A DNA stretch of 38,926 nucleotides, taken from assembly GCA_903929035.1 (NCBI GenBank), contig CAIYTF010000110.1, forward strand, positions 1 through 38,926. Direction: 5' to 3'. Below are positions 1 to 38,926 of this stretch, piece after piece. Under the pieces are notes generated by a model. That model was not told the DNA's origin, ran no database searches, and was given only the letters and a program-made list of their open reading frames with translations. The first letter of the stretch is position 1; each line of letters starts with the position of its first letter. Both the position numbers and the translations under genes were made by a program. Source of the DNA: an uncultured Ignavibacteriales bacterium. Its GTDB lineage: Bacteria > Bacteroidota > Ignavibacteria > Ignavibacteriales > Ignavibacteriaceae.

Positions 1-65
1 CTACCGTTTTCGTACTCCTTGAGCACTCCGATAATCTGTGTTTCTGTGAATCTTGCTTTTTTCAT
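1..65 (-). CDS. IS3-family transposase OrfA, N-terminal fragment cut by the window edge
   Basis: The reverse strand reads ATG at 65 to 63 and then MKKARFTETQIIGVLKEYENG before the window ends. This is the standard start of the small helix-turn-helix protein (OrfA) of IS3-family elements, typically M-K-[KR]-x-R-[FY]-[ST]-E-x-Q-I-I-x-[VI]-L-K-E. In this family OrfA joins OrfB by programmed frameshifting to make the active transposase. Only about 21 codons are visible, so whether the element is intact cannot be judged. The IS end lies just upstream of this start, at about 130-141. The family call is strong despite the short length because the motif is distinctive. Confidence 0.82.
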   Translation of the reverse strand, partial: MKKARFTETQIIGVLKEYENG

Positions 66-141
66 AGGACAGCTTAAAATTAATTATTCTTTCTTTCTGA
101 AAGTCTAATTATAAACTGTCTGAATTTTAGGGGTACTTACA
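1..141 (-). mobile_element. Left end of an IS3-family insertion sequence, continuing beyond the window
   Basis: Upstream of the OrfA start, the reverse strand from 141 reads TGTAAGTACCCCTAAAATTC and then a CAGACAG block. It begins with TG and has the C-rich and A-rich pattern seen at the ends of IS51/IS407-type IS3 elements (TG-x-ACTGACCCC-AAAA-like). I therefore place the terminal inverted repeat at about 115-141. The element ends three bases after the stop codon of the RCC1 gene. The opposite end and the target-site duplication are outside the window. The exact boundary is inferred. Confidence 0.65.
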
Positions 142-144
142 AGA

Positions 145-1482
145 TTACTGCTTAATGAATTTCACTAACGATGTTCCCCCTTTAAACGTTATCTGCAGGT
201 AATACATTCCCGGCAGCAATTGAGTCAAATCGATACTAGTCAAATCACCAGATTGTTCCGTAACTTTTTTACCGGTCAGATCGGTAATAATGATTTTTTG
301 TATCTCAACATCCGAAGGTTTTAGGATGGCAAGAAAATCTTGTACCGGGTTTGGGAATACTCTGAATTCATTTTTTACGAATGTTGTATTACCCACTGAG
401 GCCGGGCAAGCAACAGCAAGCGGGATCAATGAATTTGCAGTGGACCCGTTTCCGAACTGGTTATTAACATTATTACCCCAGGCCCATAATATGTTATCAT
501 TTTTGATCACCAGGGTATGGTATGCACCGCAGGAAATAAATTGAACATTGGTAATATTTACCATTAAAGGTATGTTGGAATCAACACCATTGTTCGTACC
601 TAAAGCGCCATACTGATTATTTCCCCAGGCCCATATTGTACCATCGGCCTTTTTCGCTACGCTGTGATTAGCACCACAATCAACTGCCTGCCAGCTTGTT
701 CCAGTACCTATTTGAGTTGGAGTATCACCCAACAGAGTGGTTAAGTTGGCTCCCCAGTTCCAGAGTGTGCCATCGGTTTTTATTCCATCAGTAAAATAAG
801 TGCCCGCCGATATCGATTGCCAGTTTGTACCTGTACCGATTTGGGTCGGGACCGTTTTGTCAAGATGAGTTCCGTCACCTAACTCCCCGTATTGATTATT
901 GCCCCAGGCCCAAAGTGTTCCGTTTTGTTTTATAGCAAAAGTATTGTAGGCCCCGGCATAGATTTTCAACCAGGTAGTTTCTGTGCCGATTTGAGTAGGA
1001 ATACTTTTATACACAGTTGTCCCGTCGCCTAACTGTCCGTCGGAATTAGCACCCCAGGTCCACAAAGTACCATCCAACCTGATAGCAGCTGAATGGTTGC
1101 CTCCGGCCGCAACCTGGACCCAGTTTGTGTTTACTCCAACCTGTATAGGTAAATGGCTTTCGATAACGGTTCCGTTACCAAGTTCGCCGGCTCCGTTATA
1201 GCCCCAGGCCCAGAGCGTGCCATCATTTTTTATACCCAACGAAAAACTTCCGTTGCACGACACATCAAGCCAGGATGAACTGTTAATTAAAGTAGGTGTA
1301 CTCCTTACTAGGACTGTTCCGTCGCCAAGTTCCCCGTTATAATTTGCACCCCAGGCCCAAAGCTTACCGTTATTTGAATTTATGGCAAGTGTGTGATAAT
1401 CGCCGGCGGAAAGTTTACTCCAGCATTGGCCAAAGACATTGATATTTGAAAACAGGATCAGATAAAACAGGATTTTTTTCAT
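145..1482 (-). CDS. Secreted RCC1-repeat protein with T9SS type A sorting domain
   Basis: This 445-residue protein has a signal peptide (MKKILFYLILFSNINVFGQ). Seven RCC1-like blade repeats follow, each built around LWAWG-x-N-x-x-G-x-LGDGT, from about residue 25 to 365. Residues from about 370 to the end form a T9SS type A C-terminal sorting domain: FRVFPNPVQDFL, then IIITDLTGKKV, then LPGMYYLQI. RCC1 repeats fold as a beta-propeller. The sorting domain directs export through the type IX secretion system and surface attachment or release. The ligand is unknown. The protein appears complete, and an IS element ends 3 bp past its stop. A 10-bp inverted repeat overlaps its start codon. Confidence 0.88.
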   Translation of the reverse strand: MKKILFYLILFSNINVFGQCWSKLSAGDYHTLAINSNNGKLWAWGANYNGELGDGTVLVRSTPTLINSSSWLDVSCNGSFSLGIKNDGTLWAWGYNGAGELGNGTVIESHLPIQVGVNTNWVQVAAGGNHSAAIRLDGTLWTWGANSDGQLGDGTTVYKSIPTQIGTETTWLKIYAGAYNTFAIKQNGTLWAWGNNQYGELGDGTHLDKTVPTQIGTGTNWQSISAGTYFTDGIKTDGTLWNWGANLTTLLGDTPTQIGTGTSWQAVDCGANHSVAKKADGTIWAWGNNQYGALGTNNGVDSNIPLMVNITNVQFISCGAYHTLVIKNDNILWAWGNNVNNQFGNGSTANSLIPLAVACPASVGNTTFVKNEFRVFPNPVQDFLAILKPSDVEIQKIIITDLTGKKVTEQSGDLTSIDLTQLLPGMYYLQITFKGGTSLVKFIKQ

Positions 1483-1531
1483 GGATTTAAAGTAAAGAAT
1501 TAGTAATAAAGCTACTTGTTAAAATCCATGA
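1479..1531 (-). promoter_or_regulatory. Inverted repeat that could fold over the RCC1 gene start codon
   Basis: The arms TCATGGATTT (1479-1488) and AAATCCATGA (1522-1531) are perfect 10-bp complements separated by 33 bases. In the minus-strand transcript the 3' arm contains the ATG of the RCC1 gene, so the hairpin would pair with the start codon. No other known motif was recognised. A regulatory role is inference. Confidence 0.35.
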
Positions 1532-1992
1532 GAAAACTATTGCGGACAAGTTGCAACATATTGCTTATGGTAATTTCGAAGTCAGGCTGATCATGCGAGA
1601 TGCTTACATTAAACTTTAACCTGCTGTTGGATATAATGTAACAACAAGGTAAAATAGCAGATGTTCAAAATCCGAACAAAATATAGAAATAAAGGGATGA
1701 ATATGATTCAAAAGACCCTGAGCTGACAAAAAAAAGCAAAATACACCTACTTATGCTAAACAAAAAAGTAACTTACCCAATGAAGATTTAAAGTACTGAT
1801 TTCAAAAATAAATTAAAATTATAGGACGAGTATCATTAATAATGGCATCTGTTTTAAATAATGAATCGGCCAAATATAACATGTGTGAATCCTTAAAGCA
1901 GCATACCACCCCAGGTAAGTAAACACCTCAGATAAAAAGAATTTTCCAAGGAAGAATTTTAAATTTGTCAGACGTCCGAAAAGGTGGATTTA
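1532..1992. other. Intergenic region without a recognised gene
   Basis: There is no reading frame with protein-like composition here, and no RNA gene or convincing terminator. The RCC1 gene and the EamA gene are both on the minus strand, so the promoter of the RCC1 gene should lie here. I could not pick out -33/-7 boxes with confidence. Confidence 0.5.
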
Positions 1993-2910
1993 TCAGACAA
2001 AGAACATTACAACACCTGCAACTGCAATGATAGCACCAAGTATTTCGCGGGCTGTAACTTTTTCTTTATTAAAAAGTACCGCGGGAGGAATAATGAGGAC
2101 AGGCGTGAGTGACATTATGGTCTGTGCAATTCCTGCATTGGTATTTTGAACAGCCATCAATGAAAAAGATACACCAAGGAATGGTCCGAATACAGATCCG
2201 ATCACAAGCCATTTCATAGCTTTGGCATCCCGGAAAGAACCTGGCAGTTCGTTCCATTTCCGCAAAACGACGAAAAGGAAGGCAAAACTTATAAATCCTG
2301 ATATTACGCGTATCTGGGATGCTGAAAACGAATCATACCCTCTCATGCCGTATTTACTTAGAACCAGTCCTACACCCTGCCCTGCTGCTGCAATCAATCC
2401 CAAAAGTATGCCTTTGGCAGGATACGACATGGAGTAAGAACCTTTTCCTTTCTTTAAGCCTGCTTCCCCGTCGGAAGTACGCGTGAAAACCACAAGTGCA
2501 ATACCTCCAAGAGTGATAAGCATCGCAAAAAGGCTCTGGTACGACATCACTTCGCCCAGAATTATCCATGCTGCTATTGCTGCAAAAATAGGAGCCAATG
2601 TCATCATCAACATGGCAACCCTTGCCCCTATATGGATATAAGCTTTAAAAAGGCAATAATCACCGATCACAAATCCGACTACCCCTGAAATGGCAAGCCA
2701 TGTCCAGGTGTGCAGATCAGCATCCAGAGGGAAAAGCATTCCCCTGTGGAAATAGGAAAAAATGGTTAGAAAAATAGTTGCCAATCCCAGCCTCAGCAGA
2801 TTCACATGCATCGAACCAATCCGTTTGCTTGCAGTTTCGAATGCAAGCGCAGTGATTGTCCAGAAAACGGTTGTAAGCAGTGCTGCAAATTCGCCTAAAT
2901 GTGATGGCAT
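1993..2910 (-). CDS. EamA-domain (drug/metabolite transporter superfamily) permease
   Basis: This is a 305-residue hydrophobic protein with about ten membrane helices arranged as two EamA repeats (about residues 5-135 and 165-300). Typical features are the LLTTVFWTITALAFE first helix, LAISGVVGFVIGDYCLFKA in repeat one, and ILGAIIAVAGVVMFFV at the C-terminus. The family exports or exchanges small metabolites across the inner membrane; substrate cannot be read from sequence. I start at the ATG at 2910, preceded by AAGGA. The upstream in-frame start at 2934 is a TTG and would add eight residues of non-membrane sequence. No operon partner is evident. Confidence 0.85.
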   Translation of the reverse strand: MPSHLGEFAALLTTVFWTITALAFETASKRIGSMHVNLLRLGLATIFLTIFSYFHRGMLFPLDADLHTWTWLAISGVVGFVIGDYCLFKAYIHIGARVAMLMMTLAPIFAAIAAWIILGEVMSYQSLFAMLITLGGIALVVFTRTSDGEAGLKKGKGSYSMSYPAKGILLGLIAAAGQGVGLVLSKYGMRGYDSFSASQIRVISGFISFAFLFVVLRKWNELPGSFRDAKAMKWLVIGSVFGPFLGVSFSLMAVQNTNAGIAQTIMSLTPVLIIPPAVLFNKEKVTAREILGAIIAVAGVVMFFV

Positions 2911-3333
2911 ATTCCTTATTAAATTGATGGCCAAAAGTAGTTAAATCATGAATTGCACGAAAGGAAATAGAAATTATTAAAGATTACACATTTAAAAATT
3001 GAGAAATTGAGATATCTATTTGATTTGATGAAAATTAGAAATATCCGCCGAACACATAATAAAAAATTATTTTATCTTCATCTTTACCCGGAAGTATCAA
3101 AGGGGGATGAAACAAATGCAGTGTAAATAGTAATACCTTCATTTACAGGCTGGCTTTCAGTTTCACCTCACCTCCAGCTTATTAATCCAATCAGATAACA
3201 GGCCTAAAATAAAACTTAATTTTGAAAAGCACTACGTAAATTATCAATTACTCTTTTATACCTTGCAACTCATGCTTACCTTTGCCTAATACAATAATTT
3301 CCCGGATCAACACCTGGTAAAACAATAAAACGG
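2911..3333. other. Divergent intergenic region, no gene seen
   Basis: This AT-rich stretch lies between the minus-strand permease and the plus-strand YigZ fragment. It should carry both promoters. I see no RNA gene, no strong hairpin and no convincing reading frame. Confidence 0.5.
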
Positions 3334-3717
3334 ATGCTTTTCAGTGACGAATATAAAACTATCGAAGGACTGGCACAGGGACAATTCCGTGATAAAGGCA
3401 GCCGGTTTTTAGCATTTGCAATACCGGTAAATAATGAAAAGGAAGTTAAAACTCAACTGGAGTCATTGCGAAAACAGTACTACGATGCCACACATCATTG
3501 TTATGCATGGATGCTTGGATTTGACAAATCAGCTTATAGGGTAAACGACGACGGGGAACCATCAGGTACAGCAGGCCGCCCGATCTACGGTCAGATCCTT
3601 TCGCATGATCTCACCAACATATTAATTGTAGTTATCCGTTACTATGGCGGAACAAAACTCGGAGTTCCGGGTTTAATAAATGCTTATAAAATGGCTGCTA
3701 TCGAAGCACTGTTTACT
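3334..3717 (+). pseudogene. YigZ/IMPACT-family protein, truncated at the C-terminus
   Basis: Residues 1 to about 126 match the IMPACT N-terminal domain of YigZ-like proteins. Visible motifs are THHCYAWMLG, DDGEPSGTAGRPI, VVIRYYGGTKLGVPGLI and NAYKMAA. The family is about 200 residues with a second C-terminal ferredoxin-like domain. Here homology stops at about 3710-3717. The reading frame stays open to 3996, but that tail is only the antisense of the opposing secreted-protein gene. The gene has therefore lost its C-terminal domain by a rearrangement, or the join is an assembly artefact. The IMPACT domain alone might still fold, since its core motifs are intact. Confidence 0.8.
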
Positions 3718-4073
3718 TCAGTGGCTGTATTCCATTTTAACACGATGGTCTTCCCTCTTGGCTGTGCCGTAAAACTTACCAATTCAACAGGTAAAAGTGA
3801 CCCGGAACCGCTGGCACCGAAAGTTAGTTTTTGTGTTGATGATAAACTTTGGGATACTGTCCCTAATACGCGTAAGTCAAATTTTATCGTATCTCCGTTC
3901 GTGCTAAACGTTATTTTCTTCACGCTGTCAATCAAGCTGTTTTGTTCAGAGCCGCCGCTAAAAAGGACATTCAGATATGTCTGCGCACTAAGTTGAATTG
4001 ACAACAAAGCAAACAGACATATTACAATGGTTTTGTAATAACTATACCGCTTATACGTGTAACCTCTATTCAT
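3684..4073 (-). pseudogene. Truncated exported protein with LPVELVSFTA motif
   Basis: The 129-residue frame begins MNRGYTYKRYSYYKTIVICL, a basic n-region followed by a hydrophobic signal segment ending near LSAQ. It then runs through a short beta-rich region (KKITFSTNGDTIKF, STQKLTFG). Next comes LLPVELVSFTAQPRGKTIVL-KWNTATEVNS, a motif found just before the C-terminal region of many T9SS cargo proteins (normally LPVELVSF-x20-W-x-T-A-T-E-x-N-N-x-G-F-x-V-E-R). After NS the frame crosses into antisense YigZ sequence and stops. The Fn3-like domain remainder and the sorting domain are missing. The ATG at 4073 has AAGG eight bases upstream. The long structured leader is intact. Confidence 0.7.
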
Positions 4074-4096
4074 ACAATCCTTATTCGATAATGTTT

Positions 4097-4134
4097 AAAA
4101 ATAAAAAAGGACGCGAGCCTATCCTTATACGTCC
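4097..4134 (-). terminator. Intrinsic-terminator-like hairpin 24 nt before the secreted-protein start
   Basis: In the minus-strand transcript the arms GGACGT (4134-4129) and GCGTCC (4114-4109) form six pairs around a 14-nt loop. They are followed by a T-rich tract (TTTTTTATTTTT, 4108-4097). It sits inside the leader of the gene starting at 4073, so it would act as an attenuator rather than as a gene-end terminator. Its loop and 3' arm are complementary to 4175-4188 of the palindrome upstream. Confidence 0.5.
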
Positions 4135-4135
4135 A

Positions 4136-4250
4136 AATCTGAGGTACTACCATACCCGACACAAAGACAATAAAGATAGGCTGCGTCCGTATTAGCGAAC
4201 GCAGTCCTACCCGCTTGTTCTTGTGTCATCAAAGTGGTAGTTTTCAGATT
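4136..4250 (-). repeat. 115-bp imperfect palindrome; possible structured leader RNA
   Basis: Four nested arm pairs can be traced: AATCTGA 4136-4142 with TCAGATT 4244-4250; ACTACCA 4146-4152 with TGGTAGT 4235-4241; GACACAAAGACAA 4158-4170 with TTGTTCTTGTGTC 4215-4227 (one mismatch region); and GATAGGCTGCGT 4175-4186 with ACGCAGTCCTACC 4199-4211 (one bulge). The terminal loop is 4187-4198. It lies directly upstream of a terminator-like hairpin and the minus-strand gene at 4073. It could be a riboswitch-like attenuator or a mobile palindromic element. I do not recognise a known riboswitch family, and it lacks integron attC boxes. Confidence 0.6.
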
Positions 4251-4620
4251 AAGAACAGAGCGTAAAGACTACAAAAAATATTACGAATAAATTACTTCGT
4301 TAATATTTCCAAGTTTAATTTTTGTTAATAGTGAAATTTAATAAAATATTTTGAATAAGCAATAATTATATAATTATTGACCGAACTTTTTTTGATTGGT
4401 AATGATTGTAATGATAGGAAAATGCGGCAAATTGTCTGAATCGCGGATTAACCTGATTATCCGAACTGTTCTTAAAATCCGCGATTCATTAAATTTTACG
4501 TGTATATTTTTGTTAAAGTAATCACAAAATATTTTTATGATGAATAAGTTATTCTCTATTGTTTGTATTGGAATATTATTTTTGTAACTTGTCTTTATTT
4601 ATTGGATCAAGGAGCATAAA
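4251..4620. other. Intergenic region with one perfect inverted repeat
   Basis: No gene was found. The stretch is AT-rich and contains the inverted repeat at 4438-4487 described separately. A ribosome binding site for the decayed antitoxin gene (AGGAG at 4609-4613) ends it. Confidence 0.5.
4438..4487. repeat. Perfect 12-bp inverted repeat, GAATCGCGGATT arms
   Basis: GAATCGCGGATT (4438-4449) is perfectly complementary to AATCCGCGATTC (4476-4487) across a 26-nt spacer. No U-tract follows closely on either strand, so it is not a clear terminator. Palindromes of this kind are often dispersed genomic repeats. It lies between the palindromic leader and the decayed toxin-antitoxin pair. Confidence 0.6.
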
Positions 4621-4875
4621 ATGAATATTGAAATTAAATTGGAGTTGCCGCCGGCGATCTTTTCGGCTTTACGAACTGACCCGTCCGATTTTGTTAAACA
4701 AATGCGATTAGCCGCCGCCGCGAAATGGTACGAAATAGGACGGATATCGCAATCAAAAGCATCGTAGATTGCAGGTGTAAGTCGTCGCGAATTTTTGGAA
4801 AATCTGAATGCTTTAGGCATCTCCCCGTTTCAAACATCCATCGAGGAACTGTTAAAGGAATCGAATGTCGAATGA
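4621..4875 (+). pseudogene. UPF0175-family antitoxin gene with an in-frame amber stop
   Basis: An ATG at 4621 with AGGAG 7 bases upstream opens MNIEIKLELPPAIFSALRTD. It runs in frame to TAG at 4765-4767 (codon 49). The same frame then continues IAGVSRREFLENLNALGISP to TGA at 4873-4875. Together the 84 codons align end to end with the UPF0175 (VapB-like antitoxin) pattern L-R-L-A-A-A-x-K-x-Y-E-x-G-R-[IL]-S-x-G-K-A-x-E-[IL]-A-G-x-S-R-x-E-F-L. The stop replaces what is normally Glu, so GAG to TAG is the simplest change. It overlaps the start of the toxin remnant by 11 bases, as in intact pairs. It is probably inactive unless the amber codon is suppressed. Confidence 0.78.
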
Positions 4876-5133
4876 AATTTGGGTTGTCGATTCATCGCCG
4901 ATTATTTCATTATGCTGTTTCGACAAAATCGATTTGTTGGAAAAACTCGCGGGACAAATAATTTATACCAAAGGCGGTCGCGTCCGAAATACTTGCAGGG
5001 AAGAAAGAGGATAGCGCGAAAAAATGGTTAATTGGCGCGGGGATGGTTTTCGTTGATTCAAATCCTTGCGTAGATAAAGATTAAATATTTTTCTGAAGAA
5101 GCCCTTACTGAAATAATAATAGAGAAAGGTTAG
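4865..5133 (+). pseudogene. DUF3368 (PIN-like) toxin remnant, frameshifted and internally deleted
   Basis: From the ATG at 4865 the frame reads MSNEIWVVDSSPIISLCCFD then KIDLLEKLAGQIIY, the usual DUF3368 N-terminus with the acidic VxDSSP[LI]I motif. Near 4973 one extra base shifts the frame. Frame +1 then continues AVASEILAGKKEDSAKKWLI and FVDSNPCVDKD to TAA at 5082-5084. Just after that, YFSEEALTEIIIEKG and a TAG at 5131-5133 resemble the family C-terminus, implying that the middle (roughly 60 codons) has been deleted. Intact members are about 150-160 residues and pair with UPF0175 antitoxins. With its antitoxin partner also broken, the module is dead. Confidence 0.7.
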
Positions 5134-5193
5134 AACCTAAAAAAGCCGCAAAAATCGTAATAAAAATGTTTATACACATATTATTACATAAAA

Positions 5194-5248
5194 ATATATG
5201 CTTATATACGTTGTTTTAATTTGTATTTTTATGTCTATAGGCGTATAT
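5194..5248 (+). promoter_or_regulatory. Operator-like inverted repeat before mobile mystery protein A
   Basis: The segment ATATATGCTTATATACGT (5194-5211) and the complement of 5231-5248 (ATATACGCCTATAGACAT) agree at 14 of 18 positions. They are separated by 19 bases, giving two inverted half-sites about four helical turns apart, just upstream of the HTH gene. The natural reading is autorepression of the operon by the HTH protein. The second half-site covers the earlier possible start codons (5221 and 5231), which supports the ATG at 5278 as the true start. Confidence 0.5.
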
Positions 5249-5277
5249 TGGGGCAATATTTTGAAAGCTACGTACCA

Positions 5278-5742
5278 ATGGATAAATCGCACAGAAAATT
5301 ACTGATTGAGCAATTAGATAAAAAATTCGATAAATTATCGGAATTAAAAAATGTCGATACTCCGCCGAAAGGTTGGATTTACACGATACGGACTGCCCTT
5401 CATATGTCGCTTGAACAGCTTGCAAAACGTCTGCATAAAACTCAATCAACAGTTCAGGGCTATGAAGCAAGAGAAGCAGATAAAAAGATAACTATCCAAA
5501 AGCTTATGGAAGTTGCTGAAGCACTTGACTGCCATTTTATGTACGGATTTATTCCCAAGGACGGCTCATTGAATAACACTATTGAAAAAAGAGCATTGCT
5601 TACAGCGAAAGAAATAGTTGCCCGTACTTCCCATACAATGCAGCTTGAAGATCAGGGCAATTCCGATGAACGTTTGCGTAATGCAATTAAATCCCGTGCT
5701 GAACTAATTAAAAACGAAATACCAAAATACTTATGGGATTAG
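5278..5742 (+). CDS. Mobile mystery protein A (HTH regulator)
   Basis: The 154-residue protein starts MDKSHRKLLIEQLDKKFDKL and has an Xre-type helix-turn-helix at about residues 35-90 (TIRTALHMSLEQLAKRLHKT, STVQGYEARE). It ends with the family signature EALDCHFMYGFIPKDG, then ARTSHTMQLEDQ and a terminal LWD. This matches the family named mobile mystery protein A, which almost always precedes a Fic-domain partner. Its likely role is DNA binding and repression of its own operon, and perhaps neutralising the Fic protein. I chose the ATG at 5278 because earlier in-frame starts lie inside the operator-like repeat. It overlaps mobile mystery protein B by 10 bp. Confidence 0.88.
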   Translation: MDKSHRKLLIEQLDKKFDKLSELKNVDTPPKGWIYTIRTALHMSLEQLAKRLHKTQSTVQGYEAREADKKITIQKLMEVAEALDCHFMYGFIPKDGSLNNTIEKRALLTAKEIVARTSHTMQLEDQGNSDERLRNAIKSRAELIKNEIPKYLWD

Positions 5743-6329
5743 ATTTAGATTATCAGGATGGCCAGACTCCGCTCGATGAAGATGAAAAGGAAGGGCTGAT
5801 TATTAAAACTATTTCTACCCGCGGTGAACTTGATGAGTTTGAACAGTATGGCGTAGAAAATGCTGTTATGTGGTTAACGAAACGGAAAATTTCTTCCGAT
5901 AAAATCCTCACACAGGATTTTGTTAAAATTTTGCATAAACGTATGTTCGGCACGATATGGAAATGGGCAGGAGAATTCCGTTCATCAAACAAAAATATTG
6001 GCGTGGATAAATATCTGATACCCATTGAACTTAAAAATCTCTTGGATGATTGCCGTTATTGGGTTGAAAATAAGACATTCTCTCAAGATGAAATTGCTGT
6101 CCGCGTTAGTCATCGGATGGTACTGATACATCCGTTTGCCAATGGGAACGGCAGACATTCCCGGTTATATGCCGATACACTTGTCCACAATGGTTTTGGT
6201 CAGCCGTATTTTTCCTGGGGAAGCCGCGATCTTGTTAAACAGGGTGAAGCAAGGGCAATTTATTTGCACGCGCTTCGCTGTGCGGATATGCAGGAGTATG
6301 AACCGTTAATTATTTTTGCCAGATCATAG
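5733..6329 (+). CDS. Mobile mystery protein B (Fic-domain protein)
   Basis: This 198-residue Fic/DOC-fold protein carries the catalytic loop HPFANGNGRHSR, with the catalytic His at residue 133. All residues of the HPFx[DN]GNGRxxR consensus are present, so it should be active in nucleotidyl (usually AMP) transfer to a protein target. Upstream are the family-typical opening LDYQDGQTPLD and LHKRMFGTIWKWAGEFR. It follows mobile mystery protein A with a 10-bp overlap (shared ATGGGATTAG), so the two are translationally coupled. The pair is known from plasmids and genomic islands, and toxin-antitoxin-like behaviour has been suggested. The target is unknown. Confidence 0.9.
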   Translation: MGLDLDYQDGQTPLDEDEKEGLIIKTISTRGELDEFEQYGVENAVMWLTKRKISSDKILTQDFVKILHKRMFGTIWKWAGEFRSSNKNIGVDKYLIPIELKNLLDDCRYWVENKTFSQDEIAVRVSHRMVLIHPFANGNGRHSRLYADTLVHNGFGQPYFSWGSRDLVKQGEARAIYLHALRCADMQEYEPLIIFARS

Positions 6330-6339
6330 AAGGTTTTTT

Positions 6340-6349
6340 TATATGCTTA
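6340..6349. repeat. 10-bp direct repeat copy flanking the mobile mystery module
   Basis: TATATGCTTA at 6340-6349 is an exact copy of 5195-5204 in the upstream operator. The two copies bracket the two-gene module (about 1.15 kb apart). It could be a residual operator half-site or a target-site or attachment trace. In such AT-rich sequence chance cannot be excluded. Confidence 0.3.
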
Positions 6350-6467
6350 ATAAAAAGTAGTTGCTTATATTGAACACAAATTCGATAATAAACCGTTACG
6401 GTAAAAACTCTATTCCATCTCTATTATCCATTTTTCTTACCATTCTTTTGCTCATTTTCCACTGATT

Positions 6468-7835
6468 TTACCGAAGAACCAAATTTATATAGAACACGCT
6501 GCCTGCAGCAAGCCCCGCCAGCATTGGCTCAATCTCAGCAAGGCTTCCGGGAATAATACCAAATGAACGAAGCGCGTACCATACAATGCCTGACAGTGTA
6601 GCCGCGATGATTTGCAAAAGTGTCATTCGCTGTGATAAGGATATTTTTGAAAAATAACTTCCAAGCAGCGGAAAGAATAACCCCGGCAGTGCCAATGAAC
6701 CTAGCGTGTACCAAATGTCAATAACAGATGGAATTGCAGTGGAAATTAGGATGGAGATAATAGAAGAAACTATAATACCAATTCCTATCAGACCGCGGAT
6801 TTGCACTTTCTTGAAAGGCTTCCCTATTCTTCCTATTATATCATACGAAAAAGTTGTTGCAGAAATGAACAAGAAACTATTTAGTGTAGAGATAATAGTG
6901 GCAAACATAGCAGCATAAAACAGCCCTCTAACGCCTGCACCTAAAGCGTTATCCGCCAGCACGAGAAAAGATTCAGACGGGTTTACAAGGTTTGGAAATA
7001 CTGCTCTTGCATATAGCCCGACACTATTTGTCAGAAAATCAAATATCAGCCAAAAAGCCACTGAAATGATAATACCTTTCCGAGCAACTGGAATGCTTTT
7101 AGCGGCTTGCGTTCGCTGGTAAAACCCGGGGTCCGCGAATGTCCATAATGCAATTAGCCACCAAACTAAAATATATAATTTAGAGTTTCCTCCTGTGATT
7201 GAAAAATGGCTCGGGGGTAAATGAGCATATAAAAATTCCATTCCTCCATACTTTGGCACAAGTACAAATAAAATTGCAAAAAAGCCGATAAACATAACAA
7301 AGAATTGAAATATATCCGTTGATATATCTGACTTATAACCGCCATACCAAAGAAAGCCGCCGACACCAATTGAAACGAATACAGACGACCAAAAAATACT
7401 TATATTAAACAAATGCGAAAATATTATTGCAGTCATAAGCAAATACGGTGCAGGAGATGTTAATATGAAAACAAGAACTGCCGAAAATAATGCTATATTT
7501 TTTCCATATTTGTTTTCAATTCTTCGCGGAATAGTAAGAGCGTCATCTATCCTAATTTTCTTTACAAAAAATACCGCGAATATAATCGCGAACAAATAAT
7601 ACGGCAATCCCTGCGTAATCCAATTTACTATACCATATCTATAAGTAAACTCGCCAACCCCGAGAATGCCGCCATACCACGTGGCAACATTTGTCATAAT
7701 AAAAGTCCAAAGTCCTATTCCCCTATCCGCGAGTAAATAATTCGTTTCGCTCTTGTCCGATTTCTTACCGGGCAAAAATCCGGTAACAAGAAGGACAACA
7801 AAAAATACGATTACTATTATTATATCAATGTTCAT
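6468..7835 (-). CDS. Sodium:solute symporter (SSS family), probable thiamin or thiamin-precursor transporter
   Basis: This 455-residue integral membrane protein has about 13 hydrophobic segments in the SSS (LeuT-fold) pattern. It opens MNIDIIIVIVFFVVLLVTGF, followed by TNYLLADRGIGLWTF and TNVATWYGGILGVGEF. Later come FADPGFYQRTQAAKS and AAMFATIISTLNSFLFISAT, conserved in the family. It is the last gene of the riboswitch-controlled operon and its start overlaps thiN by 11 bases. The ATG at 7835 is preferred to an upstream in-frame one at 7853 because it places the first helix at the N-terminus. Substrate is inferred from context: TPP-riboswitch control plus a thiamin kinase imply thiamin. SSS-type thiamin transporter candidates have been proposed from riboswitch context in other lineages. 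Confidence 0.85.
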   Translation of the reverse strand: MNIDIIIVIVFFVVLLVTGFLPGKKSDKSETNYLLADRGIGLWTFIMTNVATWYGGILGVGEFTYRYGIVNWITQGLPYYLFAIIFAVFFVKKIRIDDALTIPRRIENKYGKNIALFSAVLVFILTSPAPYLLMTAIIFSHLFNISIFWSSVFVSIGVGGFLWYGGYKSDISTDIFQFFVMFIGFFAILFVLVPKYGGMEFLYAHLPPSHFSITGGNSKLYILVWWLIALWTFADPGFYQRTQAAKSIPVARKGIIISVAFWLIFDFLTNSVGLYARAVFPNLVNPSESFLVLADNALGAGVRGLFYAAMFATIISTLNSFLFISATTFSYDIIGRIGKPFKKVQIRGLIGIGIIVSSIISILISTAIPSVIDIWYTLGSLALPGLFFPLLGSYFSKISLSQRMTLLQIIAATLSGIVWYALRSFGIIPGSLAEIEPMLAGLAAGSVFYINLVLR

Positions 7836-8505
7836 AAAAAAGCATTTCATCAATTGCAGACTTTATTGAACGTACTATAAAAAATTTCCCCGCGGTTGAG
7901 CTAATTTCTATTCTGTTCGATGTCGCGCGATTACTTATGCTTTCCTTTTTCCCTAATAAAAAACCTGTTCCTTTCAATGGATATTTAAGTCCTTTAGACT
8001 GAAATTCAGCTGTGTCATTCAAAGAAAAACAGGAGATAATTTCTCCTACTGCCGCGCTGAACTCGATCTTATTTACAGCAGGATGGATAACAGAGTTATT
8101 AGATACAAAAGCAATTGAAATTATCTCGGCATATTTTAGAAGCAATCCCATTACACTTAACAGGTGATCAAGTCTGCCGCCATCGGCACCCATAATTATT
8201 ATACGAGTATATTTTCGCGCTATCGCGAACTTTAAACATTTTTCCGTATCAGTATCACTCTGCCGCGCGAGGCGTATTATCTTTGTCAGCTTGGATTCTT
8301 TTTGAAGCACTCCCTGTTCAATGGAATCCATATCTCCAATCACGTAATCAGGAATAACTCCAAGCCTTTGCGCGTTAGCGAAACCGCCATCCGCGCAGAA
8401 GAGAGTATTATAGCCAAATTTTTCGCTGAACTTGGAAAATATTCTTTTCTTCGGGCATTCACCCGCGGAAAGAATAATACATTTTTTCGCGCTTTTATCC
8501 GTCAT
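7825..8505 (-). CDS. thiN: Thiamin pyrophosphokinase
   Basis: The 226-residue protein transfers pyrophosphate from ATP to thiamin to give TPP. Family motifs are in order: FCADGGFANAQRLG, PDYVIGDMDSI (the acidic metal-binding loop), QSDTDTEKCLKFA, and IMGADGGRLDHLLS. The C-terminal beta-sandwich domain contains CFSLNDTAEFQSKGLKYPL, which binds thiamin in this family. The length is normal. The start ATG overlaps the TonB receptor stop (ATGA), and its own end overlaps the symporter start, so all three genes are translationally coupled. Direct pyrophosphorylation of imported thiamin fits a salvage operon. No thiamin-synthesis genes are present in the window. Confidence 0.92.
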   Translation of the reverse strand: MTDKSAKKCIILSAGECPKKRIFSKFSEKFGYNTLFCADGGFANAQRLGVIPDYVIGDMDSIEQGVLQKESKLTKIIRLARQSDTDTEKCLKFAIARKYTRIIIMGADGGRLDHLLSVMGLLLKYAEIISIAFVSNNSVIHPAVNKIEFSAAVGEIISCFSLNDTAEFQSKGLKYPLKGTGFLLGKKESISNRATSNRIEISSTAGKFFIVRSIKSAIDEMLFYEH

Positions 8506-11015
8506 CAGAAACTTACGTTAACTCCAAAATTAACATTTCTTTCAGCACCCGGGAAGAACTCTTTCCCAACAGCATAAGCCGAATAAAGCCTGTTGAAAAT
8601 ATTATTTACCTGCATAAATATTTTTAGTTCTTTTATCCCGCTAAGAGATTGCAGAGTGTAACTGCAAAAAATTTTACTGTTAATAAATGCATCATTCTTA
8701 TTATCAGAATAACTTAACAGCCCCGGGTACTTACTCAAAATACCGGCTATATTATCACCATAGTTATCGGAATAAAACATTCCCGAATAGTTCATACTCA
8801 ACTTAAGAAAAAGATTGCCGGGGTGATATGATGCACTTAAATTTGCAATAGTATTTGGAGAGCCGCTAATGCTATTATTCGATAAATCAAGTGCGACTAA
8901 TTCTGTATCAGTTGCAACTGTATTGATAAAAGAATTATATGCAGTGCCTTTACGGATTGTGCTTTTTGAAAATGATGCATTTCCCTGCAAATCAAAATCT
9001 TCAGTGAGGTTAATATCAAAATTAAATTCTATTCCGATATGACGGGTTCGTTCCATATTTCCTGTCATCGGCTGACCAAACTTATCGACCTGCCCGTTAT
9101 TCACAATTTCATTTCGGAAAGACATAAAAAATAAATTCATCGATGAATGAAGTTTTTCCTTTTCATAGCTAATCCCTAACTCGAGGTCGCGCATTGTTTC
9201 AGGCTTCACAAATGGTTTACTAAAGTCATAATGCCCATCCGCTGTTTGTTCAAATTGAGGCTTGGTATATCCGTCACTTGCTTCAGAAGCATTATAGTAA
9301 TTTAACAATCTTGGTTCCCTGCTTACCTTCGCTATACTCGCGAAAAAGTTAATTTCATTATTATATTTATAACTTAATCCAATCTTCGGGTTTAGAAACG
9401 TATTTGAAATTGAAAAATCAGTCCCGATAAATTTTTCATTTCTTAGAATATATTTTGAGGAACTTAGCTGCAATTCACCCGTTAAATGAAAATTTTCATC
9501 AAGTGAAAACACATCATTAACAAAACCGCCAAATATATTTTTCCCCCCGTTATATTCATAATAATGATATGCAGGTGATGCCTCTATCGGTGCTCCAATT
9601 CCTGACTGCAATGCACCCCAATGGAGAGAGCGGTGTATTCTCATTTCAAGTCCGGCGTTAATCTCGTTTGAAAAAAGTTTTATTCGTATACGCGGCAGCC
9701 ATCCAAATTGTTTATTTTCAACTTGTGCCCTAATAATGGCATTATTAATATATAAGGAATCAGGGTCTGTATCAACATAAAACCCATTTTGATTTGTGAA
9801 TCTAAAATATGAATAAGGTGCCCAAGAACCATCGTAATCAAAATAACCGCTTCCAGATACAAAGAACATAGCTGAATTAATTGTAACAATATCATTCAGG
9901 ATAACTTCATTTAATAACTCCAAATGCGGCTGAAAGAATTGCTCCTTTTCTTCAGGGCGACGGGGTGTTATATAAGTGAAGTCCTTATTATCCGCCTCCC
10001 AAAAGGAATAGTTTTTTTTCCGTAATGATAAGTCTTTGATAGCGAATTTCGGCAATCCGGTATATACTAATTTATCCTCGAATGGACCGCCATAAACATT
10101 AAATTGCGAAGTGATATTATCATCAAATCGGACACAAGCTAAATAAAATGAGTTTAACCGTGTCGATGAAAGTTCTCTATACCCTTCTGATTTTGTCCTC
10201 GAAAATCTTGCCGTAACAGAGTATTTATCATCAATTAAACCTGTTGAATAATCCGCGGAATATTTTAGCATCCCATACGAACCTGCATAGCTGCCTAAAG
10301 TTAAACAAGGCTGTGAAGATATTGAGTTTGTAACAATATTTATTGCTCCGCCAACTGCAGGATAACCAAACACACCGCCGCCTGTTCCACGCTGCACTTT
10401 CACTACCTCTGTATTACTGAGAATATCATTGAAATCAATCCAATAGACATTATGATCTTCGGGATCGTTCTGCGGAATGCCGTTTACCATAACAGCGATG
10501 CGCCGCTGGTCAAACCCCCGAATAGTAAGGTAGTTATAACCATTACCTGCCCCTCCCTCCGAAAACCACTGCATTGAGGGAAGATTGCTCAGTGCTTCCG
10601 GCACATCTTCATTAATCCTGCTCTTCTGCAGCATAGCGCGATCAATTTTTTCAAAATTCGGATTTCTATCATCCTCTTTCAACATCGTTGCCGATACCAT
10701 AATTGATTGTGCAGGAATTAGAACTCTATTAAGTTGAATGATCAGTGTATCAATCGCGTTTGCTGATGAAATATTTATTGATTTTGTTTCATACCCGATA
10801 TATGATACGGTTAACATTGAACCGGTAAAATGGGGAAAAGTAAATGCACCGGCTTCATTGGTAACTTGTCCGATTCCTGTAGGCTTTACCAAAATTGAAG
10901 CCTTATAAAGAGGTTCTTTTGTAGCTGAATCAATCACGCGACCGCGCAAAACAGTAGTCTGCGTGAAAACTCGCGCTGACAATAAAATGAGGATGAGAAA
11001 AATAAACGGTTTCAT
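8505..11015 (-). CDS. TonB-dependent outer-membrane receptor, probable thiamin receptor
   Basis: This 836-residue protein has a signal peptide (MKPFIFLILILLSARVFTQ) and a CarboxypepD_reg-like domain at about residues 20-105 (LRGRVIDSATKEPLYKASI ... VSYIGYETKSI). A plug domain follows at about 130-235, including GGAGNGYNYLTIRGFDQRR, VMVNGIPQNDPEDHNVYWID and the RGTGGGVFGYPAVGGAINIV segment. The rest is a 22-strand-type barrel ending in aromatic F (FGVNVSF). It is the first gene after a TPP riboswitch and overlaps thiN. In Bacteroidota, TPP-riboswitch TonB receptors are predicted thiamin importers. Energy comes from TonB/ExbBD, which are not in the window. Confidence 0.92.
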   Translation of the reverse strand: MKPFIFLILILLSARVFTQTTVLRGRVIDSATKEPLYKASILVKPTGIGQVTNEAGAFTFPHFTGSMLTVSYIGYETKSINISSANAIDTLIIQLNRVLIPAQSIMVSATMLKEDDRNPNFEKIDRAMLQKSRINEDVPEALSNLPSMQWFSEGGAGNGYNYLTIRGFDQRRIAVMVNGIPQNDPEDHNVYWIDFNDILSNTEVVKVQRGTGGGVFGYPAVGGAINIVTNSISSQPCLTLGSYAGSYGMLKYSADYSTGLIDDKYSVTARFSRTKSEGYRELSSTRLNSFYLACVRFDDNITSQFNVYGGPFEDKLVYTGLPKFAIKDLSLRKKNYSFWEADNKDFTYITPRRPEEKEQFFQPHLELLNEVILNDIVTINSAMFFVSGSGYFDYDGSWAPYSYFRFTNQNGFYVDTDPDSLYINNAIIRAQVENKQFGWLPRIRIKLFSNEINAGLEMRIHRSLHWGALQSGIGAPIEASPAYHYYEYNGGKNIFGGFVNDVFSLDENFHLTGELQLSSSKYILRNEKFIGTDFSISNTFLNPKIGLSYKYNNEINFFASIAKVSREPRLLNYYNASEASDGYTKPQFEQTADGHYDFSKPFVKPETMRDLELGISYEKEKLHSSMNLFFMSFRNEIVNNGQVDKFGQPMTGNMERTRHIGIEFNFDINLTEDFDLQGNASFSKSTIRKGTAYNSFINTVATDTELVALDLSNNSISGSPNTIANLSASYHPGNLFLKLSMNYSGMFYSDNYGDNIAGILSKYPGLLSYSDNKNDAFINSKIFCSYTLQSLSGIKELKIFMQVNNIFNRLYSAYAVGKEFFPGAERNVNFGVNVSF

Positions 11016-11030
11016 AATATTACTCCATTA

Positions 11031-11086
11031 ATAAAAAAGACGGGAAAACGGCTTTTTGAATGAAATAATATCATACACCGTTTCCC
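11031..11086 (-). promoter_or_regulatory. Expression platform of the TPP riboswitch with competing hairpins
   Basis: In the transcript, GGGAAACGG (11086-11078) is the 3' strand of aptamer stem P1 plus the conserved GGGA. It can pair with CCGTTTTCCC (11051-11042). The same downstream strand can instead join a small hairpin, AAAAAGCCG with CGTCTTTTT, that ends in the T-tract just before the ribosome binding site (GGAG). In the simplest model TPP-stabilised P1 frees the downstream strand so the U-ended hairpin forms and transcription stops. The terminator stem is weak, so a translational mechanism is also possible. Confidence 0.5.
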
Positions 11087-11158
11087 TACGCCGGTATTAC
11101 CCGGATCAGGTGCTAAGGGTATGATTTCAGCTGCTGTTACGGCAACACCCCTAACGGT
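11077..11158 (-). promoter_or_regulatory. TPP riboswitch (THI element)
   Basis: The minus strand carries the conserved THI-box blocks in order: AGGGGTG, GCTGAAATCATACCCTT, CACCTGATCCGGGTAAT and GGCGTAGGGA. Stem P1 is visible as ACCGTT (11158-11153) with AACGGT (11082-11077). These match the pyrimidine-binding and pyrophosphate-binding helices of the aptamer. It leads the operon of TonB receptor, thiN and symporter. It ends about 60 bases before the receptor start. Confidence 0.95.
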
Positions 11159-11348
11159 TAAATTATATATAACTGACTATATTCTATCAGTTTATAGTAT
11201 CAATAATGTATTGCAAAAATAATGATAAAATTATTAATAATCAAGAGGCTGCAGGATATTGGGTGTGCTACAATAGCGTGTATATTCTTTTGCAGCGGAT
11301 GTATTATATAAGGAATGTTTTCAGTAGATGTATAAAAAGCAAATATTT

Positions 11349-11384
11349 GAAAAAATTCCGCGGCTGTATGGAGAGCAGCCGCGG
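11349..11384 (-). terminator. Strong intrinsic terminator of glnN
   Basis: CCGCGGCTG (11384-11376) pairs perfectly with CAGCCGCGG (11366-11358) around a 9-nt loop. It is followed on the minus strand by AATTTTTTC. It sits 10 bases past the glnN stop. A small ORF (11206-11391) drawn over it on the plus strand is not a gene. Confidence 0.9.
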
Positions 11385-11394
11385 ATCCTAACGG

Positions 11395-13569
11395 TTACTT
11401 TGTAAAAAGTAATTCCCGATATTTAGGAAGCGGCCAAAGTTCGTTATCCACTATTAGTTCTAATTCATCCGACTCTGTCCTAATTGTCGAAAGCAGCGAT
11501 CTTACTTTTCCGGCATAGATTACTGCTTTTGCTTCCAATTCTGTCAAAGCCTCAGCGGTTGCGATTGTTGCAGTCAGCTCAGTCTTTGCAGCCTGAATAG
11601 CATTAAGATGTTCGCTGATTTTTGTGATAATAGCTGTTGCAGGCGCAGCGGCAGATTGTAATGAAATCGCGTTCAGCCCAACAACATTGCCTACAAGTAA
11701 ACTCTGATATTTCAAAGCAACTGGTGTTACCACATTACTGATTAATTCGTCCATCACCTCAATTTCAATTTGCATTTTCTTCACGTAAGTTTCGAGGGAA
11801 ATTTCATACCGTGCTTCCAACTCGCGATGTGAATAGATGTTTTGATCAACATACAATTTATTGGCTCTGTCGGTCTTGAAAGCGGCCCAGGCTTCTGGCG
11901 CGGAAGTAATATTCTTTAATCCGCGTGCCTTGGCTTCGGCTTTCCATTCATCCGAGTAGTTGTTTCCGTCAAATCTGATGTTTTTTGACTCAATAACAAT
12001 TTTACGAATAACTGTTAATAATGCTTCTTCTTTTTCAATACCTGAGGAAATTAATGCATCGACATCTTTCTTGAAAGCAGTTAATTGCTCAGCAACAGCA
12101 GCACCCAAAGTCATCATAGGTCCGGCACAATTCGCGGATGAACCAACAGCGCGGAATTCAAATTTATTTCCGGTAAAGGCAAACGGTGAAGTGCGGTTTC
12201 TATCAGTGTTATCAAGTGTTAATTCAGGAATATGCTCAATATCAATAGTGAGTAAACTGTTTTCTTGAGCAGAAGAACCGTCACCTTTAGTGTTTTCAAT
12301 TAGATTCAGCATTTTTGTAAGAGCTGATCCAAGGAACGCGGAAAAAATCGCGGGGGGTGCTTCGTTCCCGCCTAGACGATGTTCGTTCCCGGGAGTTGCA
12401 ATACTTGCCAGCAATAAGTCGGAATTGGTATGGACTGCTTTTACCACGTTGGCAAGGAAAGTTAAGAACATCAAATGAGAATCTTTGTCTTTTCCTGGGC
12501 TAAGGAGATTAATTCCGGTATTGGAAGACATTGACCAGTTATTATGCTTGCCTGAACCATTGATTCCGGCAAATGGCTTTTCGTGGAGCAATGCTACAAG
12601 ATTATGGCGTTTAGCAACTCGTCGCATAACGTCCATTAAGAGAATGTTATGATCTACAGCTATATCCACATTTTCAAAAATAGGAGCAATTTCAAATTGA
12701 TTTGGTGCGACCTCATTGTGCCTGGTTTTAGCCGGAATACCAAGTCTGTGGCTCTCGATTTCAACTTCTCTGATGAATTGTGCTGCACGTTCAGGAATTG
12801 AACCGAAATAATGATCCTCAAGCTGTTGATCTTTTGATGCCGAATGTCCAAGAACGGTTCTGCCTGTTAAGATAAGATCAGGGCGTGCCTCGTAAAGAGC
12901 AGCATCGACTAGGAAAAATTCCTGTTCCCAGCCAAGTGTAGGCGAAACTTTCGTGATTTTCTCATCGAAATATTTACATACTGCCGTGGCTGCTTTGTTT
13001 AATAACGCGTTTGTTTTTAAAAGTGGCGTTTTGTAATCTAAACTTTCGCCCGTGTAAGAAATGAACACAGATGGAATACATAGCGTTGTATCGATTATAA
13101 ATGCAGGTGATTCAGGGTCCCACGCGGTATAGCCGCGTGCTTCAAAAGTTGAGCGAATACCGCCGCTCGGGAAACTTGATGCATCAGGTTCTTGCTGAAC
13201 AAGTAATGAACCGGCAAATTTTTCAATTGGTGTACCGGTTGAGTAATTGAAATCAAGGAATGAATCGTGTTTTTCGGCAGTGGTACCTGTTAAAGGCTGG
13301 AACCAATGCGCGTAGTGAGTAACACCTTTTTCCATTGCCCATACTTTCATTCCTTGGGCAATTTTGCCTGCAACTTCTTTGTCAATTCTCCCGCCGTTCT
13401 CGCGAACAGAGAGTACTGCCGCGAATGCATCAGGTTCGAGATACTTTTGCATTTTCTTCAGATCAAAAACACTCTCTGCAAAGTAGTCAGTTACTTTTTC
13501 GCCGGGAACTGAAACAGAAACAGGCTGTCTGGATGTTGCCGTTTGTACTGCATTAAATCGTAAACTCAT
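11395..13569 (-). CDS. glnN: Glutamine synthetase type III
   Basis: This 724-residue GSIII makes glutamine from glutamate, ammonia and ATP in the cytosol. Its length matches GSIII (about 700-730 residues) rather than GSI or GSII. Visible signatures are an N-terminal SRQPVSV ... DYFAESVF region, ISYTGESLDYKTPLLK, GWEQEFFLVD (metal site), RHNEVAPNQFEIAPIFE, EKPFAGINGSGKHNNWSM, and NKFEFRAVGSSANCAGPM. The start is the ATG at 13569, preceded by AAAGGA; an upstream TTG in frame would add only two residues. It appears monocistronic, with a strong terminator downstream. GSIII is typical of Bacteroidota and cyanobacteria. No PII or nitrogen regulator gene is adjacent. Confidence 0.95.
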   Translation of the reverse strand: MSLRFNAVQTATSRQPVSVSVPGEKVTDYFAESVFDLKKMQKYLEPDAFAAVLSVRENGGRIDKEVAGKIAQGMKVWAMEKGVTHYAHWFQPLTGTTAEKHDSFLDFNYSTGTPIEKFAGSLLVQQEPDASSFPSGGIRSTFEARGYTAWDPESPAFIIDTTLCIPSVFISYTGESLDYKTPLLKTNALLNKAATAVCKYFDEKITKVSPTLGWEQEFFLVDAALYEARPDLILTGRTVLGHSASKDQQLEDHYFGSIPERAAQFIREVEIESHRLGIPAKTRHNEVAPNQFEIAPIFENVDIAVDHNILLMDVMRRVAKRHNLVALLHEKPFAGINGSGKHNNWSMSSNTGINLLSPGKDKDSHLMFLTFLANVVKAVHTNSDLLLASIATPGNEHRLGGNEAPPAIFSAFLGSALTKMLNLIENTKGDGSSAQENSLLTIDIEHIPELTLDNTDRNRTSPFAFTGNKFEFRAVGSSANCAGPMMTLGAAVAEQLTAFKKDVDALISSGIEKEEALLTVIRKIVIESKNIRFDGNNYSDEWKAEAKARGLKNITSAPEAWAAFKTDRANKLYVDQNIYSHRELEARYEISLETYVKKMQIEIEVMDELISNVVTPVALKYQSLLVGNVVGLNAISLQSAAAPATAIITKISEHLNAIQAAKTELTATIATAEALTELEAKAVIYAGKVRSLLSTIRTESDELELIVDNELWPLPKYRELLFTK

Positions 13570-13936
13570 AGTCAAGAGTCCTTTATATTATGATAATTTA
13601 TATATTTAATAAAAATTCTGTTAATGATTTAAAAAATAAGGCAAATTATTCATAAAGACAAGTAAAAAATTGAAATATGTCCTATTTACCTAAAATAATT
13701 ATTACTCTTACCCAAATATTATCTAATTTAACCACAGAATTACTTCATCGATTATCAAAAAGGCTATTGTTTCGGTATTTTTATGAATCAAATCTATGAA
13801 TAACGGGTGTACGAATAAATTATTTAGGTTCGGCTAAATATTGTATAGGTGCAGCTTTATAGATAATTTCATTTTTTCAAAATCGCAAATATAGATAATT
13901 TGTACTCTTAATATTCTTTCAATAAAAATAGAAGTA
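13570..13936. other. Divergent intergenic region between glnN and the lipoprotein gene
   Basis: The stretch is very AT-rich and has no gene. It must contain the glnN promoter and probably that of the lipoprotein gene. I see no clear operator palindrome or recognisable nitrogen-regulation site. Confidence 0.5.
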
Positions 13937-15421
13937 ATGGATAGAATAAAACATTCGCTTGCCAAATCAGCCTCAATTATTTTTGCTGACATTTTAGAAG
14001 CAAAGAGTTCATTCTTAAATAACCTTAGGACTCGTTCAGAAATAACATTAACAATTTCTCAGGGGAAGACGCTAAGACCGCGATGGTTAGATTTAGGAGA
14101 TGCAAAGGTTATTTCTTCACAAGCACTTAACACTTTCTTACCCAAAGACGCTAAGATCACGAAGGTTATCTTTAGACGATGTAAAAGTTATTTCTTTACA
14201 AGAACTAAATCCCGACAAATAAAAATTATTCTATTTCTTATGGTTCCTGCACTTCTATTTTTAGGTTGTAAAACAGTCAGAGACCCAATTCCTAAAGGTA
14301 TTGTTGTGAACCAAGATTCAATGAAGTTCAATCCGGTACCACAAACTGCCGCTTCGTTAAAATACGAATCTATAAAATTAAATAGCTATTACAACGATAT
14401 TGCCCGATTTATTGCAGGACTTTCTATAGATACAGCCTCTATATTTTATAATCTTTCACAAAACCGCGAGGTTGAAAAGTACTTTGCTTTAGTGAATAAC
14501 AATTATGATAAATTTGCCGATGCTAAGTTAAAGCTTATTAAAAGATGGAGTGCTGCCGAATTAATTTCAGTTAACCAAACCACAAAAACAGTCTTTTATC
14601 CATTCAGCGGTCCTGATTTTGTGTATCTATATTCATTCCTGCCAAGCGCATCCGCGTATTATCTTTTTGGTCTTGAACCGGTTGGAAAAATACCCGACAT
14701 TGCTCTTTTGAAAGAAGATTCGTTTAAGTCGTTTTTTACAGGGATGGATGCAGCCATTTCCGACAACCTTAATTTGAGTTTCTTTATCACGAAAAAAATG
14801 AAACAGGGACTCTCAAATTCCGAGATTAAAGGAGTTATTCCTGTGCTGATGTTCTTTATGGCAAGAATGAATTTACATATTCAAAATATATGTCCGGTTA
14901 CTTTTGATAATGAAGGAATTCCGTTGGTGATGACTGAAGAAGAGGCGGGCAATCGCGACAAGAAATTTGAAGATGGTGTTGAGATTTCTTTTTTAAGACA
15001 GGGAGACAAAAAAATCAGCAGGCTTTATTACTTCTCAAAAAATATTGCTAATAATGGATTCAGGGATTCGCCGGAATTCAGGAAGTTTTTTAAGTATCTG
15101 CCAAAAGACATAACCACCTTTGTCAAATCTTGTTCTTATCTTTTGCATCAGGACGATTTTAGCGAGATACGAGAAATTATTATCAGGCATAGTGCTTTTG
15201 TCATTCAGGATGACTCAGGGATTCCATTTCATTTTTTTGATGATACCTTATGGAGTTATAGTTTGTATGGAGAATATGAACATCCAATATCGTTATTCGG
15301 TAAATATATGCAGGCAGACTACCATACTGCTTTTCAAAAATATGCCCAAAAGATAAATTTTCGTTTTGGCTACGCGGCAAAGTCCAATATTTTACTCGCG
15401 CAAAGAAAAAAACGAGATTGA
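13937..15421 (+). CDS. Predicted lipoprotein of unknown function, N-terminus uncertain
   Basis: The frame encodes up to 494 residues. A lipobox-like signal (IILFLMVPALLFLGC) places the lipidated Cys at about residue 110. The mature part has no motif I recognise; it includes YFALVNNNYDKFADAKLKLI, FPFSGPDFVYLYSFLPSASAYYLFGLEPVG, and a C-terminal FRFGYAAKSNILLA. There are only two in-frame ATGs. The one at 13937 provides a basic n-region, but its first 100 codons run through two copies of a dispersed DNA repeat (14065-14205). The one at 14240 starts inside the hydrophobic segment without basic residues. I keep the longer frame but doubt that its N-terminal 85 residues are genuine coding sequence. 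Confidence 0.6.
   Translation: MDRIKHSLAKSASIIFADILEAKSSFLNNLRTRSEITLTISQGKTLRPRWLDLGDAKVISSQALNTFLPKDAKITKVIFRRCKSYFFTRTKSRQIKIILFLMVPALLFLGCKTVRDPIPKGIVVNQDSMKFNPVPQTAASLKYESIKLNSYYNDIARFIAGLSIDTASIFYNLSQNREVEKYFALVNNNYDKFADAKLKLIKRWSAAELISVNQTTKTVFYPFSGPDFVYLYSFLPSASAYYLFGLEPVGKIPDIALLKEDSFKSFFTGMDAAISDNLNLSFFITKKMKQGLSNSEIKGVIPVLMFFMARMNLHIQNICPVTFDNEGIPLVMTEEEAGNRDKKFEDGVEISFLRQGDKKISRLYYFSKNIANNGFRDSPEFRKFFKYLPKDITTFVKSCSYLLHQDDFSEIREIIIRHSAFVIQDDSGIPFHFFDDTLWSYSLYGEYEHPISLFGKYMQADYHTAFQKYAQKINFRFGYAAKSNILLAQRKKRD
14065..14205 (+). repeat. Two tandem copies of a ~62-bp repeat with the AAGACGCTAAG core
   Basis: Copy one (14065-14126) begins GAAGACGCTAAGACCGCGAT and copy two (14144-14205) begins AAAGACGCTAAGATCACGAA. 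They align without gaps for 62 bases through GGTTAxxTTTAG, GATG, AAAGTTATTTCTT and ACAAG. The core AAAGACGCTAAG resembles a repeat dispersed in many unrelated genomes. The copies lie within the apparent N-terminal coding part of the lipoprotein gene. Confidence 0.75.
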
Positions 15422-15937
15422 TGACAAGCCGAGTTTCAGCGAACTGCAATTAAAATACAGGGCAATTTCTCGTCCGCGAAAAATAATTTACTTTGGTATT
15501 CCAGAATTTATTCTACAGATTAAACTTTATTTTGGCAAAATAATTATTGACACACTATTTCAGATAACATTTTGTTATGATTTGCAAAAAGCCTACGAAA
15601 CTGCAGTGCATTACTACAACAAATACATTTTGAATCACAAGAAACTGATCAATTTATTTATGACGGGAAAATTATCTTGCTTATTCGTCTTCATAAGTAT
15701 AACGGAGCAATTTATTTTGTCGCCTGCTGTCAATCACTTTCGCATATCAAAAAATTTGACTATTTTTCTGCTGTAAGAATTCACTTTATCAGGAGGAATT
15801 CACTTTTGGGCTTTATGTATTTACAAAAATCATTTAATCATCAGCCTGATGTATATAGAGTATTAAAAATACTCTTCCCAAAAGTTGCAGCTTCAAAGTT
15901 ATTTGAAGGCCATTTAAAAGTCAGGTTGAGAGGATAA
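15422..15937 (+). pseudogene. Possible decayed, frameshifted reading frame of unknown function
   Basis: Two overlapping open segments suggest one broken gene. One frame reads SFSELQLKYRAISRPRKIIY and LQKAYETAVHYYNKYIL up to about 15630. The next frame, open from about 15608, reads ESQETDQFIYDGKIILLIRL, YNGAIYFVACCQSL and NHQPDVYRVLKILFPKVAA to a stop at 15935-15937. The second part has protein-like composition and ends just before aroE. I recognise no family. It could also be chance open frame in AT-rich sequence. Confidence 0.3.
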
Positions 15938-15953
15938 CATTTTTCAGTAATAT

Positions 15954-16826
15954 ATGCGAAATCTTTTTTATCAAAATACTCGTGTGCTATGCTTAATAGG
16001 GCATCCTGTAAAACATAGCTATTCACCGTTTATTCATAATATCGCGGTTAATCTAACGGGACTAGATTATATCTATCTGCCGTTTGATATTACCCACGAT
16101 AACATTAAGTCTGCCTTGAAAGGCTTCCTTGCATTAGGAGTAAAAGGTTTTAATGTTACACTACCATACAAAGAAACCATAATGCCGTACCTTCAATCAA
16201 TATCTGAAGAAGCAAACGCGGTTGGATCAGTGAATACCGTTGTAAATGATATGGGGAAACTTATTGGTTACAATACAGATGTGTACGGAGTAGTTGAAAC
16301 TTTGATGCCATATAAAGATGATTTTAGCGGAGCTGAAGTTTCCGTTATTGGCGCGGGCGGGGCTTCGCGAGCAGTTATTTATGCTATTATTCGATATTTC
16401 AAACCGGCTAAAATTCATCTTATTAATCGAAGTGAGCAGCGTGCAGAATCATTGAAGATATATTTTTCTGAACGAATGAAATTTGATGAAATAGAAACAC
16501 ACGAACTTTTCCCGCCTGATTTATTGCCAATATTAAATAATTCAAAACTTATTGTTAATACCACCCCTATCGGGATGCATCCAAATGAGGATGATAGCCC
16601 GATTAATAATCCTAACATATTTGTCCCGGGACAAATAGTGTTTGATATTGTTTATAACCCGATCTCAACTAAATTTTTACAGATGGCAAAGTTAGAGCAG
16701 GCAACCACTGTTGACGGGATAAAAATGCTTGTTCATCAAGCTGCAAAGTCTTTTGAATTGTGGACAGGAACCGCTATGCCTGTTGATGGTGTATATGATG
16801 CTTTGAAGAGATATCTTGAGCAATAA
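15954..16826 (+). CDS. aroE: Shikimate 5-dehydrogenase
   Basis: The 290-residue enzyme reduces 3-dehydroshikimate to shikimate with NADPH in aromatic amino-acid and chorismate synthesis. The shikimate-binding site is visible as IGHPVKHSYSPFIHN, with NVTLPYKETIM carrying the catalytic Lys, followed by NAVGSVNTVV and GYNTDVYG with the catalytic Asp. The NADP-binding Rossmann loop is VIGAGGASRAVIYAI with NRS after strand 2. The C-terminal DGIKMLVHQAAKSFELWTG is also typical. Length is normal. It starts 16 bases after the decayed reading frame and is followed by radC with a 61-bp gap, so the two may be co-transcribed. Confidence 0.93.
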   Translation: MRNLFYQNTRVLCLIGHPVKHSYSPFIHNIAVNLTGLDYIYLPFDITHDNIKSALKGFLALGVKGFNVTLPYKETIMPYLQSISEEANAVGSVNTVVNDMGKLIGYNTDVYGVVETLMPYKDDFSGAEVSVIGAGGASRAVIYAIIRYFKPAKIHLINRSEQRAESLKIYFSERMKFDEIETHELFPPDLLPILNNSKLIVNTTPIGMHPNEDDSPINNPNIFVPGQIVFDIVYNPISTKFLQMAKLEQATTVDGIKMLVHQAAKSFELWTGTAMPVDGVYDALKRYLEQ

Positions 16827-16887
16827 AATAACTGATACATTTTATATTAGTTCAGCTGTTTCTTAATTTTTTATACAGAAACAGATT

Positions 16888-17589
16888 TTGCACATTAAAA
16901 TAAAAAGCCTGCAAGAGGAAGATCGTCCTCGCGAAAAGCTTATGAATAAGGGCGTGCAATATCTAACTGATGGAGAGTTGCTTGCCATTTTACTTCGCAC
17001 CGGCACAAAGAACAAAAATGTTATTGCAATGGCGCAGGAATTACTTTCAGAGTTTCACAATCTCGCGCAGCTTGCACGTGCTTCTGCATCAGATTTGCAG
17101 CGTATTTCCGGAATAAAGCACGATAAAGCTGCTACTTTGCTTGCCGCATTTGAAATCGGCAGGCGCAGCATTTCGCAAAACCACTCTATTGATAAGCAAA
17201 AAATCACCTCTGCTCAACAAATTGCAGATTTCTTCATTCCACTATTAACCGACAAGACAGTTGAAGTTTTTATAGTTGTTCTATTAGATTCGGCAAATCA
17301 TATAATAAATCATAAACAGATATCCGAAGGAACTCTTGATGCAAGTATGGTAGCAACGCGGGATATATTTAAAGCTGCAATTATGCATAATGCCAAAAGC
17401 GTAATTCTGCTGCACAATCACCCCAGCGGCAATCCTGAACCAAGTGCTGCCGACATCCAAATCACTAATAAAATTGTTGAGGCAGGCAAGATAATGAACA
17501 TTGAAGTTCTTGATCATTTGATTATCGCCAAACGAGAATTTACAAGTTTTGCCGAGAGAAATTTATTGCAGAAAAAATATAAAATGTAA
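16888..17589 (+). CDS. radC: RadC-family JAMM-domain protein
   Basis: The 233-residue protein has an N-terminal helix-hairpin-helix region (LQRISGIKHDKAATLLAAFE, about residues 70-95). A C-terminal JAMM/MPN-like metalloprotease-fold domain follows, with Glu in SEGTLDAS and the zinc motif LLHNHPSGNPEPSAAD. Despite the historic DNA-repair name its molecular role is unproven. The opening IKSLQEEDRPREKLMNKG is the usual family N-terminus, so the start must be near here. The only fitting codon is TTG at 16888, two residues before the conserved part. It is followed by tRNA-Arg. Confidence 0.9.
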   Translation: MHIKIKSLQEEDRPREKLMNKGVQYLTDGELLAILLRTGTKNKNVIAMAQELLSEFHNLAQLARASASDLQRISGIKHDKAATLLAAFEIGRRSISQNHSIDKQKITSAQQIADFFIPLLTDKTVEVFIVVLLDSANHIINHKQISEGTLDASMVATRDIFKAAIMHNAKSVILLHNHPSGNPEPSAADIQITNKIVEAGKIMNIEVLDHLIIAKREFTSFAERNLLQKKYKM

Positions 17590-17650
17590 AAGGTTTGTAT
17601 TTTTGGATATTTGTAACGACATTTAAACTTAAATTCTATATAAACATTAT

Positions 17651-17722
17651 GCCCCCGTAGCTCAGTGGATAGAGCAGTGGCCTCCGAAGCCATGCGCGCA
17701 GGTTCGACTCCTACCGGGGGTA
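17651..17722 (+). tRNA. tRNA-Arg (anticodon CCG)
   Basis: Acceptor arms GCCCCCG (17651-17657) and CGGGGGT (17715-17721) pair, with discriminator A at 17722. The D arm (GCTCAGTGGATAGAGC) and the T arm (CAGGTTCGACTCCTA) are present. The anticodon loop CTCCGAA lies between GTGGC and GCCAT, giving anticodon CCG, which reads the arginine codon CGG. The CCA tail is not encoded. Confidence 0.95.
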
Positions 17723-17863
17723 CTTTTTTGGTGCTGTAACTCATCCTAATATAAAGAGTTAATTTTAACCGCTAAAAACTGCATACCTATTGCATTCACT
17801 TTTTACTCGTTTTTCTCTGCCATTTACCATTGGACAGTTCATTAACCTGTTCAATAAAACGAG

Positions 17864-17897
17864 AAAGCCTTTGCAAATTTTCATTTACAAAGGCTTT
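17864..17897 (-). terminator. Hairpin downstream of tRNA-Lys
   Basis: AAAGCCTTTG (17864-17873) pairs perfectly with CAAAGGCTTT (17888-17897) over a 14-nt loop, just 6 bases past the tRNA-Lys 3' end. The following T-rich stretch on the minus strand is interrupted (TCTCGTTTTATT). It is a probable terminator and could act on both strands. Confidence 0.65.
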
Positions 17898-17903
17898 GTT
17901 TTG

Positions 17904-17975
17904 TGAGCGCGGGTGGGCTCGAACCACCGACCTTTACCTTAAAAGGGTATTGCTCTACCACTGAGCTACGCACCC
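17904..17975 (-). tRNA. tRNA-Lys (anticodon TTT)
   Basis: The minus strand reads GGGTGCG for the 5' acceptor arm (17975-17969) and CGCGCTC with discriminator A for the 3' arm (17910-17904). The D arm GCTCAGTGGTAGAGC and T arm GGTTCGAGCC are standard. The anticodon loop CTTTTAA between ATACC and GGTAA gives TTT (lysine). CCA is not encoded. A hairpin follows immediately. Confidence 0.95.
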
Positions 17976-18465
17976 ATATTTCCTGTTTCTAAAACCTTAT
18001 TACAAGGTATCTTTAATTACAGTCTTCAAATATAAGTGATTTAATAATTTTATGCAAAAGTTTTTCTTAAATTATGGGTTTAAATGAATGTTGTCGGTAC
18101 AAGGGAACAACTGTCCGGATTATTTCCATATCATTGAAATACACAACTGACAACAAGATAAGCATATAGCAGCAAGTGATGCACAGCTTATTAATCCTTT
18201 CGCCTTTGTCTATTTTTGGGGGTATAACTCAACTTCAAAAAAATAATAAATAATTGGTTTACAATTGTATCTGTCATAAAATATCTCTATGTTTCCATAA
18301 GAATTAAAAAAATTCTAAATATTCCGATAATTTAATCCGGCGTTCTGTTTTCAGGCGCGTTACTGAATGAATGTGAGCAGTGTTTCTATCATATCAATGA
18401 TAACAATTTGTTATTTCACTTAATTACATTGCTTATTATTCGTCCGCATATACGAAGGAATTTAC
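17976..18465. other. Intergenic region before the kinase cluster
   Basis: No gene or RNA was recognised. It contains the promoters of tRNA-Lys (minus) and of the first kinase (plus). The last 25 bases hold a ribosome binding site (GAAGGAA) for the GTG start at 18466. Confidence 0.5.
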
Positions 18466-21366
18466 GTGAGTACTAATACAGCCAATAATTCTACTACTGA
18501 CACTGTAAGCAGCATTCAGTTTAGCGACATTTTTAAACTTGAAGATATCCAGCACTTACAGGACTTATTTTCTGATGCTAATGGTGTAGCTTCTATTATT
18601 ACCTCTCCCGATGGTACCCCGATTACCAATCCAAGCAATTTCTGCAGATTATGCAGTGACATTATTCGTAAGACTGAAAAAGGACTTGCTAATTGTTTAA
18701 AGTCAGATGCCGTGCTTGGCTGCCATAATCCTGCAGGACCGATTGTTCAGCTGTGTCGGAGCGGTGGTCTAAGAGATGCAGGTGCAAGCATTTCTATTGG
18801 CGGATTGCATATTGCCACCTGGTTAATTGGTCAGGTACGGAATGAGCAATTGGACGAACAAAGTATATTAGAATATGCTGATGAAATTGGAGCAGACAGA
18901 GATGGTTTTATGTTGGCTCTGAACGAAGTTCCTGCTATGTCTGCCGTGCAGTTTAACAAAGTATCGAGATTATTGTTTGAATTTGCAAACCAGCTTTCAG
19001 AAAAAGCTTACAAAAATTTACTGTTGAAAAAGCAAATTGACGATCTGGATCAATCAACCGAATTATTACGGGAAAGCGAGGAATCTCTTTCTACTATACT
19101 AAAATTTATTGGTGATGCAGTGATTACTACCGATAAATCAGGGGTTGTCACGATGATGAACCCTGCAGCTGAACAGCTGACAGGATGGAGTATTGCAGAA
19201 GCGAAAAATAAACCATTTAATCTTTTATTTAATATAGTTGATGCAGCTACCGGGAAAATTGTGGATAACCCCGTTGAAAAAGTTATAGCAAGCGGCACAA
19301 TAACAGGAACTGGCAACCACGCGACTGTGATAAGCCGCGATGGTGAAAAATATCAGATCGCGGGTAGTGCTGCATCCATTCGGGACAACCAAGGGAATAT
19401 TGAAACAGTGATATTGGTTTTTTCCGATATCACGGAGAAATACAAGGCAGAAGAAGCATTGATCGAGGCAGAGTGGAAGTTCAGAGCTTTGTTTGAAAAG
19501 GGGCCCATCGGAGTCGCGTATCATAAAATGATCTATGACGATTCGGGAAAACCGATAGATTATTTCTTCATTGATGCAAATGAAAGTTTTAGGAAGCTGA
19601 CCGGTGTTGACCCGCGCGGCAAAAAGGTAACGCAAGCATTCACGGGAATCGAAAATGAACCTTTTGACTGGATCGGAACTTACGGCAAAGTAGCCCAAAC
19701 AGGTGAAACTATACGGTTCGAGCAATATCTCGAGTCTAGTAATCAATGGTACGATTGTGTAGCGTATAGATATAAGCCTGATCACTTTGTAGCGGCTTTC
19801 TTCGAAATAACTAAACGCAAGCAGGCAGAAGAACAGGTGCGTCTCCACGCCGCCATAAGCGATATTTCTCCTCTCGCTATTAATATTTTCGACTTTGATG
19901 GGAATATTCTCTATGCCAACCAAAGGGCTTGTGAAATGCACGGATATTCCAAAGATGAATTTATGGCACTTAATCTGCGAGAACTTAACACCCCTAAAAG
20001 TGCGCTCCTGATAGAAAGCCGAATGCAGGAGATATTTAAAGCAGAGGCTGCTTTCTTTGAGATGGAACATCGCCGTAAAGATGGTTATACTTTTCCATTG
20101 GAAGTTTACGCGAAACGAACCGAGTGGAAAGGGAAACAGGTACTGCTTAGTATCGGAAGCGATATTACGGAGCGCAGGCGGATAGAGTTGGAATTGATTC
20201 AAGCAAAAGAAAAAGCGGAATCTGCTAACAAATTGAAAGATGCGTTTATAGCTAATATGTCGCACGAAATCAGGACACCGCTCAATGGAATTCTCGGGAT
20301 GACCAGCATTATACAAGAAGCATATTCTCAATACGCGGCGGCGGAAGAAGAAAGATTTTTCACATCGATTAAAAGATCTTCAAAGCGGTTAATAAATACC
20401 GTTGACAAAATTCTCAATTTCTCACTTATGCAGATTGGCGATTTTCCTGTTAAGAAAACAGATATTTCCCTTTCGTCAGTTATTGAAGTTCTTATTCGTG
20501 AATATAATCCCTTAGCGGCGGCAAAATCTCTCAAAATACGGTTTAATTCTGCACTTGAAGATGATACTGTTTTTGCAGATGTGAATGGCTTAAATACTGC
20601 ATTTGACAATCTAATTGATAACGCTATAAAATTTACCGAGGCTGGTTTTATTGATATTTCTCTCTATCAAGATGAGAAAAGCAAAATATGCATAGATATT
20701 CGCGACACTGGAACCGGTATTTCCGATGAATATCTAAAGGGACTATTCGAACCATATTCACAGGAAGGGATAGGATATAGCCGGCCTTATGAAGGACTGG
20801 GTTTGGGACTCGCTATAACTAAGAAACTTTTTGTTTTAAATGGTGCTTCAATTTCCGTAAAAAGTAAAAAAGGGGAAGGAACAGCTTTTACTGTTTGTTT
20901 CAATAAGCAAATCGCAAAACAGACGGGTAATAATTTGGCAGTTGAAAAAGAAAAAGAAATAAAACAGAGGCATCTTTCTAAGGTGACTGCAGGAGAGAAG
21001 CCTTGTATTCTTATAGTTGAGGATGATACAGTAAGTCAATTTTATACACAGTCAATTCTTACCAAAAATTACAATATAGTTATTGCAGGCAATGCCGAAA
21101 AAGCTATCCAACTGTTTAATAGCCGGTCATTTGATTTAATACTTATGGATATTTCACTTAGTAAAGGCTTAAACGGGTTGGAATTAACACAGTTTATCAG
21201 GAAAGGTAATATTAATCCGAACATCCCGATAATAGCGGTAACAGGTCACGCTTTTCCTGATGACTATAGAAATGCTATGGAAGCAGGATGCAACGACTTT
21301 CTCACTAAACCATTTCAAAGTTTTCAATTAATTGAGAAAATTGAGAAGATAATCGTTAATGGTTAA
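18466..21366 (+). CDS. Hybrid histidine kinase: PocR sensor, three PAS, HisKA, HATPase, receiver
   Basis: This 966-residue soluble hybrid kinase has no membrane segment. Residues about 15-185 form a PocR-type sensory domain with a Cys-rich FCRLCSDIIRKTEKGLANCL and GPIVQLCRSGGLRDAGASI, a fold that binds small ligands, including hydrocarbon derivatives in related proteins. Three PAS domains follow (about 206-327, 333-450, 456-577), each closing with DIT-E-[RK]-like ends. The HisKA H box is MSHEIRTPLNG with His600. HATPase boxes are NAIKFTEAG, DTGTGIS and GLGLGLAITKKL. The C-terminal receiver has Asp895 in LILMDISL. Start is GTG with GAAGGAA upstream. It lacks an output domain and must pass phosphate to another protein. 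The second kinase gene follows 68 bp later. Confidence 0.92.
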   Translation: MSTNTANNSTTDTVSSIQFSDIFKLEDIQHLQDLFSDANGVASIITSPDGTPITNPSNFCRLCSDIIRKTEKGLANCLKSDAVLGCHNPAGPIVQLCRSGGLRDAGASISIGGLHIATWLIGQVRNEQLDEQSILEYADEIGADRDGFMLALNEVPAMSAVQFNKVSRLLFEFANQLSEKAYKNLLLKKQIDDLDQSTELLRESEESLSTILKFIGDAVITTDKSGVVTMMNPAAEQLTGWSIAEAKNKPFNLLFNIVDAATGKIVDNPVEKVIASGTITGTGNHATVISRDGEKYQIAGSAASIRDNQGNIETVILVFSDITEKYKAEEALIEAEWKFRALFEKGPIGVAYHKMIYDDSGKPIDYFFIDANESFRKLTGVDPRGKKVTQAFTGIENEPFDWIGTYGKVAQTGETIRFEQYLESSNQWYDCVAYRYKPDHFVAAFFEITKRKQAEEQVRLHAAISDISPLAINIFDFDGNILYANQRACEMHGYSKDEFMALNLRELNTPKSALLIESRMQEIFKAEAAFFEMEHRRKDGYTFPLEVYAKRTEWKGKQVLLSIGSDITERRRIELELIQAKEKAESANKLKDAFIANMSHEIRTPLNGILGMTSIIQEAYSQYAAAEEERFFTSIKRSSKRLINTVDKILNFSLMQIGDFPVKKTDISLSSVIEVLIREYNPLAAAKSLKIRFNSALEDDTVFADVNGLNTAFDNLIDNAIKFTEAGFIDISLYQDEKSKICIDIRDTGTGISDEYLKGLFEPYSQEGIGYSRPYEGLGLGLAITKKLFVLNGASISVKSKKGEGTAFTVCFNKQIAKQTGNNLAVEKEKEIKQRHLSKVTAGEKPCILIVEDDTVSQFYTQSILTKNYNIVIAGNAEKAIQLFNSRSFDLILMDISLSKGLNGLELTQFIRKGNINPNIPIIAVTGHAFPDDYRNAMEAGCNDFLTKPFQSFQLIEKIEKIIVNG

Positions 21367-21434
21367 TTATGTAAATTATTTTACCCTTGGATTAAGCGAA
21401 TATTTTGATACTTTAATAGTATGATAGAACATAT

Positions 21435-24400
21435 ATGAGTAATGCTTCAACACGCGAAGAACTTCTTAATGAAGTGGAGGCTTTGAAACTTGAATACAAG
21501 TCTCTGAAAGCTATGTATGAACAAGAAATTTCCGAACACGAAAAGGAACTATGCACATTAAGGGAGAGCAACGAAAAATTCAAAGCAATAGCGAATTATG
21601 CGGCAAGCTGGGAAGTTTGGTTAAGTCCGGAAGGAAAACTCCTTTGGATGAATCCATATTCTATAGAATTGACAGGATATACTCCTGAAGAATATATGGC
21701 GGCAAAAGACTATCTCTCTATGGTGATAGCAGAGGAGGACATTGAATATGCACGAGGAAAATTGACGGAAGCTTTGCAAGGCAGCAGTGCCGATAACATC
21801 GAAACCCGCGTTAAGCATAAAGACGGATCAACTATTTGGGTATCAGTTTCCTGGCGCCCGATATTTGATGCAGCCGGCAATTCACTTGGTTTCCGTACCA
21901 GCACAAAAAATATTATGGAACGGAAGAGGGTGGAAGGATCGCTAAAAGTAAGCGAAATTAAATATCGCGAGCTGGTGAATAATTTTCCGGATGCCATAGT
22001 GATTTATGTTGAAGGGAAAATAGTATTTGTCAATAACGAATTGATTTACTTAATTGGGGCAGCGAACGCGGAAGAATTGATCGGGAAGCCTGTATTAGAA
22101 TATGTTCATCCTGAATATCGCGAGTTTGTTATCGGACGAATGAAAGTGGCGATGTCCGGCAGAACCGCCTCTCCTCCCGCCGATGAGAAGATAATAAAAC
22201 TTGACGGCTCCGCGGTTGATGTTGAAATAAAGGCGATACCGATTACGTTTGAAAACCAATCCGCCGTATTATTGGTTATGCACGATATTACCGAACGCAA
22301 GTTAGCCGAAAAGGAAAGAAAAAAATTTGAGAAAGCGTTCCGGGAGAGTGCGGTAAGGCTAAAACGTGCTGAACTTGCCTCTAAATCAGGGAACTGGGAA
22401 CTGCTTCTTGATTCCAAAATAATGATTGCCTCTGAAGGTGCTGAAAAAATTTATGGGCTGAAAGGCGGACTTTTTGAATATAACGCTGTTAAAAATATTC
22501 CGCTTCCGGAATACAGACCAATTCTTGATAACGCGTTAAAAGGGTTAATTGAAAAAGCCGAGCCTTATAATATTGAATTCAAAATCAAAAACCCCGAGTC
22601 TGGCGAAATAATCGATATCCATTCCGTTGCCGAGTATGACAGAGAAGAACATATTATATTTGGTATTATTCAGGATATCACTGGCCGCAAACGTGTGGAG
22701 AATGAACTTCGCGATAGTGAAAGAATTTTGCATCAGGCGCAGCAAGTCGCGCGTATCGGACATTATGTCACTGATATAAACACCGGCATCTGGAAAAGTT
22801 CTCCCGTGCTTGATGAAATTTTCGGGATTGACCATCTCTTTGTCAGAAATATAGAAAACTGGTCTGCAATAATAGAACCTGAATATCGCGGTAAATTGAC
22901 GGACTATTATTATAAAGTAATAAGCGATAAAACCCGGTTTGAAATGGATTATAAAATTATCCGCCCAAATGACGGACAAAAGCGATGGGTTTCGGCTCTT
23001 GGGGAATTTGATTATGATGCCTCCGGTAACCCGGTACGCCAGATTGGCACCATACAGGACATCACTGAGCGCAAACGAGCCGAAAACGCTCTTAAAGAGA
23101 GTGAAGAGCAATTCCGTAACCTTTTCGTAAATGCGCCGGTTGGAATTTTCCATTCTACCTTGGATGGGCGGCTTCTGGAAACAAATCCTGCTCTCGCAAA
23201 GATGCTGGGATATTTCAATACTAACGAGATAATCGCGTCCACTTCCGATATGAGTACGCAAATATATGTTGACCCGAAAGTTCGCCTGCAGATAATTGAC
23301 GACTTAATGAGAACTGACGGATGGGTACACTACAATGAAGTTATTTGGCAGCGAAAAGATCTCAGCCTCATTACGGTTGAAATGACCGGGCGGAAAGTAT
23401 TGGATGCTGCCGGTGACTTTACCTATTTGGAAGGCTTTATAGTAGATATTACCGAACGGAAACGCGTGGAAGAAGCACTGCGCGAGGGCGAAGAAAAATA
23501 TAGGTCTCTCATTCAATATTCAAGTGATCCTATATTTAGCTTTAATCCTGACGGGACCTACAAATTTGCCAATGAAGCTTTTTCAAAACAATTCGGGAAA
23601 ACCCCTGACGAAGTTATGGGGAAAACTCCGCATTTTCTTTTCCCTTTCGATGTAGCTGAAAAACGATTGGCTTTTGTTCGGAAAGTATTTCAAACAGGAG
23701 AAAAAGGCGAAATCGAATTGAATATTACCACAGCATCCGGAGAACGTAAGTATTTCCTCACAATGATAGACCCTATCAAAGATATTAAAGGAAACATTTT
23801 ATGGGTTTCTTGCGTTTCAAAGGATATAACTGAACGCAAACTGGGGGAAGAGGCATTGCGGGAAAGCGAAGAAAAACACCGCTTTTTGATTGAGCACAGC
23901 TACGATATTATCTATATTCTTACACCTGATGGAATACTCACTTTTGTTTCTCAAGCTTGGACAAACCTATTGGGACACTCTGTATCACAAGTAGAGGGGC
24001 TATCATTCCAGCAATTTGTCCATCCTGATGATATTCCGGAATGCTTAGTTTGGTTACAAAAAGTAATATCAACTGGACAAAGACAAGAGGGCATAGAATA
24101 CCGTATTCGGCACATCAATGGAACCTGGCGTTGGCATACCTCAAGTGCCGTCCCCTTAAGAGATATAAACGGTACCGTCATTGGGTTCGAAGGAACCGCA
24201 AGGGATATTACCGAGCGCAAGCAGGCTGAGGAAGAATTACATAGCACTAATAAACAACTTGAAAAATCTAATTCCGAAAAAGATAAATTATTTTCCATTA
24301 TCGCTCACGATTTAAGAAGTCCTTTCCACGGTCTGCTGGGCTTATCTGAAATTTTGGCAAAAGATAGCGATGAATTATCATCGGAAGAAGTAACAAATTT

Positions 24401-24959
24401 TAGTATTTCACTGCACACCTCTATAGAAAACCTCTATAAACTGATAGAAAATCTATTACAATGGGGGCAGCTCCAAAAAGACTCGATAGAATTTGCCCCG
24501 AAAGTACTCAATTTGTCCAATGCTTTTATTCAAGGTATGGATGCTATTCAGCAAAGAGCACTACAAAAAGGGATTACTATCATCAATGAAATTCCGGAGA
24601 CTCTTAAAATTAATGCCGATGAAAAAATGATTTCTAGTGTTTTGAGAAATCTTTTATCTAACGCGGTAAAATTTACTAGACGGGACGGGAAAGTTATCGG
24701 CAGAGCGCAGGTAACAGAAAACGGAATGATTGAAATATCGGTGACGGACACCGGTACCGGTATGCCGGCTGACATTGTTGAAAAGATATTTAAGATTGGC
24801 GAAAAAGTAGGTAGGCTAGGAACAGAAAACGAACCAAGTACGGGTTTGGGTTTAGTGCTATGCAGGGAATTTGTTGAAAAACACGGCGGCAAAATTTGGG
24901 TTGAAAGCGAAGAAGGCAAGGGAAGTACATTTTATTTTTCACTTAAAAATAATGGTTAA
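21435..24959 (+). CDS. Multi-PAS sensor histidine kinase (seven PAS domains)
   Basis: The 1174-residue soluble kinase opens with a coiled coil (about residues 1-45). Seven PAS/PAC modules follow to about residue 930, each ending in a variant of DITERK. The HisKA box is SIIAHDLRSPFHGLLGLSEI with His958, then HATPase boxes NAVKFTRRDG, DTGTGMPADI and GLGLVLCREFVEKHGG. There is no receiver and no transmembrane segment. The H box differs clearly from that of the flanking hybrid kinases, so it belongs to another HisKA subgroup (AHDLR[ST]P). The second PAS resembles the first PAS of the next gene, suggesting module exchange. It sits between the two hybrids on the same strand. Confidence 0.93.
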   Translation: MSNASTREELLNEVEALKLEYKSLKAMYEQEISEHEKELCTLRESNEKFKAIANYAASWEVWLSPEGKLLWMNPYSIELTGYTPEEYMAAKDYLSMVIAEEDIEYARGKLTEALQGSSADNIETRVKHKDGSTIWVSVSWRPIFDAAGNSLGFRTSTKNIMERKRVEGSLKVSEIKYRELVNNFPDAIVIYVEGKIVFVNNELIYLIGAANAEELIGKPVLEYVHPEYREFVIGRMKVAMSGRTASPPADEKIIKLDGSAVDVEIKAIPITFENQSAVLLVMHDITERKLAEKERKKFEKAFRESAVRLKRAELASKSGNWELLLDSKIMIASEGAEKIYGLKGGLFEYNAVKNIPLPEYRPILDNALKGLIEKAEPYNIEFKIKNPESGEIIDIHSVAEYDREEHIIFGIIQDITGRKRVENELRDSERILHQAQQVARIGHYVTDINTGIWKSSPVLDEIFGIDHLFVRNIENWSAIIEPEYRGKLTDYYYKVISDKTRFEMDYKIIRPNDGQKRWVSALGEFDYDASGNPVRQIGTIQDITERKRAENALKESEEQFRNLFVNAPVGIFHSTLDGRLLETNPALAKMLGYFNTNEIIASTSDMSTQIYVDPKVRLQIIDDLMRTDGWVHYNEVIWQRKDLSLITVEMTGRKVLDAAGDFTYLEGFIVDITERKRVEEALREGEEKYRSLIQYSSDPIFSFNPDGTYKFANEAFSKQFGKTPDEVMGKTPHFLFPFDVAEKRLAFVRKVFQTGEKGEIELNITTASGERKYFLTMIDPIKDIKGNILWVSCVSKDITERKLGEEALRESEEKHRFLIEHSYDIIYILTPDGILTFVSQAWTNLLGHSVSQVEGLSFQQFVHPDDIPECLVWLQKVISTGQRQEGIEYRIRHINGTWRWHTSSAVPLRDINGTVIGFEGTARDITERKQAEEELHSTNKQLEKSNSEKDKLFSIIAHDLRSPFHGLLGLSEILAKDSDELSSEEVTNFSISLHTSIENLYKLIENLLQWGQLQKDSIEFAPKVLNLSNAFIQGMDAIQQRALQKGITIINEIPETLKINADEKMISSVLRNLLSNAVKFTRRDGKVIGRAQVTENGMIEISVTDTGTGMPADIVEKIFKIGEKVGRLGTENEPSTGLGLVLCREFVEKHGGKIWVESEEGKGSTFYFSLKNNG

Positions 24960-25030
24960 CGGATAAATTATGGACGAACTATCCTTTGTTAAACATTTCG
25001 CGGTTTGCCGAGTTCATTGGAGTTCCCGAT

Positions 25031-27652
25031 ATGAATAAAATTTTATATAGCAGAAAATCAATCACAATTGCAGGATTGCTGTTTTTTCTTACAGCAATCC
25101 TGGGAATTCTGTATATCCGGTATTTAAATAATAGGGAAGTAGAAGAACAGTCTGAACAAGCACTTAGCATTGCCAAGGTCGCGGCAAGTGCGCTTGACGG
25201 AGAAAACCTTAAGAAATTGAGAGCAGTTACAGAAGACACAGGAACGACGGTTTACAAGAGCATAAAAAAGCGGCTGATTAACATAAAACATCTTTATCCC
25301 AATTCGCGATTCGCCTACCTCTATACAATGAGAGGAGATAAAATTTATTTTTTAGCGGATTCCGAACCGGCGGATTCAAAAGATTATTCACCTCCGGGAC
25401 AGGAATATGTTGAGGCGGACAATGCCTATAAAAACACTTTTATCAGCGGCAGCGATTCTGTTACTGCTCCTGTTTCCGATAGATGGGGAACTTGGATAAG
25501 CATACTGATTCCTATTAAAGATGAAACCAACGGTAAAACCATTGCCGTGTTTGGAATGGATTATGATTCGTATAACTGGAGCAAATTTTTTGTTTTTCAT
25601 AATGCGGAATACATTATAACGATTACAACATTTATTTTATTTTTATTTTTAACTTTAAAAGTTATCGCAAAAAACACGAACCTTAAAAAGGAAATCCTTG
25701 AACGCCTTTCAGCGGAACAGGCAAGCCAACGGGCGGAAGCGGCATTAAAAGAGAGTGAACAGAAATACCGCGGATTAGTTGAAAATTCACCCGATGCTAT
25801 CGTGATTTACGCGGACGGGAAATTTGTTTATGTTAATAAAGAGTTTATTCATTTAATGGCTGCAACGAGCGAGGACGAATTGATTGGGAAACCAGTTATC
25901 CAAATCGTTCATCAGGATTCCATTGAATTAGTCGTCGAACGAATGCGGAAAGTAGCCGTCGAAGGAACTGTTTTGCCTATTGCCGAAGAGAAATTAATAC
26001 GGTTAGATGGTTCCGTGGTTGAAGTGGAAATTAAGGCAATGTCGATTTGGTTCGAGCATATACTCGCGGTGCAGCTTATTGTCAGCGATATTACCGATAG
26101 AAAACGGGCAGAGACAGAACTACGCAAACTCTCCCAGGCTGTTCAGCAAAGCCCAGTGTCAGTTGTTATAACTGACATTAACGGAACTATCGAGTATGTA
26201 AATCCGAAAACACTTGAAACATCAGGTTATTCTTTGGAAGAATTAATAGGAAACAATCCGCGCATTTTCAGTTCTGGAGAAAAGCATAAAGAGGAGTATA
26301 AAATACTTTGGGATACTATCACTTCAGGCAAAGAATGGCGGGGTGAATTTCACAATAAAAAGAAAAACGGAGAACTTTATTGGGAGTCCGAGTTGATTTC
26401 TCCGATTATCGATGAAAAAGGAAACCTACTTCATTTTCTCGGAGTCAAGGAAGATGTTACTGAAAAAAAACAATTACTTCAAGATTTAATTAATTCAAAA
26501 GAAAAAGCGGAATCGGCGAACAAATTGAAAGACGCGTTTATAGCAAATATGTCGCACGAAATCAGAACACCGCTCAATGGAATTCTCGGGATGACCAGCA
26601 TTATCCAAGAGGCATATTCTCAATACGCGGCAGCTGAAGAAGAAAGGTTTTTCACATCCATTAAAAGATCTTCTAAGCGATTAATAAATACTGTTGACAA
26701 AATTCTGAATTTTTCCCTAATGCAAATTGGTGATTTTCCTGTTAAGAAAGCTGATATTTCGCTGGAGGCAATTATAGGAGGTCTTGTCCCAGAATTTAAT
26801 CAGTTAGCCGCGATGAAATCGCTAAAAATAGGCTTCAATACTACTATTGGCGGGGATACCGTTTTTGCAGATTCTAATGCCATAAAGACTGCATTAGAAA
26901 ATCTAATTGATAACGCGATAAAATTCACTAACACGGGTTCTATCGATATATCGATATACAGAGATAAGCAAAGCAATATATGTGTTGACATCCGTGATAC
27001 GGGAACCGGAATTTCCGAGGAATACCTTCAGGGAATGTTTGAACCTTATTCCCAAGAGGCTATTGGGTATAGCCGCCCTTATGAAGGATTGGGTTTGGGA
27101 CTTGCTATAACGAAAAAACTTCTTGATTTAAACGGAGCATCGATTGCCGTTAAAAGCAAAAAAGGTGAAGGAACATCGTGTACCATTCGCTTTGATATGC
27201 ACGATATGCCGGAAAAGAAAAATAAACCGGAAGAGATTGAAATAGTGCATTCTTCGCTTCCTAATAAAAAGACCAAGAATTTGAAGCCGGCTGTTCTTGT
27301 TGTGGAAGATGATATTGTAAATCAATATTTTATTGAGACAATATTAACCAAAAGCTTCGAAGTTAAAATTGCAGGTGATGCGGCAAAAGCATTAGAGCTG
27401 TTTACAAGCAATTCATTCGATTTAATACTTATGGATATTTCTCTTAAAGAAGGTATGAATGGTTTGGAATTAACCAAAGTTATCAGAGCCGGCAAAAAGA
27501 ATCCGAATATTCCAATTATAGCGGTAACCGGTCACGCGTTTCCCGAAGACTATAGAAATTCAATGGAAGCCGGCTGTAACGATTTTCTCACGAAACCATT
27601 TCAAAGTTTTCAGTTGATTGAGAAAATTGAAAAAATATTTGTTAACGGTTAA
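25031..27652 (+). CDS. Membrane hybrid histidine kinase: Cache-like sensor, two PAS, HisKA, HATPase, receiver
   Basis: Using the ATG at 25031 the protein has 873 residues. A TTG start at 24986 would add 15 residues ahead of the first helix. A membrane helix (SITIAGLLFFLTAILGILYI) is followed by a roughly 150-residue periplasmic region with a Cache-like pattern (SRFAYLYTMRGDKIYFLADS, GTWISILIPIKD, AVFGMDYD) and a second helix (about residues 185-205). Two PAS domains precede HisKA (MSHEIRTPLNG, His509), HATPase (DTGTGIS, GLGLGLAITKKL) and a receiver with Asp802 (LILMDISL). Its HisKA segment is identical in protein to that of the first kinase, and the receiver C-terminus is nearly so. It contains no output domain. 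Confidence 0.92.
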   Translation: MNKILYSRKSITIAGLLFFLTAILGILYIRYLNNREVEEQSEQALSIAKVAASALDGENLKKLRAVTEDTGTTVYKSIKKRLINIKHLYPNSRFAYLYTMRGDKIYFLADSEPADSKDYSPPGQEYVEADNAYKNTFISGSDSVTAPVSDRWGTWISILIPIKDETNGKTIAVFGMDYDSYNWSKFFVFHNAEYIITITTFILFLFLTLKVIAKNTNLKKEILERLSAEQASQRAEAALKESEQKYRGLVENSPDAIVIYADGKFVYVNKEFIHLMAATSEDELIGKPVIQIVHQDSIELVVERMRKVAVEGTVLPIAEEKLIRLDGSVVEVEIKAMSIWFEHILAVQLIVSDITDRKRAETELRKLSQAVQQSPVSVVITDINGTIEYVNPKTLETSGYSLEELIGNNPRIFSSGEKHKEEYKILWDTITSGKEWRGEFHNKKKNGELYWESELISPIIDEKGNLLHFLGVKEDVTEKKQLLQDLINSKEKAESANKLKDAFIANMSHEIRTPLNGILGMTSIIQEAYSQYAAAEEERFFTSIKRSSKRLINTVDKILNFSLMQIGDFPVKKADISLEAIIGGLVPEFNQLAAMKSLKIGFNTTIGGDTVFADSNAIKTALENLIDNAIKFTNTGSIDISIYRDKQSNICVDIRDTGTGISEEYLQGMFEPYSQEAIGYSRPYEGLGLGLAITKKLLDLNGASIAVKSKKGEGTSCTIRFDMHDMPEKKNKPEEIEIVHSSLPNKKTKNLKPAVLVVEDDIVNQYFIETILTKSFEVKIAGDAAKALELFTSNSFDLILMDISLKEGMNGLELTKVIRAGKKNPNIPIIAVTGHAFPEDYRNSMEAGCNDFLTKPFQSFQLIEKIEKIFVNG

Positions 27653-27771
27653 TTATGGCTCTATGACGATTAGCGTGGGTAAAAAAAGAATGAATCAATC
27701 AGTACCTTATGAAAAATAATATAATGATAAGGGCTTGTTAAGAAATAACTTTTACATTTTTTACTTGAATT

Positions 27772-28692
27772 TTAAGATAAGGGGAGTATGTCTTCTATTG
27801 AAGAAAGATTGTTTGTTGTTAAATAATTAATCAAGCCCTCGCGAATTTCCGTGAATACCTCGATACCGTGATAATAAACAGCTGTTCCAATTGATACATA
27901 TTTTGCTCCCGCCATTAAAAACTCGATCGCGTCATCAGCATTGAGGACACCGCCGGTGCCTATAATGGGAATGTCTATCAGTTTACTTATTTGGTAAATT
28001 AATTTCAGCGCGACAGGTTTAATGGCAGCACCGGAAATGCCGCCAAACTTATTTAGTATCATAGGTTTTCTCGCGTGAATATTTATTACCATACCCGGTC
28101 CAAGCGTATTTATTAACGTGAGTGCATCCGCGCCGGCATTCTCAGCTGCCTTTGCAATCTCGGGAACATTATACGTGTTCGGGGAAAGTTTCGCGATAAC
28201 AGGGAGACGGGAAATTTTCTTTACTTCCAAGACTATTTCAGTTACTTTTTCCTTTGAAGCAGCAAGGGGAATACCATATTCATCCGCGACATTCGGGCAG
28301 GAAAGATTTAATTCAATCGCATCCGCTTTCGAGTCGTTTACTTTCCTTGTCAGGGCGATAAAATCATCCGTTGAAATCGCGAAAACACTTGCTATAAGAG
28401 GCGCATCACTTCGATTTTTAAAGTCATCCGCTTCTTTTAATCCCGAGTCAATGCCGGGATTACACAATCCCATTGAATTGATAAATCCGCCTGCGAATTC
28501 GGCCACAACCGGACCGTTATGCCCTTTTCTTGGTTCAAGAGTGAGAGATTTCATAGTGACAATTCCGCACCCTGCCTCCACCGCGCGAAGCATACCTGAA
28601 TAAGATACATCTATAACGCCGGATGCAAGCACTAATGGGCTGTTCGCAAGTTTTCCAAAAAAATCGGTTTGCAGGATTCCGCTTTTTTTCAT
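27772..28692 (-). CDS. pyrD: Dihydroorotate dehydrogenase, class 1B catalytic subunit
   Basis: The 306-residue FMN enzyme oxidises dihydroorotate to orotate in pyrimidine synthesis. Its motifs are LANSPLVLASGV at the N-terminus, GFINSMGLCNPG (substrate binding), ELNLSCPNV with the Cys that serves as catalytic base in class 1 enzymes, VIAKLSPN, LINTLGPGMVI and the FMN phosphate site IIGTGGVLNADDAIEFLMAGA. Class 1B enzymes normally work with the Fe-S flavoprotein PyrK, and no pyrK is next to it. It follows pyrI with an ATGA overlap, as last gene of the pyrB-pyrI-pyrD operon. Confidence 0.9.
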   Translation of the reverse strand: MKKSGILQTDFFGKLANSPLVLASGVIDVSYSGMLRAVEAGCGIVTMKSLTLEPRKGHNGPVVAEFAGGFINSMGLCNPGIDSGLKEADDFKNRSDAPLIASVFAISTDDFIALTRKVNDSKADAIELNLSCPNVADEYGIPLAASKEKVTEIVLEVKKISRLPVIAKLSPNTYNVPEIAKAAENAGADALTLINTLGPGMVINIHARKPMILNKFGGISGAAIKPVALKLIYQISKLIDIPIIGTGGVLNADDAIEFLMAGAKYVSIGTAVYYHGIEVFTEIREGLINYLTTNNLSSIEDILPLS

Positions 28693-29153
28693 ACTTGCAA
28701 CGGGATAATAAATTTACTAATATCGTCAATTCTATATACCCGTTCGCAATAGCTGCACCGAATCGCGATAGGGCTTTTAGATTCTACAAGAAACTTGGTT
28801 ACCATAATTTCATTATTTGTAATGCAGGTGGGGTTGGGGCATTTGATTAATCGTTCAATTTTAGCAGGTAGTTCAACTTGACTTTTTTTAACAGAGCCAA
28901 AATTGCAAATGGTAACAAATGTCGCTGAAGGTGCTATTAGTGCAACAAGATTCAATTCGTGTTGAGAAAATTCGCGGTTTTCAACTTTTATAATATCTTT
29001 CTTGCCATATTTCTTGCTGGAGAGATGAGTGCCTATCATTAGCTGGTCGTTTTCGGAAATGCCCAGTATTTCTATTATTTTAAGGGCTTTACCCGCTGGT
29101 ATATGATCGATTACTGTGCCGTCTTTGATTGCATCGACTTTTAATTCTTTCAT
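28689..29153 (-). CDS. pyrI: Aspartate carbamoyltransferase regulatory subunit
   Basis: This 154-residue chain matches the normal PyrI length. The N-terminal allosteric domain begins KELKVDAIKDGTVIDHIPAG (nucleotide effector site). The C-terminal zinc domain has four Cys in CPNPTC ... CSYC, which contacts the catalytic subunit. It is expected to make ATCase sensitive to CTP/ATP. Its start overlaps the pyrB stop by one base (TAATG) and its stop overlaps the pyrD start, so the three genes are tightly coupled. Confidence 0.94.
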   Translation of the reverse strand: MKELKVDAIKDGTVIDHIPAGKALKIIEILGISENDQLMIGTHLSSKKYGKKDIIKVENREFSQHELNLVALIAPSATFVTICNFGSVKKSQVELPAKIERLIKCPNPTCITNNEIMVTKFLVESKSPIAIRCSYCERVYRIDDISKFIIPLQV

Positions 29154-30061
29154 TATGCAGCTCCTAATAAATTTGCTATAATCGCCTGCCTGACAAAAAG
29201 CCCGTTCCGTGCCTGATGGAAATAATACGCGTAAGGTGTGGAATCAACATCCGTTGTTATCTCGTTAACCCTGGGAAGCGGATGGAGAATCTTAAAATTT
29301 TCTTTTGGCGGGTGCTCTTTAAATAGACGCGCGGTTATCTGATAACTGTTTTTCAATTGTTCATACTCCACCGGATCGGCAAATCGTTCTTTTTGAACCC
29401 GTGTGACATACATAATATCGAGGGTTGGAATAATTTCTGCTAAATTATCGGATTCTATAAACTTGATATTTGCCAATGATTTATCGTTTCGAATGTAATC
29501 CGGGATTTTCAAGTGTCTTGGAGAAACAAGGTAAAATGTCACGCCAAAATGAGATAACCCATAAACTAAAGAATGAATTGTTCTTCCGAATCTTAAATCA
29601 CCCACCAGCGCGATGTGTAGATTCGAGAGAGTTGACTGTGTTTTTTGAATGGAATAAAGATCAAGCAGTGTTTGTGTTGGGTGCTGATTGCTGCCGTCAC
29701 CGGCATTTATGATAGGAATATCAAGAATTTCGGAAGCATATCGTGCTGCTCCTTCTATGACTGAACGAATAACGATTAAGTCCACATATTGCCGGACAAC
29801 ATTAATAGTATCGGAAAAAGATTCGCCTTTTTTGACGGATGAAGATTCGGAGCCTATCATTTGAATTGTTTTGCCGCCCATTCTTTTAACGGCAGTATCA
29901 AAAGAAAAAACCGTGCGGGTGGAAGGCTCATAAAATAGGAGTGCCGCGACTTTGTCGGATAAGTCCGGTCGGAGTTCCTTTTTCTCGATTTTCCCCGCTA
30001 AATCCAGCAATAGGAGAATATCCCTTTTTGCAAGATCTCTCATAGATATGACGTGTTTCAT
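29153..30061 (-). CDS. pyrB: Aspartate carbamoyltransferase catalytic subunit
   Basis: The 302-residue enzyme condenses carbamoyl phosphate and aspartate. Visible motifs are the carbamoyl-phosphate loop FYEPSTRTVFSFDTAVKRMG, the SVKKGESFSDTINVV loop with catalytic Ser/Lys, NAGDGSNQHPTQTLLDLYSI, RVQKERF and HPLPRVNEI. The length is typical. It is the first gene of the minus-strand operon with pyrI and pyrD; the promoter should lie just above 30061. No attenuator hairpin with a U-tract is evident in the leader. Confidence 0.95.
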   Translation of the reverse strand: MKHVISMRDLAKRDILLLLDLAGKIEKKELRPDLSDKVAALLFYEPSTRTVFSFDTAVKRMGGKTIQMIGSESSSVKKGESFSDTINVVRQYVDLIVIRSVIEGAARYASEILDIPIINAGDGSNQHPTQTLLDLYSIQKTQSTLSNLHIALVGDLRFGRTIHSLVYGLSHFGVTFYLVSPRHLKIPDYIRNDKSLANIKFIESDNLAEIIPTLDIMYVTRVQKERFADPVEYEQLKNSYQITARLFKEHPPKENFKILHPLPRVNEITTDVDSTPYAYYFHQARNGLFVRQAIIANLLGAA

Positions 30062-30419
30062 ATATCTCTATTTAGTTGATAATAATTTAATGTCTTTTGT
30101 TAGAGGGAAATCCGATTGGTTAACAGGATAAATATTACAGGATGATGAACAATGATTTGAAAGAAAAGAAAAAGAGCATATATAGCCGCGTAATATTGGA
30201 GGGAGAAAACAGTATTACTTGTTTTTAATCCCCGCATTTTATTCCATCACGTATCATTATTAAAAGGGTTCCGGCATTCATTTCAAATTCTTTTTATAAT
30301 TAATAATTTCGTAGGCTAAAATATTGGATATTTAGGTTAAATGCAAGAAAACAGGATAAAAAACTGCAAAGAGCATAGTTGCAAATAACCGAGCGTGTAG
30401 AATAATTTGTGTAAATAGC

Positions 30420-30435
30420 GAGTTAAGCTTAACTC
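30420..30435. promoter_or_regulatory. Perfect 16-bp palindrome, operator candidate
   Basis: GAGTTAAGCTTAACTC is its own reverse complement over all 16 bases. It is 250 bases upstream of the LysM/FecR start. A symmetric site of this length suits a dimeric repressor, but no regulator gene is next to it. Confidence 0.4.
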
Positions 30436-30512
30436 AAATAGCTTATTTTTCTCCTTGTTTTTCTTTGGGAAACTCAAATTAAAAAGCGGCAAAATGAACA
30501 ATAGTCAAACTT

Positions 30513-30581
30513 CGCGTAACACGCGTAAATAATATTTAACATATTGGTGAATTTTACGCGATTTATTGCTATTTTTACGCG
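30513..30581. promoter_or_regulatory. Cluster of four TTACGCG heptamers, two in each orientation
   Basis: CGCGTAA occurs at 30513-30519 and 30522-30528, and its complement TTACGCG at 30554-30560 and 30575-30581. All four copies fit within 69 bases and end about 105 bases before the LysM/FecR start. The arrangement suggests multiple binding sites for one factor or a dispersed repeat remnant. Confidence 0.4.
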
Positions 30582-30686
30582 AATTATATCTTGAAAAAAC
30601 GATATTGTTTTAAGAATTTGTATGTTCTGAATTGTCGTGATTCTATATTCAAAGAAAATATTGCTATTTAACCTGACAAAAATATT

Positions 30687-33017
30687 ATGAAAATAAGTAC
30701 CATTCTTGTTTTAGTGCTGCTGCTAATATCAAACTTGAGCTATTCGCAGCAGCAGAGCGTTCTACGTGTAGCCGTGCGGGAGAAACAAACGATTCGCGAT
30801 GTTGCAAAAGAGTATTTAAATGATCCCGATTTATGGGAAGAAATTCTTAAGAGCAATAAACTCCGATCTCCATCGGATGTGAAAACCGGTATGGTGCTGA
30901 CTATACCATACAACCAAATTATGAGAGCCAAAAAAGCAATTGACGAAGCCTTGGTTGAAATTCAGAAAGCAACAACTGCCGGTGCAAAATCTTTTGCATC
31001 TGATTTAATGACAAAAGCCATTGCTTCGCATACGCAGGCTATCAAAGAACGAAAATCCGGTAACTGGGATAAGAGTTATCAGCTCGGATCGGAGGCAAAG
31101 CAGGAAGCATTAAACGCGGCGCAGGAAGCCTCTATGAAGAGCGCGACAAAAGGTGAAGCAACCCTTTCTTTTTCAAAAGGAAAAGTTGAATCCAAAAAAT
31201 CAATAGAAAACCTTTGGCGGTCAATTCCTGTATTAGCGAAAATTATCGAGAACGACCGCGTGAGGACACTTTCTGATTCTTATGCTGAAGTTGCTTTTCA
31301 GGACAAAAGTAAAATTAGACTAAGCGAAAACTCTCAGGCGGTCATTCAACGAAACAGAGTTGACTTATTGACAAACCGAAGCGAGGCAAAAGTAACACTT
31401 GAAAAAGGTGATGCTTTCGCGCTGCTTGCCGGCGGAGCACAAGGCAAGAAAAAATTTAATCTTGAAACCCCGGGACTGGAAGCTACCGTCCGCTCCAAAA
31501 CATATTGGGTAAGTAAGGATGATAAAACCGCGAAGGTTGCCAATTATGACGGTGAAATTGATTTAAAATCCAAAAATTCAAAAATTACCTTGAAATCAAA
31601 CCAAGGCGCGTCTTTGCTTGCTTCGGGAACTTTGACACAGCCCAAAGATTTGCTGAAGCGTCCAAATCTTACATCTCCTGTCAATGAAAAAATCGTTTAT
31701 GAAAACAAAATATCATTAGAATGGAGTAAAGTTGATGGGGCGGACAAATACTGGCTGCAAATATCCCGCGATGCCACTTTTAAGACAGCGGTTTTTCAAT
31801 CAAAAGAAATGAAATCAACTGCTCACAATGCCGAATTAGAGCGCGGCAGTTATTATTGGAGAGCAGCGGCTATTGATAAGGATGGATTCCCCGGACCATT
31901 TTCTGATGCACGTTTATTCACGCTCATCGTGAATAACGAGGCTCCTTACTTGACCGTTTCAGAACCTGCAACAAATGTTTTTGTCACGAAGAATGAAATT
32001 GATATAAAAGGCAATACTGAATCACTCGTGAGGGTCAGTATCAATGGTGAGACACTCACGGTTGATGCTTCCGGAGCATTTGAGAAGCATTTTTTGCTGC
32101 ACGAAGGAGTGAATGTTTTTGACGTAGTTGCTATTGATTCAAGCGGTAATAAATCAACTATCACGCGTAAAGTTGATTATTCAAAAGGGCAGGGGTTGTT
32201 CTTGAAATATGACTTGAATACGCTGGGCGGTGAAAAACAAATTTATACTACGAATCAGTCATTAACAATAAAGGGTTCCACGACCGCGGAAACTTTTGTT
32301 ACTGCAATTTCCCATCCGACCGGATTGAAAGTTGCAGCACTTTCTGATTCAACAGGAGAGTTCAGGTTTACTATCTCAAGACTAACAACTAAAAATACGG
32401 TTATTGTTGAGGCTAAAAATAAAGAGGGCAAAATTTTAGTTGACACGATGTATATTTATCTTGATAAAGAATTGCCCGAGATTCGGTTCAACGATGAAAT
32501 TCCGGAAAAAACATCTGATAATTCTCTCGCGGTGATTGGCTTTGTTTCCAATGCTGCCGCGCTGCGGTTAAATGGCTCTGTAATTGAAATTAAGCAAAAT
32601 AAATTTCAGACATTATATGCCTTGAAAGAAGGATTAAATGAATTACTCTTTATCGCGACCAATAAAAATGGGGCAAAAACCAAAGTATATAGAAAAATCT
32701 TCCTTGACTCTGCTCCGCCTGAATTAATAAATTATAAAGCGGTGCCTGCAAAAATTACCGGAACTGGTATTGTTGCTTTTGAAATTAAAGCAAGCGATAA
32801 AACAGGTCTTAAAAAAACTGCCAAACTTATTTATCAATTAGGCGAAGACCTCTTTACCATTTACTTGAGGCTTGATGAAAATACACAAACATATCGCGCC
32901 TCAGAGAATTGCTCTTTTGCCGGCAGTGCTGATGTTAAAATTCGTCTTATTTTGCTGGAAGATCAACTTGGGAACTTGAAAGAGTATAATTTTTTAAATC
33001 AAGATTTGAAGAAATAA
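30687..33017 (+). CDS. Exported LysM and FecR-domain envelope protein
   Basis: The 776-residue protein begins with a signal peptide (MKISTILVLVLLLISNLSYS). A LysM domain follows at about residues 25-78 (YLNDPDLWEEILKSNKL, VKTGMVLTIPYN), which binds peptidoglycan. A helical, Ala- and Lys-rich segment (about 80-160) leads to a FecR-like beta domain at about 185-315 (RLSENSQAVIQ ... LETPGLEATVRSKTYWVSKD). Next are an Fn3-like module (SLEWSKVDGADKYWLQISRD, SYYWRAAAIDKDGFPGP) and about three to four Ig-like repeats of the NxFxxxxLxEGxNxxxxxAxxxxG type. FecR domains of this kind are not tied to sigma factors. The PKD gene starts 4 bases after its stop, so the two proteins probably act together at the cell envelope. 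Confidence 0.88.
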   Translation: MKISTILVLVLLLISNLSYSQQQSVLRVAVREKQTIRDVAKEYLNDPDLWEEILKSNKLRSPSDVKTGMVLTIPYNQIMRAKKAIDEALVEIQKATTAGAKSFASDLMTKAIASHTQAIKERKSGNWDKSYQLGSEAKQEALNAAQEASMKSATKGEATLSFSKGKVESKKSIENLWRSIPVLAKIIENDRVRTLSDSYAEVAFQDKSKIRLSENSQAVIQRNRVDLLTNRSEAKVTLEKGDAFALLAGGAQGKKKFNLETPGLEATVRSKTYWVSKDDKTAKVANYDGEIDLKSKNSKITLKSNQGASLLASGTLTQPKDLLKRPNLTSPVNEKIVYENKISLEWSKVDGADKYWLQISRDATFKTAVFQSKEMKSTAHNAELERGSYYWRAAAIDKDGFPGPFSDARLFTLIVNNEAPYLTVSEPATNVFVTKNEIDIKGNTESLVRVSINGETLTVDASGAFEKHFLLHEGVNVFDVVAIDSSGNKSTITRKVDYSKGQGLFLKYDLNTLGGEKQIYTTNQSLTIKGSTTAETFVTAISHPTGLKVAALSDSTGEFRFTISRLTTKNTVIVEAKNKEGKILVDTMYIYLDKELPEIRFNDEIPEKTSDNSLAVIGFVSNAAALRLNGSVIEIKQNKFQTLYALKEGLNELLFIATNKNGAKTKVYRKIFLDSAPPELINYKAVPAKITGTGIVAFEIKASDKTGLKKTAKLIYQLGEDLFTIYLRLDENTQTYRASENCSFAGSADVKIRLILLEDQLGNLKEYNFLNQDLKK

Positions 33018-33021
33018 TATT

Positions 33022-36000
33022 ATGAAAAAACTTCACTATTTAATCGCGTTTATAATTATTATTTGCCAATCCGGACTATTCGCGCAATCAAGTGCTAATA
33101 TGATTACATTTGGAAAGAATGCTTCGGCAAATGAAGGTGACGACAATAACTTCCAGATATTTTTTATTAAAATTCCATCCTCGATATCAGATTCGCTTAC
33201 TTTGCGCCTCTTTGATCCTGACTGCGGAGGTGTGAATGATCAGAAAGTTGGCGAATGGAACACTGAAACTGAATTTAGTTTGTATGGCGGAAAAGAGGCT
33301 TTTTCAAGTGCCTATTCAAACGATATTTACGGAAAACAGGTTAATTTATATGCAGGCAGCATCTTAGCAAGCAGGAAATACAGCATTGACCCATATACAG
33401 ACAATGAATGGATTGACTTTGCCAAGTTTATTCCCGCGGCCGGTGCAGAATATGAATCGTATCATATTTTGAAACTAACAGTAACCGGTCTTAAAGGTGA
33501 TGATGGCAATACTTTCAACTTATTCGTTTCAAAAAAGTCCGGCTTAAATGTACCGGTAGAAGGAGTTGAAATATTCTCATATAACCCGTCACTTCGTATT
33601 GACAAGAAAAAATATGACCCTATACTTAGATTCCGTACTAATAGCGAAACGGCTATCGAGGCAGCTAATTACGATGCCGCGAACGCGCCATTAACATTAC
33701 AAACACCTGTCAGGTCAAATCTGGCTCTTCGCTCATCGGGAGATGGAGTGTGGGAACGCTCGTCAATAACATTGAATGAGTTTGAAACAAATAAAGTTTG
33801 CGGGATTATCATTGGTAAAGGAAGCGAATCACCCAATGACGTGACTTTTTATGCTCGTACAAAAAGCGGTGAATATTTGCCGATGCTTCTTCCTGTCGAA
33901 TCTCAACGTTCAAATAGCAGCCCTGAAATAGTAAAAACTATTGAATTTCTGAATGACTGTTATTCTGTGGTAATTGATGCAACCGGCACAATAGATAAAG
34001 ACGGCGATATAATAAGTTTTAGTTGGGATTTTGGTGACGGCACTAAAGGCGAAGGCAACCGTGTTGTTCATAAGTATCCTGAAAGGAAAAGCTATACCGT
34101 GAAACTTCTTGCTTCCGATAATTCAGGCACGGTTGGCAATGACAGTTATGTTATTTTTCAAGTTCCTGTAAACAAATCACCTGCTGCTAATTTTAGTTTT
34201 AAGCAAATTGCTGCTCCTAACGAAAAAGTTACGTTTGATGCTTCTTCTTCAAGCGATGAAGATGGTGTTGTAACAAAATATAATTGGGATTTCGGTGATG
34301 GTTCAACAGGTGATGGTAAAATATATACTCATTCATATAACAAATCGGGAAAATATACAATTGAGTTAACTGTCCGCGATAACTCAACATCACCTTGTAA
34401 TTTCGGGAAAATATCCAAAGAGATATGGGTAAACGCTGAACCGGTGGCTAAGGCGGGACAAGACAGCTGGGCGGCAATTGGTGATGAAGTCCGCTTTGAT
34501 GCTTCCGCGAGTTTTGATCCGGATGGCAAGATAAGCAAATATTCTTGGGATTTTGGCGATGGTGCCAAATCATCAGGCGAAAAAGTAACACACAGCTATA
34601 ATAAATCAGGCAGATATAAAGTAACCCTGCGTGTAGATGATGACGCGGATGTTGCTAACAGTTTTTCTATGGATAACTTAACCATTAAGGTAAATTTTCC
34701 TCCTGTTGCTAAAGCTGGAAAAGACCAAATAGTAGCTCAGCGTGAGGTAGTATATTTCTCAGGCAGTGAATCGTCAGATGAAGATGGAGAAATAGTAAAG
34801 TATGAATGGGCTTATGGTGACGGGGCTTATGGTGAAGGTATAAACGTTTCTCACGCCTACGCGAACCCGGGCAAATATAAGGTTCATTTAAGAATCACTG
34901 ACAATTCAGGTACAAAATCAGCTTATGCCGATGACGAGTTAACTGTCATTGTTAATGATGTGCCGAAAGTTACTATTGGCGGTGAGATACTTGTTACCGA
35001 GAGTGCCGTGCAGTTTGACGGAAGTGGCGCGGTGGATAATGATGGAACAATTTCAAGGTATGAATGGGATTTCGGTGATGGTTCAAAGAGTAATGAAAAA
35101 TCTCCGCTTCATATATATAAGAATTTCGGCGTTTATATTGTTAAGTTAAAAGTTTTAGATAATAGCGGAACTGTAAATAACAGTGCAGAGGCATATAAAA
35201 AAGTGACAATAAACGCCAAACCTGTTGCTGACGCGGGTATGAATAAAATTGGTGCCCCCGTACAAGTTATTGAGTTTTCAGGTGCCGGCTCATTTGACCC
35301 GGATGGCACTATTGCAGATTATGAATGGAATATGGGTGACGGTACAGTCCTGCACGGGAAAGTTATTCAGCATACATATTCCAAGCAGGGATTATACCGA
35401 GTTAAACTAAAAGTAATTGACAATACCTTACAGTCAAACGCGGTCAGCTTTAGCGAGATTACTGCAACAATAAACGGGAAACCCACCGCTGTTGCCGGTT
35501 CTGATATTATTGCCGCGCCTATGCAGAATTTTGAATTAGATGGTTCAAAGTCTTTTTCCGGCAGCGGAACAATTTCTAAATACGAATGGGAAATTTCACC
35601 GGGGTTAGGCATTGTTGAAGGTAAAACTGTCATGCGGACAATAAAACAACCGGGGACATATTTTGCTATTTTAACCGTGACGGATAACAGCGGAGCGATT
35701 AACGCCACCGCGATAGATACAATTAAAATTAAAATAAATTCACAGCCTGTTTCTAATTCAGGGAAGAATGTTTATACTTGCGAGCGAAAACTTACATTTG
35801 ATGGTTCCTCATCAACCGATGCAGATGGAGACCCATTGACATATATTTGGAATTTTGGTGACGGCTCCCCAACTGAAAAAGGAATGCAGGTTACTCACAC
35901 TTTTATTAAAGGAGGAACCTACCCGATTGTTCTTACCGTTGATGATGGTATGAAGGTTGCTAATTCAACAAGTACATCTTCGATTACAGTTAAAATAAAT

Positions 36001-37848
36001 GAACCGCCGCTTGCAAATGCAGGTTCTGATATGATTGTTTGCGCCGGCGAAACTGTCCGATTCAACGGAGGTGAATCTAAAGACCCTGAAAACGGTGTAT
36101 TAAAATATTTATGGGATTTTGGCGAAGGTTCAAAAGGCGAGGGAATGAATCCTACAAAGATATATAAGCTGGGCGGCACATATCAAGTAACTCTTAAAGT
36201 CGAAGATGATTCCGGTTTACCGTGCAATTCAGATAATAATAGTATTGTCGTGGTAGTGAGTGAATCGCCGGTTGCGCGTGCAGGAAAAGATATGATTGCC
36301 TGCGCTAACGCTGTTTTAAAATTTGATGGAAGTGCATCAACTAATTATGACGGTGTTGTAAATAATTATTCTTGGGATTTCGGCGATGGAACTGTTGGCG
36401 GAGGTTCTATGCCGACACACAGTTATGCCAAACCCGATGTTTATCGTGTAACGCTTACTATAACAGGCGATGTAAAAGGTGAGTGCGATAATACCGACAG
36501 TGACCAGATTACTGTAACAGTTTATGATGCGCCAAAAGTTGATTTTACTATTCCGCAGAATTATCCTGTCGGGAAAGTTTTAACACTTTCCGCGAAACCT
36601 GAAATTGGGAAAAGTGTTGAAATTCTTGAATATGTCTGGGATTTTGGAGATGGCTCATCGGCAAAAGGTCAGACGGTTAACAAAACATATACTAAATACG
36701 GCAATTATTTCGCTCGTGTAACTATAACGACAGATGCAAAAACTGACTGCCATACTGCTACAACGCAAAAATTGATAGTGGTGAATGAAAAACCGGTTTC
36801 AAAAATTATAGCGAATAATAAAGTTGGGTTAAATCAACCGCTTGATTTCAGCGGTGCCGCTTCTAAAGATGCAGACGGGTCTTTACAGGTTTATGAATGG
36901 AACTTCGGTGATGGCCAAAAAGGAAGCGGCATCAATGTACGCCGCCAATATTCAAAGTCAGGATACTATTATGTGACTCTCCGCGTGAAAGATAATACAA
37001 ATCTGGAAAATAATTTTGATGTTGACACTTTGAAAGTTAGAGTAAATGAAACTCCTGTACCTATTGCTGATTTCAAAGCATCTGTTACACCCTGTGAAGA
37101 AGTTACCTTTGAGGCTGCCCGTTCAAGTGATAAAGATGGAACAATTAAATCATATAGCTGGAATTTTGGTGATGGATACACTGCCGAAGGAGTTTCTGTT
37201 AAACATATATACCCTGTCGAGGGTATTTATAATGTATCTTTAAGTGTTGATGATGGTGATAATCTTGCAAACAGCCGCGATGAAGTTGTACGACCGATTA
37301 AAGTAAATTCACGTCCCCAAGTTGTACTCGGACCAAGCAGAAATATCTGTCCCGGGGAGGTGTTGTCATTAGTCCCAAAGAAAGTATTTGATGCCGATAA
37401 TACTGAATTTAACTACAAGTGGAATGTCAGCGATGGATTCTCGTCAAGCGAGAAAGAGCTAAAACATTCATTTGCAAGACCGGGTGTTTACAGTGTTGCT
37501 TTGACGATTGACGATAAAGAAAACACTTCGTGTTCGCAGGCAGCTGACACAGTTCAAATTCTTGTAAATTCGGCACCCGTTATAAAAGTAATTCATCCGG
37601 ATAACGGATTTACTGGCGGAGCGCACGATGAAATATTGCTTGATGCCGCAGCCTCATCTGATGCCGATGGTGATGCACTTGACTTTATATGGGATTTTGG
37701 TGACGGAACAAAAGGCTCCGGTGCAACGGTTTACCATTTGTATGAGAAATCGGGTACTTTTCAAGTCCGTTTGACAGTTTCGGATAATATAAATACAAAC
37801 TGCAGTTCTTCAACTGCAGCATTTTCTTTAGTAATTAAAAAGCATTAA
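33022..37848 (+). CDS. Giant exported protein with about fifteen PKD repeats
   Basis: The 1608-residue protein has a signal peptide (LIAFIIIICQSGLFAQS) and a unique N-terminal domain of about 290 residues (NEGDDNNFQIFFIKIPSSIS, LRLFDPDCGGVND). From about residue 300 to the end it is made of tandem PKD domains. I count 15 copies of the W-[DN]-F-G-D-G core, of which three are degenerate (WNMGDG, WEISPG, WNVSDG), each followed by H-x-Y-x-x-x-G-x-Y-x-V-x-L. Calcium-binding-like acidic loops (DADGD) recur. It ends within the last PKD with no T9SS sorting domain or anchor. The spaces to its neighbours are 4 bases on each side, a tight operon. A likely role is adhesion or an extended surface scaffold. 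Confidence 0.9.
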   Translation: MKKLHYLIAFIIIICQSGLFAQSSANMITFGKNASANEGDDNNFQIFFIKIPSSISDSLTLRLFDPDCGGVNDQKVGEWNTETEFSLYGGKEAFSSAYSNDIYGKQVNLYAGSILASRKYSIDPYTDNEWIDFAKFIPAAGAEYESYHILKLTVTGLKGDDGNTFNLFVSKKSGLNVPVEGVEIFSYNPSLRIDKKKYDPILRFRTNSETAIEAANYDAANAPLTLQTPVRSNLALRSSGDGVWERSSITLNEFETNKVCGIIIGKGSESPNDVTFYARTKSGEYLPMLLPVESQRSNSSPEIVKTIEFLNDCYSVVIDATGTIDKDGDIISFSWDFGDGTKGEGNRVVHKYPERKSYTVKLLASDNSGTVGNDSYVIFQVPVNKSPAANFSFKQIAAPNEKVTFDASSSSDEDGVVTKYNWDFGDGSTGDGKIYTHSYNKSGKYTIELTVRDNSTSPCNFGKISKEIWVNAEPVAKAGQDSWAAIGDEVRFDASASFDPDGKISKYSWDFGDGAKSSGEKVTHSYNKSGRYKVTLRVDDDADVANSFSMDNLTIKVNFPPVAKAGKDQIVAQREVVYFSGSESSDEDGEIVKYEWAYGDGAYGEGINVSHAYANPGKYKVHLRITDNSGTKSAYADDELTVIVNDVPKVTIGGEILVTESAVQFDGSGAVDNDGTISRYEWDFGDGSKSNEKSPLHIYKNFGVYIVKLKVLDNSGTVNNSAEAYKKVTINAKPVADAGMNKIGAPVQVIEFSGAGSFDPDGTIADYEWNMGDGTVLHGKVIQHTYSKQGLYRVKLKVIDNTLQSNAVSFSEITATINGKPTAVAGSDIIAAPMQNFELDGSKSFSGSGTISKYEWEISPGLGIVEGKTVMRTIKQPGTYFAILTVTDNSGAINATAIDTIKIKINSQPVSNSGKNVYTCERKLTFDGSSSTDADGDPLTYIWNFGDGSPTEKGMQVTHTFIKGGTYPIVLTVDDGMKVANSTSTSSITVKINEPPLANAGSDMIVCAGETVRFNGGESKDPENGVLKYLWDFGEGSKGEGMNPTKIYKLGGTYQVTLKVEDDSGLPCNSDNNSIVVVVSESPVARAGKDMIACANAVLKFDGSASTNYDGVVNNYSWDFGDGTVGGGSMPTHSYAKPDVYRVTLTITGDVKGECDNTDSDQITVTVYDAPKVDFTIPQNYPVGKVLTLSAKPEIGKSVEILEYVWDFGDGSSAKGQTVNKTYTKYGNYFARVTITTDAKTDCHTATTQKLIVVNEKPVSKIIANNKVGLNQPLDFSGAASKDADGSLQVYEWNFGDGQKGSGINVRRQYSKSGYYYVTLRVKDNTNLENNFDVDTLKVRVNETPVPIADFKASVTPCEEVTFEAARSSDKDGTIKSYSWNFGDGYTAEGVSVKHIYPVEGIYNVSLSVDDGDNLANSRDEVVRPIKVNSRPQVVLGPSRNICPGEVLSLVPKKVFDADNTEFNYKWNVSDGFSSSEKELKHSFARPGVYSVALTIDDKENTSCSQAADTVQILVNSAPVIKVIHPDNGFTGGAHDEILLDAAASSDADGDALDFIWDFGDGTKGSGATVYHLYEKSGTFQVRLTVSDNINTNCSSSTAAFSLVIKKH

Positions 37849-37852
37849 AATT

Positions 37853-38827
37853 ATGAATATATTAGTAACAGGCGGTGCAGGCTATATCGGCTCGCACACG
37901 GTAAAATTGTTGATTGAAAAAGGGTTTACACCCGTCATCTTTGATAATCTTTCACGCGGTCATATAGAATCTGTTCCTGAAGGCACGGTTTTTGAAAATG
38001 TTGATTTATTGGACAGAGAAAAATTAATGAATTGCCTTTTCAAACATAAAATTGACGCGGCAATTCATTTCGCGGCGTTTGCTTATGTTGGAGAATCAGT
38101 CGAGGATCCTTTTATGTATTATCGTAACAATGTTGTTGGTTCTCTTAATTTATTCACCGCTCTTTATGAAACAGAAATTAAACGGGCAGTGTTTTCTTCG
38201 ACCTGTTCAATTTACGGGAATCCGGTATCTGTGCCAATTGGAGAAAATCAAAAATCTAATCCGATAAACCCCTATGCAAAAACCAAACTGATGGTAGAAA
38301 ATATTCTCTCGGACTATGATACCGCTTATGGATTGAAAGCTGTTTGTTTACGTTATTTCAACGCGGCAGGTGCAAGCAGCGACTGCAGTATAGGTGAAAG
38401 TCACGACCCCGAACCGCATTTAATCCCCCTAATTCTCCAAACAGCTCTTGGGAAGCGAAAAGCAATTCAAATCTATGGTGATGACTATCCAACTGAAGAT
38501 GGTACTTGCATTAGAGATTATATCCACGTGGAAGACTTGGCTGATGCCCACGTTAGGGCACTTGAATATCTGCTTGCCGGTAAGGAAAGCACGATTATTA
38601 ATCTTGGAACCGGTAACGGCAACTCCGTGAAGGAAGTAATTACAACCGCGCGTGAAATTACGGGGAAGGAAATCCCTGAAAATACAGTTCCTCGAAGGGC
38701 AGGCGATCCAGCAATTCTTGTTGCTGATAATACAAAGGCAAGAGAAGTTTTGGGCTGGGTGCCAAAATATAACATTGCCGGAATACTAAAAACCGCGTGG
38801 GATTGGCATTGTAATCCGAAATATTAA
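37853..38827 (+). CDS. galE: UDP-glucose 4-epimerase
   Basis: This 324-residue extended short-chain dehydrogenase has the NAD loop VTGGAGYIGSHTV and the DNLSRGH segment. AIHFAAFAYVGESV follows, then the catalytic Ser in SSTCSIYG and Tyr/Lys in NPYAKTK. Later come YFNAAGA, GESHDPEPHLIPLIL and DGTCIRDYIHVEDLADAH, which are characteristic of GalE rather than other epimerases. The enzyme interconverts UDP-glucose and UDP-galactose for surface polysaccharide. It starts 4 bases after the PKD gene, and that co-transcription suggests a link between the PKD scaffold and surface sugars. Confidence 0.92.
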   Translation: MNILVTGGAGYIGSHTVKLLIEKGFTPVIFDNLSRGHIESVPEGTVFENVDLLDREKLMNCLFKHKIDAAIHFAAFAYVGESVEDPFMYYRNNVVGSLNLFTALYETEIKRAVFSSTCSIYGNPVSVPIGENQKSNPINPYAKTKLMVENILSDYDTAYGLKAVCLRYFNAAGASSDCSIGESHDPEPHLIPLILQTALGKRKAIQIYGDDYPTEDGTCIRDYIHVEDLADAHVRALEYLLAGKESTIINLGTGNGNSVKEVITTAREITGKEIPENTVPRRAGDPAILVADNTKAREVLGWVPKYNIAGILKTAWDWHCNPKY

Positions 38828-38868
38828 AATAATGTAACTGTTTAGGTCGTATTAGAGAAATCAAAATT

Positions 38869-38899
38869 CGAAGAAGAGAAAACATTGGATAGTTCTTCG
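38869..38899 (+). terminator. Possible weak terminator after galE
   Basis: CGAAGAA (38869-38875) pairs with TTCTTCG (38893-38899) over a 17-nt loop, and a TTGTTTTTTC run follows about 13 bases on. The stem is short and the T-run is distant, so this is a weak candidate for the end of the operon. Confidence 0.3.
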
Positions 38900-38926
38900 A
38901 AAATATTGAATTTGTTTTTTCTTAAC

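Follow-up and report, generated by a model that had tools for sequence, protein, structure and literature searches.

An apparently new family of structured RNAs, probable riboswitch-like attenuators, in the leaders of Bacteroidota genes

The window, meaning the whole stretch of DNA that was analysed, comprises 38,926 nucleotides from an uncultured Ignavibacteriales bacterium. On its minus strand, an open reading frame (ORF) of 129 aa at 3684-4073 resembles a short exported protein: its N-terminus is signal-peptide-like, and Pfam gives no match at E <= 0.01. The ORF runs into the convergent UPF0029/YigZ gene (3334-3996, plus strand) and ends there. Further along, a TPP riboswitch (11066-11162, minus strand, 75.2 bits) stands before a thiamine uptake operon, with genes for a TonB receptor, thiamin pyrophosphokinase and a sodium:solute symporter. 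The leader of the gene that starts at 4073 contains, at 4258-4103 of the minus strand, a copy of a conserved structured RNA. It corresponds to positions 1-152 of covariance model R1 at 143.2 bits (E 4.5e-27), a match by construction given that the copy is in the model, and it is also recovered independently by model R2 at 50 bits (E 1.5e-8). R1 was built from 15 copies with helices P1, P2, P4 and P5, and in part from own-genome copies, which match by construction; R2 was built from 21 copies from other classes. The leader folds at -74.7 kcal/mol, as compared to -44.5 +/- 4.2 for shuffles (z = -7.3), and none of 200 shuffles is as good.

All parts of the element lie on the minus strand. Near the 5' end, TGTTC (p, 4253-4257) is the 5' strand of an internal pseudoknot with GAACA (q, 4216-4220), for which the comparison of own with swapped partners gives z -9.8 over 62 representatives. 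Helix P1 joins AATCTGA (4244-4250) to TCAGATT (4136-4142), P2 joins ACTACCA (4235-4241) to TGGTAGT (4146-4152), and P3 joins 4220-4228 to 4157-4165. The 3' strand of P2 is also the loop of a hairpin, H2 (4143-4156), in which GGTA and TACC enclose it. Because P2 and the H2 stem share one base, either the 3' strand of P2 is an H2 loop contacted by the 5' strand or the two are alternative pairings. The apical stem P4, which is the tip of a long palindrome, consists of a 5' arm, a (GGTAGGACTGCGTTC, 4197-4211), the proposed antiterminator strand, and a 3' arm, b (GGACGCAGCCTATC, 4175-4188). Beyond P1 lie the 5' arm of a local hairpin, c (GGACGT, 4129-4134), then a 3' arm, d (GATAGGCTCGCGTCC, 4109-4123), whose partner is b or, for its last six bases, c, and directly after d a U-tract (4103-4108). 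At least five of the first six bases of this tract are T in 112 of the 113 scored copies, from which three others (L100, L158 and L164), with no recognised U-tract, had been left out beforehand. A first-pass annotation, made by a model from the letters alone, had claimed that 4175-4188 can pair either with the palindrome arm or with 4109-4123, and this was correct to the base: in the window copy, b (4188-4175) can pair with a (4211-4197) and, through 14 standard pairs and one bulged base, with d (4123-4109).

Covariation was assessed on an alignment of 100 of the 118 copies, fitted to the model helices P1, P2, P4 and P5. In these helices 95.5% of cells are paired, versus 78.1% in shuffled and 36-47% in slid controls, and there are 557 double-change cells versus 137 in shuffles, in a type of test that is inflated by kinship among the copies; double changes occur in 29 of 31 pairs. 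P1 has double changes in seven of its eight pairs and 95.6% of its cells paired, and P2 occurs as 28 duplex types with at least six of seven pairs, all seven being present in 102 of 116 copies. Outside the model, H2 is paired in 97.7% of cells, with 50 double-change cells versus 17.2 in shuffles, and the pseudoknot p:q in 77.3% versus 73.2%, with 40 double-change cells versus 22.4. Comparison of own with swapped partners gives z -22.3 for P3, z -4.9 for a small 5' hairpin (P0) and, by duplex energy in 62 representatives of the 113 copies, z -16.7 for a:b (P4). For the duplex-energy test, strand b was located by a second finder; the first automatic finder misplaced a few rows (e.g. L077 and L091). 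Compensatory changes are thus present in P1, P2, P3, P4, the pseudoknot and H2, where their lack had been named in advance as evidence against a switch. G.U pairs far outnumber A.C mismatches, both in P1, P2, P4 and H2 (185 versus 35) and in b:d (149 versus 12), so that the conserved molecule is the RNA of the minus strand. Three further pairings were discarded: an outer stem that would join the 5' flank to c (own versus swapped z +0.7); an extension of P1 by p:c, which appears in single-sequence and consensus folds but is equalled in pairing by 499 of 500 shuffles; and a hairpin H1 (GAAAA/TTTTC) around the 5' strand of P2, which 137 of 2000 swaps reach.

The element is repeated within and between genomes. 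With the 188-base leader as query, blastn detects seven copies in the host genome, and 11 of the 97 genomes searched, the host genome counted, contain a match; R1 finds nine copies in the host genome. Matches to R1 occur in 31 of 196 genomes of the relatives' (order) sample, 59 of 391 of the class sample and 41 of 395 of the phylum sample, and R2 matches 58 of 395 in the phylum sample; each of the order, class and phylum counts includes the own genome, and the samples overlap. R2 matched none of 199 genomes in another phylum, that of a Clostridia bin. Carriers include Ignavibacteria bins, Stygiobacter, a Melioribacter bin and plasmid pB3-10 of Rhizosphaericola mali (Chitinophagaceae), a mobilizable plasmid on which the element (L207, 5001-5141) is flanked by a replication gene and by a hypothetical protein without a Pfam match. 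The species-rich genus g217 among the carriers is presumably Flavobacterium, and the copies from other classes are probably from Bacteroidia. A phage or viral origin was considered and set aside: no phage match was found, the sole IMG/VR pattern match (L133) does not fit the model, and neither do 20-mer matches in Clostridia (L125) and archaeal (L126) sequence.

Gene context was read from 40 of the 85 new class-sample matches and 20 of about 40 rows outside the class, in addition to the order sample; three antisense matches in one set and one in another, as well as L102 and L104, were removed before the counts. The element and the first ORF downstream of it share a strand in 53 of 57 cases in the order sample, 55 of 59 in the class sample and 19 of 20 for Bacteroidia-type copies, a total of 127 of 136. 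ORF calling relied on a simple ATG rule, such that some short first ORFs are possibly spurious, and the window copy was scored as opposite-strand only because a convergent ORF of 220 aa masks the 129-aa ORF. Copies scattered at random between genes, with none downstream, had also been named in advance as evidence against a switch, and this is not the pattern seen.

Such placement bears on the alternative offered in the first-pass annotation, a mobile palindromic repeat, taken here as a REP or MITE with no regulatory role. Several copies per genome, a patchy distribution (31 of 196), the plasmid copy and the duplication of the window copies together with the gene would suit a mobile repeat, but REP and MITE sequences are expected to be free in orientation and position, and the copies are instead oriented and set before genes, with compensatory changes in every helix, a G.U bias to one strand and deep divergence. 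A mobile repeat is therefore highly improbable. The paralogues of the 129-aa ORF behind L002 and L003 are truncated where their contigs stop.

A second alternative is a free small RNA that lies before genes by chance. It would account for an element that ends in its own terminator; however, 24 of the 53 same-strand downstream ORFs in the order sample begin 15-57 nt after the element, a gap that leaves little space for a further promoter, and the strand sharing of the terminator would have no evident use. We consider a free small RNA quite unlikely.

The first genes behind the element are diverse. Pfam searches of 50 first genes in the order sample (49 of the 53, plus the window ORF) found seven response regulators and six type IX sorting domains, as well as PAS, histidine kinase, CheW and fn3 domains. 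A further 50 of 55 first genes, from the class and other-class sets, gave six TonB plug domains, seven sorting domains, three epimerases, two RibD_C domains and one HSDR_N domain. By a crude rule, signal-peptide-like products are encoded by 29 of 44 first genes versus 55 of 196 background ORFs in the order sample, by 22 of 35 versus 25 of 65 in the class sample, and by none of 10 in the other-class set. The copies sought in relatives are thus often found before genes for exported proteins, TonB receptors and signalling proteins. A defence-gene regulon was considered and set aside, given that, when 50 first genes of the class and phylum samples were compared with PADLOC, each of the first 25 families listed was matched by one member only. 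No single pathway stands out among the downstream genes, so any signal is probably general.

Several loci have further features. Three of the four copies L202-L205 (L202, L204 and L205) precede a related ORF of about 130 aa, one of which was tested and has no Pfam match; restriction-modification-like genes lie further on at L202-L205, and the HSDR_N domain falls in the class and other-class set. Small ORFs upstream of L056, L062, L067, L080, L083, L088, L091 and L185 resemble, by eye, the toxins of toxin-antitoxin pairs (RelE-, PIN- or MazF-like). At L149, an rteR sRNA (1339-1421, 79.6 bits) about 1.4 kb from the element copy suggests a conjugative-element setting.

The third pairing, b:d, was left out of the alignment model and covaries strongly all the same. 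Its cells are paired in 90.0% of cases, as compared to 79.7 +/- 0.6% for shuffled and 33-61% for slid controls, with 124 double-change cells versus 39.8 in shuffles, and 10 of its 11 pairs have double changes. With its own partner the duplex averages -16.6 kcal/mol versus -10.7 with swapped partners (z -14.1; none of 5000 swaps; 62 representatives), whereas the negative control, the 5' flank with d (e:d), gives z -0.4. The pairing is rewritten between clades, as GGACGC with GCGTCC, GGGCGTTTTC with GAAAATGCCC or GGCGTGGGCTC with GAGTTCCACGCC, and can be extended to about 15 pairs in Bacteroidia-type copies. For the seven other-class representatives alone, 399 of 5000 swaps reach the observed value, a weak result because the sequences are alike. 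Two conserved stems that both covary, a:b and b:d, are therefore built on one strand, and the earlier description of a switch-like leader is upheld.

The direction of the switch is a separate matter. The first-pass annotation took the local hairpin to be the terminator, so that P4 with c:d would be the OFF state and b:d an antiterminator that draws d from c. The hairpin does exist in the window copy (4134-4129 with 4114-4109), although it is modest, the 30 bases that precede the U-tract folding at -8.0 kcal/mol versus -25.5 for the b:d duplex. It covaries in the Ignavibacteria sets (own versus swapped z -7.3) and also as helix 5 of the 100-copy alignment, which was fitted to c:d, and with a median of -9.8 it is a plausible terminator in the order sample; P4 with the local fold is also preferred at equilibrium. 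However, d is followed at once by the U-tract, which makes b:d a terminator-like stem in its own right, and by reaching the same U-tract it would itself terminate. A b:d duplex of -10 kcal/mol or below is present in 112 of 113 copies (54 of 55 in the order, 40 of 40 in the class and 18 of 18 in the other-class set), whereas a local hairpin of -6 or below is present in 75 of 113 (40 of 55, 31 of 40 and 4 of 18, respectively). The other-class copies thus mostly have no local terminator to prevent and yet keep b:d and the U-tract, which fits b:d as the terminator and P4 as the antiterminator. The earlier assignment, by which the third pairing prevents termination, is probably wrong and probably reversed; we hold it to be unlikely.

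The reading that we prefer, with modest confidence, is that the element is a cis-acting transcription attenuator in which P4 serves as the antiterminator and b:d as the terminator, d displacing a. The sequences themselves show the helices and how they covary, the use of one strand by two stems, the U-tract and the orientation of the genes; from these we infer termination, displacement, the direction (folded being ON) and a ligand or factor. The folded domain of P1, P2/H2, P3, P4 and the 5' pseudoknot would form first, with strand b retained in the apical stem P4. RNA polymerase would then make d, which is similar to a; the opening bases of d correspond to the base of P4 and its last ones to the tip, such that d could displace a stepwise, in the order of transcription. 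The completed b:d stem, which ends at the U-tract, would release the polymerase. A ligand or factor that holds the folded domain would let P4 resist, so that transcription continues beyond the U-tract and into the gene. Three observations weigh against this scheme. First, the nested fold of the window copy prefers P1-P4 (-64.2 kcal/mol) to b:d (-55.5), with pseudoknots outside the scoring, so that b:d would need kinetics, pseudoknotting or partial unfolding in order to form. Second, c:d covaries and adjoins the U-tract in the order sample; P4 with c:d could terminate alone, and any ON model has to explain this. Third, the downstream genes have no obvious common pathway.

What would hold the domain is addressed by two overlapping proposals. 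More tentatively than the attenuator itself, and at rather less than even confidence, we suggest that the element is a new, phylum-wide riboswitch class of Bacteroidota. A small molecule, perhaps a signalling nucleotide, would block the strand-displacement terminator that the element builds into its own apical stem, and would thereby turn on proteins that are secreted, at the surface or in signalling. A conserved aptamer-like fold does lie upstream of genes. Alternatively, the leader may be read by a trans-acting protein (an antiterminator, a NusG-like factor or an RNA-binding repressor) or by an antisense RNA rather than by a small molecule, while the strand exchange may be the same; this proposal overlaps with the preferred attenuator, which admits a ligand or a factor. 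The great diversity of the downstream genes would favour it, as would the gene that usually adjoins Bacteroidia-type copies: the upstream ORF is divergent in 16 of 20, and all 10 candidates tested match HTH families. At these loci (L239-L251 and similar), a divergent Cro/CI-type HTH gene is followed by the element and then by a TonB receptor or ECF-sigma-like gene. That neighbour is not general, however, given that upstream ORFs are on the same strand in 35 of 55 cases in the order sample and 29 of 57 in the class sample, as compared to 4 of 20 for the Bacteroidia type, and the conserved unpaired stretches and compact multi-helix domain with a pseudoknot are aptamer-like. We therefore judge a trans-acting reader to be somewhat unlikely.

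The family appears to be new, and the view that the leader belongs to no known class has held. At gathering score, no Rfam 15 family lies at the element in the window or in 40 further loci (L147-L166 and L187-L206), and weak matches in the window, at E up to 10, are only poor and implausible ones. The c-di-GMP-I riboswitch (RF01051) has no match in the window; its lack of a match in the own genome says little about genome-wide absence, since the control genomes gave none either. No description of the element was found in the literature searched, although a subscription paper, supplement or preprint could contain one; a term search of PMC11109978 and PMC8632094 found no occurrence of the taxon names or of TonB.

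Some known systems are similar in layout. In the purine riboswitch, one aptamer strand takes part in the terminator as well as in the antiterminator, and its loop-loop contact resembles the P2/H2 arrangement of the element. There, however, the shared strand is in P1, rather than in P4, the fold and size differ, and Rfam gives no match. The crcB motif is the fluoride riboswitch and the pfl motif the ZTP riboswitch. As described in excerpts of PMC2864571, the terminators of both motifs overlap the conserved domain, so that a folded domain should keep the terminator from forming and increase expression. The putative terminator of the element likewise overlaps its conserved domain; the element differs from both in having no sequence or Rfam match to them, in its genes and taxa, and in the place of its shared strand, which is the 3' arm of an apical stem inside the domain, with P1-P3 around it. 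The same excerpts list Flavo-1, Bacteroidales-1 and Bacteroid-trp as Bacteroidetes RNA motifs with Rfam numbers. These are structured RNAs from the same phylum, but none matches the element at gathering score or is among the weak matches listed for the window and L148. Unclassified structured 5' regions without Rfam matches are described for Flavobacterium psychrophilum in excerpts of PMC9723704, and those regions could overlap with the element, as compared by description only; the structured leaders named in the excerpts are those of pheA, hisG, ftsY, acsA, alaS and rimP, and not of TonB receptors of the element's kind.

If the proposed attenuator is real, a major phylum would carry a previously unlisted regulatory RNA that reaches nine copies in a genome. 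Its signal would be broad, because the element precedes genes for exported proteins, TonB receptors, response regulators and restriction proteins. The three stems that share strands would offer a clean, naturally occurring example of cotranscriptional strand displacement, and, as complete Bacteroidota genomes carry the element, a search for the ligand would be directly feasible.

Follow-up and report, generated by a model that had tools for sequence, protein, structure and literature searches.

Identical DHp segments in two neighbouring hybrid histidine kinases of an uncultured Ignavibacteriales bacterium: a probable old, domain-limited gene conversion tract

In myxobacteria, two-component systems (TCS) are described as evolving by duplication and domain shuffling, and gene conversion is named as a possibility in TCS-rich genomes (PMC4603909). 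A precedent for conversion limited to one domain between bacterial paralogs is provided by domain 3 of RF1 and RF2 (PMC4530459). In histidine kinases, partner specificity is set by residues of the DHp interface (PMC10160972); in the portion of the open-access literature available, judged by titles, abstracts and some passages, no paper was found to report conversion affecting the DHp segments of such kinases. The two kinases considered here, namely A and C, present nothing unusual in their architecture as hybrid histidine kinases, variable sensors being typical of the class. Like RF1/RF2, they appear to have one functional domain homogenised in both paralogs with flanking domains keeping an old divergence but, unlike RF1/RF2, for which two independent cases were inferred by phylogeny, they are duplicated kinases of one cluster in one known genome (PMC4530459). 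Like the myxobacterial TCS, they are lineage-specific paralogs with varied input domains and a common core, from which they differ in giving direct sequence evidence of a DHp conversion tract (PMC4603909). The A/C tract would thus clearly exemplify a process that is already known.

The window, i.e., the whole stretch of 38,926 nucleotides that was analysed (contig C110), carries kinases A, B and C as three co-directional neighbours (Table 1). The intergenic gaps are of 68 bp between A and B and 26 bp between B and C and, being adjacent, co-directional and so closely spaced, the three genes may be co-expressed. In both A and C, the HisKA (PF00512), HATPase_c (PF02518) and receiver (PF00072) domains score above the curated Pfam cut-offs, and the alignment exhibits the His box SHEIRTP, the ATP-lid glycine motifs, the N and G boxes, and the receiver Asp/Thr/Lys; by domain content, A and C are thus assigned to the hybrid histidine kinases, with autophosphorylation and phosphotransfer to a downstream HPt as predicted activities. 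The DHp-CA of kinase B is only 25% identical to that of kinase A. One PAS domain is common to B and C (21943-22252 and 25746-26055; about 67% DNA identity, 52% protein identity over 160 aa), a further sign of module sharing inside the cluster.

Table 1. Coordinates in the window of the three kinases and of the regions compared between A and C.
Feature	Position	Strand	Remarks
Kinase A: hybrid histidine kinase, PocR - PAS domains - HisKA - HATPase_c - receiver	18466..21366	+	966 aa; GTG start putative
Kinase A, identical DHp tract (proposed converted)	20206..20457	+	84 aa identical to kinase C; A residues 581-664
Kinase A, CA (HATPase_c) region	20458..20904	+	70% identity to C; old silent divergence (dS about 2-5)
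Kinase A, receiver	21007..21345	+	from NPNIPII (21214-21363) 47/50 residues as in C; silent dS about 1.2
Kinase B: multi-PAS HisKA-HATPase_c kinase lacking a receiver, located between A and C	21435..24959	+	
Kinase C: hydrophobic membrane-type N-terminus - PAS - PAS - HisKA - HATPase_c - receiver	24986..27652	+	TTG opens the ORF; ATG at 25031 likelier
Kinase C, identical DHp tract (proposed converted)	26498..26749	+	
Kinase C, CA region	26750..27196	+	
Kinase C, receiver	27293..27631	+	C-terminal half 27500-27649

The genome (3.36 Mb, 222 contigs) contains 109 kinase-like matches, among which eight kinases have a common DHp-CA-REC core, with 54-100% identity to that of A (39% for the next kinase), under sensors that differ across the family, i.e., PocR-PAS, PAS-PAS, GAF-PAS, TPR-PAS, and REC-PAS. 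Within this family, A and C group together as sisters for the receiver (support 96/94) and for the combined core (99/98), but only weakly for CA (62/50), the CA of A being about equally near to that of kinase C73 (69%) and that of C (70%). Sister position in the receiver and combined-core trees indicates that A and C are most likely duplicates of one core whose DHp was renewed later. For a phylogeny of the tract itself, neither the 80 genomes of the family nor the genome-contig scan yielded an ortholog of A or C that was close enough. Another member of the family, kinase C61 (L147:1138-6032), has a phage gene of Mu-portal-like type on one side and a gene for a HydF-like hydrogenase maturase on the other.

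The original prediction counted by eye 20 base differences in 253 between the HisKA-coding segments of A and C, all at third codon positions, and this count is exact: 20205-20457 and 26497-26749 align without gaps, every difference falling at a third position in both frames, and the about 84 identical residues anticipated form an uninterrupted run of 84 aa (KEKAESANK...GDFPVKK). The contrast drawn with the rest of the proteins likewise holds, since the ATP-binding domains are clearly diverged (CA 70% identical) and the C-terminal halves of the receivers nearly identical (47 of the last 50 residues), against 73% identity over the whole receiver. Upstream of the tract, A and C are unlike, with PocR and PAS in A and a membrane-type N-terminus and two PAS in C; the left end of the tract is the exact point where A-C homology ceases. 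From a regression of DHp on CA identity over the 252 other pairs of the family, which are not independent of each other, 74% DHp identity is predicted for A-C, whereas 100% is observed, i.e., a deviation of 4.8 residual s.d. In the other six paralogs, the segment is 65-74% identical to that of A and C: the same segment is thus not carried by homologous kinases elsewhere in the genome, the complete identity is specific to the A-C pair, and a generally frozen DHp domain is ruled out as its cause. Assembly collapse is also an unlikely source, considering that the two copies lie on one contig and differ at 20 sites.

The age of the silent sites was estimated by pairwise codon maximum likelihood (GY94-type model, family codon frequencies, kappa fixed at 1.5, 2.5 or 4). 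Across kappa 1.5-4, the A-C estimates of dS are 0.55-0.57 for DHp, against 2.2-5.5 for CA and 1.6-3.3 for REC, the tract having been picked for its protein identity and the saturated values being imprecise; a single dS common to all domains is rejected (2dL 12.5-17.2, p 0.002 to 0.0002). At identical residues, the same codon is used in 61/81 positions of DHp, 60/105 of CA, and 55/88 of REC (Fisher p 0.013). Compared codon by codon, as had been proposed together with the original prediction, the silent sites of DHp are several-fold younger than those of CA and REC. As a control, the remaining 20 pairs that can be formed from the seven closer in-genome paralogs all reach a DHp dS of 1.6 or more; besides, the silent log odds ratio of DHp vs CA+REC is highest for A-C (+0.71), the mean of the other 252 pairs being -0.17, which indicates that conserved silent sites are not an inherent property of this domain. 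Along the tract, dS follows a gradient from 0.32 in the 5' half to 1.0 in the 3' half, then is about 3-6 in the CA halves and the first REC half, and 1.2 in the last 50 receiver codons; the gradient and the value at the receiver end may be due to exchange that was patchy or took place repeatedly. When 277 silent sites were scanned without preset boundaries, the top tract opened at the DHp start and extended into CA, but was not significant (permutation p 0.24); the support comes from the comparison of DHp with the rest.

Taken together, these observations make it probable that an old, DHp-limited gene conversion occurred between hybrid-kinase duplicates of one cluster and was accompanied by strong purifying selection. 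Kinases A and C would have arisen as duplicates of a DHp-CA-REC core under different sensors and, following duplication, some 250 bp spanning the DHp would have been copied from one gene to the other, either by gene conversion or by double crossover, between paralogs lying 6.3 kb apart in direct orientation. Such copying would have reset both protein and silent differences in the DHp, while CA and receiver would have retained their older divergence. The tract would since then have gained some 20 silent differences but not one amino-acid replacement, the latter on account of strong purifying selection on the DHp, and its dS, still about 0.55, suggests that the event was old. Both the mechanism and the single event are what we infer from this pattern. 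Gene conversion across the whole region had been put forward as an outcome that would speak against the original prediction; a conversion signal does exist, but it is confined to the DHp tract. Counting against the conversion reading, besides the boundary-free scan, are that zero replacements is somewhat below the usual DHp omega expectation (p about 0.003-0.05), and that both tract ends are domain ends, as would also be expected under selection, although at the left end A-C homology stops as well.

Among the alternatives, pair-specific purifying selection alone, without recombination, where the surfaces of A and C would be kept for mixed dimers or for one HPt or regulator, appears unlikely, although constraint on the protein is real. 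With no replacements against 20 silent changes, omega in the DHp tract is about 0, which, tested against fixed values with the younger age of the tract allowed for, gives p 0.05 vs omega 0.02, 0.017 vs 0.03, and 0.003 vs 0.05, the other in-genome pairs having DHp omega mostly of 0.026-0.05 with a few up to 0.11; in the C-terminal half of the receiver, omega between A and C is 0.02. The modest excess of DHp constraint could come from ordinary DHp constraint, from repeated conversion or from a need for compatible partners. The possible co-expression of A, B and C, given their adjacency, common direction and small gaps, also speaks for this alternative. Nonetheless, selection alone leaves unexplained the several-fold younger silent sites of DHp relative to CA and REC, and in the receiver C-terminal half, where protein identity is almost as high, silent divergence is roughly double (dS 1.2). 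The original view of surfaces held fixed by constraint is thus retained for the amino acids, in both DHp and receiver C-terminal half, but not as selection acting alone on two old copies. Since protein-level selection alone should not rejuvenate silent sites, an old conversion tract combined with purifying selection fits best.

In hybrid kinases, it is the receiver rather than the DHp on which HPt proteins dock; a common HPt would thus account for the receivers but leave the DHp identity unexplained. Among the annotated proteins of the window, neither an HPt nor a stand-alone regulator was found, which weighs further against selection for a common partner. Regarding the lone HPt for which a search had been suggested, the genome gave 13 HPt matches, none of them free-standing: 11/13 are in ORFs of 622-1283 aa and 2/13 in REC-HPt proteins located outside the window and labelled C165 and C84, one of which sits in a locus with MotA/MotB-like and FliW-like genes. 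Similarly, no stand-alone response regulator was found in the scanned ORFs flanking six related kinases (C127, C73, C61, C165, G1a, and G1b), the flanks of which encode unrelated enzymes, a chemoreceptor, a Mu-portal-like protein, and further kinases. An HPt docking on both A and C would therefore be possible but unsupported, and the same applies to A-C mixed dimers, which would be physically plausible given the identical DHp domains. Taking specificity as set by the DHp interface (PMC10160972), identical DHp domains make cross-talk a plausible consequence; with the same dimer and receiver-docking surfaces, A and C could cross-talk, this being a likely consequence rather than an established cause of the identity.

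A related possibility, which we regard as doubtful, is that conversion was recurrent and kept by selection because functional A-C mixed dimers would combine PocR/PAS with the membrane-associated input of C. Were it true, the DHp would be copied time and again, and the interface would stay suited to mixed dimers despite the divergence of sensors and catalytic domains.

There is also a slim chance that the tract is a by-product of sensor swapping, where a PocR-PAS sensor would have been joined to the core by one recombination whose crossover in the DHp homogenised the segment. The identical tract does start exactly where A-C homology ends, its dS climbs from 0.32 at the 5' side to 1.0 at the 3' side, and the PAS preceding the DHp is common to C, C127, C61, C119, C165, and G1b (57-69% identity to C61) but absent from A. 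On the other hand, donor DNA set within a gene that is old in its other parts requires two ends, and a single crossover would have renewed CA and REC too. Sensor swapping is in fact a variant of the conversion model, the two being inseparable with these data. Lastly, conservation of the DNA of the segment itself, by RNA structure or an overlapping antisense gene, is very improbable, for although a mechanical antisense ORF (19225-20331) covers half of the A tract, no antisense ORF of at least 100 aa is listed at the C tract, and the paralog controls disfavour it, the other in-genome pairs agreeing on average less often in DHp than in CA+REC silent codons.

Exchange of cores can also be recognised elsewhere in the family. 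Kinases C73 (G000:C73, L146:3136-5964) and G1a (G001:C133, L155:2307-5120), whose hosts are two species of one genus, have a common TPR-PAS sensor with 59% identity over 526 aa; yet the core of C73 is nearer to those of A, C, C127 and C61 of its own genome (DHp 68-73%, CA 63-69%) than to that of G1a (DHp 58%, CA 52%), and the AU test (p 0.022) rejects a tree in which C73 is constrained to group with G1a. With orthologous-looking sensors and cores that group apart, this pair is a case of core or sensor exchange between paralogs, and its pattern is analogous to that expected of conversion, where a tract would group by genome and its flanks by ortholog. In a further genome, G009, the receivers of kinases G9b and G9d (C12 and C62; L054, L059) are identical over some 40 consecutive aa and have a REC dS of 0.42, their DHp and CA being saturated and G9d lying at a contig end. 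An apparent sign of a common interaction surface can thus stem from an old conversion tract, and it is the age of silent sites, not protein identity alone, that tells one from the other. If core exchange is common in expanded families of hybrid kinases, orthology and specificity predictions based on the DHp would be misleading there.

Apart from the kinase cluster, the window encodes a 1608-aa protein with 15 PKD-domain stretches (33022-37848), which adjoins a FecR-domain protein (30687-33017), as well as, at 5221-6329, an HTH protein and, next to it with an overlap, a Fic/DOC protein, possibly a toxin-antitoxin-like pair.
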